NCBI GenBank assembly: GCA_017467275.1
Contig: JAFTSN010000003.1
Span: 38,673 to 102,672, forward strand
DNA: 64,000 bases
Direction of reading: 5' to 3'
From: Clostridia bacterium
GTDB taxonomy: Bacteria > Bacillota > Clostridia > Christensenellales > Borkfalkiaceae
Shown one piece after another: positions 1-64,000 of this stretch. Positions within the stretch are counted from its first letter, which is position 1, and each line of letters starts with the position of its first letter. The notes under the pieces are model-generated. The model worked only from the letters and a program-made list of their open reading frames with translations, did not search any database and was not told the origin of the DNA. Made by a program: the position numbers and the translations under genes.

Positions 1-963
1 AAAAAATTGAAAGAAGAACTAGAAATTATTAAAAAGAGATTAGCAGCTAAAAAAATTATTTCAAACATACCAGTTACAATTTGTCCTATATGCTTTTCGG
101 AAGTAGGTCAAGATGCTTTTTGTGAACACTGTAAGGAAATAGATAATGAAAAAAATATAGAAGCTCTTGCTGTATATAAAAAACTGATCGAAGACTCTTT
201 AAAAGAATCTATCGTTTTGTTAAGGCAATATCAAGAAAATTTATGCCAGTGTGAAACAAAAATCATAAATTATAACAAAGAGTTGAATGATTTAGAAGAA
301 AAATACGTTATTCGTTTGAACAATCTTCGTACACCGTTGCAAGGGATTATAGATGAATTAAAAGAAAGAATTAAATTTTTATCTTCCAGACAAATTATAT
401 TGCATGATTTATTGTCGTATATGAATGAAAATGAAAAAAATAAAAATCATCGAAAAAGGATAAACGAAGAACTTCAGGAATTACGTGGTGAATTGGATAA
501 AGCCAACCAAAAGAGTATGGAGGATATGCGAATCGCTGAAACATGGATTGAATATTATAATGATATTTATAATGAAATCTTTGGCACTATTGATAATAAG
601 ATTGAACTTGATGATAGTTATATGCCTTTAATTAATGGAACGGAAATACAAAAAATATCATCCGAAAGCGTAAAACTTGTAGCACAATTGGCTTACATAT
701 TTACGCTTGCTACGCTCAACAATAAACTTGATAAAAGTTCTATTAATCATTTAGGATTTATTATATTTGATTCGCCTAAAGATAAAGATTTGGATTTGGA
801 TAAATATAAAAGATTTTTAAGCCTTTTAAATCAAGTAAATAATGTTCAGATTTTTTTGACAGGCAGTATATTGGATAAAGAGTCTTATCTTGGAGCTTTC
901 CCCACGGCATATTATTTGCCTGAATTATCGGAACGCAATAGGCTTTTAAAAGAAACTAGATGA
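1..963 (+). CDS. SMC/Rad50-like zinc-hook coiled-coil ATPase, C-terminal part (5' end outside window)
   Basis: The frame is open from the first base, so the start lies upstream; the TTG at position 7 is not a credible start. What is visible is a hook with two CxxC pairs about twelve residues apart (CPIC...CEHC), roughly 130 residues of Lys/Glu-rich coiled coil, and a C-terminal ATPase lobe. The lobe has a signature-like SSESVKLVAQLAYIF stretch and a Walker B-like segment (FIIFDSPKDKDLD) in which the usual catalytic Glu after Asp is Ser. This order (returning coiled coil, signature, Walker B) is that of SMC/Rad50/RecN-type proteins. The DNA is clearly AT-richer than the housekeeping genes, which suggests transfer. 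Many such ATPases act in anti-phage or DNA-end-processing systems, but no partner is visible downstream, so the role is inference. The terminator at 1061-1091 closes the unit. Confidence 0.65.
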   Translation, partial: KKLKEELEIIKKRLAAKKIISNIPVTICPICFSEVGQDAFCEHCKEIDNEKNIEALAVYKKLIEDSLKESIVLLRQYQENLCQCETKIINYNKELNDLEEKYVIRLNNLRTPLQGIIDELKERIKFLSSRQIILHDLLSYMNENEKNKNHRKRINEELQELRGELDKANQKSMEDMRIAETWIEYYNDIYNEIFGTIDNKIELDDSYMPLINGTEIQKISSESVKLVAQLAYIFTLATLNNKLDKSSINHLGFIIFDSPKDKDLDLDKYKRFLSLLNQVNNVQIFLTGSILDKESYLGAFPTAYYLPELSERNRLLKETR

Positions 964-1060
964 TTTATAATATAGACTTATTGATTATTTTTTAAGTGGG
1001 TAGTTCGGGTACAGTGAATTAAATCGTAAAAAAGCAGATGTGGTCATGAAACACAAAAAG

Positions 1061-1091
1061 AGAAACACTCGTGAGGGTGTTTCTTTTTTTT
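1061..1091 (+). terminator. Rho-independent terminator after the ATPase gene
   Basis: The inverted repeat AGAAACAC/GTGTTTCT, extended by T-G and C-G pairs and closed by a GTGA loop, is followed directly by a run of T at 1084-1091. Confidence 0.8.
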
Positions 1092-1226
1092 GATGAGGTG
1101 CGCTCGTCGGGACTCTTGGCGCAAAAGACGCGCCAAAGAAAATGCAAGCATTTTCCGTCACCTGCTCCAAGTCAGTATAATCCGAACTATTTGTTTACAA
1201 CAAGCGAATGGTTCGGATTATCTTTT
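1092..1226. repeat. Intergenic element with three consecutive hairpins
   Basis: There are three perfect inverted repeats in about 110 bases: TTGGCGC/GCGCCAA (1116-1122 with 1130-1136), GAAAATGC/GCATTTTC (1138-1145 with 1148-1155) and ATAATCCGAAC/GTTCGGATTAT (1177-1187 with 1211-1221). A short T run follows the last. No convincing ORF with a ribosome site covers it. It could be a dispersed palindromic repeat or a second terminator. Repetition elsewhere in the genome cannot be tested from one window. Confidence 0.4.
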
Positions 1227-1271
1227 TATATTGAAAAAGATGGGAATTGATTTGCTGTGGCGTAAAAAGTA

Positions 1272-1300
1272 TTGACTTAATTATCTATTTATGGTATATT
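1272..1300 (+). promoter_or_regulatory. Sigma-A promoter of the structured RNA
   Basis: TTGACT (1272-1277), a 17-base spacer and TATATT (1295-1300). The predicted start, about 1307, coincides with the first base of a 12-bp closing stem, which supports the call. Confidence 0.75.
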
Positions 1301-1306
1301 ATTTAC

Positions 1307-1455
1307 GCGACATATCTTAATATTTTATCCTAAATCAAGGGAATACTATCGTTAAAAGTGTATTCTCTCCCCTTTGATTTAGGAAAAAGATGTGTCGCAA
1401 CATTGAGAGGTACATTTTTGGGTGTGTCTCTCTATGGGACACACTTTTTGTTTTT
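1307..1455 (+). ncRNA. Structured leader RNA or small RNA with terminator, family not recognised
   Basis: From the predicted transcription start the RNA can form a 12-bp closing stem (1307-1318 with 1387-1398, one G-U pair). Inside it is a second stem, CCTAAATCAA/TTGATTTAGG (1329-1338 with 1374-1383), capped by GAATAC/GTATTC (1341-1346 with 1360-1365). A linker follows and then an intrinsic terminator (1422-1444 plus T run). A downstream ORF with a strong ribosome site starts 15 bases after the T run, so this may be an attenuator or riboswitch-like leader; a free small RNA of about 145 nt is equally possible. GAGAG at about 1404 can pair with CTCTC at 1428-1432, which would disrupt the terminator stem. 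I could not match it to T-box, M-box, ZTP, preQ1 or 6S consensus features. Confidence 0.45.
1420..1455 (+). terminator. Intrinsic terminator upstream of the zinc-ribbon gene
   Basis: GTGTGTC (1422-1428) pairs with GACACAC (1438-1444), followed by TTTTTGTTTTT. Its position between promoter and ribosome site makes conditional termination plausible. Confidence 0.7.
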
Positions 1456-1469
1456 CGGAGGTTTTATTG

Positions 1470-1988
1470 ATGGCTTTAATTAAATGTCCCGATTGCGGGA
1501 AAGAAATTTCAAACAAATCAAGGGCTTGTATTTATTGTGGGTGTCCTATTGAAAGCGCGCCTATGCAAACGGATAATGTATCATATAAAATTAAAATAAT
1601 TTCTATTTCAGACGAAAAGGTGTTTGTGCAAACTATGTTTAATTTAAGTTTGTGTAGCACATTAGGGGCAAAGCATATTTGTTCGCATTTGCCCTATGAA
1701 TTTCCGCAGCCTTTACCTTATAGGGATTGTCAATTTTTAATGGATACATTAAATAAAATCGGGTGTACGGTTGAAACGAACAAAAATACGGAAACCAACA
1801 CTCCCGCTTTAAAAATTATTGAAGAGCCGATACAAGCAAACGATAATGTCGTAAAATGCCCTAAATGCGGTTCAACTCAAATAGCAACAGTAAATAGAGG
1901 TTGGTCAATGATTTGGGGATTAATAGGTAGTGGAAATGCGTGTAATGTATGCCAAAACTGCGGTCATAAATGGAATCCGAAAAAATAA
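1470..1988 (+). CDS. Double zinc-ribbon protein
   Basis: A 172-residue soluble protein with zinc ribbons at both ends. The N-terminal one (CPDC...CIYC, residues about 6-25) follows immediately after the start. The C-terminal one (CPKC...CQNCGHKW) includes a hydrophobic glycine-containing insert (WSMIWGLIGSGNA) between the Cys pairs, a layout common in Firmicute and phage proteins of unknown function. The middle region has no motif I recognise. The start at 1470 is chosen because GGAGG at 1457-1461 is well spaced and the in-frame ATG at 1422 lies inside the terminator hairpin. No enzyme signature is present; zinc-dependent binding of nucleic acid or protein is the usual guess for such ribbons. 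Expression probably depends on the structured leader just upstream. AT-rich composition suggests accessory origin. Confidence 0.7.
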   Translation: MALIKCPDCGKEISNKSRACIYCGCPIESAPMQTDNVSYKIKIISISDEKVFVQTMFNLSLCSTLGAKHICSHLPYEFPQPLPYRDCQFLMDTLNKIGCTVETNKNTETNTPALKIIEEPIQANDNVVKCPKCGSTQIATVNRGWSMIWGLIGSGNACNVCQNCGHKWNPKK

Positions 1989-2011
1989 TGTTTGTACTTT
2001 TGGAGGGAACC

Positions 2012-2551
2012 ATGAAGAAATTGTTGGTAGTTTTATTGAACGTAATATGTTCAATTGTTTTAGCCTCTTGTAATAATGAGGTATGCAAACACGATTTTCA
2101 AGGAAAATGTGAAGAATACGCTATTTGTGTAAAGTGCGGGGCGCAAAGGGGGCATAAAAAGGACCATTCTTACGAAGGTGATTGTGAGGATTTTAGGAAA
2201 TGCACAGATTGTGGGGAAATTGCGACCGAAAAAATAGAACACAATTACAAAGGGAATATTAAAATTGGTGCGTTGGCTTGTGAGAATTGTAAGAAAGCCA
2301 TTACCAAAGAAGATATATCCCAAAAAAGCATTGAGCAATTAACAGATGAAGAAAGGGCATATATTTATTGGTGGTTAAATCATATTCTTACATTAAGAAA
2401 AGACGGAAAATATCTTTATACGACTGACGTAGCATTTAACATTGTTTCTAAAGACTTTAATCTTTCCGTGGAATACTTAAAAGAAGATTTTTGGGGAGTA
2501 AACTCTATGTATAATCATAATTGTTATAGTAAGTATTACTACGAAAAATAG
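2012..2551 (+). CDS. Cys/His-repeat lipoprotein, unknown function
   Basis: A 179-residue protein starting with a lipoprotein signal (MKKLLVVLLNVICSIVLASC, lipobox LASC), so it should be exported and lipid-anchored. The mature N-terminal part holds about three near-repeats in which an H-x-(Y/F)-x-G motif is followed by Cys, a CxxCG pair and another His (CKHDFQGKC...CVKCG, HSYEGDC...CTDCG, HNYKG...CENC). These look like small metal-binding or disulfide modules. The C-terminal half is an uncharacterised, mainly helical region. The start is set at 2012 by the GGAGGG site at 2002-2007; the in-frame ATG at 1970 lacks a site and lies inside the upstream gene. It follows the zinc-ribbon gene by 23 bases, probably in the same transcript. 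AT-rich like its neighbours. Confidence 0.65.
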   Translation: MKKLLVVLLNVICSIVLASCNNEVCKHDFQGKCEEYAICVKCGAQRGHKKDHSYEGDCEDFRKCTDCGEIATEKIEHNYKGNIKIGALACENCKKAITKEDISQKSIEQLTDEERAYIYWWLNHILTLRKDGKYLYTTDVAFNIVSKDFNLSVEYLKEDFWGVNSMYNHNCYSKYYYEK

Positions 2552-2679
2552 GGAATCGTTGCGTTTTTGGTTGTATTTTCTATTTACAAGTAAAGATTTT
2601 TCGATAAGATTAGCTTCTGCTCTTGATTAACAATAGGCAAATGATTCCCCCTCATTTCTATAAATATGACTTAATTTAA

Positions 2680-2708
2680 TTGAAAAAGGGAAAGAATTGT
2701 GCTATAAT
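2680..2708 (+). promoter_or_regulatory. Sigma-A promoter
   Basis: TTGAAA (2680-2685), 17-base spacer, TATAAT (2703-2708), 35 bases before the start of the next gene. Confidence 0.75.
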
Positions 2709-2743
2709 AAGGATGCAATTCAATATAAAAGGGGGAAAGAAGA

Positions 2744-3097
2744 ATGCAATGCTTTTTAGAAGACGGCTCGAGGGTGGAGGTAAGCAAAAAGCTCGAGGCG
2801 AAGATCCAAGCGACGATAAAAGCCTTTCACTTATACGTTCACTCGGCTTACGGGTTGGAGGCGAATAACGACGGCGGGATTGACGACGTCTCCTATTCGC
2901 GTGAATATTTCGAGCTTGAAGCGGAAAACTTTATCGTGAGCGGGGATTCGATCGTCGGTTACCGCTACAAGGAGTACACGGCAAGTTTCGACGGCAAAAA
3001 AGAAACCGTCATTTTTGAATGGGATAACACCGATCACAGCGGCTGGAACGATCAGGTTGATCGTGGCGCTTACGAAATCGTAAGAAAAACAAAATAA
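2744..3097 (+). CDS. Small hypothetical protein (117 aa)
   Basis: An acidic soluble protein without signal peptide or membrane segment. It opens with a short beta-strand-like segment (MQCFLEDGSRVEVSKK), has a central helix, and then beta-rich segments ending in EWDNTDHSGWNDQVDRGAYEIVRKTK. I do not recognise a family. The start follows an AAAAGGGGGAAAGAAG ribosome site and a clear promoter at 2680-2708, and base composition changes here from AT-rich to the genome-typical level, so it probably marks the edge of the accessory patch. It is transcribed alone and ends at a convergent terminator shared with the glycosidase operon. Confidence 0.6.
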   Translation: MQCFLEDGSRVEVSKKLEAKIQATIKAFHLYVHSAYGLEANNDGGIDDVSYSREYFELEAENFIVSGDSIVGYRYKEYTASFDGKKETVIFEWDNTDHSGWNDQVDRGAYEIVRKTK

Positions 3098-3146
3098 TTT
3101 CTCGGCGGCTAGGTGTTGTCGAGCCAGAGAATACTTTAAAAGCGAA

Positions 3147-3197
3147 AAAAGAGCAGGCGTGCGGGAAAACGGTCCCGCGTGTCTGCTCTTACTATTT
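3147..3197. terminator. Bidirectional terminator between convergent units
   Basis: AAGAGCAG (3149-3156) pairs with CTGCTCTT (3183-3190), with an inner GTGCGGGA/TCCCGCGT stem. The A run on the left gives a T run for the minus-strand glycosidase unit; ACTATTTTTA follows on the plus side. Confidence 0.75.
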
Positions 3198-3222
3198 TTA
3201 TTGAATTGCTATAACCTTACGC

Positions 3223-4989
3223 TTACTCGATTTTATCCGCTGCGGTCTTTAAGGCGACGGAGATAGAGCTCATAAGCTCAATAGGCACCTTTAAAATCTT
3301 CCTATCGTAGGTAACCAAGCCGTTAATTTCCTCCTCAACGTCCGACACCTGCGTGTAAATCGCGGCGCACAGCCCGCGCCCGATCAAGGGCAACAGCTTT
3401 TCGATATACAGCTTTTGCAGTGCCTGCGCGAGCTCGTTTGCGGTGTCGAAGGTCTTATAGCCGAATTCCTTGCTTTCGTTAAAGACATGCCCCACGCATT
3501 TCAAGGAATACCCCCCGAATTCGCTCAACACGACGGGGCGGGGATCGCGGGGGACTTTCAGCCGCGTATAGTAGGTATGCATGCTTTTAAAGGTGGTTTT
3601 TTTCTTGCCCTGATCGTGCCAGCCGCTCACGGAATCGATGAGTCTTGTCGGGTCCTTTTTGGAAACGTGCTCGGCGACCGCCTCCGAATCAAATTGTCCC
3701 CAACCCTCGTTAAACGGGGTCCACAGTGCGATACAAACGCAGTTGAACAGCGCGTTCACGGTCTCGTCCGCCGTCACGTAAAATTCCGCTCGCTCGACCG
3801 CGCTTTCGCGGGAGAAAAATTTATAGTCGTCATCGCGGTGCTTGAATCCCAAGAAAGGCAGCAGGGCAATATGCGAGAATTTATATTTCCCGCCGCCGTT
3901 GACAAAATCCTGCCAAACGATCAGCCCTAGCCTGTCGCAGTGGTAATACCAACGCATCGGCTCCAGCTTGATATGCTTTCTAACGGTGTTAAAGCCCATA
4001 CGCTTTAAAAGCGTCAGCTCGTCGAGAGCCGCCTGATCGCTCGGATAGGTCAACATGCCGTCCGACCAATAGCCCTGATCGAGTATACCGTGGAAAAAAT
4101 AGGGTTTTCCGTTTAAGGTCAGGCGCGCTCTGCCTTTTTTATCCCGCATTTTTCCGAACGTGCGCACGCCGAAATAGGAGCGAACTTCGTCGCCTGCGGC
4201 GTTGGTGATTATAAAATCGTAGAGCTTGGGGTGCTCGGGCGACCAAAGCTCGAAATCGTAGGAAAAGACAATTTCGTCTCGGTATTTCGCGCGCAAAATC
4301 TCCACGCCGTTGTCGAACACGGTGATTTCGTTTTCGGGGGAATCCGTTTCAAGCTCAAATTCTTCGGAGGGAGGGGGCAGGTGCGTGATCTTGACCGTTT
4401 TTGCTGCTGCGTCCGTGAAAATTTTAAAGGGCTCGATATGCCGTTTGGGCATACTTTCCAGCCAAACGGTCTGCCAGATTCCGCTCTGCGGCGTATACCA
4501 AATCCCGCCGTGCTTATCGCTCTGCTTGCCGCGGGCGCCGCCGTTGCGCGTGCCCTCGTCCGTGCAGACGATTTTTATTTCGTTCTCGCCCATTCTTGCA
4601 AACGGGGAAATATCGACGGCAAATGGGGTGTAGCCGCCGCGGTGTCCCCCCGCCTTTTCGCCGTTTATATACACCTCGCATTCATAGTCGACTGCGCCGA
4701 AATGCAAAAGCGTGACCCCCAATAAAAATGCTCTGTCAAATAGCACGGTGCGTTCATAAAGGAGGGTTTCGCCGCTTTTTAAGCGGAATTTTTCCCCGAC
4801 GCCGCTCAAAAGCGATTCGGGAGAAAAGGGCACGAGAATCTCGCCCTCGAACGCGGGCTCTCCGTTCGCGTCAATCTTGCAAAACGACCACTTTCCGTTC
4901 AGGCACAGCCAATTTTTACGCATCGCCTGCGGACAGGGGTGCTCGGCATGGGGAATTTCGCCCACCTCATAATTGGTTTTCAGTCTCAT
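3223..4989 (-). CDS. Glycoside hydrolase family 2 enzyme (beta-galactosidase/beta-glucuronidase type)
   Basis: A 588-residue cytoplasmic glycosidase without signal peptide. The order is an N-terminal jelly-roll sugar-binding domain (about 20-180), an immunoglobulin-like domain (about 180-275) and a TIM barrel (about 285-560). The acid/base Glu is E428 in FNEGWG and the nucleophile is E490 in LSEFGG, both placed as in GH2. It is shorter than LacZ (about 1000 residues) and of the size of beta-glucuronidases and short GH2 enzymes. Sugar specificity cannot be read from sequence. The start follows a good GGAGG site inside the end of the transporter gene, giving a 23-base overlap, so the two are translationally coupled. 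The likely job is cleavage of a glycoside brought in by that transporter. Confidence 0.88.
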   Translation of the reverse strand: MRLKTNYEVGEIPHAEHPCPQAMRKNWLCLNGKWSFCKIDANGEPAFEGEILVPFSPESLLSGVGEKFRLKSGETLLYERTVLFDRAFLLGVTLLHFGAVDYECEVYINGEKAGGHRGGYTPFAVDISPFARMGENEIKIVCTDEGTRNGGARGKQSDKHGGIWYTPQSGIWQTVWLESMPKRHIEPFKIFTDAAAKTVKITHLPPPSEEFELETDSPENEITVFDNGVEILRAKYRDEIVFSYDFELWSPEHPKLYDFIITNAAGDEVRSYFGVRTFGKMRDKKGRARLTLNGKPYFFHGILDQGYWSDGMLTYPSDQAALDELTLLKRMGFNTVRKHIKLEPMRWYYHCDRLGLIVWQDFVNGGGKYKFSHIALLPFLGFKHRDDDYKFFSRESAVERAEFYVTADETVNALFNCVCIALWTPFNEGWGQFDSEAVAEHVSKKDPTRLIDSVSGWHDQGKKKTTFKSMHTYYTRLKVPRDPRPVVLSEFGGYSLKCVGHVFNESKEFGYKTFDTANELAQALQKLYIEKLLPLIGRGLCAAIYTQVSDVEEEINGLVTYDRKILKVPIELMSSISVALKTAADKIE

Positions 4990-6361
4990 TGTTTTCCTCC
5001 AGGGCTTGTTTTGCCTCCGTTTGTGTTTTTTCTCTTTTCGCCGTTTTAATCAAAAGGGGAATGACGGCGAACAGGACCGCCGCTGCGATGGCGCCCGCTA
5101 AAAAGACGGACGGCGCAGGGATATATTGCGTCGTCATGACGTCCGCGCTTCCCAAATCGGGCAGGGGGATTGCCGCCGCCTTATTTAAGGCGTTGCCGAT
5201 CATAGGCCCCACCAGCATGGGAATGAGGACGCTGAAGATCATTCTCACGCCCTGCAATTTTCCGGCGTCGTTCTCGGGCGTGTAGTCGCGCACGAGCGCG
5301 CCCGAAAGCGCAGAGATGAGTATGTAGCCCGTGATCATGACAAACCCGAATATACCGAACACGGCGAGGGTCGCCGATTTACTGTTAAAATGGGCGAAAT
5401 ACATGCCCAAAAGCCCGAGTGCAAAAATGCCCGCTGCGGGGTATAAAAGCTTGGTCTTATCGAGCTTGTCCGTCTTGGCGGCGAACGCGAGATTTGCCGC
5501 CGCGCCGAGGACGATTGCCAGCCCGAACACGACGCTATATTCAAGCGTGGTAAAGCCAAGGTAGGTTTTCATATAAATGATAAGATAGGGCATAAAAATC
5601 TGGCATGCCACGCCGTAAACCCCTATGATCAAAAGGGTCAGATAGAGGGTTGGATGCGCCTTGATCACGCTCGGCTTAAAACCGAAAACGACGTCCTTAA
5701 GCGTGCCCTTTTTTTCGAGAGCGGGGCTGTCTTTGATCACGAAAATCCCTATAACGCCGCAGACGGTAATCACGGCGCCGAGCGCGGTAAACAGTCCTTT
5801 ATATCCGATACCCTCGACAAGAATACCGAACCCACCCGCCACAATGAGCATCGCAATGAGCGGAAGCACGGCGATCACGCCCTCGACCTTGCCACGAAAT
5901 TCCTCTTTCGTGTTATCCGTGACCCACGCGTTAAACGCGGCGTCGTTTGCCGTCGAGCCGAACACGGTCATCACGCAATCCCCCACGACGACCAAAACGA
6001 GCGTGACGGAAACCGCTTTAGCGGAGGGTAGAGAGAAAAGCTTTTCCACGCTTCCCGCACTCAAAAACCCAAACAGCGCGACGGTCACGCCCCAAATAAT
6101 ATAGCCGAAAGAGATAAACCGCCGACGGTTCCCGAGCTTGTCCGAGAGCGTTCCCGCAAAGAGGGTGGTCACGGTTGCCGCAATGCCCGAGAGCTGTACC
6201 ATGAGCGTGACGGTGTCGAGATCGGGGGAGACAGTCTCGAACACAAACAGATTGAAATACATGTTTTCCACCGACCATGCGATCTGTCCGACCAGACCGA
6301 ACAAAATCAACACAAGCCAGCTTTTTCTACCAAACCCCATTTTATCCATATAGCACCGCAT
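4967..6361 (-). CDS. MFS transporter, probable glycoside/sugar importer
   Basis: A 464-residue integral membrane protein with about twelve hydrophobic segments and the MFS loop 2-3 motif (GTLSDKLGNRRRF). It begins in the cytoplasm with a short basic stretch. The gene is followed with a 23-base overlap by a GH2 glycosidase, which points to uptake of a glycoside that is then hydrolysed in the cytoplasm. Three in-frame ATGs lie within the first eight codons (6361, 6349, 6340); none has a strong ribosome site, so the exact start is uncertain. It is transcribed divergently from the flippase gene. Confidence 0.8.
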   Translation of the reverse strand: MRCYMDKMGFGRKSWLVLILFGLVGQIAWSVENMYFNLFVFETVSPDLDTVTLMVQLSGIAATVTTLFAGTLSDKLGNRRRFISFGYIIWGVTVALFGFLSAGSVEKLFSLPSAKAVSVTLVLVVVGDCVMTVFGSTANDAAFNAWVTDNTKEEFRGKVEGVIAVLPLIAMLIVAGGFGILVEGIGYKGLFTALGAVITVCGVIGIFVIKDSPALEKKGTLKDVVFGFKPSVIKAHPTLYLTLLIIGVYGVACQIFMPYLIIYMKTYLGFTTLEYSVVFGLAIVLGAAANLAFAAKTDKLDKTKLLYPAAGIFALGLLGMYFAHFNSKSATLAVFGIFGFVMITGYILISALSGALVRDYTPENDAGKLQGVRMIFSVLIPMLVGPMIGNALNKAAAIPLPDLGSADVMTTQYIPAPSVFLAGAIAAAVLFAVIPLLIKTAKREKTQTEAKQALEENNETENQL

Positions 6362-6390
6362 TTTTTAAAATTTTTGTCAATTTATACTTT

Positions 6391-6396
6391 ATTATA
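6391..6396 (-). promoter_or_regulatory. Probable -10 box of the MFS-GH2 operon
   Basis: TATAAT on the minus strand about 30 bases before the transporter start. No good -35 is seen at the right distance, so activator dependence is possible. Confidence 0.4.
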
Positions 6397-6464
6397 ACAC
6401 ATTTCGGGGTATTTGTATAGCTTTTAACGCAAAAAAACCCGCGGATTGCGGAAAATAAAGGTGT

Positions 6465-7955
6465 ATGGAAGCGGAAATGAAAAGGGCAAAGAGGCTTATC
6501 AGGGTGGAAACGAAGGGGCAGGGATTTTTAAAAGGGGCGGCAACGATCGCCGTCGGCGGCTTTCTCGCCAAGCTAATCGGCGCGCTCTATCGTATCCCGC
6601 TCACAAATTTGATCGGCGGTTACGGCATGGGCTTATATCAAATGGTGTATCCATTTTACTGCCTTCTTTTGACCGTCTCTGCGACGGGGATTCCCTCGTC
6701 AATCGCCAAGCTGACGGCGGAAAAGCGTGCGTTGGGCGAATCGGACGAGCCGATTTTTAAAAGCGCGCTGAAGCTGTTTTTGCTGATTGGCGGCGCGGGG
6801 ACCTTTTTGATGCTTCTGCTCGCGCCCGTCCTTTCTGCCATGCAAGGAAGCCTAGAGGTTAGAAACGGCTATTTCGCGCTCGCACCAAGCGTTTTTTTGG
6901 TGTCCGCAATCTCCGTTTTGCGCGGTTGGTTTCAGGGCAGAAAGGACATGCGTCCGACTGCGCTTTCCGAGGTGTTCGAGCAGCTTGTCAAGGTGGGCTT
7001 TGGGCTAATGTTCGCATACCTGTATAGGGGGTATCCCGTTAAGGCGGTCTCCTTTCTCCTCCTGTCCGTGACCTTTTCCGAGCTCGCCGCGCTCCTTTTG
7101 CTGTTTTTTCTCTATAAACGCACGCCCCAGCCTTATGCGGGTTTAAAAAACGCGGGCGCGTTTCCTGCGAAAAAAGTCTTGGCGTTGAGCATTCCCGTCA
7201 CGCTCTCCTCTGCAATACTCCCTCTTTCGGGGCTCATAGAAAGCGTGTTGATCGTGCGCCTTTTAAAGGGGTATTCCGAGAACGCCGTCGCACTCTACGG
7301 GCTCTTTTCGGGAGGAGCGGTAACGATTATAAATTTGCCTGTCTCCATTGCCTACGGTATTGCGGCGGCGAGCGTGCCCGCCGTTTCGGCGGCGTTTGCA
7401 AAGGAAAGGGAGGGGCAGCAGACGGGCGCAAGGCGGCGGGTGCTCCTTTCCCTCGGACTCACAGCGGCGCTCGGGGCTGTTTCCGCGCTCGGGCTTTTCC
7501 TGTTTGCTGCACCTGCGGTAAAAATGATATTCCGCTCCTTGTCCGCGGGGGAGACGGACACGCTCGTGAGGCTTGTAAAGCTCCTTTCCGTGAGCGCGTT
7601 GTTGCTTTCTTGCACGCAGACGCTCTCGGCGTGCCTGACGGGGCTCGGTAAGCCGAAATTTGCGGCGATTTCCATGAGCGTTGCAGTTGCCTTTCGTCTT
7701 GCACTTGATTTTTTGCTCGTTTCCCGCCCAAAAATTTCCGTCTACGGCGCGGCAATCGCCGCCGACGTTTGTTATTTGGTTGCATTTGCGCTCGATTTGG
7801 TGTATAATTTAATTATCACGAAAAGGAGCGAAAGAGCAGATGATAACGGTAGTGGGCTTGGGCACGCAGGCAGGAGAATTGACGGAGCAGGGCAAGGCGG
7901 CGATATTGAGCGCGGACAAAGTGATTGTGAGGACGGCGAACACCCGCTCGTATGA
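6465..7955 (+). CDS. SpoVB/YabM-like polysaccharide flippase (MATE/MOP superfamily)
   Basis: A 496-residue multi-span membrane protein of the SpoVB/Wzx/MurJ flippase superfamily, recognisable from the opening segment (LKGAATIAVGGFLAKLIGALYRIPL), the GLYQMVYPFYCLLLTVSATGIP segment and the arrangement of about fourteen membrane spans. The family moves lipid-linked saccharides or peptidoglycan precursors across the membrane; SpoVB acts in the spore cortex. The next gene is a YabN homolog, the yabM-yabN order of Bacillus, which strengthens the call. Odd feature: the frame runs 116 bases into yabN, giving about 39 extra C-terminal residues of low-complexity Gly/Asp/Arg sequence after the last membrane span. 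ATG 6465 or 6477 could be the start. Confidence 0.82.
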   Translation: MEAEMKRAKRLIRVETKGQGFLKGAATIAVGGFLAKLIGALYRIPLTNLIGGYGMGLYQMVYPFYCLLLTVSATGIPSSIAKLTAEKRALGESDEPIFKSALKLFLLIGGAGTFLMLLLAPVLSAMQGSLEVRNGYFALAPSVFLVSAISVLRGWFQGRKDMRPTALSEVFEQLVKVGFGLMFAYLYRGYPVKAVSFLLLSVTFSELAALLLLFFLYKRTPQPYAGLKNAGAFPAKKVLALSIPVTLSSAILPLSGLIESVLIVRLLKGYSENAVALYGLFSGGAVTIINLPVSIAYGIAAASVPAVSAAFAKEREGQQTGARRRVLLSLGLTAALGAVSALGLFLFAAPAVKMIFRSLSAGETDTLVRLVKLLSVSALLLSCTQTLSACLTGLGKPKFAAISMSVAVAFRLALDFLLVSRPKISVYGAAIAADVCYLVAFALDLVYNLIITKRSERADDNGSGLGHAGRRIDGAGQGGDIERGQSDCEDGEHPLV

Positions 7956-9300
7956 AAACGTCCTCTCGCTCGGCGTGGAGCATGAATGTCTCGACGGCGT
8001 TTACGGGCGCAGCCGCAGTTTTTCCACCCTCCATAAAAACCTCGCCAAGGCGGTTGCGGAGCGCGCAAAGGACGGCTCGTCGGTCATTTACTGTGTGGAC
8101 GGTGCGGCGAGCGAGGATAATTCCGTTAAGTCGCTTTCCAAAATGCGCGTCGGGAAACTGCGGCTCATAAACGGCGTTTCCAAAATCGGTGCGCTGGCGG
8201 CAGAGGCGGACTTTTTCGGCTGCTCGTATACGGCAGTCTCCGCCTATGAGCTTGCGGAAAAAGCGGGAAAGGACGGGCTTGGTACCCCGCTTATCGTCTA
8301 CGATCTGGACGATCGCTCGCTGGCAGGCGACGCAAAGCTGCTTTTATCCGATTTGTTCGGCGACGAGACGGAGGCGAAATATATCCGTCAAGGCAAGGCG
8401 AAAAAAATACGCCTCTACGAGCTCGATCGGCAGAATACCTACGACTATACCTCGGCGGTTGCGATCGAGGAAAAGAGCTTTCTTAAGAAGACCCGCTTTA
8501 AGATAGAGGACCTCAAGACGGTTATTGAGCTATTGCGCCGTCCCGACGGCTGTCCTTGGGATCGGGTGCAGACCCCCGAAAGCATAAAAATGAACGCCGT
8601 TGAGGAGGCGTACGAGCTTGTGGACGCAATCGACTCGGGCGACGATAGTAAAGTGCTCGAGGAGACGGGAGATCTTTTGATGCAGGTGGTGTTCCATGCG
8701 GTCATGAAAGAGGAGACGGGCGCGTTCAATCTAACGGACGTTGTGACGGGCGTTTGCGAAAAACTGATCACACGGCACACCCATGTATTCGGTGAGGACA
8801 AAGCGTCGGGCGCGGACGGCGCGTTGAACGTCTGGGATAAAAATAAAATGAAAGAGAAGCATCAAGAGACCTTCTCGGCGGCGGTCAACGACGTGCCCAA
8901 GTGCTTCCCCGCGCTCATGCAGGCGCAAAAAATCGCCAAGCGGCTGGAAAAGGGCGGCTGGGGCTATAAGGGAGAAGCGATAGATAAATATGCCGCGGTG
9001 AAAAAGGATCTTCTCTCCGAGCTTGCGGAGCTGGACGAGGCACTTGAAAAGGGGGATAGCGCGGCGGTTAAAGAGGAGCTCGGCGACGCGCTGATGTGCA
9101 TGGCGTGGCTTGCCCGCGAGGCGGGAACGGACGCCGAGGAAGCCCTGCTTGAAAATCTCAAAAAGGTCAAGAGCCGCTATCAGGCGTTTGAGGAAGCCGT
9201 TTTAAAGGATCATAAGGACGTCAACGCCCTCTCCGATTTTGAGCGGGACGAGTATTACCGCCGCGCGAAAAAAGCGGCAAAGGGCGGCGCGGAACAATGA
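7840..9300 (+). CDS. yabN: YabN/MazG: tetrapyrrole-methylase-like domain plus nucleoside triphosphate pyrophosphohydrolase
   Basis: 486 residues. The N-terminal domain (about 1-220) starts MITVVGLGTQAG and resembles SAM-dependent tetrapyrrole methylases. The C-terminal half (about 235-480) carries tandem MazG domains with the acidic motifs EEAYELVDAID...EETGDLL and LAELDEALEKGD...EELGDAL that bind Mg2+. MazG enzymes hydrolyse non-canonical or excess NTPs to NMP and PPi. This fusion is the usual YabN form in Firmicutes and sits, as in Bacillus, directly behind a SpoVB-like gene. The start lies inside the flippase frame with an AAAGGAG site, and the end overlaps the dus gene by ATGA. The methylase half of this family has no firmly known substrate. 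Confidence 0.9.
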   Translation: MITVVGLGTQAGELTEQGKAAILSADKVIVRTANTRSYENVLSLGVEHECLDGVYGRSRSFSTLHKNLAKAVAERAKDGSSVIYCVDGAASEDNSVKSLSKMRVGKLRLINGVSKIGALAAEADFFGCSYTAVSAYELAEKAGKDGLGTPLIVYDLDDRSLAGDAKLLLSDLFGDETEAKYIRQGKAKKIRLYELDRQNTYDYTSAVAIEEKSFLKKTRFKIEDLKTVIELLRRPDGCPWDRVQTPESIKMNAVEEAYELVDAIDSGDDSKVLEETGDLLMQVVFHAVMKEETGAFNLTDVVTGVCEKLITRHTHVFGEDKASGADGALNVWDKNKMKEKHQETFSAAVNDVPKCFPALMQAQKIAKRLEKGGWGYKGEAIDKYAAVKKDLLSELAELDEALEKGDSAAVKEELGDALMCMAWLAREAGTDAEEALLENLKKVKSRYQAFEEAVLKDHKDVNALSDFERDEYYRRAKKAAKGGAEQ

Positions 9301-10244
9301 AGCTGCACCCCGTTAAAATCGGCAATCTCGAGACGAAAAACAACGTCTTCTCCGCGCCTCTTGCGGGGTACACCAATTACCCGTTTCGCCGCCTTTGCGA
9401 GAATGCGGGTGCAGGGCTTTGCGTGACGGAAATGGTCAGCGCAAAGGGGCTTCACTATGGCAGTGAGAACACGAAAGAGCTGTTATTCACGACGGCGGAG
9501 GAGCCGCCCGTTGCCGCACAGATCTTTGGGAGCGACCCCGAATTTATGCGCCGTGCTTGCGAGAACGAGGCGCTGGCTCCTTTTCCGATTATCGATATCA
9601 ACATGGGCTGTCCCGTGCCGAAGATCTATAAAAACGGCGAGGGGAGCGCGCTTTTGGAAAATCCTGTTCTTGCGGAAAAAATCGTTTCCGAATGCGTGAA
9701 AAGCGGCAAGATTATAACGGTCAAATTTCGCATCGGCGTGACGGGCGAAAAGCTTATCACAGAGGAGTTTGCCAAGCGAATGGCGGGGGCAGGGGCGAGT
9801 TTACTCACGATCCACGGCAGAACGCGGGACAAATACTATTCGGGCGAGGTCAACTTTAAAGAGATTGCGGCGGCAAAAAAAGCCGTCTCGGTTCCCGTGA
9901 TTGCCAACGGCGGCGTGTTCACGATTCAAGACGGTGAAAAGCTGATAAACGAAACGGGCGCGGACGGGCTCGCCATCGGCCGCGCGGTCATGAACGACCC
10001 GCAGATCTTTTGCGAATTTACGGGCGCGCCGCGAATGAGCACTTATCGTCTCGTCGAGTGGCAGTTGAAAGAGACGGAACGGGTCTTAGGCGAGCGGTTC
10101 ACAACGGTGTTTATGCGGAAAATGGTGGCGTTTTATATTAAAGGCAGGCGCAATGCGGCGTCGTTTAAAGCCCGCCTGTTTTACTGCTCCACGCCCGCAG
10201 AGGTGCTCGAGACCGCCCGCGAAATATTCGCGGACGAAACGTGA
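9297..10244 (+). CDS. dus: tRNA-dihydrouridine synthase
   Basis: A 315-residue FMN-dependent enzyme that reduces uridines in tRNA to dihydrouridine. Visible family marks are PLAGYTNYPFRR near the N terminus, DINMGCPVPKI with the catalytic Cys, a VKFRIG strand, the TIHGRTR motif and the FMN phosphate site PVIANGGV...DGLAIGRAVMNDP. The length is typical. The start ATG overlaps the stop of yabN (ATGA), so translation is coupled. It ends only a few bases from the convergent small gene at 10249-10518, with no clear terminator between. Confidence 0.93.
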   Translation: MKLHPVKIGNLETKNNVFSAPLAGYTNYPFRRLCENAGAGLCVTEMVSAKGLHYGSENTKELLFTTAEEPPVAAQIFGSDPEFMRRACENEALAPFPIIDINMGCPVPKIYKNGEGSALLENPVLAEKIVSECVKSGKIITVKFRIGVTGEKLITEEFAKRMAGAGASLLTIHGRTRDKYYSGEVNFKEIAAAKKAVSVPVIANGGVFTIQDGEKLINETGADGLAIGRAVMNDPQIFCEFTGAPRMSTYRLVEWQLKETERVLGERFTTVFMRKMVAFYIKGRRNAASFKARLFYCSTPAEVLETAREIFADET

Positions 10245-10248
10245 AAAA

Positions 10249-10518
10249 TCACTTCCAATCCTCGGTAAGCTCTAAAGCGAGAAATAGTCCGAACCTTGCC
10301 CCGTTTCGGAAGTTTTTATCGTTCTCGAAGATAACCCAATCCATCAGAGCATTATATTCTTCCTCGTAAATTTTTTCGGGGAAATATTTTTTTATATTCT
10401 CTAGAAAACGGTTGAATTTTTCGTCGATAACAAAGCCATTTTCTTCGAGATGCAATTTACCTAATTCGTCACTGATCCTTCCCCAAAGAACCTCTTGGAT
10501 AATGGAGATTTTTTTCAT
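10249..10518 (-). CDS. Small helical protein (DUF6809-like)
   Basis: An 89-residue acidic, mostly helical protein ending with NDKNFRNGARFGLFLALELTEDWK. A terminal FxxGxRxGxxLxxEL helix is the pattern I associate with small Firmicute proteins labelled DUF6809; function unknown. The start follows AGGAAACATA. AT-rich. One copy of the ACAAA-N4-TTTGT palindrome lies 28 bases upstream of the start, so it may be regulated together with the Xre gene on the other side of the gap. Confidence 0.55.
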   Translation of the reverse strand: MKKISIIQEVLWGRISDELGKLHLEENGFVIDEKFNRFLENIKKYFPEKIYEEEYNALMDWVIFENDKNFRNGARFGLFLALELTEDWK

Positions 10519-10545
10519 TATGTTTCCTCATTATTTAATTAATTT

Positions 10546-10559
10546 ACAAATAAGTTTGT
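10546..10559. promoter_or_regulatory. Operator-like palindrome, copy 1 (ACAAA-TAAG-TTTGT)
   Basis: A 14-bp inverted repeat in the leader of the 10249-10518 gene. It has the same arms and spacing as two copies next to the Xre regulator gene at 10880. Confidence 0.5.
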
Positions 10560-10793
10560 GTATATGTAAAAAATAAAAAGAGTTTGTATTTGACAACATT
10601 GTTTTTGTTGATTTATTTCGTTGATGGAATATTCCTATACTAAAAGTGATGTTTGCCCATTAGGGTTGCTTTTTTGCGGTGCAAACGCTCGGCACTGTCT
10701 GTTTAGCGGAGTGCTTTGCGATTGGGAAAGCGAATGATAGAGAGCGTGTTTTTATTCAGTCAACCAACACATAGAATTAATCAAGCCAATCAA
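10560..10793. other. Intergenic stretch with possible small structured RNA
   Basis: No ORF with a ribosome site. A weak promoter (TTATTT-17-TATACT, ending about 10640) is followed by GTTTGC (10651-10656) pairing with GCAAAC (10681-10686) and a second small stem (GCACT/AGTGC, about 10692-10713). There is no T-run terminator, so a leader rather than a free RNA is more likely. Confidence 0.3.
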
Positions 10794-10836
10794 ACAAACA
10801 TGTTTGTAAGTCAACTATTTCGACAAACTTTTTTGT
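10794..10836. promoter_or_regulatory. Two operator-like palindromes upstream of the Xre gene
   Basis: ACAAA-CATG-TTTGT (10794-10807) and ACAAA-CTTT-TTTGT (10823-10836) are 29 bases apart. Together with the copy at 10546 they share exact five-base arms and a four-base spacer. The position 44-86 bases before the HTH gene suggests autoregulation. Confidence 0.55.
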
Positions 10837-10879
10837 AAAATAAAAGTGAGGTTTATAAATATAAGCTGGAGGCGTAAAA

Positions 10880-11092
10880 ATGCAAGATATCGGACAAGAA
10901 TTAAAAGCCCATAGGGAAGCTTGGGATTTAACGCAAACCAAGCTTGCTGACGCGACGGGGATATCCCAACAAAAAATCAGTTATTATGAGAGCGGAAAGC
11001 ATTCTCCTCCGATTGAAGATTGTATTCTTCTTGCGGACTTTTATGGGATTACACTCGATGAACTTGTGGGAAGAAAAATGCGAAAATACTAA
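10880..11092 (+). CDS. Xre-family HTH regulator (70 aa)
   Basis: A minimal one-domain regulator. The helix-turn-helix of the Cro/CI type is clear (LTQTKLADATGISQQKISYYESGKHSPP), followed by the usual C-terminal helix (LLADFYGITLDELVG). It starts after GCTGGAGGCGT. A dimer would bind a palindromic operator; the repeated ACAAA-N4-TTTGT sites upstream are the obvious candidates. AT-rich, in an accessory patch, with no toxin gene alongside. Confidence 0.85.
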   Translation: MQDIGQELKAHREAWDLTQTKLADATGISQQKISYYESGKHSPPIEDCILLADFYGITLDELVGRKMRKY

Positions 11093-11127
11093 AAAAGGCT
11101 TCGGGTGGCAGGGCATACCCCCGTTTT

Positions 11128-11292
11128 TTAAGAAAGCCGTTCCATCGGCGTGAAACAGCGGCGGCAGAGTCCGCCGCTTTCTTTTGTGCAAGCGGCGCAT
11201 TCGTAGCTCCCGCAGTTGGGGCAGTATCTCGCGTTTTTAATTTCCGTGAGGGCTTGGCAACGCCCGCAGGCGGTCATAGGTTTGTTTTTCAT
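11128..11292 (-). CDS. Small zinc-ribbon protein (54 aa)
   Basis: A 54-residue protein almost entirely made of two zinc-binding knuckles: CGRC...CPNC and CAAC...CRRC. I set the start at 11292 because AAGGAGAAACCACC precedes that ATG; the longer frame from 11325 has no site. No other function signal. It is divergent from gyrB and ends tail-to-tail with the Xre gene. Confidence 0.65.
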   Translation of the reverse strand: MKNKPMTACGRCQALTEIKNARYCPNCGSYECAACTKESGGLCRRCFTPMERLS

Positions 11293-11475
11293 GGTGGTTT
11301 CTCCTTTTTTGTTCAGTATTCGCAACCGAACAAAAATAATACCCCGCGTTCAAAATGGGCGCGTATTAACGCGTATTTTTTCGCCGTCTTACAACACGGC
11401 GAGCCGCGTTTTTCGCCTTACAGCGCATAAAACGGGGCAAAAACGGGCTTTATGGCAATAGAGTTAAAAATTACT

Positions 11476-11510
11476 TGAAAAAAGTACGGCAATTCGCTGT
11501 ACTTTTTTTT
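11476..11510. terminator. Hairpin terminator upstream of gyrB
   Basis: AAAAAGTAC and GTACTTTTT flank a short loop region around CGGCAATTCGCT, with T run on both strands. It would stop read-through from the Xre gene into gyrB. Confidence 0.55.
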
Positions 11511-11518
11511 CAAAATAT

Positions 11519-11526
11519 GTTATAAT
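11519..11526 (+). promoter_or_regulatory. Extended -10 promoter of gyrBA
   Basis: TGTTATAAT (TG-N-TATAAT) ends at 11526, about 80 bases before gyrB. The -35 region (TGTACT) is poor, so the extended -10 probably compensates. Supercoiling-sensitive gyrase promoters often look like this. Confidence 0.6.
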
Positions 11527-11606
11527 GGTTGCATAATAATATGTCGCGCACGCGTAGCGCGCGTGTGCGAGAAAAAGCAACCAATCATAGGAGGCAAGGC
11601 AACAAC

Positions 11607-13520
11607 ATGGCTGAAAGAGTAGAGGGCGAATACGGCGCGGAACAAATACAGGTTCTCGACGGTCTCGAACACATCAGAAAACGTCCGGGTATGTATATCT
11701 CGTCCACGGACGCGAAAGGGCTTCACCACCTCGTGCATGAGGTCGTGGATAACTCGATCGACGAGGCGCTCGCGGGATATTGTACCCATATTGAGGTGTT
11801 TATCAATCCCGACGGAAGCTGTACCGTACAGGATAACGGCCGCGGAATCCCCACGGACGTACATCCCAAGGAGGGGATTTCCACGCTTGAGGTGGTGTTT
11901 ACCAAGGTCAACGCAGGCGGTAAGTTTGGCGGCGATTCGGGCTATAAGGTTTCGAGCGGCTTGCACGGCGTCGGCGTTAAGGCGGTGAACGCGCTTTCCG
12001 AATGGTTGGAAGCGGAGGTTTACCAAAACGGTCATATTTATAAGCAGGTCTATAACCGCGGCGTGCCCCAGCGCTCTGTGGCAATTATCGGCGACACCGA
12101 TAAGACGGGCACCAAGGTCACGTTCTTGCCCGACAAGGAAATTTTTGAGACCACGCTTTTTAGCTACGACACCTTAAAGGGCAGACTTCGCGAGCTTGCC
12201 TACCTCAATAAGGGCTTGCGTATTTCCCTCGAGGACACGCGCGCGGGACAGGAGCAGAAAGACTCTTTCTGCTACGAGGGCGGTATCTGCTCGTTTGTCG
12301 AGGAGCTAAATAAGAATCGCGACGAGCTCTTATTCCCCGCACCCGTCTATTTCGAGGAGATGGAGGGCGACACCATCTGCGAGGTTGCGATCCAATATAA
12401 CGAGAGCTATAACGAGGTTATTTACAGCTACGCAAACAACGTCAACACGATCGACGGCGGTACGCACGTCGAGGGTTTGAAGCTCGCGCTTACGAAAGTT
12501 ATTAACGAGGCGGGCAGAAAGCTCAACGTCTTAAAGGAAAACGATAAGCTCACGGGCGAGGACGTCCGCGAGGGCATCACGGCGGTTGTATCCGTCAAGC
12601 TTGTCGACGCGCAGTTTGAATCGCAGACCAAGGACAAGCTGAATAACTCCACAATCCGCTCCTTTGTCAACCGTTGCGTGACCGAGCACATGAGCACCTT
12701 CCTTGAGGAGAATCCCGCGGTGGCGCGTGAGCTTGTGCTTCGCTGTATCACGGCGCAAAAAGCTCGCGACGCGGCGAGAAACGCCCGCGATCTCACGAGA
12801 AGAAAGGGCATTTTAGAGAGCACGACGCTGCCCGGTAAGCTCGCCGATTGTTCGGATAAGCGCAGTGAGCTTTGCGAAATTTATATCGTCGAGGGTGACT
12901 CGGCAGGCGGCACGGCAAAGCAGGGCCGCGACAGACGTTTCCAAGCCATTCTGCCCTTGAGAGGTAAGATCTTGAACGTGGAAAAGGTCAGACTTAACCG
13001 TGTGCTTGAAAACGAGGAGATTAAGTCCATGATCACGGCGTTCGGCTGTGGCATTTTGGACGATTTCGACGAGAGTAAGCTCCGTTACGACCGTATTATC
13101 TCCATGACGGATGCGGACGTCGACGGTGCGCATATCCGAATCCTGCTGTTCACTTTCCTGTTCCGCTATATGCGGCCCCTCATTGAGCACGGGCACGTGT
13201 ATTCCGCGCTTCCGCCCCTCTATAAGGCGACGAGCAAAGGGAAAGAGGACTACCTCTATTCGGAGGAGGAGAAGCTCGAATACGACAAGAATGCGACGGG
13301 TAAGGTCGAATACCAGCGTTATAAGGGTCTTGGCGAAATGAGCAAAGAACAGCTTTGGGAAACAACCATGAACCCCGCGACGCGCACGCTGATCCGCGTG
13401 ACCATGAAGGACGCGGCGGAAGCGGACCAGATGTTCTCTATGCTCATGGGCGAAAATCCCGAATTGAGAAGAAAGTTTATCGAAGAGAACGCGTCTTTGG
13501 TCACTGACCTCGATATATAA
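11607..13520 (+). CDS. gyrB: DNA gyrase subunit B
   Basis: A 637-residue ATPase subunit of gyrase, which introduces negative supercoils with GyrA. The GHKL ATP site is complete: EVVDNSIDEA (N box), VQDNGRGIP (G1) and GLHGVG (G2/lid). The TOPRIM part has EGDSAGG and DADVDG, and the end has the YKGLGEM motif. Length matches Firmicute GyrB without the proteobacterial insertion. The start at 11607 fits AGGAGG at 11589-11594 and the conserved beginning; the longer frame from 11529 begins at the promoter and is not used. gyrA follows after 18 bases in the same operon. Confidence 0.96.
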   Translation: MAERVEGEYGAEQIQVLDGLEHIRKRPGMYISSTDAKGLHHLVHEVVDNSIDEALAGYCTHIEVFINPDGSCTVQDNGRGIPTDVHPKEGISTLEVVFTKVNAGGKFGGDSGYKVSSGLHGVGVKAVNALSEWLEAEVYQNGHIYKQVYNRGVPQRSVAIIGDTDKTGTKVTFLPDKEIFETTLFSYDTLKGRLRELAYLNKGLRISLEDTRAGQEQKDSFCYEGGICSFVEELNKNRDELLFPAPVYFEEMEGDTICEVAIQYNESYNEVIYSYANNVNTIDGGTHVEGLKLALTKVINEAGRKLNVLKENDKLTGEDVREGITAVVSVKLVDAQFESQTKDKLNNSTIRSFVNRCVTEHMSTFLEENPAVARELVLRCITAQKARDAARNARDLTRRKGILESTTLPGKLADCSDKRSELCEIYIVEGDSAGGTAKQGRDRRFQAILPLRGKILNVEKVRLNRVLENEEIKSMITAFGCGILDDFDESKLRYDRIISMTDADVDGAHIRILLFTFLFRYMRPLIEHGHVYSALPPLYKATSKGKEDYLYSEEEKLEYDKNATGKVEYQRYKGLGEMSKEQLWETTMNPATRTLIRVTMKDAAEADQMFSMLMGENPELRRKFIEENASLVTDLDI

Positions 13521-13538
13521 GGTAAGGAGTAAAAGAAA

Positions 13539-16157
13539 ATGGCTAAAAAAGATACGAGTCCGGAATTAACCGAAGAATTTAGAAAAACCCTTGCCATGAC
13601 GAAAATGCTCGACATGGAGGTGGACGAGGAGCTGAAGCGTTCCTTTATCGCCTACGCCATGGCGGTCAACAAATCGCGCGCCATTCCCGACGTTCGCGAC
13701 GGCTTGAAGCCCGTGCACAGACGTATTCTCTTCTCAATGCACGAAATGGGTCTTTATAACGATAAGGCATACAGAAAGTGCGCCCGTATCGTCGGCGACT
13801 GTATGGGTAAGTACCACCCCCACGGCGACAGCTCCGTTTACGACGCTTTGGTTCGTCTCGCGCAGGATTTCACAATCAATTTCCCGCTTGTCGACGGTCA
13901 CGGAAACTTCGGCTCCGTCGACGGTGACCCCCCCGCGGCTATGCGTTACACCGAGGCAAGACTCACCAAGCTCGCGGCGGAAATGCTGAAGGACCTCGAT
14001 AAGGAGACGGTGGACTTTATCCCCAACTTTGACGGCAGCGAGGAAGAACCCACCGTTCTTCCCGCGAGATATCCCAACCTGCTTGTCAACGGTTCGGACG
14101 GTATCGCCGTCGGTATGGCGACGAATATCCCGCCCCACAATCTTGCGGAAGTGATCGACGGCACCGTTGCCATGATCGATAATCCCGAGATCACGATCGA
14201 CGAGCTCATGGAGTATATTCCCGCACCCGATTTCCCTACGGGAGGCATCATTATGGGCAGAAGCGGAATCCGCAACGCCTACCGCACCGGTCAAGGCAAG
14301 ATTGTGATTCGCTCCAAGTGCGAGATCGAGGACTACGGCACGGGCGGTAACACCCGTCAGCGTATCGTGATCACAGAGCTTCCCTATCAGGTTAACAAGG
14401 CGATGCTCATTAAGACGATCGCAGACATGGTCAAGGATAAACGCCTCGAGGGCATCTCCGATATCCGCGAGGAGTCGGATAGACACGGTATGCGTATCGT
14501 GATCGAGTGCAAGAAGGACGCAAATGCGCAGGTCGTTTTGAACACCCTTTATAAGCGCACCAACTTGCAGATTTCCGACGGTATTATCATGCTCGCGCTC
14601 GTCGAGAACGGCACCGAGCCCAAGACGCTCAATCTCCACGACTTTATCTATCAGTATCTGGAGCACCAGAAAGAGGTCATCACGCGCAGAACGCGCTTTG
14701 AACTCAATAAGACGGAGGAGCGCGCGCACATCGTCGCGGGTCTCGTCCTCGCGCTTGCGAATATCGACGAGGTCATTAAAATCATTAAGGAATCGTCGGA
14801 TAAGAACGTCGCGATTGAACGCCTGACGGCGACCTTTGCGCTCGACGAAAAGCAGGCGAACGCGATTCTCGAAATGAGACTGCAAAGGCTTACCTCGCTC
14901 GAGGTGGAGAAGCTTAAAGAGGAGCTCGCTGCGCTCGAAGCGACGATCGCTGACCTTAAGGACATTCTCGCCAACGAGAGCCGCGTGCTTGCGATCATTC
15001 GCGCCGATCTTCTCGACGTTAAGAACCGCTATCCCTCGCCGAGAAAGACGGAGATCTCCGTCGACTACGGCTCGATCGAGGAAGCGGACCTCATCGACAG
15101 AGAGGACGTCGTGATCTCGATCACGCACACGGGCTATATTAAGCGTCTCCCCGTTGCCGAATATAAAGCGCAGCACCGCGGCGGTATGGGGATCACGGGC
15201 CACAAGCCCAAGGACGAGGACTACGTGGAGAAAATGTTCATTGCCTCCACGCACGACGATATCCTGCTCTTCTCCAACTTCGGTAAGGTCTATTCGATCA
15301 AGGGCTACGAAATCCCCGAAGCCAACCGCACGGCGCGCGGCAGGGCGGTGGTCAATATCGTCCAGCTCGATCCGGGCGAAAAGATTGCGACCGTTCTTCC
15401 CAAGAAAGAGGACGGACAGGGCTATATCGTACTCGCCACCAAGCGCGGTCTGATCAAAAAGACCACCACGGACGAATACTCCCGCATCATGCGTAACGGT
15501 AAGATCGCAATCAAGCTCAACGAGGGCGACGAGATCATTTCCGTGCACTTCACGACGGGTGAAAACGAGATTATCGTCGCGTCCCGTTCGGGCAAGTGTA
15601 TCCGTTTCCACGAAAGCAATATCCGTCCCATGGGCAGAACGGCGGCGGGCGTCAAGGCGATGCGCCTTTCCAAAGAGGACGTGCTCGTCGATATGCTCGT
15701 GATCGATCCCGCTTGCGATATCTTCACGCTGACCTCCAAGGGCTACGGCAAGCGCTCCTCCATCGAGGATTACCGCTTACAGCGCAGAGCAGGTAAGGGT
15801 ATCAAGGCAGGTATCTTTAACGATAAGACGGGTGAGCTTGTAAACTTGAAGCTTGTCAACGACGAAAACGACATCATGATTATCACGACCTCGGGCGTTA
15901 TTATCCGTATGCACGCCGACGCGATCACGCGGATCGGGCGCAATACCCGCGGCGTAAAGGTTATGAACGTCAAGGGCAGCGAGGTTGCAACGGTCGACGT
16001 CACCGAGCGTGACGACGAAGCGGAGGTGGAAGCCCCCGAGGAAACCGAGCTTTCGGCAGAGGCTTTGGCAGAAGCGCAGGCGGCGGCACAAGCCGAGGCG
16101 CAGGAGCCTGATGACGACGAACCCGCAACGGATGACGAAGCTTCGGAAGAAGAATAA
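13539..16157 (+). CDS. gyrA: DNA gyrase subunit A
   Basis: 872 residues. The catalytic Tyr is Y137 ([10 protein letters not shown]). The quinolone-determining region reads [10 protein letters not shown] with Ser98 and Asp102, the positions equivalent to E. coli S83 and D87, so it looks quinolone-sensitive. The C-terminal beta-pinwheel carries a GyrA box (QRRAGKG), which identifies it as GyrA rather than ParC. The last 45 or so residues are a very acidic, Ala/Glu-rich tail, as in several gyrases where it tunes wrapping activity. Start after AAGGAGTAAAAGAAA. It follows gyrB and ends at a strong terminator. A long open frame on the opposite strand is a codon-bias shadow. Confidence 0.96.
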
Positions 16158-16177
16158 GAATTCGGCAAAACAAAACA

Positions 16178-16210
16178 GCACCCCGACGGATTCCGTCGGG
16201 GTGTCGTTTA
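16178..16210 (+). terminator. Terminator of gyrBA
   Basis: CACCCCGACGGA and TCCGTCGGGGTG form a 10-12 bp GC-rich stem followed by TCGTTTATTATT. The convergent P-type ATPase gene ends just beyond it. Confidence 0.75.
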
Positions 16211-16229
16211 TTATTCGTAAGAAAAAGGG

Positions 16230-19124
16230 TTATTCGTCGGCGGGATTGAACATGTCGAAGAAGCGAATGAGGATGCTCGACATAGGGATTGCCGCCTGTA
16301 CCACAACGATCAAAAGCAGGATTTGACTCACGCTGAATTTCAGCGTATCCCAACCCTCGTAGACGATATTCCCGAGCACGGGCACGCAAACGACGGTCAC
16401 GCAGAGCGCCGCCACCAGCCCGAATAGAGTCGCTCTTAAAACGTTCATGGGCTGACAGATGCGATATAGCATCACAAGCCCCGTAAACGTCAAGGTCAGC
16501 ATCAGCATGGCGTTATAGACGTCCACCGTTTCGCCCGTCGCCGTCGTGTAAGTGAAGATCTCCGAGAGAGAGGAGAGGCGAACAACGTAGAGCGCGAGAA
16601 TTCCGAACGCCATAGTGAGCGCACCGGGTAGAGCCCTGCTGATAACGAACGGGATAAACTTGCCTTGCACGCGGTTGGTGTTGGGCTGCAGGGAAAGAAC
16701 GAAGGACGGAATCGCACTGATAAACATTTCATACATCATCATGTTGTTCGTCGTGAAGAAGTAAACGCTTCCCGTGAGGATGCAAACCGCCGCAAGAATA
16801 ACCGTCAAAAAGGTTTTCATGATATAGAGCGAAGCGGAGTTTTTGATGTTGTTGATGACTCGTCTGCCCTCGTTCACAATCTTGGGCATGGACGCAAAGT
16901 TATTGTCCTGTAAAACGAGGTTGGAGACGTTTCTCGCCGCGTCGCTGCCCGAAGCCACGGAAACGGCACAATCCGCTTCCTTCATGGCAAGAATATCGTT
17001 CACGCCGTCGCCCGTCATGGCAACGGTGTTCCCCGCGTTTTTGATCGAGCGCACGAGTATGGCTTTCTGCTCGGGCGTCACGCGCCCAAAGACGGTGTAT
17101 TCGTTCGCCGCCGCCTCGACCTCGAGATCGGAAAGCCCTTCAAGCGAGATATATTGCGCCGCGTTTTCAATGCCTGCTCGCCGCGCAACCTCGGAAACGG
17201 TCACGGGATTATCGCCCGAAATGACTTTGACGGCAACGTCGTTCTCCTTAAACCAACGAATGGTCTCGATTGCGTCCGGACGAATATTGTCCGAAAGGGT
17301 AATCACGGCAATCGGACGGAAAGACGCGGGCAGCTTATCGCCCTGAATAGGGGAGGGCGAATGGGCAAGCACGATCACGCGAAGCCCCATTTGCGCATAT
17401 TGCTTCACGAGCTTTTCCACGCGTTGAGGCATAGGCTTTAACACAAATTCAGGCGCGCCCATGGCGAACGTACCGACGTCGCCAAACGTCACGGCAGAAA
17501 GCTTTCTAGCGGACGAGAAAGGCATGAGCGCGGTCGCGTTCAACGCTGCGGAATGTCCGAAGCGATCGTAGAGCGCGATCGCCGTCTGGTTATTGTCGCC
17601 GAGCGCGGAGAGCATGGAGCCTAAAATATCGTCCACGGTATATTCGGTCGGGTTGTTCAAAAGCACACAGTCGCTCACTCTCATTCTGCCGTCCGTGATA
17701 GTGCCCGTCTTGTCAAGACATAAGACGTTCACGCGCGCGAGCATTTCAAGAGAGTACATATCCTGTACAAGCGTGTTATATTTTGCGAGACGGATCATGC
17801 CGACGGAGAGAGCAACGGTCGTTAACAGCAGAAGACCAGAGGGGATCATACCGATTACAACCGAGCAGGTGCGTTGAATGGCGTCGTTCATTAAAGGATC
17901 TCCCGAAATGAGCACGCGGATAAACCCGCCCGCCGCCTTGATCGCGCCCCAGTCCCCGCCGAGATTTTTGAAATTGGTCAGGAACATGAAAATGCCCACA
18001 GGCACGATCATAAGACCGATAAACTTGATAAACAGGCTAATCGAATTGATAATCTCGGAATTGGGACGGACGTACTTTTTCGCCCGCGCCGTCAGCTTAC
18101 TGATATACGTGTCCTCGGCAACCTTATCCACGCGCACGGCGAGATGTCCGCTTGCGACGAACGAGCCCGCGAAGAGCTGATCGCCATACTCTTTTTTAAT
18201 AGGCACCGATTCGCCCGTCAAAAGGGATTCGTTGAGCTCGCCCGAGCCCTCGAGCATAATGCAGTCCGCGGGCACCTGTTGCCCCGTCGAAAGGAAGAGA
18301 ATATCGTCCACGACGATGTCCTCAACGGCGATCTCCGTTTTCTTTCCGTTCCGCATGACGAGCGCAACGGGCGAGGAGAGGATCGCCAGCTTATCGATCT
18401 TGCGTTTCGCGCGAATCTCCTGCACGATACCCATAACGATGTTCGCGAGGAAGATAAAGACGAACGTGAACTGCGAGAAAGGGGCGCGCGCCGCCGCGAG
18501 CGCCAGTGCCGCAAGCAAGCACAAAAGGTTGAAGAACGTGCACACGTTGCTCACGAAAATGCTTCTATACGTTTTGGAATACTTCTTTCCCGTGTAGTTG
18601 GTCAAGCCCGCTTCCACGCGTTCGTTGACCTGTGCTTCCGAGAGCCCGCGGTCGACGTCGGCATTAAACCGAACAACCTCCGCTTCCGTTTTTTTATTCT
18701 TCTTTCTGCGTTTTTCGCGTTCGATTCGCTCTTTTTTGTCCGCTTTCGCCTGTGCTGTATCCACGGCGGGTTTTTCCGTCGTCTCGGACATGGGTGCTTT
18801 CTTTTGCGAAGAAAGCGCCTTAGCCGCTCTCTTTTCGGCGGCTTCTTTCTCCTTTTGGGCTTTTTTGGCTGCTTTTTTTGCCGCCTTTTCCGCTTTCGGG
18901 TCTTTAGGCGGCGCTATTTTGGTTGGATTTACTGCCGTTCCCTTTTTGGGTACCACGGGTTTTGCCGGCGCGGGTGCGGACGTGGGCACGTTTGAGGGAC
19001 GCTTCACGCCTACTGTGTTCGGCTTTGCGGCGGGCATGGGTTTAAGGTGTTTTTTCTCGCCCGTCGCGTTTGAATTTTTTTTCGGATCGACGTTTTTCGT
19101 CGGATCCTTTTTGTCTGAAATCAT
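16230..19124 (-). CDS. Cation-translocating P-type ATPase with long basic N-terminal extension
   Basis: A 964-residue membrane pump. The core has TGES (actuator domain), CLDKTGTITDG (phosphorylated Asp), and MTGDGVNDILAMKEAD (hinge). About ten membrane segments are arranged 2+2+6. Segment 4 reads GMIPSGLLLL, the form found in Firmicute HAD-IC pumps related to CtpE-type ATPases; Ca2+, Mg2+ or another cation is possible and cannot be decided. Unusual is a roughly 160-residue N-terminal Lys/Ala/Pro-rich, low-complexity tail without metal-binding motifs. The start at 19124 fits CGGAGTGATGAAAAC; the ATG eight codons earlier has no site. It is transcribed alone from a good promoter and converges on gyrA. 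Confidence 0.85.
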   Translation of the reverse strand: MISDKKDPTKNVDPKKNSNATGEKKHLKPMPAAKPNTVGVKRPSNVPTSAPAPAKPVVPKKGTAVNPTKIAPPKDPKAEKAAKKAAKKAQKEKEAAEKRAAKALSSQKKAPMSETTEKPAVDTAQAKADKKERIEREKRRKKNKKTEAEVVRFNADVDRGLSEAQVNERVEAGLTNYTGKKYSKTYRSIFVSNVCTFFNLLCLLAALALAAARAPFSQFTFVFIFLANIVMGIVQEIRAKRKIDKLAILSSPVALVMRNGKKTEIAVEDIVVDDILFLSTGQQVPADCIMLEGSGELNESLLTGESVPIKKEYGDQLFAGSFVASGHLAVRVDKVAEDTYISKLTARAKKYVRPNSEIINSISLFIKFIGLMIVPVGIFMFLTNFKNLGGDWGAIKAAGGFIRVLISGDPLMNDAIQRTCSVVIGMIPSGLLLLTTVALSVGMIRLAKYNTLVQDMYSLEMLARVNVLCLDKTGTITDGRMRVSDCVLLNNPTEYTVDDILGSMLSALGDNNQTAIALYDRFGHSAALNATALMPFSSARKLSAVTFGDVGTFAMGAPEFVLKPMPQRVEKLVKQYAQMGLRVIVLAHSPSPIQGDKLPASFRPIAVITLSDNIRPDAIETIRWFKENDVAVKVISGDNPVTVSEVARRAGIENAAQYISLEGLSDLEVEAAANEYTVFGRVTPEQKAILVRSIKNAGNTVAMTGDGVNDILAMKEADCAVSVASGSDAARNVSNLVLQDNNFASMPKIVNEGRRVINNIKNSASLYIMKTFLTVILAAVCILTGSVYFFTTNNMMMYEMFISAIPSFVLSLQPNTNRVQGKFIPFVISRALPGALTMAFGILALYVVRLSSLSEIFTYTTATGETVDVYNAMLMLTLTFTGLVMLYRICQPMNVLRATLFGLVAALCVTVVCVPVLGNIVYEGWDTLKFSVSQILLLIVVVQAAIPMSSILIRFFDMFNPADE

Positions 19125-19159
19125 GTTTTCATCACTCCGATAGATCAAAGTACGTAATC

Positions 19160-19188
19160 ATTATAGCATAAGCGGGAGAAAATTACAA
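19160..19188 (-). promoter_or_regulatory. Promoter of the P-type ATPase gene
   Basis: Minus strand TTGTAA (19188-19183), 17-base spacer, TATAAT (19165-19160) preceded by TGC (extended -10). Confidence 0.75.
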
Positions 19189-19227
19189 GTTTTTTAAGGA
19201 AATTCCTTTGGTTTGATTTGGATTTAA

Positions 19228-19256
19228 TTGCTTTTGGTAAGCGAAAGTAGTATAAT
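19228..19256 (+). promoter_or_regulatory. Promoter of serS
   Basis: TTGCTT (19228-19233), 17 bases, TATAAT (19251-19256). The roughly 60-base leader holds a GCGTTTT/AAAACGC hairpin just before the ribosome site but none of the T-box landmarks. Confidence 0.65.
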
Positions 19257-19323
19257 ATTGTAAAAAGGCGGCGTTTTGAGGTAGTTTATACCCAAAGGTA
19301 AAAACGCGCGGAGGAATTTAACC

Positions 19324-20613
19324 ATGATCGATATCAACCTTATCAGAAACAATCCCGACCTTGTTCGCGAGAATATCAAGCGGAAATTTCAGGACAGAAA
19401 GCTTCCCCTTGTGGACGAAGTGCTTGCGCTCGATTTAAAGCGCCGTGCCTTGATTGCAGAGGGCGACGCGCTCCGTTCTTCCCGCAACACCCTCTCCAAG
19501 CAGGTGGGTATGCACATGAAAGCGGGCAATAAAGAGGAGGCGGAAAAGGTCAAAGCGCAGGTGGTTGCAAACGCCGAGCGCCTTGCCGCCATCGAAAAGG
19601 AGAGCGAGGAGGTCGAAGCCGCACTGAAAAAAGCGATGATGGCAATTCCCAATATCGTCGCACCCGACGTTCCCGTGGGTAAGGACGATTCAGAAAACGT
19701 CGAATTACAGCGTTTCGGCGAGCCCGTCGTGCCCGACTTTGAAATTCCTTACCATCTCGACATTTTGGAAAACCTCGACGGCGTGGACGTCGATTCTGCC
19801 CGCCGTACCTCGGGACAGGGCTTCTACTATTTGACGGGCGATATTGCCCGCCTGCATTCCGCGGTGTTGACCTATGCCCGCGACTTCATGATCGACAAGG
19901 GCTTCACCTATGTGATCCCGCCCTATATGATCCACGGCGACGTTGTTTCGGGTGTCATGAGCTTCGACGAAATGGAGAACATGATGTATAAGATCGAGGG
20001 GGAGGATCTCTATTTGATCGGCACCTCCGAGCATTCCATGATCGGCCGTTTCATGGGTCAGATCATCGACGGAAATAAGCTCCCTTTAACGCTCACGAGC
20101 TATTCCCCTTGCTTCCGTAAGGAGAAAGGCGCGCACGGTATTGAGGAGCGCGGTATCTACCGTATCCACCAATTTGAAAAACAGGAAATGATCGTCGTCT
20201 GCCGTCCCGAGGAGAGCAACGAATGGTATGAAAAGCTTTGGTCTTACACGGTGGAGCTTTTCCGCTCGCTGGATATTCCCGTTCGTCAGCTCGGCTGCTG
20301 CACGGGCGACCTTGCGGATCTTAAATATAAGAGCTGTGACGTCGAGGCATGGAGCCCTAGACAGAAAAAATATTTCGAGGTCGGTTCCTGTTCCAACCTG
20401 ACCGACGCACAGGCGCGCCGCCTGTCTATTCGCTATAAGGATTCGGACGGCAAGACAAAGCTCGCGCACACTTTGAACAACACGGTCGTTGCGCCCCCGC
20501 GTATGCTGATCGCATTTGTGGAAAACCATCTGCAAGCGGACGGAAGCGTTAGGATTCCCGAGGCTCTGCAGCCGTACATGGGCGGCAAGAAATCGATCAA
20601 TCCCTCCAAGTAA
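19324..20613 (+). CDS. serS: Seryl-tRNA synthetase, archaeal-like subtype
   Basis: A 429-residue class II synthetase charging tRNA-Ser. An N-terminal antiparallel coiled-coil arm (about 30-108) grips the long variable arm of tRNA-Ser. The catalytic core has motif 2 in the form FRKEKGAHGIEERG (about 264-277) instead of the usual bacterial FRxEAGxxGRDTRG, GTSEH instead of PTAE, and motif 3 LNNTVVAPPRMLIAFVEN instead of NGTAxAxxRTLxAxxEN. As I recall them, these variants are characteristic of haloarchaeal SerRS. As the only serS visible it is presumably functional, but a second bacterial-type copy elsewhere is possible. It starts after GCGGAGGAATTTAACC and leads a three-gene operon. Confidence 0.92.
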   Translation: MIDINLIRNNPDLVRENIKRKFQDRKLPLVDEVLALDLKRRALIAEGDALRSSRNTLSKQVGMHMKAGNKEEAEKVKAQVVANAERLAAIEKESEEVEAALKKAMMAIPNIVAPDVPVGKDDSENVELQRFGEPVVPDFEIPYHLDILENLDGVDVDSARRTSGQGFYYLTGDIARLHSAVLTYARDFMIDKGFTYVIPPYMIHGDVVSGVMSFDEMENMMYKIEGEDLYLIGTSEHSMIGRFMGQIIDGNKLPLTLTSYSPCFRKEKGAHGIEERGIYRIHQFEKQEMIVVCRPEESNEWYEKLWSYTVELFRSLDIPVRQLGCCTGDLADLKYKSCDVEAWSPRQKKYFEVGSCSNLTDAQARRLSIRYKDSDGKTKLAHTLNNTVVAPPRMLIAFVENHLQADGSVRIPEALQPYMGGKKSINPSK

Positions 20614-20622
20614 GGACCGATT

Positions 20623-21594
20623 ATGAACTATCTCTTTTTCGATATTGAATGTGCCAGCGTGTTCAAAACGACGGCAAAGATTTGCGCGTTCGGCTACTGT
20701 CTGACGGACGAGCACTTTAACATACTCGAAAAGGAGGATATTCTTATCAATCCGCAGGGCGGGTTTCATTTGACGGACAGGAAGGGCACGCAGGGGCTTG
20801 TGCTTCCCTACGAATATGCGAAATTCAAAAGCTATCCGACCTTCCCCAAGCTCGCGGACAGAATCTACGGGCTTTTGCAGGACGAAAACACCCTCGTTGC
20901 AGGTCATGCGACCATGAACGACGTGAAGTATCTTAACCTCGAGAGCAAGCGGTTTTCTTTGCCCCCTTTTCGCTTCGATTTTGCGGACACGCAGTTTATC
21001 TATATGAACCGCGTAGGGATATTTAACCGTCAGTTTGCCCTCGGCACGATTGCGGAGGCGCTCGGCGTTGAATTTACGCCGCACCGCGCCGCGGACGATG
21101 CGTATGCGACCATGCGCGTTGCGGAAGCGATGTGCAAAGAGGAGGGGCTTTCCTTTTCCGAGCTTTTGAAAAAATACGGTATCACGCTCGGCCGCATTGA
21201 AAACTACGAGGTTCGTCAAAGTACCTCCGTGGGCTATCAAAACCACGTCAAGGAGGCGCAGGCGCGAAAGGAACGCCGCGAAAAGGCGCGCTCAAAATTT
21301 CATGAATTCGCGGAGAAAAACCGTCGCCGCCGCAATAAAAACGGCGGATATCGGACGAAAACAGTATGCTTTTCCCGTTCGGTCGAGGAGGGGGAGGACG
21401 CCAAAGCGCTTGTGCTTGCGGCATATGCAGCGGGCTTTTCCTATATCTACCGCCCCGAGGAAAGCCATTATTATATCAGCGCAGAGGGAGAGAGCGGGCA
21501 ACGCTTAAACGCTGCCGCTTCCCGCGGGGCGTGTATTCTTACCCCCGAAGAATTTAAATTGCTATTGGCACAAGAACAGCCTAGCGGAGTATAA
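20623..21594 (+). CDS. DEDDh 3'-5' exonuclease (DnaQ/RNase T-like)
   Basis: 323 residues. The exonuclease fold covers about residues 1-195, with Asp7/Glu9 in FFDIECAS, an Asp in HATMNDVKYL, and the HRAADDAYATM motif that supplies the final His and Asp, all four metal/catalytic residues of the DEDDh group. After a basic helical linker (about 205-245, rich in Arg/Lys), a C-terminal module of about 80 residues (VCFSRSVEEGEDAKALVLAAYAAGF...) resembles a BRCT-like domain as found behind some clostridial exonucleases. The substrate is probably single-stranded or nicked DNA, but this is inference. It begins 9 bases after serS. Confidence 0.8.
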   Translation: MNYLFFDIECASVFKTTAKICAFGYCLTDEHFNILEKEDILINPQGGFHLTDRKGTQGLVLPYEYAKFKSYPTFPKLADRIYGLLQDENTLVAGHATMNDVKYLNLESKRFSLPPFRFDFADTQFIYMNRVGIFNRQFALGTIAEALGVEFTPHRAADDAYATMRVAEAMCKEEGLSFSELLKKYGITLGRIENYEVRQSTSVGYQNHVKEAQARKERREKARSKFHEFAEKNRRRRNKNGGYRTKTVCFSRSVEEGEDAKALVLAAYAAGFSYIYRPEESHYYISAEGESGQRLNAAASRGACILTPEEFKLLLAQEQPSGV

Positions 21595-21598
21595 CGTT

Positions 21599-22915
21599 AT
21601 GCAACGGTTACCCGAAAAATTTATCGAAAACATGAAAAAACAGCTTCCCCAAACGGAATGGGAAGCTTTTTTCGCCGTTTATTCAAAAAAGCCGCACAAG
21701 GGAATTCGCGTGAATGCCTTGAAATGCCCGTCGGAGGTTTTTGAAAAAATCACCCCGTTCCCGCTCACACCTGTGCCTTGGGCGGAAAACGGATATAAGG
21801 TGGAAGCGGAAAAGACGGGCGCACATCCTTATCATTTCGCGGGCTTATATTATTCGCAGGAGCCCTCCGCGATGTGTGCCGCGCCCCTTTTGGAGGCGAA
21901 GAGCGGCGAGCGTGTTCTCGATCTTTGCGCCGCACCTGGCGGGAAAAGCACCCAGCTTGCCGCGAGTATGGACGGGGAGGGGATCTTGATTGTCAACGAG
22001 CCTGTACTCTCCCGTGCGCAGATTTTATCCTCGAATATCGAGCGAATGGGCGTGCGGAACGCTCTTGTGCTCTCCGAATACCCCGAAAAGCTGAACGGGT
22101 ATTTTGCGGGTTATTTTGATAAAATCCTCGTGGACGCGCCTTGCTCGGGTGAGGGGATGTTCCGAAAAAACGCGGAGGAAGCGCTCGGGGAATGGAGCGA
22201 AGAAAACGTTGCGCTCTGCGCCGAACGTCAGCGTTTGATTTTGGAGGAAGCCACGAAAATGCTCCGCGCAGGCGGTAGGCTCGTATATTCCACCTGCACC
22301 TTTTCCGAGGCGGAAGACGAGGGGCAGGTATGCGATTATCTCAAAAATCACCCTGAAATGAAGCTTAAAAAAACGGAGAAGCTCTATCCGCACAAGGTCG
22401 CGGGCGAAGGGCATTTTGCGGCGGTATTTGAAAAGCAGACTTGGGCAGAAACGCAGGCATGCAGAGTGAAACCGCTCCGTCCCCGCATATCGAATGAAAG
22501 CGAAAAGCTGTATCGGGGTTTTGAAAAGAGCTTTTTCAACGCTCCCTTAAAAGGCGAGTTGCACGAAGCGGGCGGGATTCTCTATCTGCTTCCGCAGGGC
22601 GCACCCGATTGGAAGGGGTTGCGGATCTTGCGCGCGGGCGTAAGGCTGGGCGAGGTCAAAAACGGCAGATTTGAGCCCTCTCATTCCTTAGCCATGTGCG
22701 TGAAAGGGGAGGCGTGCAACAATCTTCTATCGCTTCCCTTAAGCGATTTGCGCACGGATAAATTCTTGCGCGGCGAGACGATCGAAGTTTCGGAAAACGA
22801 GCTTCAAAACGGCTGGTGTCTCGTCGCGGTGGACGGCTATCCCATCGGTTTGGGCAAAGCCGTGAACGGTACCGTTAAAAACCATATTCCCAAGGCACTT
22901 CGCCGTAGTCTATAA
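21599..22915 (+). CDS. 16S rRNA m5C methyltransferase, RsmF/NOL1-NOP2-Sun family
   Basis: 438 residues. The SAM site is LCAAPGGKSTQLAA, and the two family cysteines are in VDAPCSGEGMFRK and YSTCTFSEAEDEG. The C-terminal 120 residues match the RNA-binding extension seen in Firmicute RsmF-like proteins. It should methylate a cytosine C5 in rRNA; the exact position is not readable. Start after GCGGAGTATAACGTT, four bases after the exonuclease stop, last gene of the serS operon, followed by a strong terminator. Confidence 0.88.
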   Translation: MQRLPEKFIENMKKQLPQTEWEAFFAVYSKKPHKGIRVNALKCPSEVFEKITPFPLTPVPWAENGYKVEAEKTGAHPYHFAGLYYSQEPSAMCAAPLLEAKSGERVLDLCAAPGGKSTQLAASMDGEGILIVNEPVLSRAQILSSNIERMGVRNALVLSEYPEKLNGYFAGYFDKILVDAPCSGEGMFRKNAEEALGEWSEENVALCAERQRLILEEATKMLRAGGRLVYSTCTFSEAEDEGQVCDYLKNHPEMKLKKTEKLYPHKVAGEGHFAAVFEKQTWAETQACRVKPLRPRISNESEKLYRGFEKSFFNAPLKGELHEAGGILYLLPQGAPDWKGLRILRAGVRLGEVKNGRFEPSHSLAMCVKGEACNNLLSLPLSDLRTDKFLRGETIEVSENELQNGWCLVAVDGYPIGLGKAVNGTVKNHIPKALRRSL

Positions 22916-22942
22916 AAAAACGCCTTTTCGATCGACGCGGAA

Positions 22943-22984
22943 AACAAAAAACAGGTTGGGTTTTCACTCAACCTGTTTTTTTCA
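22943..22984. terminator. Bidirectional terminator, serS operon and surface lipoprotein
   Basis: AAAAACAGGTTG and CAACCTGTTTTT form a stem around a short loop, with A/T runs on both sides so that it works in both directions. Confidence 0.8.
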
Positions 22985-22997
22985 CGTCTTATCGGGA

Positions 22998-25900
22998 TCA
23001 GTCGTTATAGGGATCGCTCTCGTCCTTGACTTCTTCCTTTTCAGCCTTTTTATCAGCTTTTTCAGCTTTCTTTGCGGCTTTCTTTGCTTTCTTTTCCGCT
23101 TTGGTTTTCTTAGGTGCTTTCGCTTTCTTGCCGCGCCCGTATTTCTTCACGAGCTTACGCACAATGATGCTGACGATCGCGAACAGGAGCGCCGCCGCAA
23201 GAACGAGAGAGCTGATCAACAGCCAAATATTCATGCCGTCCACAGGCGTTTCCTTGGCGTCGTCCTTGTCCTCAGTATCCTCTGCGGGCTCTTCGTCGAG
23301 GGGAACGGAAAGCTCGGTCAAGCTGTAATCGAAGAACATCACGTTCTCGCCCTTAAGATAAGCGATACCTTCGGTGTAGTCTGCCGAAGAGATATAATCG
23401 TCGTAGGAATTACCGACCTTCTCTTTGTCGAGCGTGGAATCGTATCTCAAGAACTTCGCGGTGTCAAGGAAAGAGAATGCCGTGTAAGCAACCGCGTCGC
23501 TTGCGCGGAACGCCTCGTCCGTCTGCGTACCTTTCACGGTCTCGACCGCTTCATCCAAAAGCTGGGTGTACTTATCCGCGTCCACCGTGAGCGAGTTCAT
23601 ATCGAACAGGACGTAGCTGTCTGCCGCGCTCTTAACTCCGCCGTCGCGCGAGCCGCTCCAAACCTCGAGACGGTAGCTCTTATCTTCACCGCCGCCACGG
23701 ATATAGAAAGTGCAGTTAACCCATGCGCCGTTCGTGTCCTCGACGGTCATGACCGCCGCAGCCGTCTTTGCGTTGTTGCTGTAACGGGCAAGGTAGACGT
23801 CCTTATTGTCTTCCGTCCACTTCACGCTCGCAAGGTCGAATACCTCGTCCGCCGCCTTACAGGATTCGTAAGCATAGTACTTGCCGTCCTTCTGATAGAA
23901 CGCAATACCGTTGTTGCCTGCGTGGCTCCAAACGGAAGAATCGTAGTTATAGGAAACGCCGTCCGTCGCAACGATCAGGTTGCCGTCCGTATCCTTCTCA
24001 TAGTTCTGAAGGTTCGCAAAGCTCTTGCCTGCGTACTCCTCAGAGTAGTGGGACCAGGACTTGTTGACCTCGTAAAGCCCCTTGTCGTTGAGCTTGAACG
24101 CAACGTCCTTTTTCTTGTCAAAGGAAGCCTTCGAGGGATCCTTCGAGCAGACGTTACCCTCGGAATCATACCAATAACCGTAGCTCAAGGTGGAGATGGA
24201 GAGGGGATCAACGGACGCATTGTCCGACTTGTCAACGAGATAGATATTCGCAATCGCACCCGCAGAGACTTTCACTTTCACGGAAACCGCGACGTAAGCG
24301 TCGATAGCGACGGTCTGCGTCGCGCCGAAGTAGCCGTAAGCCGCTTCTTCTTTGTTGTAGATCAAGAGGGGCTGATTGGAATCGCCGAAAAGCGCTTCGT
24401 CAAAGGTGATGCCCGTCAGATCGCTCGCATATTTGCTCGCGTACGCGCTCGCGTAGTCCTTATTAATAAGACCGGCATAAGCGTTGGAATTCGTCGTCTT
24501 ATCTGCCGCGCCGGGAACGATATACGCACTGCCGCCGTTCACACCCGTGTAATTCTTGGGCTGTGCAATCTCCGTTTCGATCGCTTTGTGGGGAACGGAA
24601 GCAGGGGAGTCGAAGCCACTGTCGGAGGAATCCGCCGCGGGATCGCTGATCGTCATGGTCTTGACGTAATCTCCTGCCGTGATGCGCTTATATTCTTCCG
24701 CGTCGATTTCACGCGCCGCAAAATTTGCAAACGCCGCATAGCCCGAGCGGTAGTCCTCTTCCTTGGAAGCAACGATGCCCGTGGGGCCGTAGTTAAAGGT
24801 CAAATTGAAGCTCTGCTCGGATTCGGTGGAATTCTCAATGACGAGCAAATACTGCTGCCAGCCGTCGTAGATATCCTCGTTTTCGTCGCCGTCCAGCTCA
24901 ACTTTCGTCACCGCGTTGGTATTCACGCCCGAAAGGAGGACGGTTTCTTTATAGCTCGCGGTGGTAGGATTGCCCGCTACGCCCGTCTCCGTTGCGGTCA
25001 CGCTTGCTCCCGTGAAGCCGCCCGTCATATCCGACGTCTTTAAGAAGAAGGAGATAACGAGATAGGAGTTTTCCTTCACCGTCTTTGCCGCAACCTTGAA
25101 GTCGGCGTCGAGAACGGATTCGTAAGCCGCGCCGCTCTCGGAGTAGAGCATGATAATGTTGTTTTTATCCTTGTTGGAGAACGGATACTTTTCAAAGCCC
25201 TCGTCCATGACCTTCTGGAGCATGGCGTTGGCAGCAGCCTCCGTCGTTAAGGAATCAAAGCTATAAAGACCCACTTTATCGCTTGCGCTCCCCGCGACCT
25301 TGGAAGAGGTGACCGTTCCGAACTTTTCCTCTTTGGTGACCTCGTAGGTCAGTGCGGAGGTGTTAAATTCGGTGTATTCTTTCCAAGCATTGGGGCTGTA
25401 ATCACAATCGATCACACAGGTGTTGAAATCTTTCCAAGCCGTTTCGTCGACCGCGAATTTTCTGTCGATGGCAGGGGTTTCGGTGTCAACGTCGAAATAG
25501 GTGCCTGCGGTAAGTGCGGAAAGAGCCTCGGCGTATTTGGCATTCGTGATCAGCTCGCATTCCACGTCGTCGAAGAACGCATAGCCGTCAACGTATTCCC
25601 ATCTGTCGGTGCCGCCGCCCTGACCCAAGCCGAGCACGACGGTAAAGGTCGTGGACGCATAGCTGGAGCCTTTCAAAAGGAAGCTGTATTGCACCCAACC
25701 GTTATTTTCGTTATCGGGGTTGATGGTGGCGGTGTTGATATTTTTAATCTGCACCTCGTCGAGCGCCTGTCCGCCAACGTTCTGCGTGACGCCGATATAT
25801 GCGCCGCGCTGACCGGTCACGGAAACAGACTGCGATTCGTCGTTCTCACTGTTTGCGGAAGTGAGATCCATCGTCTTGACCCAAACGGAGAACTTCGCGC

Positions 25901-26585
25901 TTGCGCCCATCGGGACGGTCACGGTCGTGGAAGAGGTGTACTTCTGCGCCGTGCCCCGCTTGTCCGAATAGGAGTTGTGAAGCATAAGCACGCTCGTATC
26001 CTCGCCGTAGCCCTCGTCGCCCTCCGCATAATGCGTGAGCGGGTTTTCGCAGGTGGGAAGATCCTCGAAATCGATGTTGTAGTTATCCTTGTCCGCGTCG
26101 TAGAAAGAAAGGTCGGCGATCTTGTTTGCGTCGTCCGCATCCGTCCAAGTCTTGTAGAAATTGAGCTTGTCATAGACGCTCATTTGAGACCAAACGGCTT
26201 TTGCGTCCGCTTCCGTCGTCGGCGCATTGCCCGATTGGAGCTTGGACTTGGTCAGATTCTCCCAATTCGCCGTGTCGATAATGCCGCTCGCCGTCTTGGA
26301 CGAGTAGGCGCTACCTTTTGCCGACGAGCCCGTGGACTTGGTCCAGCCCGTGGGGGCGGTGACGATCAGATTCTTACCGTCGTTGTCCTCGTAGAACTCA
26401 AAGCTGCCGTTTTTGATGCGGTCGGAGTCTGCGGGAGTGAAAGTCACTTCCGAATCGTCCACGTCCGTGTTGGCGCTGTTCTTACCGCAAGCGGCAAAGG
26501 TTGCCGCAGCGGAGGAAAGCATAAACGCGGAAAGCAGAAGAGTCAGAAGCTTTCTTCTCTTGTTCTTGTTAAAGCTTTTATCCAT
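22998..26585 (-). CDS. Large surface lipoprotein with carbohydrate-binding-like modules and C-terminal membrane anchor
   Basis: 1195 residues. A lipoprotein signal ends in TFAACGKN, so the protein should be exported and acylated. The mature part begins with RIKNGSFEFYED...GW, typical of jelly-roll carbohydrate-binding modules. At least three regions end with the same pattern (aromatic strand, then a DGYAFFDDVEC- or YAAFANFAARE-like strand), suggesting repeated galactose-binding-like domains and no catalytic motif. Near the C terminus is one membrane helix (WLLISSLVLAAALLFAIVSI) followed by an extremely Lys/Ala-rich cytoplasmic tail. Lipid anchor plus C-terminal helix is an unusual double anchorage. 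The start at 26585 fits GAAGGTGGTTTAC. A glycan-binding or adhesive role is inference. Confidence 0.75.
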   Translation of the reverse strand: MDKSFNKNKRRKLLTLLLSAFMLSSAAATFAACGKNSANTDVDDSEVTFTPADSDRIKNGSFEFYEDNDGKNLIVTAPTGWTKSTGSSAKGSAYSSKTASGIIDTANWENLTKSKLQSGNAPTTEADAKAVWSQMSVYDKLNFYKTWTDADDANKIADLSFYDADKDNYNIDFEDLPTCENPLTHYAEGDEGYGEDTSVLMLHNSYSDKRGTAQKYTSSTTVTVPMGASAKFSVWVKTMDLTSANSENDESQSVSVTGQRGAYIGVTQNVGGQALDEVQIKNINTATINPDNENNGWVQYSFLLKGSSYASTTFTVVLGLGQGGGTDRWEYVDGYAFFDDVECELITNAKYAEALSALTAGTYFDVDTETPAIDRKFAVDETAWKDFNTCVIDCDYSPNAWKEYTEFNTSALTYEVTKEEKFGTVTSSKVAGSASDKVGLYSFDSLTTEAAANAMLQKVMDEGFEKYPFSNKDKNNIIMLYSESGAAYESVLDADFKVAAKTVKENSYLVISFFLKTSDMTGGFTGASVTATETGVAGNPTTASYKETVLLSGVNTNAVTKVELDGDENEDIYDGWQQYLLVIENSTESEQSFNLTFNYGPTGIVASKEEDYRSGYAAFANFAAREIDAEEYKRITAGDYVKTMTISDPAADSSDSGFDSPASVPHKAIETEIAQPKNYTGVNGGSAYIVPGAADKTTNSNAYAGLINKDYASAYASKYASDLTGITFDEALFGDSNQPLLIYNKEEAAYGYFGATQTVAIDAYVAVSVKVKVSAGAIANIYLVDKSDNASVDPLSISTLSYGYWYDSEGNVCSKDPSKASFDKKKDVAFKLNDKGLYEVNKSWSHYSEEYAGKSFANLQNYEKDTDGNLIVATDGVSYNYDSSVWSHAGNNGIAFYQKDGKYYAYESCKAADEVFDLASVKWTEDNKDVYLARYSNNAKTAAAVMTVEDTNGAWVNCTFYIRGGGEDKSYRLEVWSGSRDGGVKSAADSYVLFDMNSLTVDADKYTQLLDEAVETVKGTQTDEAFRASDAVAYTAFSFLDTAKFLRYDSTLDKEKVGNSYDDYISSADYTEGIAYLKGENVMFFDYSLTELSVPLDEEPAEDTEDKDDAKETPVDGMNIWLLISSLVLAAALLFAIVSIIVRKLVKKYGRGKKAKAPKKTKAEKKAKKAAKKAEKADKKAEKEEVKDESDPYND

Positions 26586-26620
26586 GTAAACCACCTTCGG
26601 TTTGAATTTTCGGATCGATC

Positions 26621-26636
26621 CCTTAATCAATTAAGG
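26621..26636. promoter_or_regulatory. Palindrome upstream of the surface lipoprotein gene
   Basis: CCTTAAT-CA-ATTAAGG, 36 bases before the start, within the leader or core promoter; it could be an operator. No clear -35/-10 pair is seen nearby. Confidence 0.35.
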
Positions 26637-26797
26637 TTTTGGGGCGCGGAAAAAGCGCCGATAAATCCGTACGCTATATTATTGTAATACAAAATCAAAT
26701 TATAATCAAGCAATTACGACGAGAAATGCGAGAAAAAGTTTGATAAATTTGAAAAAATTGTGCAAAATAACCTTAAAAGACGGGAGAAAAAGGGAAA

Positions 26798-27166
26798 ATG
26801 TCGGAAACGAAAGGAGAAATTTTACGCCGAACGCTTATCGGCGGGGCGGTCGGTGCGGCGAACAGTCTGTTTGGCGGAGGTGGAGGAATGCTCGCGGTGC
26901 CCCTTTTGGAGCGCACGGGCTTGCGCGGCAAAGAGGCGCACGCCACGGCAATTTTGGTCATTTTGCCCGTGTCTGCACTCTCCTTTTTTCTGTACGCGCT
27001 CCGCGGCTATTATGCGCCGCAGACGTTGATTCCGACCGCGCTCGGCGTGACGGCGGGGGGAATGGTGGGCGCAAGACTTTTGAGCCGACTTCCCAAAAAG
27101 GCCGTGAGCTTGACCTTTGCCTTTTTACAGCTCCTTGCAGGCGCTTGGATGCTGTGGTTTGGTTAA
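26798..27166 (+). CDS. TauE/SafE-family half transporter, first half
   Basis: A 122-residue membrane protein with four hydrophobic segments and the family's glycine-rich opening (GAVGAANSLFGGGGGMLAVPLL). TauE/SafE (DUF81) proteins are about 250 residues with this motif once in each half. Here each half is a separate ORF, this one ending at 27166 and the second starting at about 27201 in another frame. The two may assemble as a heterodimer, or a single frameshift may have split one gene. Members are thought to export sulfite, sulfonates or other organic anions; substrate unknown here. The ribosome site is weak (ACGGGAGAAAAAGGGAAA). Confidence 0.7.
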   Translation: MSETKGEILRRTLIGGAVGAANSLFGGGGGMLAVPLLERTGLRGKEAHATAILVILPVSALSFFLYALRGYYAPQTLIPTALGVTAGGMVGARLLSRLPKKAVSLTFAFLQLLAGAWMLWFG

Positions 27167-27200
27167 GCGCCGCCGCTCCGCCGTTCCAACCGACGTACAT

Positions 27201-27572
27201 ATGACGTTTTACCTCTATCTTATTTTGGGTTTTTTAGGCGGCATTCCCGCGGGTATGGGTATGGGCGGCGGCACGGTCACGATCCCCTTGCTCGTGCTCG
27301 TCGGCGGCGTGCCGCAAAAGCTGGCGCAGGCGGCAAACCTTTTCTCCTTTTTGCCGATGAGCGCAGGCGCACTGAACGTTCACGCCCGCAACGGACTCAT
27401 AAAAACGAGGGGGCTCCTTTGGGTAATTCTCCCCGCGCTGCTTCTTTCCGTCGGCGGTGTTTTTTTGGCGTCCTCGCTTCCCTCGAGAACCCTCCGCCGC
27501 CTGTTCGGCGCCTTTTTGATCTTTTTGTCCCTTTTCGGTTTTAAAGCGGCTTTCGCTAGCAAAAAAGCTTGA
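27201..27572 (+). CDS. TauE/SafE-family half transporter, second half
   Basis: 123 residues from ATG 27201, about four membrane segments, with the second family motif (GFLGGIPAGMGMGGGTVTIPLL) and the expected continuation (AQAANLFSFLPMSAGA). No Shine-Dalgarno sequence is visible before the ATG, so translation is probably coupled to the first half, whose stop lies 34 bases upstream. A frame open further 5' (to 27117) overlaps the first half and is unlikely to be used. See the first half for function. Confidence 0.65.
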   Translation: MTFYLYLILGFLGGIPAGMGMGGGTVTIPLLVLVGGVPQKLAQAANLFSFLPMSAGALNVHARNGLIKTRGLLWVILPALLLSVGGVFLASSLPSRTLRRLFGAFLIFLSLFGFKAAFASKKA

Positions 27573-27597
27573 AAAAAATTCCGTTTTGTGGTAAAAT
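27569..27597 (+). promoter_or_regulatory. Promoter of the HAD gene
   Basis: TTGAAA (27569-27574), 17 bases, TAAAAT (27592-27597), overlapping the end of the transporter gene. Confidence 0.65.
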
Positions 27598-27629
27598 AGG
27601 AAAAGATTTGAAAAACGGCGGAAACGGGC

Positions 27630-28280
27630 ATGAAAAAATATAAATATCTCTTATTCGATCTGGACGGCGCGCTGACCTATTCCCACCCGGGGATCTATAA
27701 TTGCGTGCGGTATGCACTCAAAAAAATGGGTTGGTGTGAGCCGACGGAGCAGCAGCTCCGCGCCATGGTCGGGCCCTCGCTTTACAACGGCTTTAAACAG
27801 AATTTCTCCATGACGGAGCAAGAGGCTGCAAGGGCGGTGAACAACTATCGCGAGCGATATTCCACCGTCGGACTTTTCGAGAATGAGCCCATAGCGGGAG
27901 CAAAAGAGCTTTTAAAGGCGTGTAAGGAAGCGGGCTACAAAACGGCGCTGGCAACCCTCAAGCCCAAGCCCTTTGCCGATCAAATCGCCGTCGAGTTCGG
28001 CTTTATGCCCTATTTCGACCTAGCGGCGGTCGCGCTCATGGAGGAATGCACGAAAGAATGGGTGGTAGCCGAGCTGATGAAGGCGTTCGGGGCAAAGAGC
28101 GAGGAGTGCCTCATGATCGGGGATCGGCGACAGGACGTGCTCGGCGCGCGCGAAAACGGCGTGGATACCGCCGCCCTTAGATGCGGGTATGCCTTTGAGG
28201 GGGAGCTAGAGGCGGTGGAGCCTAGGTATATCTTCGACGACCTGTTCGCCCTCAAAGATTTTTTGGTGTCCGAGGCGTAA
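27630..28280 (+). CDS. HAD-family phosphatase (phosphoglycolate phosphatase-like)
   Basis: 216 residues, HAD subfamily I with a helical cap. Motif I is LFDLDGAL, in which the usual Thr after Gly is Ala; the nucleophile Asp and the general-acid Asp are present. Motif II is TALATLKP (usually TSKP), motif III is the Lys in TLKPKPF, and motif IV is MIGDRRQDVLGA, here lacking one of the usual acidic residues. Such enzymes remove phosphate from small metabolites. The motif changes do not abolish the core but suggest a narrowed activity. It has its own promoter and terminator. Confidence 0.8.
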   Translation: MKKYKYLLFDLDGALTYSHPGIYNCVRYALKKMGWCEPTEQQLRAMVGPSLYNGFKQNFSMTEQEAARAVNNYRERYSTVGLFENEPIAGAKELLKACKEAGYKTALATLKPKPFADQIAVEFGFMPYFDLAAVALMEECTKEWVVAELMKAFGAKSEECLMIGDRRQDVLGARENGVDTAALRCGYAFEGELEAVEPRYIFDDLFALKDFLVSEA

Positions 28281-28317
28281 ACGGGCGAAAAAACAACTGT
28301 TTTTCAAAAAAAGCAAT

Positions 28318-28356
28318 AGATTGTCCGAAAATTCCTTTCGGACGGTCTGTTTTTTG
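28318..28356 (+). terminator. Terminator of the HAD gene
   Basis: AGATTGTCCGAAA pairs with TTTCGGACGGTCT around an ATTCC loop, followed by GTTTTTTG. Confidence 0.8.
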
Positions 28357-28479
28357 TTAAAAAACGCTTAAATTATAGTATTTTCGTTTATAATTAACAA
28401 AACCGCACAAAAAAACGGGTTAAAAAGTGTCGAAAATGAAAAAAATCCCAAAAAAAGCAAAAAATTTTTCAAAAGGGTA

Positions 28480-28508
28480 TGGACAAATGCGTTTTTATGT
28501 GGTAAACT
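28480..28508 (+). promoter_or_regulatory. Promoter and long leader of the ppx-maf-mreB unit
   Basis: TGGACA (28480-28485), 17 bases, TAAACT (28503-28508). The 404-base gap 28281-28684 holds the HAD terminator, this promoter and a leader of about 170 nt that is purine-rich with no ORF; a weak GCGGG/CCCGC pairing lies just before the ribosome site. Confidence 0.6.
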
Positions 28509-28684
28509 ATGGGAAAACTTATCATACGTAGTATCGGACAATAGGCGAAATTATAGAGAAGTCAACAGGAAGACGGAACGGATATAGAGAGCCGACAGAA
28601 CGAAAAAACGGCAAAGTAAGTGGCTTAAAGCGGGGGAAAGAGGAGAAAATAAGTTACCCGCAAGGTGGAGGCACAGTTAGAAAA

Positions 28685-30196
28685 GTGGAGAAGTTAGGTA
28701 TTATCGATTTAGGGTCCAACACCGCGAGGCTTTTGATCGCGGATCTTTTCACGGACGGACACTACATGGTCATAGACGAGCTTAAAGAGAGCGTTCGTCT
28801 GGGACAGGACATGGACAGGGACGGATTCTTGAAGCCCGCTCGTGTGGCGGAGACGATCAAGACCTTGAAAATGTTCAAGCGTCTCTGCGACGCAAGCGGC
28901 GTGGACCGCATCATTGCCGTCGCGACGGCGGCTGTCAGACGGGCAAAAAATCAACGCTCGTTTTTGGACGAAATACAGGCAACCTGTAACATTAAAATCA
29001 GAGTTCTTTCCGAGGAGGAGGAGGCGACGCTCGTCTATCGCGGCGTGATCAACTCCATGGATATTCCCAAGGGCTTGATTCTCGAAATCGGCGGCGGCAG
29101 CACCAAGATCGTTTACTATAACCGCCGCAATATGCTCAATTATGCAACGTTGCCTTTCGGTGCGGTTACCCTCACCGATCTTTTCTCGAACGACATGTCG
29201 CCCGAGGAGGCGGCGGCACAGGTGGAGGAATTCTTCACCGAACAGCTTAAAAAGCTCCCTTGGCTCAAAGAGGTCGATCCCGAAGTGCAGATGATCGGCG
29301 TGGGCGGGTCTTTCAGAAACCTCTTTAAAATCAGCAAGCTCGTTAAAAAATACCCCCTCGACACGGTGCACAACTATAATCTCGCCGTCGAGGATTTCAC
29401 GAATATCTACGACATGGTCAAGGCGCTCGACGTTGAAAAGCGCAAAAAGATCAAGGGGCTCTCTCCCGCCCGTGCGGACATTATGCCTGCCGCAATGGCG
29501 ATCATCAAGGCGTTTGTGAGATATATGAACGTCGAACGCTTCACGATCGGCGGCTCGGGCCTCCGCGAGGGACTTTTATTCAATCAGGCGTTGCCCATCA
29601 CGCTCGAAAAGCCTATTTCCGACGTTTTGAGCTATAGCCTCGAGACCCTCGTTCGCTTTCATGACTGCTCCCCCTCGCACGTGGAGCACGTCGTGCATCT
29701 CTCCATTCAGCTTTTCAAGCAGCTTCGGGTCCTGCATAAATTCTCCCGTCAGTACTTAAAAGTCTTAAAGATTGCGGCAAGCCTGCACGACTGCGGCGCG
29801 CGTATGCGTTACTATAGCCACCCCAAGCACAGCGGCTACGTCATTCTCAATTCTCCCATTCACGGCGCGACGCACCGCGAAATCGTGCTTGCTTCGTTCG
29901 TGGCGTGCTGTCACAATCGCGAGGATATCTCCATGGCGGAATGGCAGAAGTATAAGGACATCGTCTTGGAGGAGGATCTCGACGCAGTGAAAAAGCTGGG
30001 CGTGCTTCTGCGTATTGCCGAGAGTTTAGACAGAAGTGCGAGCGGTATGGTAACGGGCGTAAATTGCGACGTTTTGGGCGACTCCGTGATTATGAAGACG
30101 GAGCTTGCGGGCGACGCAGCGCTTGAGATTCGCGACGCGTCCAAGGCGAACGGCGAATTTAAGAAAGCATTCCGCAAGAATCTCGAAATTTTGTAA
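28685..30196 (+). CDS. ppx: Ppx/GppA phosphatase with C-terminal HD domain
   Basis: 503 residues. The first about 300 residues are an ASKHA-fold exopolyphosphatase/guanosine pentaphosphatase: phosphate-1 motif LGIIDLGSNTARLLIAD, phosphate-2 LILEIGGGSTKI, and GVGGS/IGGSGLREG. The C-terminal part (about 315-500) is an HD-type domain with LHDCGARMRYYSHPKHSG, the arrangement of long Ppx enzymes. It hydrolyses inorganic polyphosphate and/or pppGpp. The start is GTG 28685 after AGGTGGAGG; no ATG fits the conserved beginning. It is the first gene of a unit with maf and mreB. Confidence 0.9.
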   Translation: MEKLGIIDLGSNTARLLIADLFTDGHYMVIDELKESVRLGQDMDRDGFLKPARVAETIKTLKMFKRLCDASGVDRIIAVATAAVRRAKNQRSFLDEIQATCNIKIRVLSEEEEATLVYRGVINSMDIPKGLILEIGGGSTKIVYYNRRNMLNYATLPFGAVTLTDLFSNDMSPEEAAAQVEEFFTEQLKKLPWLKEVDPEVQMIGVGGSFRNLFKISKLVKKYPLDTVHNYNLAVEDFTNIYDMVKALDVEKRKKIKGLSPARADIMPAAMAIIKAFVRYMNVERFTIGGSGLREGLLFNQALPITLEKPISDVLSYSLETLVRFHDCSPSHVEHVVHLSIQLFKQLRVLHKFSRQYLKVLKIAASLHDCGARMRYYSHPKHSGYVILNSPIHGATHREIVLASFVACCHNREDISMAEWQKYKDIVLEEDLDAVKKLGVLLRIAESLDRSASGMVTGVNCDVLGDSVIMKTELAGDAALEIRDASKANGEFKKAFRKNLEIL

Positions 30197-30269
30197 TCGG
30201 CTTACGTTTGATGCCGAGCCGCCTTTTTTCAGCGGAAAAGGGCGGCTTTATTCGTTAAAAGGAGTCACT

Positions 30270-30863
30270 TTGCGCGTTATATTAGCCAGCGCCTCCCCGC
30301 GCAGAAAGGAAATATTCGGGGAGATCTGCGAAACATTTGAAATCATTCCCGCCAAGGGCGAGGAGCGGGCGTCCGAAAAACTCTCCCCCGAGGCGCTCGT
30401 CAAGGAGCTTGCGTTCCGTAAGGCTCGCGAGGTTGCCGACGAGGTGTTTAAGACGGGCGAGGACGCGCTCGTTCTCGGCTCCGACACTGTTGTTGCGCTC
30501 GAAAACGCGGTGCTCGGCAAGCCCAAGGATAGGCAGGATGCCATCGCTATGCTTACCTCCCTTTCCGGGCGGGTACACGAGGTGTTCACGGGCGTTTGCT
30601 TCATTCGTCTTTTCAAGGGGAAAGAAGAGTTGGCAATCGCAGCCGATTGCACCAAGGTTGAGTTTGAAACCCTCACGCAAACACAGATCGCCGAATACGT
30701 TTTAAGCGGCTCGCCCATGGATAAGGCGGGCGCCTACGGTATACAGGACGGCGGACTCGTAAAACGGCTTAAGGGCAGCTATTCCAACGTGGTGGGGCTC
30801 CCCAAGGAGCTGACGAAAGAGCTGTTCGACGCGCTGTACGTTAAACAAGGAGAACAACAATGA
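30270..30863 (+). CDS. maf: Maf-family nucleotide pyrophosphatase
   Basis: 197 residues from a TTG start at 30270, which is placed by AAAAGGAG six bases upstream and gives the conserved beginning (MRVILASASPRRKEIF). The ORF could be read further 5' but that part is out of family and overlaps ppx. Other marks are LGSDTVV and the KAGAYGIQDGG motif. Maf proteins hydrolyse dTTP/UTP or modified nucleotides and influence septation. The stop overlaps the start of the MreB-like gene by ATGA, the maf-mreB linkage seen in many Firmicutes. Confidence 0.92.
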   Translation: MRVILASASPRRKEIFGEICETFEIIPAKGEERASEKLSPEALVKELAFRKAREVADEVFKTGEDALVLGSDTVVALENAVLGKPKDRQDAIAMLTSLSGRVHEVFTGVCFIRLFKGKEELAIAADCTKVEFETLTQTQIAEYVLSGSPMDKAGAYGIQDGGLVKRLKGSYSNVVGLPKELTKELFDALYVKQGEQQ

Positions 30864-31867
30864 TCAGGATCGCTATCGATTTGGGCACCTCCATGACCAA
30901 GATCTTCCGTGCGGACGCGGGGAACGGTCTCGTTCTCGCCGAGCCGTCCTGCGTGGCGGTCTCGGGCAGTGAGCGCGAGATTCGCGCGATCGGCAAGGAG
31001 GCGAAAAAGCTGGTCGGGAAAACCGCGGAGTTCACCGAGATCGTGTTCCCCGTTTACGAGGGGGAGATTGTGGACGGTAGACTTGCCGCCGTGATGCTCA
31101 AAAAATTTCTTGAGCGGGTGGGCGTGACGGCAGCGACCCTCCGTCGCACCGAGGCGGTTTTTTCCGTCCCCTGCGGTGCGGACGCGGCAATTAAGGCAGA
31201 CTATGCGGCGCTCGCGGAGGAGTGCGGACTCAAGAAAGTGCGCTTTGTCGAGACTCCGTTTTTGGCGGCGCTCGGCTCGGACGCGGTCTTAAGCGAATCC
31301 TCGCCCGTGTTCACGATCGATATCGGCGGCGGCGTAACCAATATTGCGGCGGTCTCCCTTTGCGGCGTAATCGCGGGACTGTCCATGAACATCGGCGGCA
31401 ACAATATGGATGCGAATATCATTGCGCGTATCGAACAGTTTAAGGGGCTTCGTATCGGCGCGCTCACGGCAGAGCGCGTGAAAAACGAGATCGGCTCGCT
31501 CTCGCCCGTCGCGCGCGGCACAACGGTGGCAGAGGGCAGCTCGGTGTCGACGCTTCGTCCCTCGTCCGTTTCCGTGCAGGCGGCGGAGATCGTCGATTGT
31601 CTGCGCGTTTACGTGGATAAGATCGTCGAGTATGCGTCCTTGATTTTAAGGAAGCTTCCCGCAGAGGTTGCCGCGGAGGTCAACCGTAGCGGGGTGTATC
31701 TTTCGGGCGGGGTTGCCAAGCTCTCGGGCGTGGCGGAATACGTCTCAAAAAGGCTTGAAATGCGCACCCATGTCAGCGATGAACCGCAGTTTGCCGTCAT
31801 TATGGGTGCGGGCACGCTCGCCCGCGACAAGCGGCTTTTAGCACTTCTTTCTCCCGACGGAGAATAA
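30860..31867 (+). CDS. MreB-like actin homolog
   Basis: 335 residues. The ATP-binding actin-fold motifs are present: phosphate-1 IAIDLGTSMTKIFR, phosphate-2 TIDIGGGVTNIAAVS, and the adenosine motif SGGVAKLSG. The GLSMNIGGNNMDANII segment matches MreB (xRxGGDxMDxxI). The protein is divergent from standard MreB, which usually starts with DLGTANT. The position after maf supports MreB and a role in rod-shape peptidoglycan synthesis, but mreC and mreD do not follow. Translation is coupled to maf by ATGA. Confidence 0.82.
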   Translation: MIRIAIDLGTSMTKIFRADAGNGLVLAEPSCVAVSGSEREIRAIGKEAKKLVGKTAEFTEIVFPVYEGEIVDGRLAAVMLKKFLERVGVTAATLRRTEAVFSVPCGADAAIKADYAALAEECGLKKVRFVETPFLAALGSDAVLSESSPVFTIDIGGGVTNIAAVSLCGVIAGLSMNIGGNNMDANIIARIEQFKGLRIGALTAERVKNEIGSLSPVARGTTVAEGSSVSTLRPSSVSVQAAEIVDCLRVYVDKIVEYASLILRKLPAEVAAEVNRSGVYLSGGVAKLSGVAEYVSKRLEMRTHVSDEPQFAVIMGAGTLARDKRLLALLSPDGE

Positions 31868-31882
31868 TCGGTCAAAAAATAA

Positions 31883-31925
31883 ACGCTCTCCCGCAATTAA
31901 GCGCGGAGAGCGCGTTTTATTTTAT
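31883..31925. terminator. Bidirectional terminator, mreB-like gene and micro-ORF unit
   Basis: ACGCTCTC and GAGAGCG(C) form the stem with a CCGC/GCGC inner part; GTTTTATTTTA follows on the plus side and TTTATTTTTTG on the minus side. Confidence 0.75.
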
Positions 31926-32026
31926 TTAGTTTTTGGGAGCCGCTTCAGACCTTTTGTTCGAGCCTTTTTGCTATAAGATAGGGGACAGTGTTCCTTTTTT
32001 CACTGCCGATTATTTGCGACCGAACG

Positions 32027-32062
32027 TCAGTCTCTTTTAGACTCCTCGGCAAAATCGTACAT
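32027..32062 (-). CDS. Micro-ORF E (11 aa, MYDFAEESKRD)
   Basis: The start ATG at 32062 has CAAGGAGAAACTCCA directly upstream. The frame closes with TGA after 11 codons. The +1 frame, reached by skipping the T of GAC-TGA-C, stays open for about 27 more codons to 31945 and encodes a basic, ordinary-looking sequence; a GAGGAG purine stretch lies about 13 bases before the stop. This is reminiscent of programmed +1 shifting at UGA but could equally be a decayed gene. No family recognised. Confidence 0.4.
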   Translation of the reverse strand: MYDFAEESKRD

Positions 32063-32077
32063 TGGAGTTTCTCCTTG

Positions 32078-32128
32078 TTATGCGATTTCCGCTTTGCGGA
32101 TAAGAGGTTTCCTTAACACCGTTTTCAT
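32078..32128 (-). CDS. Micro-ORF D (16 aa, MKTVLRKPLIRKAEIA)
   Basis: A perfect ribosome site (GTAAGGAGGTAACG) precedes the ATG at 32128. The peptide and its upstream site are a diverged copy of micro-ORF C (shared pattern MK-x-(L/V)-L-(K/R)-KPL-(V/I)-R). It is basic and amphipathic, and too short for a signal peptide. Confidence 0.5.
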   Translation of the reverse strand: MKTVLRKPLIRKAEIA

Positions 32129-32163
32129 GCTCTTTTCGTTACCTCCTTACGCTGAATTTATGC

Positions 32164-32208
32164 TTAAAAAGCACAGCGTACGAGAGGTTTTTTCAACAGT
32201 TTTTTCAT
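32164..32208 (-). CDS. Micro-ORF C (14 aa, MKKLLKKPLVRCAF)
   Basis: The ATG at 32208 follows GCAAGGAGGTTACAGAATAAAGA. The site overlaps the end of frame B, whose TAA lies three bases before this ATG in the same frame. Tandem duplicate of D. Confidence 0.5.
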   Translation of the reverse strand: MKKLLKKPLVRCAF

Positions 32209-32211
32209 TCT

Positions 32212-32331
32212 TTATTCTGTAACCTCCTTGCGCTTTTTTGACCGAATTTTCCCCGTCTCGCTTCTCTCACCCGTGTTCTTGTTTTGAGCGGGCCGCCCGT
32301 TCGGCTTTTCGGGTTTTGGATTGACCGTAAT
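32212..32331 (-). CDS. Micro-ORF B (about 39 aa, basic; start unusual)
   Basis: An open frame of 39 codons rich in Lys, Arg, Pro, Asn and Glu, ending ...KKRKEVTE. It has no ATG, GTG or TTG start. ATT at 32331-32329 overlaps the TAA stop of the micro-ORF A frame by one base (TAATT, like the common TAATG coupling), so re-initiation at AUU or a -1 shift at the end of A are the ways it could be translated. It may also be untranslated leader. Confidence 0.3.
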   Translation of the reverse strand: MTVNPKPEKPNGRPAQNKNTGERSETGKIRSKKRKEVTE

Positions 32332-32375
32332 TAGTGCATTGGTCTGCCTCCTGAAAAACTGAAAGACTTTAACAT
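32331..32375 (-). CDS. Micro-ORF A (14 aa from ATG 32375, or Met-His from ATG 32339)
   Basis: The frame ATG 32375 to TAA 32331 encodes MLKSFSFSGGRPMH. Its upstream region has no ribosome site. The strong CAGGAGGCAGACC instead precedes a second in-frame ATG at 32339, which would make only Met-His-stop. The minimal ORF may serve to load ribosomes for frame B. Confidence 0.3.
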   Translation of the reverse strand: MLKSFSFSGGRPMH

Positions 32376-32405
32376 TTTTTGTTTGTTATCATCTTTTGTA
32401 CCTTT

Positions 32406-32433
32406 ATTATAGCACATATTTTCCATTTGTCAA
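32406..32433 (-). promoter_or_regulatory. Strong promoter of the micro-ORF unit
   Basis: TTGACA (32433-32428), 16-base spacer, TATAAT (32411-32406) preceded by TGC. It is almost identical over about 27 bases to the promoter at 36810-36837. Predicted start about 32399; the transcript would run to the terminator at 31883-31925. The 606-base gap 31868-32473 therefore holds a terminator, this promoter and the micro-ORFs. Confidence 0.8.
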
Positions 32434-32473
32434 GGGGTTTTTCAAAAATTTTTCCAAAAAAATTTATTTAGAA

Positions 32474-33715
32474 TTAGCGAAGCGATTCAAAGCTTACCTC
32501 GATCTTGTAGTCCAACCTCTCTAAAATATCCTCTTTAAACGCCGAATAATAGCCCGCCTCAAATTTTTGCAGCCGCTCGAGAATGCCGAACACGTCGCAT
32601 TTGCAGTTTCGGCTCTTTTCAAACACGGACTGAATTTCTCCGCTTAATTTTTCCTTCGCCCGTCCAAAGATCTCTTTGGGGATATTCCCGCCCGTCAAGA
32701 GCTCGGCGGCTGCTTGCGGCGAGGAAATATCCTGTATTCCCGCCGTAAGCTCGACGTTGATTTTTAAGTGTGCCCGTGCGTTTTTATCCACGGAAAATTT
32801 TATCTTCGGCTCGTTTGTTTTGATTTGCAGGGCGTAATCACAGCCCGCATGCTCGAGCGAATAGGAGGCGAGCTTGAGCTTTTCCTTGGCAACGCATAGA
32901 GCAAACGTCTCCTCGGCGTTGAGCCGTCCTGTCATAACGCCGTCGTAAAATAGCGCCGTCTCGCTCGCGCTGTAAACGCTCTCCTTTTTATTTCCGCTGT
33001 CCGTCGAGCCCTCGGAGCCGCCCGAGCCTCCGCCCGACGACCCCGAATTTTCCCCACCGCTCGAGCTCCCGCCCGACGCGCCCGAATCTCCGCTCTTTGA
33101 GGGAGTCTCCTCGGGTGATTCCGTTTTGATGATGGGCAGATAACCGCTCTTGCCTGCGCCGTAGTAGCCTATGGCGAAAGTTCGCAAGGAATTGACGGCG
33201 ACCATGCCCGATTGCACGGCGTGCTCGGATAAGACCTTTTGCGCGGCGAGACTGCTAATGCCCTCGATGGGGGTCTGCGCGTTCAGGATATCCTTTGCGC
33301 TGCCGTCACAGGCGGCAACGAGACAGCCGTCGGACATATATTCGTCACGCAAAAAATAATCGAGCGCTTCAAAGACGTTTCGCTCGGTTGCCGTTTTGCC
33401 CAACACGAGAAGATCGCAGAACACGAGCTTGGGATACCAGCCCGTCTTTGCGTTGATCTGATTAAACGCTTCCGCGACCGTCGCACCGCGGCTTTCGATC
33501 TGCACCGCCTGCACGCTCCCGCCCTGCTCGGAATCCTTGGGAACGGCGATCTGCGTGGTCACAATAAAGGTTGCGCCGTCGCGGTCGATGCCCGCGGCGA
33601 GAACGATTGCCGTCTTTTGTATATCAATCAGCCCGAAGTCATTGGAAAAGAACAAAAAAATAAGAAGCGCCGTTAAAATAAGATAATAGCGAACGGTGTT
33701 TTTAGCATGTCGCAT
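32474..33715 (-). CDS. Spore germination protein, GerC family
   Basis: 413 residues, third subunit of a GerA-type nutrient germination receptor in the spore inner membrane. One N-terminal hydrophobic segment (LILTALLIFLFFSNDFG) is followed by the family opening (IQKTAIVLAAGIDRDG...VTTQIAVP), but the segment has no lipobox Cys, whereas GerC proteins are usually lipoproteins. A region of about 45 residues consisting almost only of Gly and Ser (about 210-255) separates the two domains. The C-terminal domain (FSVDKNARAHLKINVELTAGI...ILERLDY) fits the family. It overlaps the GerB-like gene by 14 bases. Confidence 0.82.
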   Translation of the reverse strand: MRHAKNTVRYYLILTALLIFLFFSNDFGLIDIQKTAIVLAAGIDRDGATFIVTTQIAVPKDSEQGGSVQAVQIESRGATVAEAFNQINAKTGWYPKLVFCDLLVLGKTATERNVFEALDYFLRDEYMSDGCLVAACDGSAKDILNAQTPIEGISSLAAQKVLSEHAVQSGMVAVNSLRTFAIGYYGAGKSGYLPIIKTESPEETPSKSGDSGASGGSSSGGENSGSSGGGSGGSEGSTDSGNKKESVYSASETALFYDGVMTGRLNAEETFALCVAKEKLKLASYSLEHAGCDYALQIKTNEPKIKFSVDKNARAHLKINVELTAGIQDISSPQAAAELLTGGNIPKEIFGRAKEKLSGEIQSVFEKSRNCKCDVFGILERLQKFEAGYYSAFKEDILERLDYKIEVSFESLR

Positions 33716-34922
33716 AGCCGTCCTCCTTTCTTGCAGTTTTTTTGTCCGATTCGGACATGCCCCCGCCGTTCATGCGTTTTCCGCGGTTTTTTAGCACTAA
33801 AAACAGTGCGAATAGCGGCAGGAGATAGGCAAAGACGGGGAACACCCAAAAGGAATAGTAGGTGACGAAATTATAAATTCTCGTGTAGAACTTCGCAAAG
33901 TAAGCGGTAAACAGCAAAAGCGCAAGATTGAGTGCCGCGGCAACGGGGATTTTTTTGTTCGTCTCCACAGCCCGAGAAAAGCAGATCACGCCGAGCTGTA
34001 AGGGCAGACAGTAATAAAAAATGAGTAGGATGGTCATCGTGTAGGCGAGCATAAGATCGATTCTGCCCACCGTGTTGAGCGCCTTAAAATACTGCGCCGT
34101 CTTATCGAATGCAAACGTCATAATAGGCGAAAGGGGCCCAAACAATCCGTAGAAAACGACGAGGAAAAAGAGAACGAAAAAACTGCCGAGCGCATAAGAG
34201 CCCATCACCTTTTTCCCGTCTCCCTTTTTATAGCGGTACGCGCCGAGCATAGGCAGAAGAAGCGCGGAGTCGGAGAAATGTATCATGGAGCGCAAAAACC
34301 CCTTAAAAGAGGAAGAGATCGGGGTGCCGAAAAGGGGCAAAACGGCAGAAAAATCCGATTCTCCCACGGACATGACCATAAGCCCCACAAAGGATACGAT
34401 AAACAGCGGCATCGCAAGATCGGCACTGCGTGCAAACGCCTTTAAGCCCTTGGTGCAGACGTACGCGCTCATCAAGAAAAAGGGCAAAAACGCCGAAAAG
34501 GTGGGTGCGGCGTCGAAAAACGCCGTGTAGACGAACCGCTCGAATTCAAGTAGCGGCAGGAGAGAATAAAACACGAAATAGACGGCGAGCGCGATATAGA
34601 TAATCTTTGCCGCAATTCGTCCCAAGCCGCTTTCAATAAGCTCGAAAAAGCTCTTGTCCGTCCTTGCGGAGAGAAAGAGGAAAAGCCCGATCGCTAGCGC
34701 CTGTAAAAGCTGTTGACAAATCGCGGGAAAAAGAAGATCGCCTTTTGCATAATAGGCGAGCACCGAGGGGGTCTCTAAAAGCTTGGAAACGGGGAGTAAA
34801 AAAGCGACGAAAAAGCAGAGCTGTCTCGTGCCGATCACTCCCTTTTCGTCCTTTGCGCCGAGGTTTTTTCCGAGCGTGTTTCCCACGCTTCCGCCTGCTA
34901 AGGCAAGTTTATTTGCTCCCAT
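33702..34922 (-). CDS. Spore germination protein, GerB family (APC-type permease)
   Basis: 406 residues with about ten membrane segments, typical of the GerAB/GerKB permease-like subunit that binds the germinant. It starts with GTRQLCFFVAFLLPVSKLLETPSVLAYYAKGDLL-type sequence, shared with the family. It overlaps gerA (14 bases) and gerC (14 bases), so the three are translated together. Confidence 0.85.
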   Translation of the reverse strand: MGANKLALAGGSVGNTLGKNLGAKDEKGVIGTRQLCFFVAFLLPVSKLLETPSVLAYYAKGDLLFPAICQQLLQALAIGLFLFLSARTDKSFFELIESGLGRIAAKIIYIALAVYFVFYSLLPLLEFERFVYTAFFDAAPTFSAFLPFFLMSAYVCTKGLKAFARSADLAMPLFIVSFVGLMVMSVGESDFSAVLPLFGTPISSSFKGFLRSMIHFSDSALLLPMLGAYRYKKGDGKKVMGSYALGSFFVLFFLVVFYGLFGPLSPIMTFAFDKTAQYFKALNTVGRIDLMLAYTMTILLIFYYCLPLQLGVICFSRAVETNKKIPVAAALNLALLLFTAYFAKFYTRIYNFVTYYSFWVFPVFAYLLPLFALFLVLKNRGKRMNGGGMSESDKKTARKEDGYATC

Positions 34923-36408
34923 TTTCCGTCTCTCCTTTTTTTGTTTTTTTCCCGTCCTTTGACTGGAGCCGCGTGCGGTTTTTCGGCTTAAAGAGGGTGG
35001 GGCGTTTGTCGAGTCGCTCCATGTTGAATTTCACGAGCGAGTCTTTAAGATCCTCTTTCACAAGCGGGGCAAAGGGCGCGAGCATAGGCACGCCGAACGC
35101 GTCCGAGCTGATCAAATAATAGAGGACGAACGCCGCCGTCAAAACGATACCGAACGGTCCTATGCTTCCCGCGACGATAAGAAACAGCCACCGTAAAATA
35201 CTTCCCGTCTCCGTGAAATTGGGCACGGTGTAAAGACAGATGCCCGAAAAAGCCACGATGATGATTGCGGGCGTGGACACAAACCCCGCTGAAACGGCAG
35301 TCTCGCCGAGTACGAGCGCCCCGACAACGGAGAGTGCCATGCCCACGTATTTGGGCATACGCACGCTTGCCTCTTTTAAGACTTCGAGCACGAACAGCAC
35401 GAGAAACATTTCTAGGCTCGGCGAGAGGGGCAAGCCTTGAATACTGCTGGCGATCGTGAGGGTGAGCGAAAGGGGGAGAAGCTGCAATTTAAAGAGCTGT
35501 GAGGAGACGTAGAACGCGGGCAGAAGAATGGCGACCAGCACGGCGATGACCCGCATGACCCTTGTGATCGTCGCCCAAAACGGGGAGACGAAATAATCTT
35601 CGCTCGATTGAAAATCCTCCGTGAGAAGATAGGGGGTCGTGAGCGCGATCGGAGAGCCGTCCACGAGGATTCCGATTCGTCCCTCCGCCATTTTAGCCGC
35701 GAGGATATCGGGTTTTTCCGTGGTGCCCGATTGGCGGAACACCGAACGCTTTCTAGGCGCTAAAAAGGTGGCGATATACGAGGAATCCACGATCACGTCC
35801 GTGTCGATTTTTTTCAACTTTTCGACGATTGCGTCCTTGGCTTCCTCGTCGGCAATGCCTTTCAAATAGCACACTGCAACGTTGGTTTCCGATTGCTTGC
35901 CCACCTTTTGCATCTCGAATAAAAGCTGGGGGGTCTTGAGCCGCTTTCTTAAGAGCGCCATATTGATTTTGATGTCCTCGACGAACCCCTCTCTAGGGCC
36001 TTTAACCGCGACGTCCGTCGGCGGTTCGATGACCGCTCTCGAGGGCGGGAGCTTTGCGCCGACGATCACCGCCTCCTTTAATCCGTCCGTGAGAAGAACG
36101 GCGTTGCCGTCGAGGATTTCTTTTTTAAGTTCTTCCGTTTCGGTCTGTTCTTTCAGCTCGGGGAAAAGCAGAGCTTCCTTGATGTCGTTGAGTGCGAGCT
36201 TTCCCTTTTCAGGAGCGGTAAGCCGCTTTAAAGGGCGGGCGGCGAGATCGCCTAAGAGCGCCTTGTCCACAACGCCGTCCGCGTAGACGATTGCAAAGCG
36301 CAGGCTTTTATCCGCAGAGGTAAAGGAATAGACGAGAATATCCTCCGCGGGCAGTTCGGTTTTTATAAGCTCTATATTTTCATTGAGCGAGGTGGTCAGA
36401 TTTTTCAC
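34909..36408 (-). CDS. Spore germination protein, GerA family
   Basis: 499 residues. A soluble N-terminal domain (about 1-230) is followed by about five membrane segments and a basic cytoplasmic tail (SKDGKKTKKGETENGSK), the layout of GerAA/GerKA. Family marks include the GRIGILVDGSPIALTTPYLL segment, FQSSEDYF and LPAFYVSSQLF. It begins at GTG 36408 (the overlapping ATG is followed at once by TGA) with an AAAGGA site rather far upstream. It is the first gene of the receptor operon; a GC-rich hairpin at 36462-36487 separates it from a small gene upstream. Confidence 0.88.
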   Translation of the reverse strand: MKNLTTSLNENIELIKTELPAEDILVYSFTSADKSLRFAIVYADGVVDKALLGDLAARPLKRLTAPEKGKLALNDIKEALLFPELKEQTETEELKKEILDGNAVLLTDGLKEAVIVGAKLPPSRAVIEPPTDVAVKGPREGFVEDIKINMALLRKRLKTPQLLFEMQKVGKQSETNVAVCYLKGIADEEAKDAIVEKLKKIDTDVIVDSSYIATFLAPRKRSVFRQSGTTEKPDILAAKMAEGRIGILVDGSPIALTTPYLLTEDFQSSEDYFVSPFWATITRVMRVIAVLVAILLPAFYVSSQLFKLQLLPLSLTLTIASSIQGLPLSPSLEMFLVLFVLEVLKEASVRMPKYVGMALSVVGALVLGETAVSAGFVSTPAIIIVAFSGICLYTVPNFTETGSILRWLFLIVAGSIGPFGIVLTAAFVLYYLISSDAFGVPMLAPFAPLVKEDLKDSLVKFNMERLDKRPTLFKPKNRTRLQSKDGKKTKKGETENGSK

Positions 36409-36461
36409 ATACCGAGTATGTTTCTTTCCTTTGAAAAATATGTGTTATTCGCTTTTAACGC

Positions 36462-36487
36462 CGCGCGGGGCGAGAGTGCCCCGCGCG
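36462..36487. other. GC-rich intercistronic hairpin before gerA
   Basis: GCGCGGGGC/GCCCCGCGC with a six-base loop and no T run on either strand. It may stabilise or partly separate the small upstream ORF from the germination operon. Confidence 0.5.
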
Positions 36488-36497
36488 AACGGAACGG

Positions 36498-36674
36498 TTA
36501 TCGCTCCCCGTTTTGGGAAGCGGCCGCCTCCTCAATCGACCGTCTTAAAGTGGAGACCCGCTTTTTAAAAGCGGTCAGCTTCTTTAAAAGGGCGTTGAGG
36601 AGCTTGTCGAGCAATCCCGAAATGACCCCGACGAGGGCATTTTTCAAAACGCAGATAAATCTTTTCAATTTCAT
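36498..36674 (-). CDS. Small basic amphipathic protein upstream of gerA (58 aa)
   Basis: ATG 36674 follows AAAAAAGGAGGAAATTT, a very strong site. The protein (MKLKRFICVLKNALVGVISG...) alternates hydrophobic and Lys/Arg residues in helical pattern (GLLDKLLNALLKKLTAFKKR) and ends with an acidic/polar tail. No signal peptide or full membrane span. It lies directly upstream of the germination operon in the same direction, under a strong sigma-A promoter. I do not recognise a family; membrane-surface binding or a regulatory peptide are guesses. A longer frame to 36809 lacks a site and begins at the promoter. Confidence 0.6.
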   Translation of the reverse strand: MKLKRFICVLKNALVGVISGLLDKLLNALLKKLTAFKKRVSTLRRSIEEAAASQNGER

Positions 36675-36700
36675 AAATTTCCTCCTTTTTTCCGTCAATA

Positions 36701-36730
36701 AACGGACGGCAGATTTCTCCGCCGTCCGTT
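36701..36730. other. Leader hairpin of the 58-aa gene
   Basis: AACGGACGGC/GCCGTCCGTT, a perfect 10-bp stem 27 bases before the start codon of the minus-strand gene, just upstream of its ribosome site. No T run, so not a terminator. Confidence 0.5.
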
Positions 36731-36809
36731 GATATAACCCGAAAGGAAAAAAGCACGAAACCCGTCGTTTTTTGCGCTTGTTTTCGTTCGGAATTCCCGT
36801 CGTGAGCAC

Positions 36810-36837
36810 ATTATACCACGTATTTTTCCATTGTCAA
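36810..36837 (-). promoter_or_regulatory. Strong promoter upstream of the 58-aa/ger region
   Basis: TTGACA (36837-36832), 16-base spacer, TATAAT (36815-36810) with TGG before it. Near-duplicate of the promoter at 32406-32433. Confidence 0.8.
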
Positions 36838-36909
36838 CGGTATACTGCCAACTTTTTTTAAAATTTCGGAAATTTTTTTGCGGTCGGCTATGACGGACAG
36901 TATCTTCTC

Positions 36910-36938
36910 TTGACTTTTCCCCGAATTTCATGTATAAT
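36910..36938 (+). promoter_or_regulatory. Promoter of ruvCAB-queA
   Basis: TTGACT (36910-36915), 17 bases, TATAAT (36933-36938). Divergent from the promoter at 36810; the 302-base gap 36675-36976 contains only these two promoters and the leader hairpin. Confidence 0.8.
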
Positions 36939-36976
36939 AAATATATCACGGTTAATTTTTTCGGGAGAGGAGAGTC

Positions 36977-37564
36977 ATGATCATTCTCGGGATCGACCCG
37001 GGGCTTGCGACAATGGGCTTCGGAGTGGTGGATAAAGACGCGGGCGGCAACTGCCGCGCCGTCGATTACGGTGTCGTGGTCACGCCCAAGGAGGAGACTC
37101 TCCCTGTCCGCCTTGCCATGCTCGAGGAGGGCATGAACAAGATCATTGACAAATATAAACCCGAGGAAATCGCGCTCGAGGAGCTGTTTTTCACAAAAAA
37201 CATCACCACGGGTATCGCCGTTGCGCAGGCAAGAGGCGTCATTTTGCTCTCTGCCGTCAAGCGTTGCGGTAAGCTCTTTGAATACACGCCCATGCAGATC
37301 AAGCAGGCGCTCACGGGCTACGGCAGAGCGGACAAGCAACAGATTCAGCAAGTGGTGGCTTCCCTGTTGCATTTAAAGAGTATCCCCCGTCCCGACGACG
37401 CCGCGGATGCGCTCGCAATCGCGCTCTGTCATGCGTTTACCAGTCGATTCGGCGCGCTGTTCGCCGTTGAAAACACGACGCGGACGCGGGGTAAAAACGC
37501 CGTCACGGGCAGTTATTTCAAATCGGCGCTCGAAATGGAGCAACGCCGCAAAAAGGGCGAATAA
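36977..37564 (+). CDS. ruvC: Holliday-junction resolvase RuvC
   Basis: 195 residues. The four acidic catalytic residues fit the family: D7 in ILGIDPGLATMGFG, E68 in IALEELFF, and D141/D144 in RPDDAADALAIA. It cuts Holliday junctions symmetrically during recombination repair, guided by RuvAB. Length is slightly above the usual 160-175 because of a basic C-terminal tail. Start after GGGAGAGGAGAGTC. First gene of ruvC-ruvA-ruvB-queA. Confidence 0.96.
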   Translation: MIILGIDPGLATMGFGVVDKDAGGNCRAVDYGVVVTPKEETLPVRLAMLEEGMNKIIDKYKPEEIALEELFFTKNITTGIAVAQARGVILLSAVKRCGKLFEYTPMQIKQALTGYGRADKQQIQQVVASLLHLKSIPRPDDAADALAIALCHAFTSRFGALFAVENTTRTRGKNAVTGSYFKSALEMEQRRKKGE

Positions 37565-37595
37565 GCCGAACGGGAGAAAAAATAAGGAGTCATAT

Positions 37596-38210
37596 ATGAT
37601 AGCGTATATTAGGGGCAGAGTGCTTTCAATAACGGCAGAGACGGCGATTTTAGACGTGAACGGCGTGGGCTACGAGCTCTACTGTTCAGGCGGCGCGTTT
37701 TCCCGCCTTGTGCAAGGCGAGGTGGGTGAGCTTTACACCTATCTTCAGATCAAAGAGGACGGGGCGACGCTTTTCGGCTTCGTTTCGCCCAAGGAAAAGG
37801 AGCTGTTTTTAAAGCTCATATCCGTTTCGGGCGTAGGTCCGAAAATGGGCATTGCGGTGTTGTCCTCGTTAAGCGCGGAGGATCTCGCCTACGTGATCGC
37901 GACAGCGGACGTCAAGAGATTGTCCGCGGTCAAGGGGCTGGGCAAAAAGACGGCGGAAAAAATCGTTTTGGAACTGCACGGCAAAATCTCCGCGGCGGAG
38001 GTCATGACGGCGAGCGGCGACGGGCTCTCTGTGCCTTCCGCGCCCATTTCTCCCGAGAAGCTTTCGGCGGTGGACGAGGAAGCGGTCGAGGCGTTGATCG
38101 GGCTCGGCTTCAAGCGTTCGGAGAGCGTGGCGGCGGTGAAAAAGGCAAAGGAAGCGGGGGCAAGAACGGTCGAGGAAACGATCATGAAAGCCTTGCAGGG
38201 CGGCGTTTGA
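37596..38210 (+). CDS. ruvA: Holliday-junction helicase subunit RuvA
   Basis: 204 residues. An OB-fold N-terminal domain (MIAYIRGRVLSI...VNGVGYELYCS), two helix-hairpin-helix motifs (ISVSGVGPKMGIAVL and SAVKGLGKKTAEKIVLEL) and a C-terminal three-helix domain (VEALIGLGFKRSES...) that contacts RuvB. RuvA binds the four-way junction as a tetramer. The start at 37596 follows AATAAGGAGTCATAT; the longer frame overlaps ruvC in another phase and is not used. Confidence 0.96.
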   Translation: MIAYIRGRVLSITAETAILDVNGVGYELYCSGGAFSRLVQGEVGELYTYLQIKEDGATLFGFVSPKEKELFLKLISVSGVGPKMGIAVLSSLSAEDLAYVIATADVKRLSAVKGLGKKTAEKIVLELHGKISAAEVMTASGDGLSVPSAPISPEKLSAVDEEAVEALIGLGFKRSESVAAVKKAKEAGARTVEETIMKALQGGV

Positions 38211-38254
38211 TTCGCTCAATAGGCATTGGATTATCATAGATAAGGAGCAGACGC

Positions 38255-39307
38255 ATGTTTGAGGACGAGGAATACGGCGAAAATCTCATCGTCAGCACGA
38301 AAACGGAATACGACGCGGAGGAAAATGTTCTCCGCCCCAAAACCATGGGCGACTATGTCGGGCAGGAAAAGGTCAAGGAAAATCTTGCCGTGTATATTGC
38401 GGCGGCGAAACAGCGCGGCGAAGCGCTTGATCACGTTTTGTTATACGGCCCTCCCGGCTTGGGAAAGACCACGCTCGCACACATAATCGCAAACGAGCTC
38501 GGCGTGCAGATCAAGCTCACGAGCGGACCTGCAATCGAGCGTTCGGGCGATCTCGCCGCTATTTTAACCAATCTCAACGAGGGAGACGTTCTGTTTATCG
38601 ACGAAATTCACCGTCTTTCCCGTTCGGTTGAGGAAATTTTATATTCGGCAATGGAGGACTATGCGCTCGACATCATTGTCGGCAAAGGTCCGTCCGCGCG
38701 GAATATCCGCTTTTCCTTGAAAAAATTCACGCTCGTCGGCGCGACGACGAAAGCGGGTATGCTCGCGCCCCCGTTGAGAGACCGTTTCGGCATCATCAAC
38801 CGCCTCGAAATGTACGCGCCCGCAGAGCTTCAGCGCATTGTTGAGCGTTCGGCGAACGCTCTCGGTATTTCCATTGACGCAGAGGCGGCGGCAGAGATTG
38901 CAAGGCGCAGCCGCGGCACGCCGCGTATTGCCAACCGCCTTTTAAAGCGCGTGCGCGATTTCTCCGCGGTCGGCGGAAACGCCTCGGTCACGCTCAAGGA
39001 CGCGCGCTTTGCCCTCCAAAAATTGGAGATTGACGAGCTCGGCTTGGACGAGACGGACAGAAACCTGCTCCGTGCGCTTATCGAAAAATTCGGCGGCGGT
39101 CCCGCGGGGCTTGACACGCTCGCCGCGACGACGGGCGAGGACGTAAACACGATTGAGGACGTCTACGAACCCTATTTATTGCAGCTCGGCTTTATCGCGC
39201 GCACCCCGCGCGGCAGAATTTGTTTAAAGGGCGGCTACGAGCACATGGGCTTGAAGCCCTCGCAAAAGGCGAAGAGTCAGCTTTCCCTGTTTGATGCGGA
39301 GGATTGA
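38255..39307 (+). CDS. ruvB: Holliday-junction branch-migration ATPase RuvB
   Basis: 350 residues, AAA+ ATPase. Walker [10 protein letters not shown], Walker [10 protein letters not shown], sensor 1 GATTKAG, arginine-finger region PLRDRFG, and a C-terminal winged helix ([22 protein letters not shown]). It drives branch migration on RuvA-bound junctions. Start after ATAAGGAGCAGACGC. Third gene of the operon. Confidence 0.97.
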
Positions 39308-39310
39308 TCG

Positions 39311-40333
39311 GTGTTTAAAAAGAGCGATTTTTACTATGATCTGCCCGAGGAGCTGATCGCCCAGACCCCCGCAGAACCCCGCGATTCCTCGCGGCTTTTG
39401 GTCTACGACCGCAAGACGGGTCAAGCGGAAAACAGAATCTTTCGAGATATCACGGACTATCTGAAATCGGGCGACGTGCTTGTGGTCAACAACACCCGTG
39501 TGATTCCCGCGCGCATGTTCGCGCTCACGCCCCACGGCGGGGTGGTGGAGGTGTTGCTTCTCAAGCGCAGGGATTTAAACGAATGGGAAGTGTTAATGCG
39601 CCCTGGGAAAAAGGGTAAAATAGGCGTGAGCATGAAAGTTAACGACGAGCTTTCGCTCACGGTCAAGGAAATCACGGAGACGGGCGAGCGGATTGTCGAA
39701 TTTTCTTTCGACGGCGTATTTGAGGAGATTTTGGAACGGGTGGGGACAATGCCCCTGCCGCCGTATATTAAGGCAAAGCTCGAGGATAAAACCCGTTATA
39801 ACACCGTTTACAGCAAGGTGGACGGCTCTGCCGCCGCACCCACGGCGGGCTTACATTTCACGCCCGCGCTTTTGGAGAAAATCCGCGGCATGGGTGTGGA
39901 GATCGCGGAGGTGTTGCTTCACGTGGGGCTCGGCACCTTCCGTCCCGTCAGCGAGGAGATTATAACCGACCATAAAATGCATTCGGAATATTACAGCGTT
40001 TCCGAATCGGCGGCTGAAATCATCAACCGTGCGAAAAAAGAGGGACGGCGAGTGATTGCGGTGGGTACGACCTCGGTGCGTACGCTGGAGAGTGCGGCGG
40101 ACGAAAACGGGTTTGTGAAAGCGGAGAGCGGAAACACGGAGATTTTCTTATACCCGCCTTATAAAATGAAATGCGTAGACGCGCTTATCACCAACTTCCA
40201 CCTCCCCGAAAGCACGCTCATTATGCTCGTTTCCTGTCTCACGGGCAGAGAGGAGATTTTGAATTTATATAAATATGCCGTGGGGGAGAGATACCGCTTC
40301 TTCTCTTTTGGAGACGCCACGTTCATCGTATAG
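39311..40333 (+). CDS. queA: S-adenosylmethionine:tRNA ribosyltransferase-isomerase QueA
   Basis: 340 residues, makes epoxyqueuosine in tRNA anticodons by transferring the ribose of SAM to preQ1. Family marks: [24 protein letters not shown] at the start, [31 protein letters not shown] and the C-terminal [14 protein letters not shown]. It starts at GTG 39311, three bases after the ruvB stop, so coupling is likely. The ruvB-queA order is common in Firmicutes. Confidence 0.96.
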
Positions 40334-40348
40334 GCGACGCATCTCTTT

Positions 40349-40420
40349 GTCGCGCTTGCGTTTTTCCTCGCTCATTTACTATTTGTAAACTCCCGTCGGA
40401 AAAGCCGCGCGCTTCGCGAC
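40349..40420. repeat. Long imperfect inverted repeat after queA
   Basis: GTCGCG...TTTTTCC (40349-40366) faces GGAAAA...CGCGAC (40398-40420), with TTTAC/GTAAA (40375-40379, 40385-40389) at the centre. No T run follows. It could be a palindromic repeat element or a weak termination region. Confidence 0.45.
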
Positions 40421-40485
40421 CTGCTTGCCTCTACGAAGAACTATCCTGCTTCCCGTTTCACTTCTGTTATTTTTGGAGGGAAATT

Positions 40486-40857
40486 ATGATTAACGAAAAA
40501 AACAACCGCTCGCAAGAGGATTATATTGAGAGTATTCTACTGCTTCGCGAACAGCTTGACTTTGTACACCGCGTGGACGTCGCTAAACGCATGGGCGTTT
40601 CGCAGGCGGCGGTCAATAAGGCGGTTAATCTATTGCTCGAGAAAAATTACGTCTATGAGGACGGCAAGCACCTTTATCTAACGGCACAGGGAGAGGTTTA
40701 TGCGCGCGAAGTCTATGAGAAACACCTCGTCATACGCGCCTTTCTTAAAAAGATGGGTGTGTCCGAAAAGAACGCCGAGGAGGACGCCTGTAAGCTTGAA
40801 CACCTCGTCAGTGAGGAAACTTTGCTCATGATGAAAAAATACGTCGAGGAAACCTGA
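40486..40857 (+). CDS. DtxR/MntR-family metal-dependent repressor
   Basis: 123 residues: a winged HTH (SQEDYIESILLL...RVDVAKRMGVSQAAVNKAVNLLLEKNYV) and a metal-binding/dimerisation helix pair (TAQGEVYAREVYEKHLVIRAFLKKMGV...EEDACKLEHLVSEETL) with the family His/Glu/Cys ligands in EKH and C-x-x-E-H. It lacks the SH3-like third domain, as in MntR. Next to feoAAB it most likely senses Fe2+ (or Mn2+) and represses that operon. Start after TTTTGGAGGGAAATT. Confidence 0.85.
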   Translation: MINEKNNRSQEDYIESILLLREQLDFVHRVDVAKRMGVSQAAVNKAVNLLLEKNYVYEDGKHLYLTAQGEVYAREVYEKHLVIRAFLKKMGVSEKNAEEDACKLEHLVSEETLLMMKKYVEET

Positions 40858-40929
40858 ACGCCTTTTCCGCTCGCTGTTTTTGCGTGCGGAAAAAATTTAA
40901 AAAATTTCTTAACTTCGGTTTAATTTTTG

Positions 40930-40958
40930 TTGACATTATCAAAATCGCGTGATATAAT
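40930..40958 (+). promoter_or_regulatory. Consensus promoter of feoAAB
   Basis: TTGACA (40930-40935), 17 bases, TATAAT (40953-40958); a perfect sigma-A promoter, which suits an operon that needs repression. Confidence 0.85.
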
Positions 40959-40969
40959 AGCTGTGGATT

Positions 40970-40983
40970 TTAACCAAGGTGAA
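40970..40983. promoter_or_regulatory. Probable metal-repressor operator 1 (TTAACC-AA-GGTGAA)
   Basis: An inverted repeat with one mismatch lying over the predicted transcription start, the position expected for a repressor. Confidence 0.55.
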
Positions 40984-41036
40984 AATTTTTTTGCGGACGT
41001 TACGGCGCATTTGCCGTTTTTATTACATAAAATAAA

Positions 41037-41050
41037 TTAACCGAGGTTAA
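41037..41050. promoter_or_regulatory. Probable metal-repressor operator 2 (TTAACC-GA-GGTTAA)
   Basis: Perfect six-base arms, same spacing as operator 1, within the feo leader. A weaker relative (TTAACT-TC-GGTTTA) lies upstream of the -35 at about 40909. Confidence 0.55.
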
Positions 41051-41104
41051 ATTCTATACACAGGACACAAGACGCAGAAAATACAAGCACAAGGAGAACA
41101 AAAA

Positions 41105-41317
41105 ATGCCATTGAAGTTTGCCGTAATCGGCGAGGAAGTGGAGATCAAAAGGCTCACGACGGACGATAAATTAAAGAGACATCTTGAAAATCTCGGTATC
41201 GTGGTCGGGCAAAAGGTGACGGTGTTATCCGCCACGGGAAACGGCGTGATTCTCAAGGTTAAGGACGGCAGAATCGCGCTGGACGGAAAAATGAGCGCGG
41301 GAATATTCGTCGCGTAA
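41105..41317 (+). CDS. feoA: FeoA-domain protein 1
   Basis: 70 residues, an SH3-like small protein (VEIKRLTTDDKLKRHLENLGIVVGQKVTVLSATGNGVILKVKDGRIALD). FeoA supports the ferrous-iron transporter FeoB, probably by contacting its G domain. It starts after CAAGGAGAACAAAAA. The first of two different FeoA genes before feoB. Confidence 0.88.
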   Translation: MPLKFAVIGEEVEIKRLTTDDKLKRHLENLGIVVGQKVTVLSATGNGVILKVKDGRIALDGKMSAGIFVA

Positions 41318-41351
41318 AAACGAAAAAACTTCAAAAGGAGAATTAAATAAA

Positions 41352-41585
41352 ATGCAGAAATTGTTGTCCGAATTTTCGGTCGGCGAGGGCGGAAGGATCG
41401 TTGCCGTGAAAGGCGAGGGGTTAGTCCGCCGTCGTCTGTTCGATATGGGAGTGACGCCCGGTGCGGAGGTGCTTCTCCGCAAGACGGCGCCCCTCGGCGA
41501 TCCGCTGGAGCTCACGATCCGCGGGTATGAGCTTACGCTTCGTAAAGCGGAAGCGGCGTGCGTCTTGATGGAGGTGAATGCGTAA
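41352..41585 (+). CDS. feoA: FeoA-domain protein 2
   Basis: 77 residues of FeoA type (GEGGRIVAVKGEGLVRRRLFDMGVTPGAEVLLRKTAPLGDPLELTIRGYELTLRK), closer to the classical FeoA than the first copy. The stop overlaps the feoB start (TAATG), so it is coupled to feoB. Confidence 0.9.
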   Translation: MQKLLSEFSVGEGGRIVAVKGEGLVRRRLFDMGVTPGAEVLLRKTAPLGDPLELTIRGYELTLRKAEAACVLMEVNA

Positions 41586-43909
41586 TGAAACGGTTTGCGT
41601 TGGCGGGGAATCCCAACTGCGGCAAAACCACGCTATTTAACTGCTTGACGGGCAGTACCGCGCACGTCGGCAACTGGCCCGGGGTCACGGTGGATAAGAG
41701 AGAGGGCGCGTATAAGAAGTGCGAGGAGCCCATTTCGATCGTCGATTTGCCCGGCATTTATTCGCTGTCTCCCTACACGCCCGAAGAGGTCATTTCGAGA
41801 AATTACATACTCGACGAAAAGCCTGATTGCGTTATCAATATCGTGGACGCGACCAACCTCGAGAGAAATCTGTATTTAACGACGCAAATCCTCGAGATTG
41901 ACGTGCCCGTCGTGATCGCGCTCAACATGATCGACGTTCTCAATAAGCAGGGAGACAAGATTGACGTGGCAGAGCTTGAAAAGAGACTCGGCGTGCCCGT
42001 TGTGAAGATTTCCGCACTGAAAAAAGAGGGCTTAAATGAGCTCATGGAAAGAGCGTATCAGGCGAGCAAGGCGGAAAGACGGGGCAAAACGGTGCTCGAG
42101 ACCTGCGATTTATATCATCTCATTTCCGACGTTCGCATCGCTCTCGAGGGGCAAAACGTTGAAAATCCTCTCTTCCATGCGATCAAGCTTGTGGAGTGCG
42201 ACGAGATCGAGGTCAAGATGCACCCGCAGACCCTGAAAATGGTGGAGGAGTTCAAAAAGACCTTTAACGACGAGCTGTTTGGCGCGGATTTCGAGGCACT
42301 GGTCGCCGACGCGAGATATAAATACATATCCAAAAACTATTCCTCGCTCATGACGAAGAAGCATAAGGACGTCAAGGCAACCAAGTCGGATAAGGCGGAT
42401 AAGGTGCTCACGAATAGGTGGGCGGGTATCCCGATCTTCCTCGTGATCCTGTTTGCGATGTTCCACTTAACGTTCTCGGAGGATTTCCTGTATCTCGGCA
42501 GTATTTTCTCGCTGCCTGCGCTGAATCTTCCCGATAATTTCGGAACGGCACTTCTTGCCTGTGCTTACGACGGCACAGTGTTCTCGCCGGGAGTGATCCT
42601 GTTTAATCTCATGGATCTTCTGACAAGCACGCTATTCGGTTGGATCAATATGGGCGTGGAGGCGCTCGGTGCGTCCGAGGCGGTTTTGGGGCTAGTCGGA
42701 AGCGTGCTCGACGGTATCGGCGGCGTGCTTTCCTTCGTGCCGCAGGTCGTGTTCCTGCTTTTGCTTCTTTCTATCCTCGAGGATACGGGCTATATGGCGC
42801 GTGTTGCGTTCATTCTCGATAAGATTTTCCGTCGGTTCGGCGTTTCGGGTAGAGCGTTTATTCCCATGATTATGGGCTTCGGTTGCTCCATTCCCGCTAT
42901 GATCAACACTAGAACGCTTGCGGACGAGAGAGAGCGCACCATCACGGTGAGAGCGATTCCGTTCTTCACGTGCGGCGCGAAGCTTCCCATTCTCGCCTCG
43001 GTTGCAGGTGCGGTCGTGATGGCGTTTGGGTTTGGCAATGCCGATCTCATCACGTATTCCATGTACGTTCTTGGACTTGTGATCGCGGTTGTGACGGTCA
43101 TTTTGATGCGTTCGACCACCCAACGTGGCGAAGTGGCGCCTTTCATTATGGAGCTTCCCGCCTACCATGCGCCCAGCTTCAAGGGGCTTATGGTCCACCT
43201 TTGGGATAAGACCAAGCACTATATCAAGAAAGTGTTCACGATCATTCTGGCTTCCAGTATTTTGATCTGGTTCCTCTCCAACTTCGGTTGGGATTGGAGA
43301 ATGACGGATATCGATCATTCCATTCTCGCCTCGATCGGTAAGTTTGTGCAGCCTATCTTCACGCCGCTCGGCTTCGGTAGTCAGCTCGGCGCGTTCGGTT
43401 GGGTATTCGCGGTTGCGGCGGTCATGGGCTTGATCGCAAAGGAGAACGTCATTGCGGCGTTCCTCACGATGGCGACGGTCATTCTCACGGTGTTCAACAC
43501 CGATCCCACCCTCCTTGCCAACAGCGGGCTGTTGTCCGCAGAGGTGATTGCGGAGCTTGAGGCGCTGATCGCAAGCGGCGAATTCGGCGAGGACGGCTAC
43601 GAGGTCGTTGCCATGGCGGCGGCGACGGGGATCACGTGGCAGGGGCTGATCGCGTTTATCGTGTTCAATATGAGCACCATTCCCTGCTTCGCGGCGGTCG
43701 CAGCGGCTCGCGGCGAGCTCGGTAAGGGCAAGAACACCAAAATGACCATTCTCTTCTGGCTGGCAACCTCCTTTATCGCTACGGCGATCACCTACGTGGT
43801 TCTCACGTGGTGGTGGACGGCGTTTATCTGGGTTGCGGTCGCGGCGGCGTGCGTTGCGTTGATCGTCTGGAGAAATAAGTCTATCGACAAAAAGAAAGCG
43901 GTTAAATAA
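41585..43909 (+). CDS. feoB: Ferrous iron transporter FeoB
   Basis: 774 residues. N-terminal GTPase: G1 GNPNCGKTT, G3 VDLPGIYSLSPYT and G4 NMID, then a helical GDI domain and two membrane halves (each with a Gate-like segment, for example MIMGFGCSIPAM) of about eight to eleven segments. FeoB imports Fe2+ under oxygen-poor conditions. The start at 41585 overlaps the feoA stop and gives the conserved MKRFALAGNPNCGK beginning; an in-frame ATG at 41558 inside feoA is less likely. Confidence 0.96.
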   Translation: MKRFALAGNPNCGKTTLFNCLTGSTAHVGNWPGVTVDKREGAYKKCEEPISIVDLPGIYSLSPYTPEEVISRNYILDEKPDCVINIVDATNLERNLYLTTQILEIDVPVVIALNMIDVLNKQGDKIDVAELEKRLGVPVVKISALKKEGLNELMERAYQASKAERRGKTVLETCDLYHLISDVRIALEGQNVENPLFHAIKLVECDEIEVKMHPQTLKMVEEFKKTFNDELFGADFEALVADARYKYISKNYSSLMTKKHKDVKATKSDKADKVLTNRWAGIPIFLVILFAMFHLTFSEDFLYLGSIFSLPALNLPDNFGTALLACAYDGTVFSPGVILFNLMDLLTSTLFGWINMGVEALGASEAVLGLVGSVLDGIGGVLSFVPQVVFLLLLLSILEDTGYMARVAFILDKIFRRFGVSGRAFIPMIMGFGCSIPAMINTRTLADERERTITVRAIPFFTCGAKLPILASVAGAVVMAFGFGNADLITYSMYVLGLVIAVVTVILMRSTTQRGEVAPFIMELPAYHAPSFKGLMVHLWDKTKHYIKKVFTIILASSILIWFLSNFGWDWRMTDIDHSILASIGKFVQPIFTPLGFGSQLGAFGWVFAVAAVMGLIAKENVIAAFLTMATVILTVFNTDPTLLANSGLLSAEVIAELEALIASGEFGEDGYEVVAMAAATGITWQGLIAFIVFNMSTIPCFAAVAAARGELGKGKNTKMTILFWLATSFIATAITYVVLTWWWTAFIWVAVAAACVALIVWRNKSIDKKKAVK

Positions 43910-44046
43910 CGATAGTAACCAATCGGACGGTTCGATCGTAGCCGACGAAACGTCGGGTTGTTTAAAAAGTAGAAACAGTACGTTTTGAGGAGGGAGCTCC
44001 GTCAGGGGCTCTCCTCTAAGGAACGGGTGACGGAACGGAGGGGTTT

Positions 44047-44235
44047 ATGGGACCTGTCGATATTATTATCCTCATTGCGGCGATCGGCATTGTCGTCGGC
44101 GTCGTCGTGGGGGCGGTGATCAAAAAGAAAAAGGGAAAGAGCGTGGGCTGCGGTTGCGGCTGCTCGACCTGTCCGCACGGCGGAAGCTGCGCTTCCTCCA
44201 AGGATGAAACGGAGAAAAACACTTCCGAAAATTAA
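44047..44235 (+). CDS. FeoB-associated Cys-rich membrane protein
   Basis: 62 residues: one N-terminal membrane helix (IIILIAAIGIVVGVVVGAVI), a basic stop-transfer stretch, and a Cys cluster (CGCGCSTCPHGGSC). This matches the small Cys-rich partner often found after feoB in Firmicutes, sometimes compared with FeoC; its role is not settled. It starts after ACGGAGGGGTTT. A hairpin (GAGGAGGGAGC...GCTCTCCTC, about 43988-44016) lies between it and feoB. Confidence 0.85.
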   Translation: MGPVDIIILIAAIGIVVGVVVGAVIKKKKGKSVGCGCGCSTCPHGGSCASSKDETEKNTSEN

Positions 44236-44269
44236 ATTTGCTTACACGTATTTTTTGTGATCTTGTGCA

Positions 44270-44316
44270 GAACGACCGACGGAGCTTGACTCTGTCGGTC
44301 GTTTTGCTTTTTTTCG
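44270..44316 (+). terminator. Terminator of the feo operon
   Basis: AACGACCGACGGAG pairs with TCTGTCGGTCGTT, followed by TTGCTTTTTTTCG. Confidence 0.8.
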
Positions 44317-44378
44317 TTTGTGGGCAAAAAAACGCCCCGCGCTCATTCGGGCGCAGGGCGTTGGTGGATAGCCGTTCC

Positions 44379-47300
44379 TTATTTGGTCTTTTTAATCGAA
44401 GCAAACGCTTTTGCAACGACGTTCTCCGTCGTGAAGCCGAACTTCTCAAAGAGCTTGGGCGCGGGACCGGAGGCGCCGTAACCCTCCATTGCCACGATCT
44501 CGCCCTTACAGCCTGCGTACTTATACCAGCTATAAGGCGAACCTGCTTCCACGCACACGCGCGCTTCCACACCCGAGGGGATCACGCTTTCCTTATAGTC
44601 GGCGGGCTGCTTCTCGAATTCTTCCATACAAGGCATGGAGACGACGCGCGCGTTCACGCCCTGTTCTGCAAGCACTGCTTTTGCTTTTACGCACAGCTCC
44701 ACTTCCGAACCGGAAGCGATCAAAAGCACGTCGGGCGTGCCCTCGCAATCCTCGAGCACGTAGCCGCCCTTGAGTGCGATCTTGCCACTGTTTGCATATT
44801 GGGGAAGATTCTGACGGGAGAGGACGAGCGCAGTGGGCTGTGTGCCGCTCAACGCGGAAACCCAAGCCGCTGCCGTTTCCTTGCCGTCCGCAGGACGGAA
44901 CACTTTTGCGTTCGGGATAGAGCGCAGGGAAATGAGCTGTTCCACGGGCTGATGGGTGGGGCCGTCCTCGCCAACGCCGATCGAGTCGTGCGTGAGGATA
45001 TAGGTTACAGGGATGTTCATGAGCGCCGAAAGACGGAACGCGGGCTTTAAGTAGTCGCTGAACACGAAGAAGGTCGCGCAGTAGGACTGCACGCCGCCGT
45101 GGAGCTGCATACCGTTGGCGATTGCCGCCATAGCGTGTTCGCGGATACCGAAGTGCATGTTTCTGCCCGCGTAGTTATCGGGCGTGAAGTCGCCGTAGGT
45201 CACGTCCGCGGTGTTTTTCATATCCGAAAGGTTGGAGGGCGCAAGGTCTGCACTGCCGCCCATTAAAGAGGGCATCTTCGCCGCGATGCGGTTGAGCACG
45301 GTTGCAGAGGTCTGACGGGTTGCCATGGGCTTTTCAAACGTGTAGAGATCCTCAATCGAATCGAAATCGGGCTTTTCGCCTGCGATCGCCGCCTTATACG
45401 CCGCCGCCAGCTCGGGATAGGTATATTCGTATTCCGCGAGCATCTTCTTCCATTCCATTTCCTTTGCCGCGCCTGCGTTTGCCGCTTCTGCGCAGTGCGA
45501 ATAGACCTCGTCGGGGCAAGCGAAAGCTTCCGTTTCCGTCCAGCCGAGCTTTTCTTTGGTTTTTTGCAGGTTTTCCTTACCCAAAGGCGAGCCGTGCGAT
45601 TTCGCGCTGCCCTCGACGGGGGAACCGTAACCGATGCGGGTGTGGCAGATGATGATAGAGGGTTTATCCGTGCGCGCCTTTGCTTCCTCGATCGCCGTGG
45701 AGAGTGCCGCAACGTCGTCGGGAGAGGTCACGAGGTCCACGTGCAGGACCTGCCAATTTTGCGCCGCAAATCTCGCGCCGATGTTTTCCTTGAACGTGAT
45801 GTCCGTGTCACCCTCGATCGTGATGTCGTTATCGTCGTAGAGGAGGATCAGTTTGCCGAGCGCATGCGTGCCCGCAAACGAGCAAGCCTCGTAGGAAATA
45901 CCTTCTTCGAGGCAACCGTCGCCGCAGAGGACGTAGGTGTAGTGATCGACCACGGAGAAGCCGGGTTTATTGAATTTTGCCGCAAGGTGTGCTTCCGCAA
46001 CCGCCATACCGACGCCCGTCGCAATACCCTGACCCAAGGGGCCCGTCGTGGTCTCTACGCCGACCGTGTGACCGTATTCGGGGTGACCGGGGGTCTTACT
46101 GCCGAGCTGGCGGAAGTTCATGAGCTCTTCCTTGGGCATGTCGTAGCCGTAGAGGTGCAAGAGGGTGTAGTAGAGTGCGGAGCCGTGACCCGCGGAGAGA
46201 ATGAATCTGTCGCGGTTGTCCCATTTCACGTCCTTGGGGTTAAAGCCCAAGAAGTTCTGGAAAAGGGTGTAGGCAATCGGCGCGCTGCCGAGGGGAAGCC
46301 CCGGGTGACCCGAGTTTGCCTTGTCGATCGCTTCAGCCGATAAAATGCGAAGCGCGTTGATAGTGGTCTGTTGTACGTCCATCTTTGTTATCTCCTGATT
46401 TTTATTTTTTTCGTTATTGTCGGCTCCCGCTTCCTGTTCCGCTAAATATGCTTCAGCGGGGGTAAGGTCGAGGAAGTCGTAATTTTTTAAGAAATCGAAC
46501 AGCTCTTTCACAATTTTCTTGACGCCGCCCTGTTCGTTGGATTCGGCGTTCACGGGAAGAATCGGGTCGTGCAGGCTCATGCGAACGAGTAGCCAGCCGT
46601 TGCCGTTGTCCTCGCCGAAATTCACGCGCACGCCCTCGTGATTTTCGGGCGCGGGGGAAAGATCGGAGCGAGTGGCGACGTAAGCGCCAAAATCGGCGAG
46701 AACGGTTTTGCCGAGCGCTTTGAAATCTACGCCGTTTTTAAAGCGGAAGCGAAGCTCTGCCGCCTCCGTGGGTTCGGGCAGATCGCGGATTAAATCGGTC
46801 AGCGATCTGTTTTCTTCCGCCTCCTTTGCAAGCGCGATCAAGAGCCTTGTGATTAGATACGCGCCGTCGTCCAAGAAATAGTTTTCCTTAAGCGCCGCAT
46901 GTCCGCTCGTCTCGATTGCAAGAGGGGTGTATTCTCCCGCCTCGTTTAAGCGGATTGCCTCGTTGATAACGTTTTTATAGCCGCGTTTAAAACGGTGGTG
47001 CTTGCCGCCGTGGCGCTCCAAAAAGGTCGTTAAGCCGTCGCTCGTCACCGAGTCGGTCACGATTGTGCCCGCACGTTCTTTTAAAAGGACTGCGGAAATG
47101 AGAGCGATCAGACGGTTACGGTTGATCTCCTCGCCGTTTTGGTCGACTGCGCCCGCTCTATCGACGTCCGTGTCGAAAATGATGCCGAAATCGGCTTTGT
47201 TTGCCTTGACCGCTTCCGAAACGGAGCGCATCGCCTCCGCGTTTTCGGGGTTGGGGATATGATTGGGAAAAGAGCCGTCGGGCTCCAAAAACTGCGAGCC

Positions 47301-47948
47301 CGTGATATCCGCGCCGAGGGGGAGAAGTACCTCTTCGGCATAGAACCCGCCTGCGCCGTTTCCCGCGTCGACAAGGATTTTTTTGCCCGCGAGGGGCTTT
47401 TCTTTGCCGCAAGCGGTGCGTACTTTTTCCACGAGGGACGCCGCATATTCGCTCAAATAGGGCTTATAGTCCGAGACGCCTGCCTGCCTGGAGACGGGAA
47501 CGCCTTTGCTTGCAAGAGAGAGGAGCTCGCTGATATCCGCGCTTTCCAGCCCGCCTTGCGCCGTGAAGAATTTGAGCCCGTTGCGGTTAAAGGGCAGGTG
47601 GCTTGCCGTGATCATGATCGAGCCGTCCGACGAGCGCGTTCCGTCCTTTAAGAGCATGAACATGGAGGGAGTCGACGAGAGCCCCGTCAGCTCTGCGTCG
47701 TTTCCTGTTTTTGTGATTCCGTGCTCAACCGCCTTGGAGAGCTTGGGGGAAGAAAGGCGGGAATCGTGTCCGACGGAAATGCGAACCTTATCTTTCCCTA
47801 CGCGCTTACAGAGCCAGATCGCAAACGCCGCGGCGATATCCTCCGCCGCCTCGCTTGTTAAGTTTACGTCTTCGCCCGCAACGCCCGCGAGCGCAACGCC
47901 GCGAACATCCGAGCCGTTTTTTAATTCTGAATAATTTTTTCCAACCAT
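44379..47948 (-). CDS. Phosphohexomutase and transketolase in one reading frame
   Basis: 1189 codons without a stop. Residues about 1-505 are an alpha-D-phosphohexomutase (phosphomannomutase/phosphoglucomutase type): phosphoserine loop ITASHLPFNRNG, metal loop DTDVDR, sugar loop ETSGHAAL. After a linker (EQEAGADNNEKNKNQEITK), residues 523-1189 are a complete transketolase: SGHPGLPLGSAP, the ThDP motif GDGCLEEGISYEA, and DSIGVGEDGPTHQPVEQL. Transketolase moves two-carbon units in the pentose phosphate pathway. Met523 has its own strong AGGAG site, so separate transketolase is probably made in addition to, or instead of, the fusion. The start at 47948 is where the mutase homology begins; the frame continues upstream to 48203 but lacks conservation. 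The mRNA appears leaderless. Confidence 0.85.
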   Translation of the reverse strand: MVGKNYSELKNGSDVRGVALAGVAGEDVNLTSEAAEDIAAAFAIWLCKRVGKDKVRISVGHDSRLSSPKLSKAVEHGITKTGNDAELTGLSSTPSMFMLLKDGTRSSDGSIMITASHLPFNRNGLKFFTAQGGLESADISELLSLASKGVPVSRQAGVSDYKPYLSEYAASLVEKVRTACGKEKPLAGKKILVDAGNGAGGFYAEEVLLPLGADITGSQFLEPDGSFPNHIPNPENAEAMRSVSEAVKANKADFGIIFDTDVDRAGAVDQNGEEINRNRLIALISAVLLKERAGTIVTDSVTSDGLTTFLERHGGKHHRFKRGYKNVINEAIRLNEAGEYTPLAIETSGHAALKENYFLDDGAYLITRLLIALAKEAEENRSLTDLIRDLPEPTEAAELRFRFKNGVDFKALGKTVLADFGAYVATRSDLSPAPENHEGVRVNFGEDNGNGWLLVRMSLHDPILPVNAESNEQGGVKKIVKELFDFLKNYDFLDLTPAEAYLAEQEAGADNNEKNKNQEITKMDVQQTTINALRILSAEAIDKANSGHPGLPLGSAPIAYTLFQNFLGFNPKDVKWDNRDRFILSAGHGSALYYTLLHLYGYDMPKEELMNFRQLGSKTPGHPEYGHTVGVETTTGPLGQGIATGVGMAVAEAHLAAKFNKPGFSVVDHYTYVLCGDGCLEEGISYEACSFAGTHALGKLILLYDDNDITIEGDTDITFKENIGARFAAQNWQVLHVDLVTSPDDVAALSTAIEEAKARTDKPSIIICHTRIGYGSPVEGSAKSHGSPLGKENLQKTKEKLGWTETEAFACPDEVYSHCAEAANAGAAKEMEWKKMLAEYEYTYPELAAAYKAAIAGEKPDFDSIEDLYTFEKPMATRQTSATVLNRIAAKMPSLMGGSADLAPSNLSDMKNTADVTYGDFTPDNYAGRNMHFGIREHAMAAIANGMQLHGGVQSYCATFFVFSDYLKPAFRLSALMNIPVTYILTHDSIGVGEDGPTHQPVEQLISLRSIPNAKVFRPADGKETAAAWVSALSGTQPTALVLSRQNLPQYANSGKIALKGGYVLEDCEGTPDVLLIASGSEVELCVKAKAVLAEQGVNARVVSMPCMEEFEKQPADYKESVIPSGVEARVCVEAGSPYSWYKYAGCKGEIVAMEGYGASGPAPKLFEKFGFTTENVVAKAFASIKKTK
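46380..46396 (-). promoter_or_regulatory. tkt: Internal ribosome site and start of transketolase
   Basis: AGGAGATAACAAAG directly before ATG (46382-46380), in frame with the upstream mutase. From here the protein is 667 residues, the normal transketolase length, beginning MDVQQTTINALRILS. Confidence 0.75.
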
Positions 47949-47954
47949 ATCTCT

Positions 47955-47983
47955 ATTATACTGTTTTTGTTTGCATTTTTCAA
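47955..47983 (-). promoter_or_regulatory. Promoter giving a probable leaderless mRNA
   Basis: TTGAAA (47983-47978), 17 bases, TATAAT (47960-47955), then AGAGAT and the ATG at 47948. The expected transcription start is the A of the start codon or within a base of it, and no ribosome site can fit. Confidence 0.7.
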
Positions 47984-48098
47984 GCCTTTTTATGAAAAAA
48001 TATTCCGAAATTTTCAAATTCGGGAAAAACAGTTCGTTTTCGACGGATTTTGGATAAAAAGGGGGAGGAAAAGGCGGGCGAATGCGTGCGGATTTTAC

Positions 48099-48126
48099 AA
48101 AAGACAAAAATTTTTCGTCTTTTTTG
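48099..48126 (+). terminator. Terminator-like hairpin in the dnaK leader
   Basis: AAAAGAC-AAAAA / TTTTT-C-GTCTTTT followed by TTTG. In the 293-base gap 47949-48241 I see otherwise only the mutase promoter and the dnaK ribosome site; no CIRCE element is present. Confidence 0.4.
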
Positions 48127-48235
48127 TTTAAGGGGGGAAGCAAAGGGTTACATATAAACTGTGAAAGCAAAGCCGAGGAGCGTAAAGCTTTTTGGCAGAA
48201 CAAAAAATACGTAAGTTTTTTAAGGAGTGAAATAA

Positions 48236-50044
<1,809 letters not shown>

Positions 50045-50165
50045 GGAGCCGTGAACGCGGACACGGGTGCCGCGTTCGTTAAAAAACCAAAAAGAAAAAG
50101 CGGTATCGGGTTTGGCGGAAACGTCGGACCCGTACGGCGTATTTTGAGAAGAAGAGTATTTGATT

Positions 50166-51314
50166 ATGGCAGACAGCAAAAAGAATTACTACGAAATCCT
50201 CGGCGTGGATAAAAAGGCGAGTGCGGACGAGATCAAAGCCGCATATAGGAAGCTCGCCAAGCAGTATCACCCCGACTTGCACCCCGGCGACGAGAAAGCG
50301 GCGGAGAAGTTCAAGGAGGTCAACGAGGCGCACGAGACCTTGAGCGACGATCAGAAGCGCGCGGCTTACGATTATGAGCTTGAGCACCCCGGCATGGGCG
50401 GCTTCGGCGGTTTTGGCGGCGGAGGCGGCGGTGGCGGCTTCGGCGATTTTTCGGATATTTTCAGCTCCATTTTCGGTGGCGGCTTCGGCGGTTTCGGCGG
50501 GGGTGGCGGCGCGGCGCGATCTGCGGTCGGCGAGGATATTCAAAAGGAGATGACCTTATCGTTCATGGATGCGGCAAAGGGCTGCACCAAGACCTTTTCG
50601 TATATGCGGAACGAGCCTTGCGCGGCGTGTAAGAGTACGGGCGCAAAGAACGGCACGGCATATAATTCCTGCTCGCGTTGCGGCGGGAAGGGCGTTGTTC
50701 AAACGGTGCAAAACACCATGTTCGGACGGACGATCCGTCAGGGCGTGTGCCCCGATTGCGGTGGCAGCGGGAAAATTATCACGGATAAGTGCCCCGACTG
50801 TAAGGGCAAGGGTACGACGAGAAAAGAGACGAGCGTGACGATCACGATTCCTGCGGGCGTGGACAATAAGAGCTATATGCGGAAGAAAGGTTACGGGCAA
50901 GCCGTGCAAGGCGGTCAGGCGGGCGATCTCATTATCACCTTCCGCGTTGAACCGCACAGGATATTCGTGCGGAACGGCTTCGATTTGCACGTCGATCTGC
51001 CCATTTCCTTTAAGACGGCGGCGCTCGGTGGGGTTATTAAAGTGCCTGCAATCGACGATACGTTTGATTTCACGGTGCCTGAGGGCACGCAGAGCGGACA
51101 GGTGTTCACGGTGCGCGGGCGCGGAATTAAGTCGGCGCGTGGGGGCACGGGCAACCTGGTTTTGCGTGTTCTTGTCGAGATTCCGACCAAGCTTTCCAAA
51201 GAGCAGAAAAAAGAGATCGAAGCGATGGACGGCGGCGTGGAGCTCAAACAGTATGAGAAAATGAAAAAATTCTCCGATAACGTGGAGAGCTTCTACGGCG
51301 TGAAGCCCTATTGA
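50166..51314 (+). CDS. dnaJ: Chaperone DnaJ (Hsp40)
   Basis: 382 residues. J domain with HPD ([12 protein letters not shown]), a long Gly/Phe-rich region (about 75-125), and four zinc-finger repeats ([32 protein letters not shown]), then two beta-domains. Works with DnaK as co-chaperone. I choose ATG 50166; a TTG six bases earlier would add two residues. Only a weak purine-rich site (GAGAAGAAGAG) precedes it. A 121-base gap separates it from dnaK. Confidence 0.95.
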
Positions 51315-51330
51315 AATAAGGACTGACGAA

Positions 51331-51366
51331 AAATCCCTTTGCAGCGTTTTGCAAAGGGATTTTTTT
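51331..51366 (+). terminator. Terminator after dnaJ
   Basis: AAATCCCTTTGC and GCAAAGGGATTT form a 12-bp stem around AGCGTTTT, then a T run. Confidence 0.85.
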
Positions 51367-51579
51367 CTATTGATTTGTGCAGAGAATGTCTGCGGGGTCT
51401 ACGTCGAGGACAACGCATAAATTTGCGAACGTGTCTAATGCGGGCATTTTGTTTTGATGTAAGTAATTCCCGATCGCCTGTTGGCAAACGCCTACTTTTT
51501 TTGCGATTTCGCTCTGCGTCATACCGCTTTGTTTAATTGCTTCAATCAGATTTTTTCTAATTTGGTCAAGTGTGATCAT
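51367..51579 (-). CDS. Xre-family HTH protein (70 aa)
   Basis: A single Cro/CI-type HTH (MTQSEIAKKVGVCQQAIGNYLHQNKMPA) followed by a short dimer helix (FANLCVVLDVDPADILC). It lies 14 bases after another Xre gene in the same direction, the second gene of a two-regulator operon. AT-rich. Confidence 0.8.
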   Translation of the reverse strand: MITLDQIRKNLIEAIKQSGMTQSEIAKKVGVCQQAIGNYLHQNKMPALDTFANLCVVLDVDPADILCTNQ

Positions 51580-51593
51580 GTTGTTTCGGTTAA

Positions 51594-51809
51594 TTAAAAT
51601 TCGGTATAAAAAAGGTCGTTTGCCTGTATTTCAAAGCAAGAAAGTAAATTGAAAATGTCGCAAATTCCAGGTTCAGTTCTGCCTTGTTCCCAATTTGCAT
51701 AAGTGCTTACCGCTACGCCGATTTTTTCGGCTACTTCTTTTTGCGAAAGTCCTTTTTCTTTGCGGACCTCTTTTAATTGTGCTTTGAAAATATTTTTATA
51801 ATCTTTCAT
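51594..51809 (-). CDS. Xre-family HTH protein (71 aa)
   Basis: Cro/CI-type HTH (LSQKEVAEKIGVAVSTYANWEQGRTEPG) with a C-terminal helix (IFNLLSCFEIQANDLFYTEF). It starts after CGGAGAGAGAAAA. It is first in the pair and divergent from a promoter that points toward the MATE gene; AGCT-type palindromes overlap both promoters, so it probably regulates itself and the rightward transcript. Confidence 0.82.
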   Translation of the reverse strand: MKDYKNIFKAQLKEVRKEKGLSQKEVAEKIGVAVSTYANWEQGRTEPGICDIFNLLSCFEIQANDLFYTEF

Positions 51810-51837
51810 TTTTCTCTCTCCGTATATTTTTTAATCA

Positions 51838-51893
51838 ATTATATCAAAAAATAGCTAAAATAGCTTGACAATAGCTAAAACAGCTATTAAAAT
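51838..51893. promoter_or_regulatory. Divergent promoters with two AGCT-type operators
   Basis: Rightward promoter TTGACA (51865-51870), 17 bases, TAAAAT (51888-51893). Its spacer is filled by AATAGCT-AAAAC-AGCTATT (51870-51888). A second half-similar site AGCT-AAAAT-AGCT (51853-51865) overlaps the -35 side. Leftward TATAAT at 51843-51838 serves the Xre pair. Confidence 0.65.
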
Positions 51894-51899
51894 AGGAGG

Positions 51900-52163
51900 T
51901 GCTGGAACTGCTTCACATTAGAAGCGAAAAGTTGTTATATATGTGAAAAAAGGAGAATGAAGCGGAGATAAGCGGAAAGAATTAAAAAGAGAGGGAGTTT
52001 TCGTTTTTTGTGTGTAAAAGGCTTGCGGAAAGCAAAGAAATTTGTTATAATTATTTGAATCAAAAGAGAGGTTTTAAGACTTTCAGTCTTATAGCCAAGC
52101 GGGAACGCATCGACCCCGATAAAGACGGAGCCACATTCTTGTTTGACTAAAAACGGAGAAAGC
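51900..52163 (+). other. Leader of the MATE gene, no firm gene
   Basis: Holds a second promoter (TTGCGG 52023-52028, 17 bases, TATAAT 52046-52051) and an AAGACT-TTC-AGTCTT palindrome at about 52076. One frame stays open to a TAA at 52148-52150, with a possible GTG start giving about 46 codons ending IDPDKDGATFLFD. It lacks a good ribosome site, so I do not call it a gene. Confidence 0.4.
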
Positions 52164-53600
52164 ATGGCTAAAACACACGAAACTAATTTAACAGAGGGAC
52201 GCATTTTCCGTACCCTGCTGCTTTATGCGCTGCCGTTGGTGGCGACCAATCTTTTACAGATTCTGTTCAACACGATGGACGTTGCCGTTTTAGGGGCGTT
52301 CGTGGAGGATTCCGACCGCGCCGTCGCCGCCGTGGGGGCAACGACTGCTTTAATCAACCTGATTGTGGGGTTATTCGTGGGGCTTTCGGTTGGCGCGAAC
52401 GTTTTGGTGGCGCGGTGCATGGGCGGGAAAGAGTTGGACCGTTCGAGGAGGATCGTGGGAACGGCGATTTTATCCAGCGTCATTCTCGGCGTGGCGTTGT
52501 TGCTCATCGGCGTGTTCGGTGCACGGACCTTTCTAGAATGGACGAAATGCGATCCCGACGTGATCGATATGTCCGAAAAGTATCTGAAAATCTATTTTCT
52601 CGGTATGCCCATAATGATGCTCTATAATTTTTGCGCGTCCGTTTTGAGGGCGGTGGGGGATACCAAAAGGCCGTTTATTTATTTGAGCATCGCAGGGGTT
52701 GCAAACGTCGGATTGAACATTTTTTCGGTGACCGTTCTCGGGCTGGACGTTGAGGGTGTGGCGATTGCGACCGTCGTTTCGCAGGGCATTTCCACCGTGC
52801 TTGCCGTGATCGCGCTTTTAAAGAGCGACGGATTCAGCAAGCTAGAGATAAAGCGGCTCCGCATCGATTGGCGGGAGTTTTGGGAAATTGTGAAGATCGG
52901 CGTGCCTGCGGGTTTGCAGGGGTGTATGTTTTCGCTGGCGAACGTTGTCATTCAATCCTCTGTGAATGCGTTCGGTAAGACGGTCATGGCGGCGAATACC
53001 ATCGGCATGCAGTATCAAGGGTTTATGTACAACGCGATTTCTGCCGTTTCGGTGGCGGCGCTCTCCTTTGTGAGCCAGAATCTCGGCGCTAGGAAAATGG
53101 ATCGGGTGAAAAGGTGCACTTGGATTGCGATCGGGCTTGCGCTTTTGGTTTGGTTGGCGATCGGCGGACCGATTCTTATCCTTGCGCGACCGCTCTGCGG
53201 GATTATGTCGGATAGCCCCGAGGTGATTCGATTGGCTTGTAAGCGGCTGTATATCATCGGTATTTCCTACACGTTCGGCGTTGTTATGGACGTCTTTGGA
53301 AGCGTGATTCGCGGGCTTGGAAAATCGACCACGTCCATGCTTATTTGCCTTTCGGGGAGCTGTTTATTTCGCTTGCTTTGGGTTAAGACGGTCTGCGTGC
53401 GTTTCCCCACGATCGAGGCGATTTGGTGGGTGTATTTGGTGAGCTGGGTGCTTACGGCGGGGATTTATCTCGTTGTGTATTTCCCCATTTTAAAGAGGAC
53501 GGAGGCGTGGCTTTTTGCGGACGGAAAAGAGGAGAATACTGAAGCAAAAGAGACTGCTTCCAATGGGGACGATAGAAAAAATGAGGAGGGCATGGCTTAA
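52164..53600 (+). CDS. MATE-family multidrug efflux transporter
   Basis: 478 residues with about twelve membrane segments in two halves, of the NorM/DinF type. Typical pieces are LFRTLLLYALPLVATNLLQILFNTMDVAVLG-like opening sequence, GLSVGANVLVARCMG, IGMQYQGFMYNAISAVSVAALSFVSQNLGA. It uses Na+ or H+ to expel cationic compounds; substrates unknown. Start at 52164 after CGGAGAAAGC. The tail (about 25 residues) is acidic and hydrophilic. prmA begins on the next base after the stop. Confidence 0.88.
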   Translation: MAKTHETNLTEGRIFRTLLLYALPLVATNLLQILFNTMDVAVLGAFVEDSDRAVAAVGATTALINLIVGLFVGLSVGANVLVARCMGGKELDRSRRIVGTAILSSVILGVALLLIGVFGARTFLEWTKCDPDVIDMSEKYLKIYFLGMPIMMLYNFCASVLRAVGDTKRPFIYLSIAGVANVGLNIFSVTVLGLDVEGVAIATVVSQGISTVLAVIALLKSDGFSKLEIKRLRIDWREFWEIVKIGVPAGLQGCMFSLANVVIQSSVNAFGKTVMAANTIGMQYQGFMYNAISAVSVAALSFVSQNLGARKMDRVKRCTWIAIGLALLVWLAIGGPILILARPLCGIMSDSPEVIRLACKRLYIIGISYTFGVVMDVFGSVIRGLGKSTTSMLICLSGSCLFRLLWVKTVCVRFPTIEAIWWVYLVSWVLTAGIYLVVYFPILKRTEAWLFADGKEENTEAKETASNGDDRKNEEGMA

Positions 53601-54578
53601 ATGAACTATATCGAATTGACGGTGCACACGACGACGGAGGCGAGTGAGATCGTCGCGGATATCATGTGGAATTACTCTGATTTTGGCGTGACGATCTGTG
53701 ATATTAACGACGTGATCGCCTTGCAGACGGATAAGGCGACGGCGTATTGGGATTACATGGACGACGATCTTGCGGAAAAGGCGGCGCTTGCGGGCGTTGA
53801 CGGGGCGCGGGGAGACGTGCTTGTGAAATGCTATCTCGAAAAGGACGAAGCCGATCATGCCGCGCGGAGCATCATGTCCGATATCTTCACGGCGCGGGAG
53901 AACGCGGGCGAGGCGCTGGCGTTCGGCACTCTGGAGGACACTAAGCGCGAAGTGAACGGCGACGATTGGATAGACGTTTGGAAAAAGCATTTCAGACCCA
54001 TTCATTTGGGAAAAATCGTGGTTGTGCCCGAGTGGATTGAATACGAGGCGGCAGAGGACGAAAGGGTGGTTTTGCTCGATTCCAATATGGCGTTTGGCAC
54101 GGGCGAGCACGAGACGACCTCGATGTGCGTGGAGCTCATGCAAGAGTATATCACGCCCGAGAGCGTTTGTATCGACGTCGGTTGCGGGAGCGGGATTCTC
54201 GGTATTTCGGCGATCAAGCTGGGGGCGGAAAAGGCGTATTTGACGGACATCGATCCCGTTGCAGTGTCAAGCGCGACGCATAACGCCGCGTTGAACGGCG
54301 TTAGCGAAAAGACCGTTGTCGCACACTCTAACCTGCTTGACGATACGGCGATCGTAGGGGATATCATGATGGCGAATATCACGGGCGAGATCTTGAAAAT
54401 GCTCGCGCCGTCTATTCCGAAAAACCTCAAAAAAGAGGGCGTTCTGATTTTGAGCGGCATTATCGAAAGTCGGCTGGAGATGGTTGTTGCCGCGTATGCC
54501 GAGGTGGGCATGAAGGTTATTAGGGAAGTTAGAAAGGGCGAGTGGTTTGCGCTCGTTTTGAAGCATAGCGAGGAGTGA
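53601..54578 (+). CDS. prmA: Ribosomal protein L11 methyltransferase
   Basis: 325 residues. An N-terminal substrate domain with DDWIDVWKKHFRP, then the SAM-dependent domain with MAFGTGEHETTSMC, IDVGCGSGILGISA and MANITGEIL, all typical of PrmA, which trimethylates L11. The start abuts the MATE stop. It is the first of a translation-linked group with rsmE, mtaB and a HIT gene. Confidence 0.94.
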   Translation: MNYIELTVHTTTEASEIVADIMWNYSDFGVTICDINDVIALQTDKATAYWDYMDDDLAEKAALAGVDGARGDVLVKCYLEKDEADHAARSIMSDIFTARENAGEALAFGTLEDTKREVNGDDWIDVWKKHFRPIHLGKIVVVPEWIEYEAAEDERVVLLDSNMAFGTGEHETTSMCVELMQEYITPESVCIDVGCGSGILGISAIKLGAEKAYLTDIDPVAVSSATHNAALNGVSEKTVVAHSNLLDDTAIVGDIMMANITGEILKMLAPSIPKNLKKEGVLILSGIIESRLEMVVAAYAEVGMKVIREVRKGEWFALVLKHSEE

Positions 54579-54583
54579 AGGAT

Positions 54584-55339
54584 ATGGCGGGCTTGAAGAG
54601 ATTTTTTGCGGACGGCGAATTGAGCGTGGGCGCGGAAGCGGTGCTTTCGGGCGACGAGTTCGAGCACGCAAAAAACGTTCTTAGGATTGCCGTCGGAGAC
54701 GAGGTGATGCTCCTTGACGGGAGCGGAAAGGAGTTTTCCGCGATCGTTTCAAGCGTCGAGAAGCGGCGTATGGTTTTGAATGTCGTGAGAGCGGACGATG
54801 GGGGCAGGGAAGCGTTGACGGACGTTTTTTTGGCGTTCGGTTACCTCAAAAATGCCGATAAAAATGAGTTTATCGTGCAAAAGGCGGTGGAGTTGGGCGT
54901 GAAGAGGATCGTTGCGTTTTCCTCGCAATATTCGTCGGCGTTCATGAACGAAAACAAGCTCGAGCGGCTGAATAAGGTGGCGCGGGAGGCGGCGAAGCAG
55001 TGTCTGCGCTCGGTGGCGCCCAAGGTGGAATACTGTTCCGATTTGAAAAGCGCGCTCTTAAGCGTTTCGGAAGCGAAAAATAAAATTTTCGCCTGCGAAT
55101 TTCAGACGGAAAGTCAGACGGCGCTCGGCGCGATCACGGGCAGCACGGCGTTGGTCGTCGGGAGTGAGGGCGGCTTTTCCAAGGAAGAACAGAAGCTTTC
55201 GGAGGCGCTTGGGTTTTCGTCTGTGACGCTCGGTAAACGAATTTTGCGCGCGGAGACGGCGGCGGTTGCGCTTGTCTCGGTTGCTATGTTCGCGCTCGGC
55301 GAGCTGGGGGACGGAGCTGGCTCGGAGGAGAAAATATGA
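54584..55339 (+). CDS. rsmE: 16S rRNA m3U1498 methyltransferase RsmE
   Basis: 251 residues, SPOUT fold. An N-terminal PUA-like part (LKRFFADG...LSGDEFEHAKNVLRIAVGDEV) and the C-terminal knot with VGSEGGFSKEE and LGKRILRAETAA. Methylates U1498 of 16S rRNA. ATG 54584 is chosen over GTG 54575 because GAGGAG is then properly spaced and the conserved start is kept. The stop overlaps the mtaB start (ATGA). Confidence 0.94.
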   Translation: MAGLKRFFADGELSVGAEAVLSGDEFEHAKNVLRIAVGDEVMLLDGSGKEFSAIVSSVEKRRMVLNVVRADDGGREALTDVFLAFGYLKNADKNEFIVQKAVELGVKRIVAFSSQYSSAFMNENKLERLNKVAREAAKQCLRSVAPKVEYCSDLKSALLSVSEAKNKIFACEFQTESQTALGAITGSTALVVGSEGGFSKEEQKLSEALGFSSVTLGKRILRAETAAVALVSVAMFALGELGDGAGSEEKI

Positions 55340-56595
55340 AAGCGGCGGTGCTGACTCTTGGATGCAAGGTCAACGACGTGGAGAGCGGGTCGCTTATCCG
55401 TGGGCTCGAGGAGCTCGGCTACGAGGTGACGCGAGAATTCGAGGCGGCGGATTTTTACGTGATCAACACCTGCGCCGTGACTGCCGAGGCGGAGAGAAAG
55501 AGCCGTCAGGCAGTGGGCAGGGCGCTCAAATATAACCCTGCGGCGAAGGTGATCGTCTGCGGGTGCGCTTCGCAAAAGAGCCCGACGGCGTTTGAAGAAA
55601 AGGATAACGTGATCGCGGTTGCGGGGGCAAGGCGTAAGGGGAAAATTCTCGCCCTTGCGGCAGAAGGATTTAATGAAAGGCTCGGCGTTTTGCAGGACGA
55701 CGGCGATAATGCTTATGAGGAATTACCCGTTCCCGAGTGCTTAAAAACGCGAAATTTCGTTAAAATTCAAGACGGGTGTAACCGTTTTTGCTCCTATTGC
55801 GTGATTCCCTATCTGCGCGGGCGCAGCCGTTCGCGATCGGTTGAGAGTGCGGCGAGGGAAATTTTGTCGGGGGAGGCGCAGGAGACGGTTATCACGGGCA
55901 TCGATATTTCCGACTATAAGGACGGGGAGCGCGATCTTGCCGATTTGCTTTTGGCGGTCAAGGACGCGAACACGAGAATTCGGCTCGGTTCGATCGAGGT
56001 CAGCCTGATCACGGAGCGTTTTTTGACGGCGGCAAAGAGCCTCCAGCGTTTTGCGCCGCAGTTCCACCTGTCGCTGCAGAGCGGGTCGGATAAGGTGCTC
56101 AAAAGCATGAACCGACATTACACCCGCGCGGAGTATTTGAAAAAGTGCGAAATGATCTATGCGGCGTTTCCGAACGCGGCGATCACGACGGATATTATCG
56201 TCGGCTTTCCGACGGAGACGGAGGAGGATTTTGCCGATTCGCTTTCCATTATCGACGAGGCGGGATTTTCTGCCGTTCACGCATTTCCCTATTCCCCGCG
56301 CGAGGGGACGAATGCCTGGAAGCGCTTTAAAGAATTGCCTGCGGCGGTGAAAAAGGAGCGGTTGGGACGACTGCTCGTTAAGGCAGAGGAGCAGAAAAAA
56401 CGCTATCTGGAGCGTTTTGTGGGAAAGGTGCTCGAGCTTGTGCCCGAGGGATATTCGGAGGGTTTCACGGAGGGGTATTCGGAGAATTATATTAGGCTCT
56501 ACGTGCCTGAAAAATTGGAGAAACGCCCCACCCGTGTACGCGTTGAAGCATTGTTTAAGGACGGAGTAAAGGCTGTTTTAGCCCAAGAAAAATAA
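55336..56595 (+). CDS. mtaB: tRNA t6A37 methylthiotransferase MtaB
   Basis: 419 residues, radical-SAM enzyme making ms2t6A. The N-terminal methylthiotransferase domain holds Cys10, Cys46 and Cys75/77 for the auxiliary cluster; the radical-SAM cluster is Cys148-x3-Cys152-x2-Cys155 (DGCNRFCSYC). The opening TLGCKVNDVES and CSYCVIPYLRGRSRSR pattern point to MtaB rather than MiaB. The C-terminal TRAM region contains a near-repeat (EGYSEGFTEGYSENY). Coupled to rsmE. Confidence 0.93.
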   Translation: MKAAVLTLGCKVNDVESGSLIRGLEELGYEVTREFEAADFYVINTCAVTAEAERKSRQAVGRALKYNPAAKVIVCGCASQKSPTAFEEKDNVIAVAGARRKGKILALAAEGFNERLGVLQDDGDNAYEELPVPECLKTRNFVKIQDGCNRFCSYCVIPYLRGRSRSRSVESAAREILSGEAQETVITGIDISDYKDGERDLADLLLAVKDANTRIRLGSIEVSLITERFLTAAKSLQRFAPQFHLSLQSGSDKVLKSMNRHYTRAEYLKKCEMIYAAFPNAAITTDIIVGFPTETEEDFADSLSIIDEAGFSAVHAFPYSPREGTNAWKRFKELPAAVKKERLGRLLVKAEEQKKRYLERFVGKVLELVPEGYSEGFTEGYSENYIRLYVPEKLEKRPTRVRVEALFKDGVKAVLAQEK

Positions 56596-56609
56596 GGAGT
56601 GAAAATATT

Positions 56610-56948
56610 ATGGAGAACTGTATTTTTTGCAAGATTGTTGCTGGGGAGATTCCCTCGCCCAGATTTTACGAGGATGGGGATATGATCGTCATTAAGGACA
56701 TCGAGCCCAAGGCGAAGCTGCATTATCTTTGTATCCCCAAGACCCATTTTGCGTTGCTTTCCGAAATGGACGAGGAGAAGGCGGAGCTTTTAAAGCGGGT
56801 CATGAAAAAAATCCCCGAACTTGCAAACGGTGTGCTGGGGCTTTCGGGCGGGTACAGAATGATCGTCAATCAGGGCGCAGACGGCGGACAGAGCGTGCCG
56901 CACCTGCATATCCACCTGCTCGGCGGGGAGACTTTGACGGGATTTTAA
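56610..56948 (+). CDS. HIT-family nucleotide-binding protein
   Basis: 112 residues, PKCI/Hint branch: CIFCKIVAGEIPSPRFYED at the start and the histidine triad VPHLHIHLLGG near the end. Such proteins hydrolyse AMP-linked compounds. Begins 14 bases after mtaB with a GGAGTG site. Confidence 0.93.
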   Translation: MENCIFCKIVAGEIPSPRFYEDGDMIVIKDIEPKAKLHYLCIPKTHFALLSEMDEEKAELLKRVMKKIPELANGVLGLSGGYRMIVNQGADGGQSVPHLHIHLLGGETLTGF

Positions 56949-57036
56949 GACGCGTCAAAAAATTTTTTAAAGGACTTATAAAATCCGTTTAATCGGGCAA
57001 TAATCCCTTTCGCAAAATAAAAGCGGGAGGGATTTT

Positions 57037-57519
57037 ATGCTGTTTTGGGGAGTGAAAGTCTTTTTAAAATGCGCGGCGGCAGTTTTCTGTTCGCTCTTTT
57101 CGGGGATATTTTTGCTTATTTTAAATTCATCGTATTTGCCCAATAGCGCCGTGCAAGCCGATCGCAGAGAATATTATCTCTTTTCCCCTTCCTCGCAGGC
57201 GACGATCGCTGAAACTTACGGCTTTTTAGAAGCGTTTTTTCTCGAGGGGGAATGCGCCTTTTATTCGCTTGAGAGGATTGGCGCGGCATACGGAGCAGAC
57301 GGTGAAAGGGCGATTTCTGCCTTTAAGGACAGCCTGATTTCAGCCGCTCGGGCGACGGTGTGTTTTGAGGAAGAGGCGAGCGGTACGCGCTCGTATTATT
57401 GCTATTCTCCCATATTAAAAGGCGGTGTGTATATTGAGGGGTATTCGGTTAATCTGCATATTGCCGTTCGCGAGGGGACGGTTGCGGTGGGCTCGCCCAT
57501 CGTGTTCGGCGGGTACTGA
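57037..57519 (+). CDS. Exported protein, possibly YwmB-like
   Basis: 160 residues with one N-terminal membrane/signal segment (AAAVFCSLFSGIFLLILNSSYL). The rest is predicted outside. The ending, VNLHIAVREGTVAVGSPIVFGGY, resembles the end of YwmB-type proteins (an (A/V)xR...GTPII..EY pattern), and the next gene is spoIIQ-like; in Bacillus ywmB lies near murAA-spoIID-spoIIQ. That match is by memory and weak, and the protein is shorter than YwmB. It starts after GCGGGAGGGATTTT. Confidence 0.45.
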   Translation: MLFWGVKVFLKCAAAVFCSLFSGIFLLILNSSYLPNSAVQADRREYYLFSPSSQATIAETYGFLEAFFLEGECAFYSLERIGAAYGADGERAISAFKDSLISAARATVCFEEEASGTRSYYCYSPILKGGVYIEGYSVNLHIAVREGTVAVGSPIVFGGY

Positions 57520-57542
57520 AAAAAAATTTTTTCATTCGACAG

Positions 57543-57571
57543 GTATAAAATTGGGCGGCCGCGGCAAAAAT
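57543..57571 (+). promoter_or_regulatory. Sigma-F (or sigma-G) type promoter of the spoIIQ-like gene
   Basis: GTATA (57543-57547), 15-base spacer, GGCAAAAAT (57563-57571), which fits the forespore sigma-F pattern GYATA and GGNNANANT. Bacillus spoIIQ is also transcribed by sigma-F. Confidence 0.6.
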
Positions 57572-57608
57572 CTACATACAAAAAACATATTTTCGGAGGA
57601 ATTAGACA

Positions 57609-58268
57609 ATGAAAAACCAAAACGAAAACGGAAAGGGCGCAAGCGTCAAAAACAAAAAGACTTATTTTTACGTCGCGCTCGGACTTGCTGCGATCTTGCT
57701 TGCGGCGGCGATCATCATAACGTCGGTGGCGCTGGCGGGGCGCAATCAACCGACCTTGCAGGTCCCGTCCGACAACACTCAGCAAACGCCGAATGAGGAC
57801 GAACCTGTCCAGACCCCGCCTGATGAGGACGATGAACCTGTGATCGTCACGCCTGTGGGTTTTGCCAATCCCGTGGCTACCATGTCCGTGATGAACGGCT
57901 ACGGCTTCTATCACAATGCCACCATTAACCAATATTATGCCCATTTGGGTGTTGACTTCACTGCCGAGGCGGGTGCAGAGGTCTACGCGGTGCAAGCGGG
58001 TACGGTCGAGGAGGTCTATACTTCCGACGTTCTAATCGGCACGCGGATTGTGATCGATCACGGCGACGGAGTTAAGAGCGTCTATGAGTTCGTCGAAGCA
58101 AGAGAAGGGTTAAAGGCGGGGGACACCGTTGCACGCGGTGAGGTGATTGCAACGGTTGCCGAAGCAACGGGCAACGAATATAAGGACGGTGCGCATCTGC
58201 ACTTTGAGATCCTGGAAAATGGGCAGAAAGCCGACCCGTCCAAGTATCTCACGCTCGAGGAAAAATAA
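57609..58268 (+). CDS. spoIIQ: SpoIIQ-like M23 (LytM) protein
   Basis: 219 residues: cytoplasmic N terminus, one membrane helix (about 20-43), an acidic Pro-rich linker (about 47-80) and an M23 domain. In sporulation SpoIIQ sits in the forespore membrane and binds SpoIIIAH of the mother cell, forming the channel that links the two cells. All M23 zinc ligands are kept: His112 and Asp116 (HLGVD) and His196/His198 (HLHFE). The Bacillus protein lacks a ligand, while the clostridial form keeps them. Size, anchor and promoter support SpoIIQ, but other M23 proteins cannot be excluded. Confidence 0.7.
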   Translation: MKNQNENGKGASVKNKKTYFYVALGLAAILLAAAIIITSVALAGRNQPTLQVPSDNTQQTPNEDEPVQTPPDEDDEPVIVTPVGFANPVATMSVMNGYGFYHNATINQYYAHLGVDFTAEAGAEVYAVQAGTVEEVYTSDVLIGTRIVIDHGDGVKSVYEFVEAREGLKAGDTVARGEVIATVAEATGNEYKDGAHLHFEILENGQKADPSKYLTLEEK

Positions 58269-58300
58269 CGAAGCCGCGAAGGATACCGCGCCTTGTATAA

Positions 58301-58348
58301 AAAATAGGTTGCGTCAAGATAAACGTTGACGCAACCTATTTCATTTTT
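58301..58348. terminator. Terminator after spoIIQ
   Basis: AATAGGTTGCGTCAA pairs with TTGACGCAACCTATT around a short loop, with A runs and T-rich sequence on either side; it serves the plus strand and probably the convergent Sel1 gene. Confidence 0.85.
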
Positions 58349-58413
58349 CGTAAACTGCCTGACTAAGTTTTTAAAAAGGGTGGGAGAATCGCATGAATCG
58401 CAAATATATTGCG

Positions 58414-59355
58414 TTACAGATTCATTTTTGCTAAAAGTTTTTTTGCAATAGGCTCTCCCGCGCTTGCCGCCTCTTTAATATATCTCAAGCCAAGATCTTC
58501 ATCTATCCAACAGCCTTTGCCGTTTAAATAACAAACGCCCAAATATGTTTTTGCGGCAAGATGACCGTTTTTAAATGCTTGTTCAAAATATGCAAAAGCT
58601 CTATCATAATTTATCGCAACGTATTCGCCGTTGAAGTAATATTTTCCTGTCATATATTGCGCTTCAGCTTCGTCAAACATAGCGGCTCTTTCAAAATATT
58701 TTAAAGCCTTATAATGGTCTACCGCACATCCAATCCCGACGTTATACATTACGGCGGCATAATAGGACGATTTTATGTCTAATTCCTTTGCCCCCGCTTC
58801 GTATAAGGCAAGAGCTTTTGCTTTGTCGACGGGATAGCCGTATTTGCCGAACTGATAACCGTATCCCTTGATGAAATAGGCGTACCCGTAAACGTCCCCA
58901 TAGTCGCCCTTCAAGCATTCTTCTATTAACGCCTGCCCTTTTACGTTTTGATTTACAAGGAAATAATGCAACGCCAAATGAGCGGTTGAATTTTTATAGC
59001 CGCTGTTATGGGCGTATAGATAATATTGCGTTGCTTTTTCCGGGGATTTAATGCAGCCTTCGCCGTTGTAATAGCAATTACCCAACAAATCATAGGCAGG
59101 GATAAACCGTTCTCTCGTTAATTCCTCGAGCAAAACTACGATCTGCCTTAAATTTACGCTGACGCTTTTTTGGCAAATCAAACCCGTAAAGCAAAACATA
59201 TATTTATAATAGTTGTCTCTGTTATAAGAGTATTTTAACTGATTATATATGCTTGCCGCAGTCTCAACGGTTATATTAACGTTATATGTGTTCATTTGAA
59301 AACAACCGTATAAATCGCGCATGCTTCCGACTAAACATTTATTGAATCTAAACAT
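58414..59355 (-). CDS. Sel1-repeat protein
   Basis: 313 residues made largely of Sel1-like (TPR-related) helical repeats: for example AYDLLGNCYYNGEGCIKSPEKATQYY, AAVMYNVGIGCAVDHYKALKYF and AQYMTGKYYFNGEYVAINYDRAFAYF, at roughly 36-residue steps. These repeats form scaffolds for protein contacts. No signal peptide is evident; the first 30 residues (MFRFNKCLVGSM...) are atypical. Composition is AT-richer than the surroundings. Starts after TTAAGGAGCAACTAGCAATT and has its own consensus promoter 150 bases upstream. Confidence 0.82.
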   Translation of the reverse strand: MFRFNKCLVGSMRDLYGCFQMNTYNVNITVETAASIYNQLKYSYNRDNYYKYMFCFTGLICQKSVSVNLRQIVVLLEELTRERFIPAYDLLGNCYYNGEGCIKSPEKATQYYLYAHNSGYKNSTAHLALHYFLVNQNVKGQALIEECLKGDYGDVYGYAYFIKGYGYQFGKYGYPVDKAKALALYEAGAKELDIKSSYYAAVMYNVGIGCAVDHYKALKYFERAAMFDEAEAQYMTGKYYFNGEYVAINYDRAFAYFEQAFKNGHLAAKTYLGVCYLNGKGCWIDEDLGLRYIKEAASAGEPIAKKLLAKMNL

Positions 59356-59506
59356 AATTGCTAGTTGCTCCTTAAGCTATTTTTATATTCGTAATACTTG
59401 GTGGAAATTTTCAAGCATTCTCTAGCTTTTTTTTAATTACGGCTAGGGTTTATACCGACTTGGCTAAATTGCCCGTGGCGGCGAAAGTCTTTTTTTGACT
59501 ATCTTT

Positions 59507-59535
59507 ATTATAGCATACGCTGTTGTTTTTGTCAA
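59507..59535 (-). promoter_or_regulatory. Promoter of the Sel1-repeat gene
   Basis: TTGACA (59535-59530), 17 bases, TATAAT (59512-59507) preceded by TGC. The leader is about 145 nt. Confidence 0.8.
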
Positions 59536-59636
59536 TTGTTTGCCAAAACCTTCAACGAATATTATGTTGTTTCGGTTATATTGCCGTCCCCGTCCGCATA
59601 AAAATAGCTTGCTGAATCTTTTTAGGAGCGATTTTT

Positions 59637-61091
59637 ATGAAACGAACGGTTTGTCTTTTGCTCGCCGCGGTTTTATGTTTCGGATTGTGCTTTGTTCTCG
59701 TTGGTTGTGGGGAGACGGCGAACGCAAACGCGCGGTATGAAATTAACGTCGAATACCTGCCCGAGACTGCCACACTGGCGGGTACGGCGAAGGTGGAGTA
59801 CGTCAACAACACCTCCAACGCTCTCGACGAGCTGAAATTTAATCTCTTTCCCAACGCCTATCGCGAGGACGCGGCGTATCAGCCCGTTTCGCCTGCATAT
59901 AACTCCGTTGCTTACTATAACGGCAAGGACTATGGCAGTATGGTCGTCTCGAGTGTGAACGGCTCCAAGGGCTGGGAGGTTATGGGTGAGGACGCCAACA
60001 TTCTTTGCGTGGAGCTCGAGCGTTCCGTTTATCCCGGGGATAAGGTCACGCTCGATATCGGTTTTTTAACCAAGCTTGCCAAGGTCAATCATCGGACGGG
60101 GGTAACGGAAAAAACGGTAAACCTCGGCAATTTCTATCCCGTGCTTTGCGCCTATGATGCGAACGGCTTTTACGAGTGCCCCTATTATTCGGACGGCGAC
60201 CCGTTCGTCACGGAATGTGCGGATTACACCGTGAAGCTCACGCTGCCCAAGGAATACGAGGTTGCCGCCACGGGGGAAACGCTCGGGGAGAGGACATTGG
60301 AAAGAAAAAAGGTGCACACCATGTCTGCGACGAACGTGCGGGATTTCGCGATCGTCGTGTCCGATTCGTTCAAGACGGAGGAGTGCCGCTGGGGGAACGT
60401 GGGAATCAAATATTACTATTATGACGACGCGGCGCCTGCGGCGCACCTCGCGCTCATAAAAGAATGTCTCGATTATTATTCCGAGAGTTTTGGAGAGTAT
60501 CCTTATTCGACCTATTCCGTTGTGCAGACGGGATTTTGCTACGGCGGTATGGAATATCCCGCCTTGGCGATGATTTCCGATTCGCTCAAAGAGGAGGAGC
60601 TCGTCTACACGTTGGCGCACGAAACGGCGCATCAATGGTGGTATGCCGCGGTGGGGAGCAATCAAGCGGAAAACGCTTGGCAGGACGAGGGGCTCGCCGA
60701 GTATTCGTCGTTTATGTTTTTTAAGGAACACGACAACTACGGCGTGGATGCCTCTGTGCTCGTTGTGAATGCGACGAAGGAATATCGGGCGTATTACGAC
60801 GTTTACAGCCGTGTGTTCGGCGATGCGGACACGCGTATGACGCGGCATTTAAAGGATTATTTGAGTGATTACGAATATCGCTGTATCGCCTACGACAAGG
60901 GCTTGATTATGTTTGATTCGCTTGAAAAGAGTATTGGCGATAAGAAGTTTTTGACGGGGCTTAAGAACTATTATAAAGCTTGCAAATTCAAGCTCGCGGA
61001 GCCTGCGGATATGATTGCGGCGTTTGAAAAGGCGGGCGTGGACGTCGCGGGATTTTTTGAATCGTTTTTAAGCGGTAAGGCTGTGATTTAA
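59637..61091 (+). CDS. M1-family metallopeptidase lipoprotein
   Basis: 484 residues. Lipoprotein signal with lipobox LVGC (Cys24), so the enzyme is on the outer face of the membrane. The N-terminal beta-domain (about 30-240) leads to the gluzincin domain with HETAH (His328-His332) and the third ligand Glu351 in NAWQDEGLAEY; GGMEYP replaces the usual GAMEN substrate motif. It is shorter than full aminopeptidase N and lacks the large C-terminal helical domain. An aminopeptidase role is likely. Starts after TTTTTAGGAGCGATTTTT. Confidence 0.9.
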   Translation: MKRTVCLLLAAVLCFGLCFVLVGCGETANANARYEINVEYLPETATLAGTAKVEYVNNTSNALDELKFNLFPNAYREDAAYQPVSPAYNSVAYYNGKDYGSMVVSSVNGSKGWEVMGEDANILCVELERSVYPGDKVTLDIGFLTKLAKVNHRTGVTEKTVNLGNFYPVLCAYDANGFYECPYYSDGDPFVTECADYTVKLTLPKEYEVAATGETLGERTLERKKVHTMSATNVRDFAIVVSDSFKTEECRWGNVGIKYYYYDDAAPAAHLALIKECLDYYSESFGEYPYSTYSVVQTGFCYGGMEYPALAMISDSLKEEELVYTLAHETAHQWWYAAVGSNQAENAWQDEGLAEYSSFMFFKEHDNYGVDASVLVVNATKEYRAYYDVYSRVFGDADTRMTRHLKDYLSDYEYRCIAYDKGLIMFDSLEKSIGDKKFLTGLKNYYKACKFKLAEPADMIAAFEKAGVDVAGFFESFLSGKAVI

Positions 61092-61141
61092 AGGAAAATT
61101 CCGCCTAAAAGAAAAAAATATGAAAAATTTTCCGTAAACGC

Positions 61142-61170
61142 TTGCCAAATCCTTTTTTTCGGCGTATAAT
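61142..61170 (+). promoter_or_regulatory. Promoter of the corA leader
   Basis: TTGCCA (61142-61147), 17 bases, TATAAT (61165-61170). It would make a 5' leader of about 315 nt, containing a small ORF and a terminator. Confidence 0.7.
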
Positions 61171-61246
61171 AAGAGTAGACGGAGCGTTTTCGGCACGGTT
61201 CGGGGACGTTCGTTATAAAACAGTCAAGGAGTCATCAAGGCATATT

Positions 61247-61336
61247 ATGGACGCTGGGCCAAATTACCGAAGTACGGCTACGACAACTTATGAAAACCCG
61301 CCGCGGACGGTACGGAGTGTTTTTACGGAAGATTGA
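61247..61336 (+). CDS. Possible leader peptide (29 aa)
   Basis: Frame MDAGPNYRST...PRTVRSVFTED* with AAGGAG about 17 bases upstream, which is far. It includes Pro-Pro and several Arg. It lies between the promoter and terminator in front of corA, like the leader peptides of some magnesium transporters. May be fortuitous. Confidence 0.3.
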   Translation: MDAGPNYRSTATTTYENPPRTVRSVFTED

Positions 61337-61383
61337 TTTCACGGGCGAATAAGAGCCCGCAATTCCCGAAAATACGATAAACG

Positions 61384-61420
61384 ACACGCACGGGCGGTTT
61401 TTCCCGTGCGTTTTTCTTTT
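61384..61420 (+). terminator. Terminator within the corA leader
   Basis: ACGCACGGG/CCCGTGCGT with a CGGTTTTT loop, then TTTTCTTTT. It lies about 70 bases before corA, so it may act as an attenuator. Confidence 0.75.
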
Positions 61421-61490
61421 GCTTTTCCAAGCGGAAAGAGGAAAAGAGAAAGACGCTTTTCTCGAAATTTTACGGAAGGCGGTGACGTTT

Positions 61491-62489
61491 ATGATCAAAT
61501 TTTACAAAATGGACGAAAACCTTCGCGTGGTCGAAACAGAAGAATTCGAGCGTCGTTGTTGGGTGGATATGATCAACCCCACGGACGACGAAGTCGACGA
61601 CGTGAAAGAATGGAGCGGGATCCCCGAGGAGATGCTTAAAGCCGCGCTCGACGAGGAGGAATCTGCACGTGTTGACACGGACGACGGGGCTACCATGTAC
61701 GTGGTGGACAGCCCGATGATGGTGGACACCGACGAGGGGGATAGCTACACGACCATCCCTGTTGCAATCATTTATAATACCAAATGTATTGTGACGGTTT
61801 CCTTAAATCCCGACCCTGTGCTTGCGGGCTTCCGCTCGAACAGAAACAGGGTCTCCACCTTAAAGCCCGTGGGGTTTGTGCTTCATTTCCTGTTGGAAAA
61901 TGCAAAGCGCTTTTCCTCGCTCTTGAAGCAGATTGATAAAAAATCCTTGCGCTTGCAGGCGGAATTGCACCGTTCCATGCGTAACCAAGAGCTTATCGAA
62001 TTGTTGGGGCTTCAAAATTCGCTGGTTTATTTCTCGACCTCCCTCTCTGCCAATTCCTCGCTTTATGGCAGGTTTTCGCGTATGGAGGCGGTGCAGAGCA
62101 ATCCCGATTATCAGGATATGTACGACGACGTTTTAATTGAGACCAAACAGGCAACGGAAATGTGTCATATCTATCGCGATATTTTGAAAACGACGATGGA
62201 CGCGTTTAGCTCGGTCATTTCCAATAACGTGAACAACGTCGTGAAAAGGCTGACGATTATCACCATTTTGATCGCGATCCCCACCCTGATCGGCGGGCTG
62301 TTCGGCATGAATATCGATTTACCGTTCGGTATGGGATATCACGACGGCGGTTTTGCTTGGGAGTTTTGGGTGATCGTCGGACTCTCGGTGGCGCTGACGG
62401 TCATTTGTGGCGTATTGATTGCGAGAATGACCGATTCGGTTAAAATTCGCACGCCGAAGGTTAAAAAGAGAAAGAGGAGGCGAGATTAA
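61491..62489 (+). CDS. corA: CorA-family magnesium/divalent cation channel
   Basis: 332 residues. An N-terminal alpha/beta domain, long stalk helices, and two C-terminal membrane segments with the signature GMN (LFGMNIDLPFGM). CorA pentamers pass Mg2+ (some Co2+/Ni2+ or Zn2+). The start at 61491 fits GGAAGGCGGTGACGTTT; a frame open from 61419 overlaps the terminator. The stop overlaps the next start (TAATG). Confidence 0.92.
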   Translation: MIKFYKMDENLRVVETEEFERRCWVDMINPTDDEVDDVKEWSGIPEEMLKAALDEEESARVDTDDGATMYVVDSPMMVDTDEGDSYTTIPVAIIYNTKCIVTVSLNPDPVLAGFRSNRNRVSTLKPVGFVLHFLLENAKRFSSLLKQIDKKSLRLQAELHRSMRNQELIELLGLQNSLVYFSTSLSANSSLYGRFSRMEAVQSNPDYQDMYDDVLIETKQATEMCHIYRDILKTTMDAFSSVISNNVNNVVKRLTIITILIAIPTLIGGLFGMNIDLPFGMGYHDGGFAWEFWVIVGLSVALTVICGVLIARMTDSVKIRTPKVKKRKRRRD

Positions 62490-62686
62490 TGCCTATTTTG
62501 CAGTATAAATGCAAGGCTTGCGGCAAGCGGTTTGAGGAGCTTGTGGCGTCCTATAAGGACGAGGTGAAGTGTCCCGACTGTGAGAGTGAGACGGAACGGG
62601 ACTATTCGGGCGCGATGTATTCCTCCACAGGGCAGACGAGCAAAAAGTGCTCGGGGAAGTGCTCGACCTGTTCGGGATGCCGATAA
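62489..62686 (+). CDS. FmdB-type zinc-ribbon protein
   Basis: 65 residues. N-terminal zinc ribbon (YKCKACGKRFEEL...VKCPDCESE) as in FmdB-like putative regulatory proteins, ending in a Cys cluster (KCSGKCSTCSGC). Coupled to corA by TAATG. The function of the family is unclear. Confidence 0.85.
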   Translation: MPILQYKCKACGKRFEELVASYKDEVKCPDCESETERDYSGAMYSSTGQTSKKCSGKCSTCSGCR

Positions 62687-62728
62687 ACGGAGCGAAAAAG
62701 CTCTTCGCGCGACATTATTATATATAAA

Positions 62729-62772
62729 TAAACGGAAGCACGGAAGAAAGCTCTGTAGCTTCCGTTTTTTTA
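62729..62772 (+). terminator. Terminator after the corA unit
   Basis: AAACGGAAGC pairs with GCTTCCGTTT, followed by TTTT. Confidence 0.75.
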
Positions 62773-62840
62773 CGGCTTATCAAAAATTTCAAAAAAATTT
62801 TCCGAAAACGAAAAAATCTTAAAAATCTTTTCAAAAATGC

Positions 62841-62869
62841 TTGACTTTATCTTTTGTAAGTGTTATTAT
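62841..62869 (+). promoter_or_regulatory. rRNA promoter upstream of 23S
   Basis: TTGACT (62841-62846), 17 bases, TATTAT (62864-62869) with TGT before it. Expected start about 62876, roughly 300 bases before the 23S gene. Confidence 0.7.
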
Positions 62870-62875
62870 GTATAA

Positions 62876-63175
62876 GCTGTCACTTGAGAGAGCATACTTT
62901 TTTAAGCACAGCGCCCGCTTGTGAGCGGGGTAAGAAGAAGATTGACAACTGCATAGCAAAAATAGTCAAAGTTTCTTATTTTTTTTGAAAAAGAAGGAGA
63001 TAAGAGACGAGTACGAAAAGGCAAAGAGATAATCATATTAGTAAAGCTAATAGGTTAATACGAAGCAAAGAGTAACGACAAGAACGCAAGGACTTGGACG
63101 GACTTGAGCTGCGGACTTATTAGCCGAGTAAAAAGGATTAGAATTTTGTGTAAGAGACGAGTAGAAAGAGAGAAA
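62876..63175 (+). other. 23S leader resembling a 16S-23S spacer
   Basis: No tRNA or 16S sequence. A GACAACTGCATAG stretch resembles spacer DNA after 16S genes. TAAGAGACGAGTA occurs twice, at 63001-63013 and 63151-63163; a CCCGCTT/GAGCGGG hairpin lies at about 62908-62923. Confidence 0.5.
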
Positions 63176-64000
63176 GATCAAGCTACAAAGAGCTTACGGA
63201 GGATGCCTTGGTACATGGCGCCGAAGAAGGACGTGACAAGCTGCGAAAAGCTACGTTAAGGAGCAAATATCCGTAGAGACGTAGATATCCGAATGAGGAA
63301 ACTCAGCACGAGTAATGTCGTGTTATCATATACTGAATCAATAGGTATATGAGGGGAACCCAGGGAACTGAAACATCTAAGTACCTGGAGGAAAAGAAAA
63401 CAACAGTGATTCCGAGAGTAGTGGCGAGCGAAATCGGAGGAGCCCAAACCTTGAGTAGTAATACTGAGGGGGTACGGACCGCGAGAACGTATCCGACTTG
63501 CTAGTCGAACTAACTGGAAAGTTAGAACAAAGAGGGTGAAATTCCCGTAGACGAAAGCGAGGGAGAGCGAGCGGAATCCAGAGTACGTCAGGACACGAGA
63601 AATCCGGACGGAAGAAATGGGGACCATCCCAGAAGGCTAAATACGACCATGTGACCGATAGCGAAAAGTACCGTGAGGGAAAGGTGAAAAGACCCCCGGG
63701 AGGGGAGTGAAAGAGAACCTGAAACCGTAAGTTTACAAGCAGAGAGAGCCTTATTAGAAGGGGCGATCTCGTACTTTTTGTAGAACGGGCCGGCGAGTTA
63801 CGATATGATGCGAGGTTAAGCGTTAAAGACGCGAAGCCGAAGCGAAAGCGAATCTGAAGAGGGTGAGAAGTATCATGTCGTAGACCCGAAACCGAATGAC
63901 CTAACCATGAGCAGGTTGAAGCAATGGTAAAACGTTGTGGAGGACCGAACACACGCCTGTTGAAATAGTCGGTGATGACTTGTGGTTAGCGGAGAAATTC
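63176..64000 (+). rRNA. 23S ribosomal RNA, 5' part (runs out of the window)
   Basis: Matches the 5' domain of bacterial 23S: GGATGCC at 63201, GAAGGACGTG, CCGAATG..GGAAAC, CTGAAACATCTAAGTA, AGTAGTGGCGAGCGAA and GTACCGTGAGGGAAAGGTGAAAAG. The 5' end is placed by counting back from GGATGCC as in E. coli, within about five bases. The gene is cut by the window end, so about 825 bases of roughly 2900 are seen. Confidence 0.96.

Follow-up and report, generated by a model that had tools for sequence, protein, structure and literature searches.

What is the use of a consensus promoter that leads into no ordinary gene? The question is raised by a block on the minus strand of the window (the whole stretch of Clostridia DNA analysed here, 64,000 nt), next to an mreB-like gene. 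A sequence-only reading had described there a near-perfect promoter, four tiny ORFs behind strong ribosome sites and a terminator, and had suggested a peptide-based regulator, a family of micro-proteins or a sponge-like RNA. Its observation is confirmed and its interpretation partly supported. Judged by comparison with relatives, a conserved RNA gene is present here in a divergent copy; on the same comparative grounds its RNA is structured and translated, and the gene belongs to a single family of Clostridia. We hold its anatomy and the selection on its reading frames with high confidence; its job, discussed last, is a more tentative matter.

The block and its parts

The promoter (32406..32433, minus strand), of the sigma-70 type, consists of TTGACA and TATAAT separated by 16 nt, with a TG element, scores 12/12 against the consensus and is kept in relatives. 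With the start set 4 nt past TATAAT, the predicted transcript covers 31874..32401 of the minus strand, to which all features named here belong. It opens with a 5' hairpin found by folding (32362..32396), whose helix covaries in 32 relatives, the window excluded. Then comes the Shine-Dalgarno sequence (SD) of ORF A, AGGAGG (32347..32352), and ORF A itself (32331..32339), a Met-His-stop minigene. ORF B (MKKLLKKPLVRCAF, then a stop; 32164..32208), behind the SD AGGAGG (32223..32228), resembles a tandem copy of the D unit, and the near relatives L020 and L055 have a single ORF of the B/D type. ORF D (MKTVLRKPLIRKAEIA, then a stop; 32078..32128) follows the SD AAGGAGG (32142..32148); its frame is kept in relatives, with peptide constraint in genus g47. 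The SD of ORF E (32071..32076) lies 1 base past the D stop, and ORF E (MYDFAEESKRD, then a stop; 32027..32062) contains the 5' arm (32040..32045) of a stem, P1, whose 3' arm lies at 31936..31941; both arms rest on the arm-swap test given below. Next to the latter is the 3' motif (31923..31934), AAAAACTAAATA in the window and ACAACTGAATA in its usual form. The unit ends, as had been claimed, in an intrinsic terminator (about 31874..31913), a strong hairpin and then a U-rich run in the fold; a pattern scan reported terminators only on the plus strand, and the minus-strand one came from folding. No ORF of 60 aa or more lies inside the transcribed block, which thus holds no normal gene; one such ORF (31609-31896, minus strand) begins in the terminator region and continues antisense to the mreB-like gene.

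The pattern MKxxL(K/R)KPL(V/I)R, an apparent peptide family, had been put forward for a search in related genomes. When the window is folded locally, the SDs of ORFs B and D each pair with the AAACCTCT codons of their own ORF (predicted partner strands 32183..32189 in B and 32102..32108 in D); when the whole RNA is folded, these strands form cross-pairs between B and D. As the predicted partner of the SD of their ORF, these codons account for the repeated MKxxLxKPL motif. The peptide occurs in none of the other 47 complete units of the genus, and the family was rejected.

Spread and genomic neighbours

In a DNA search of 101 genomes (the window's own and 100 relatives), 62 gave matches at E 0.01 or better: 52 of the 57 genomes of the genus and 10 others, the 10 being weak. 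Most matches span just the promoter plus some 45 nt of leader, because, as reading of the loci showed, the architecture is conserved and most of the sequence is not. Complete units, delimited by simple rules (promoter, and 3' motif with up to 2 changes), number 48, one per genome, in 48/57 genus genomes, and are 340-831 nt long; that all 48 end in a form of ACAACTGAATA directly before the terminator is part of the delimiting rule. Outside this count are L028 (genome G034), with promoter and leader and no 3' motif by the rule; weak or contig-end matches in G010, G015 and G017; and five genus genomes that gave no match in the DNA search. L057 (G088) was dropped since its promoter-like match leads into an ordinary repressor-like gene. 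The units share a common plan: promoter, 5' hairpin, minigene A, hairpins, ORF D, ORF E, a 3' domain closed by P1, ACAACUGAAUA and terminator. The window copy departs from it in that no hairpin was found by rule at +17 to +20 past ORF A, and was omitted from the 5' alignment. A pattern scan of named genomes picked out 22 metagenome-assembled Clostridia, 17 of them titled as roe deer, sheep, goat or water deer gut and 5 bearing titles that name no host.

Two covariance models were used for more distant relatives. R1, built on the 5' region of 32 units with the window excluded, finds the window (E 4e-6) and 46/201 genomes of the family, along with 10/297 genomes in a sample of the order, 9 of them family members. 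Although the promoter is absent from this model, it stands at an identical offset in 9/11 R1 loci from other genera; it is 8 nt off in L119, a partial match, and was not found by regular expression in L118, the order-level match from outside the family. R2, built on the D-E segment of nine other-genus loci and thus blind to the window, finds 70/201 family genomes in 8/18 genera, the window included (E 1.2e-4), and 8/291 genomes in a sample of the class, 5 of them outside the family. Among 27 further loci, a promoter-like sequence precedes the match by 43-311 nt in 18; the nine in which a regular expression found none are L185 and L191 (g2), L192 and L166 (g44), and L168-L172, the last five being the class-level matches from outside the family. 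R1 matched no g47 genome among the matches listed, and of the genus g1 genomes in its family sample, at least 29, R2 matched only 3, so each model alone misses much.

Read by eye, sequences from g4, g44, g46, g47, g51 and g55 follow the same plan, L108 (g48) does so partly, the copies read have a promoter and terminator of their own, and the 3' motif recurs in other genera. A script for D, E and the 3' motif found all of them in 34/51 loci; some of its misses are units read by eye (L136, which is G147, as L112), so its rule is too strict. In the samples of the order and class searched, no convincing copy was found outside the family. Genome G137 (g48) has two R1 matches at separate places, L108 and G137:C24:34730-34885, and L108, without the usual 3' motif, may be a diverged paralogue. 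The shortest copies, L186 and L187 (g51; about 250 nt), still have a promoter and terminator, D, E and the 3' motif and apparently no minigene A, as a natural minimal version would. Optional middle modules (L009, L010, L011, L022, L024 and others) share the element GACGAA...CGGTAGGYRCTCG; their ORF ends in DTPTYT, and CUCC-RACG stands there instead of the usual CC-RAUG.

The RNA gene matches no catalogued Rfam family, ROOL, GOLLD, OLE, 6S and tmRNA included, in the window and nine loci run: at gathering score the whole window returned only 23S rRNA, and the nine loci, at E up to 1, returned two sub-threshold sRNA matches in L037, outside the unit. A tmRNA or a substitute for one was rejected, as the window's own genome has a tmRNA (E 4.6e-59). 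An element of phages or plasmids was likewise rejected, on 0 matches of a 25-base pattern in viral contigs and on a distant blastn of the L029 copy (623 nt; one of the 48), which found nothing in phages or plasmids.

Neighbouring genes, those downstream included, vary between loci. The mreB-like gene (so named by the sequence-only reading) adjoins the unit in 31/58 loci, upstream on the same strand in 28 of the 31 and downstream and convergent in 3 (the window, L020 and L049); a gerC-like gene is near the unit in 9 loci of two genera. These counts are lower bounds because the flanks were short (at most about 3 kb).

Selection on structure and on reading frames

RNAalifold on the plain 5' alignment gave almost no structure, and the 5' structure was written by hand from the sequences of 32/48 units, the divergent ones, with the window among them, being omitted. 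In its helices 89% of cells pair and 14/21 pairs show changes on both sides; 0/500 shuffles, which ignore relatedness, reach the score, and sliding the partners destroys it. A hairpin begins +17 to +20 past ORF A in 35/48 units vs 2% of shuffles, and the loop of hairpin 2 shows AGGGA. P1, present in 45/48 units, covaries and closes the 3' domain. It starts 16-18 nt past the A of the ORF E ATG, its second arm lies just ahead of the 3' motif, and the 9 nt from ATGAAC/ATGTAC to P1 vary in sequence and keep their length. When arms were swapped between units, own arms scored above the mean of swapped arms in 48/48, and 0/10000 permutations reached the observed mean. The view of a unit made only of tiny ORFs holds as regards a free-standing, strongly promoted unit with real ribosome sites, and needs amending in that covarying helices make this unit a structured RNA as well.

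The SDs themselves tend to be paired. Across the genus, mean pairing probability vs shuffled flanks is 0.61 vs 0.49 for A (higher in 32/48), 0.70 vs 0.37 for B (39/45), 0.55 vs 0.34 for D (35/45) and 0.56 vs 0.43 for E (33/48), where B and D may be one ORF in short units. Most of the g46 loci read have, as their D site, a hairpin of the CATATCG-GAGGTAC-CGATATG type whose 3' arm includes the start codon.

The frames are kept in ways that differ from ORF to ORF. ORF A has 2 sense codons in 14 units and 3 in 33 (47/48 in all; L041 has no ATG there), its codons vary and all three stop codons are used. ORF E stops at codon 9-14 in 48/48 units, whereas stops in the other two frames are scattered; the rule by which A and E were located includes their ATG. 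For ORF D, a GGTAY anchor is found in 39/48 units and an SD-preceded start in 38 of these. The distance from start to anchor is 18, 21, 24 or 27 nt, a multiple of 3, in 36/38, and the exceptions, L053 and L056, look like anchor errors, another anchor giving 24 for each. As an internal control, the spacing from the D SD to the start takes all residues modulo 3 (16, 10, 12). The start codon is GTG instead of ATG in two copies of D (L033 and L039) and three of E (L119, L157 and L163). With 52/57 genus genomes matched, 48/57 bearing complete units, and ORF A and the E stop so regular, strong sites before such short frames are indeed more than chance, and the conservation of ribosome sites and start codons in relatives, proposed as a check, was found.

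Of B, D and E, only D shows peptide constraint. The g47 peptide is MYRSDLRKLA or nearly so, synonymous changes are many, and pN/pS is 0.10 vs 1.72 and 1.51 in the shifted frames (6 distinct sequences, 9 loci). In g1, codons after TAY give 0.55 vs 1.07 and 1.30, a value that includes the wrong-anchor rows L017, L053 and L056. A lower value of 0.16 for the RYFNKE codons was discarded as biased, because the regular expression that picked 27/48 rows had fixed those codons. D of g46 is ambiguous (0.52 vs 1.71 and 0.71), and no peptide constraint was seen for D of g44 (0.83 vs 0.84 and 1.04), for E (0.89 vs controls 0.79 and 1.10) or for B (0.74 vs 0.86 and 0.99). D peptides are almost wholly different between genera. 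On these values D is probably a selected peptide in some genera, while for A and E it seems to be the act or extent of translation that is conserved rather than the peptide. The suggestion of micro-proteins thus survives for D, through its triplet changes in g1 and its constraint in g47, and is not borne out for B and E.

What the RNA may do

Dual-function small RNAs of bacteria encode peptides and are structured. The present RNA is like them in joining structure to translated short ORFs, and by its sequence it has a translated short ORF under selection; it differs in its chain of ORFs, its minigene of 2-3 codons and its P1 stem inside the last ORF. The arrest-peptide attenuators ermC and tnaC also couple short ORFs to RNA structure, whereas here no downstream gene lies in the transcript. 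Published minigenes and two-codon ORFs, as treated in PMC8708949, regulate a downstream gene in cis. Here the minigene form (SD, start, 1-2 further codons, stop) is present in 47/48 units, but no gene follows in the transcript: only micro-ORFs lie downstream of A and the terminator directly past the unit. ROOL, GOLLD and OLE (PMC12286853) are likewise large structured bacterial RNAs of unknown role; here there is no Rfam match and the tiny ORFs are part of the RNA. Searches of open-licence papers brought up no system of this form, in agreement with the earlier reading. Since dual-function small RNAs, minigenes and large ornate RNAs each share one feature with it, we regard the architecture as new in kind; to count it as a new dual-function RNA is also defensible.

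We tentatively favour, at somewhat less than even confidence, a free-standing, strongly promoted, structured and translated bifunctional RNA that acts in trans and is engaged by ribosomes, with a job that probably depends on ribosomes reading it. Ribosomes would first bind at minigene A near the 5' end, terminate almost as soon as they had initiated, and there probably serve as a 5' cap protecting the transcript. More would enter at ORF D, whose SD tends to sit in a local hairpin, so that, we propose, initiation is gated. Those finishing D could pass to E, whose SD overlaps or adjoins the D stop, and translation of E would have to unzip P1, the closing stem of the 3' domain, a few nt from ACAACUGAAUA; the RNA would thus have a translated and an untranslated state. 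It would most likely act in trans, reporting ribosome availability. Transcription, these ribosome movements, protection and the action in trans are what we infer from the anatomy. It is supported by the separate promoter and terminator of the copies read, the covariation in the 5' helices and P1, the short ORF A with a hairpin behind it, the triplet spacing of D and its constraint in g47, SD pairing above shuffle, GTG for ATG, and the variable neighbours. Against this reading stand the SDs that pair above shuffle in only 32-39 of 45-48 copies each, the frames without peptide constraint (E, B and D of g44) or with an ambiguous value (D of g46), the divergence of the window copy and the lack of an ORF A ATG in L041.

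The 8-19 aa D peptide might instead be the effector of a micropeptide gene, in which RNA structure, A and E only set the translation of D. We think this possible but rather doubtful: the triplet-only length changes of D and its low pN/pS in g47 and g1 speak for it, yet the peptides are almost wholly different between genera, g44 shows no constraint, and the conserved 2-3 codon ORF A and the geometry of P1 are left unexplained. If the peptides and the switch were irrelevant, strong SDs on an abundant RNA could bind 30S subunits and lower the free ribosomes. Several SD-preceded ORFs per RNA and a consensus promoter would suit such a sink, and for LEE4 it is reported (PMC8708949) that a strong SD ahead of a minigene, once bound, can have an effect even if the minigene is not translated; but paired SDs lower capture, and the D frame and peptide constraint find no explanation, which makes the sink unlikely. 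Decidedly unlikely is a purely structural noncoding RNA, in which the SD-like purine runs and the ATGs would serve the structure and the ORFs would be mere by-products. Strong covariation, the lack of constraint on E and B, and the ACG in ATG position in the optional middle modules agree with it, whereas the retention of a stop, of any of the three kinds, after 2-3 codons of ORF A, GTG for ATG, and the triplet-only changes and pN/pS of 0.10 in D do not.

Two further explanations were rejected. An attenuator could look like this, with gated SDs and short ORFs before a terminator, and the unit often adjoins the mreB-like gene, as a cis-acting leader for a neighbouring gene might; however, the next gene is convergent in the window, the mreB-like gene is mostly upstream of the RNA, and within flanks of at most about 3 kb no conserved same-strand downstream gene was found. 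With neighbours so variable, a leader is very improbable. A CsrA sponge like CsrB was considered since AGGGA, seen in the loop of hairpin 2, is close to the CsrA site. It has next to no probability because CsrA is absent from 37/37 genus genomes searched, in a search whose control finds CsrA in 3/14 well-known genomes. Of the sponge-like RNA originally suggested, the CsrA type therefore falls, and the ribosome sink is what could stand.

The 3' motif bears on a more specific form of the ribosome-engaged RNA. It resembles a motif in the 23S rRNA leader of the same genomes, a likeness to boxA of rRNA leaders, the NusB/S10 site; here, unlike in those leaders, the motif stands at the 3' end, before a terminator. 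The published boxA consensus GYTCTTTAANA (PMC5725501), which is for gamma-proteobacteria, is not matched exactly by the 3' motif. In the four genomes first examined, the 23S leader carries TTRACAACTGCATA with a promoter-like sequence of its own ahead. The strict pattern AMAACTGMATAGC occurs in 12/14 genomes and 4/5 genera, with 14 matches vs 2 for the reversed control. For the ACAACTGMATAGC-type matches, 23S lies downstream at +213 to +248 in three and the contig ends 65-192 nt later in eight; of the rest, one is on the opposite strand in the interval from 23S to 5S, and two are at unrelated places. The resemblance is a lead, and hints at a link to ribosome synthesis. Ribosomes on D and E might open P1 and alter the boxA-like 23S-leader mimic and so, through titration of NusB/S10 or of a processing factor, tie rRNA synthesis to translation capacity; the RNA would be usually single-copy and family-wide, with the 2-3 codon minigene as ribosome cap. 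We consider this form quite unlikely as it stands.

The RNA gene, family-wide and without an Rfam match, has micro-ORFs under selection and no ordinary gene inside. It falls between the categories of mRNA and noncoding RNA, and annotation of either kind would therefore miss it. If the ribosome-engaged reading is true, it would offer a testable RNA whose function is being translated rather than making protein, and possibly a new link from translation capacity to rRNA synthesis.

Three side observations concern other loci. At about position 1500 of L123 (G000:C9), TTTGACAACTGAATAGC, the motif shared by the 23S leader and the 3' end of the RNA, stands ahead of small genes, in a region that looks like a mobile element. 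At about 62840-63176 of the window, and in L126, L128 and L129, 23S rRNA lies behind protein genes with a promoter-like sequence of its own, and therefore seems not to be directly preceded by 16S there. Finally, about 250 nt without an obvious gene at 61140-61430 of the window (plus strand), with a TATAAT-like box and a strong terminator, may be a possible second small RNA.
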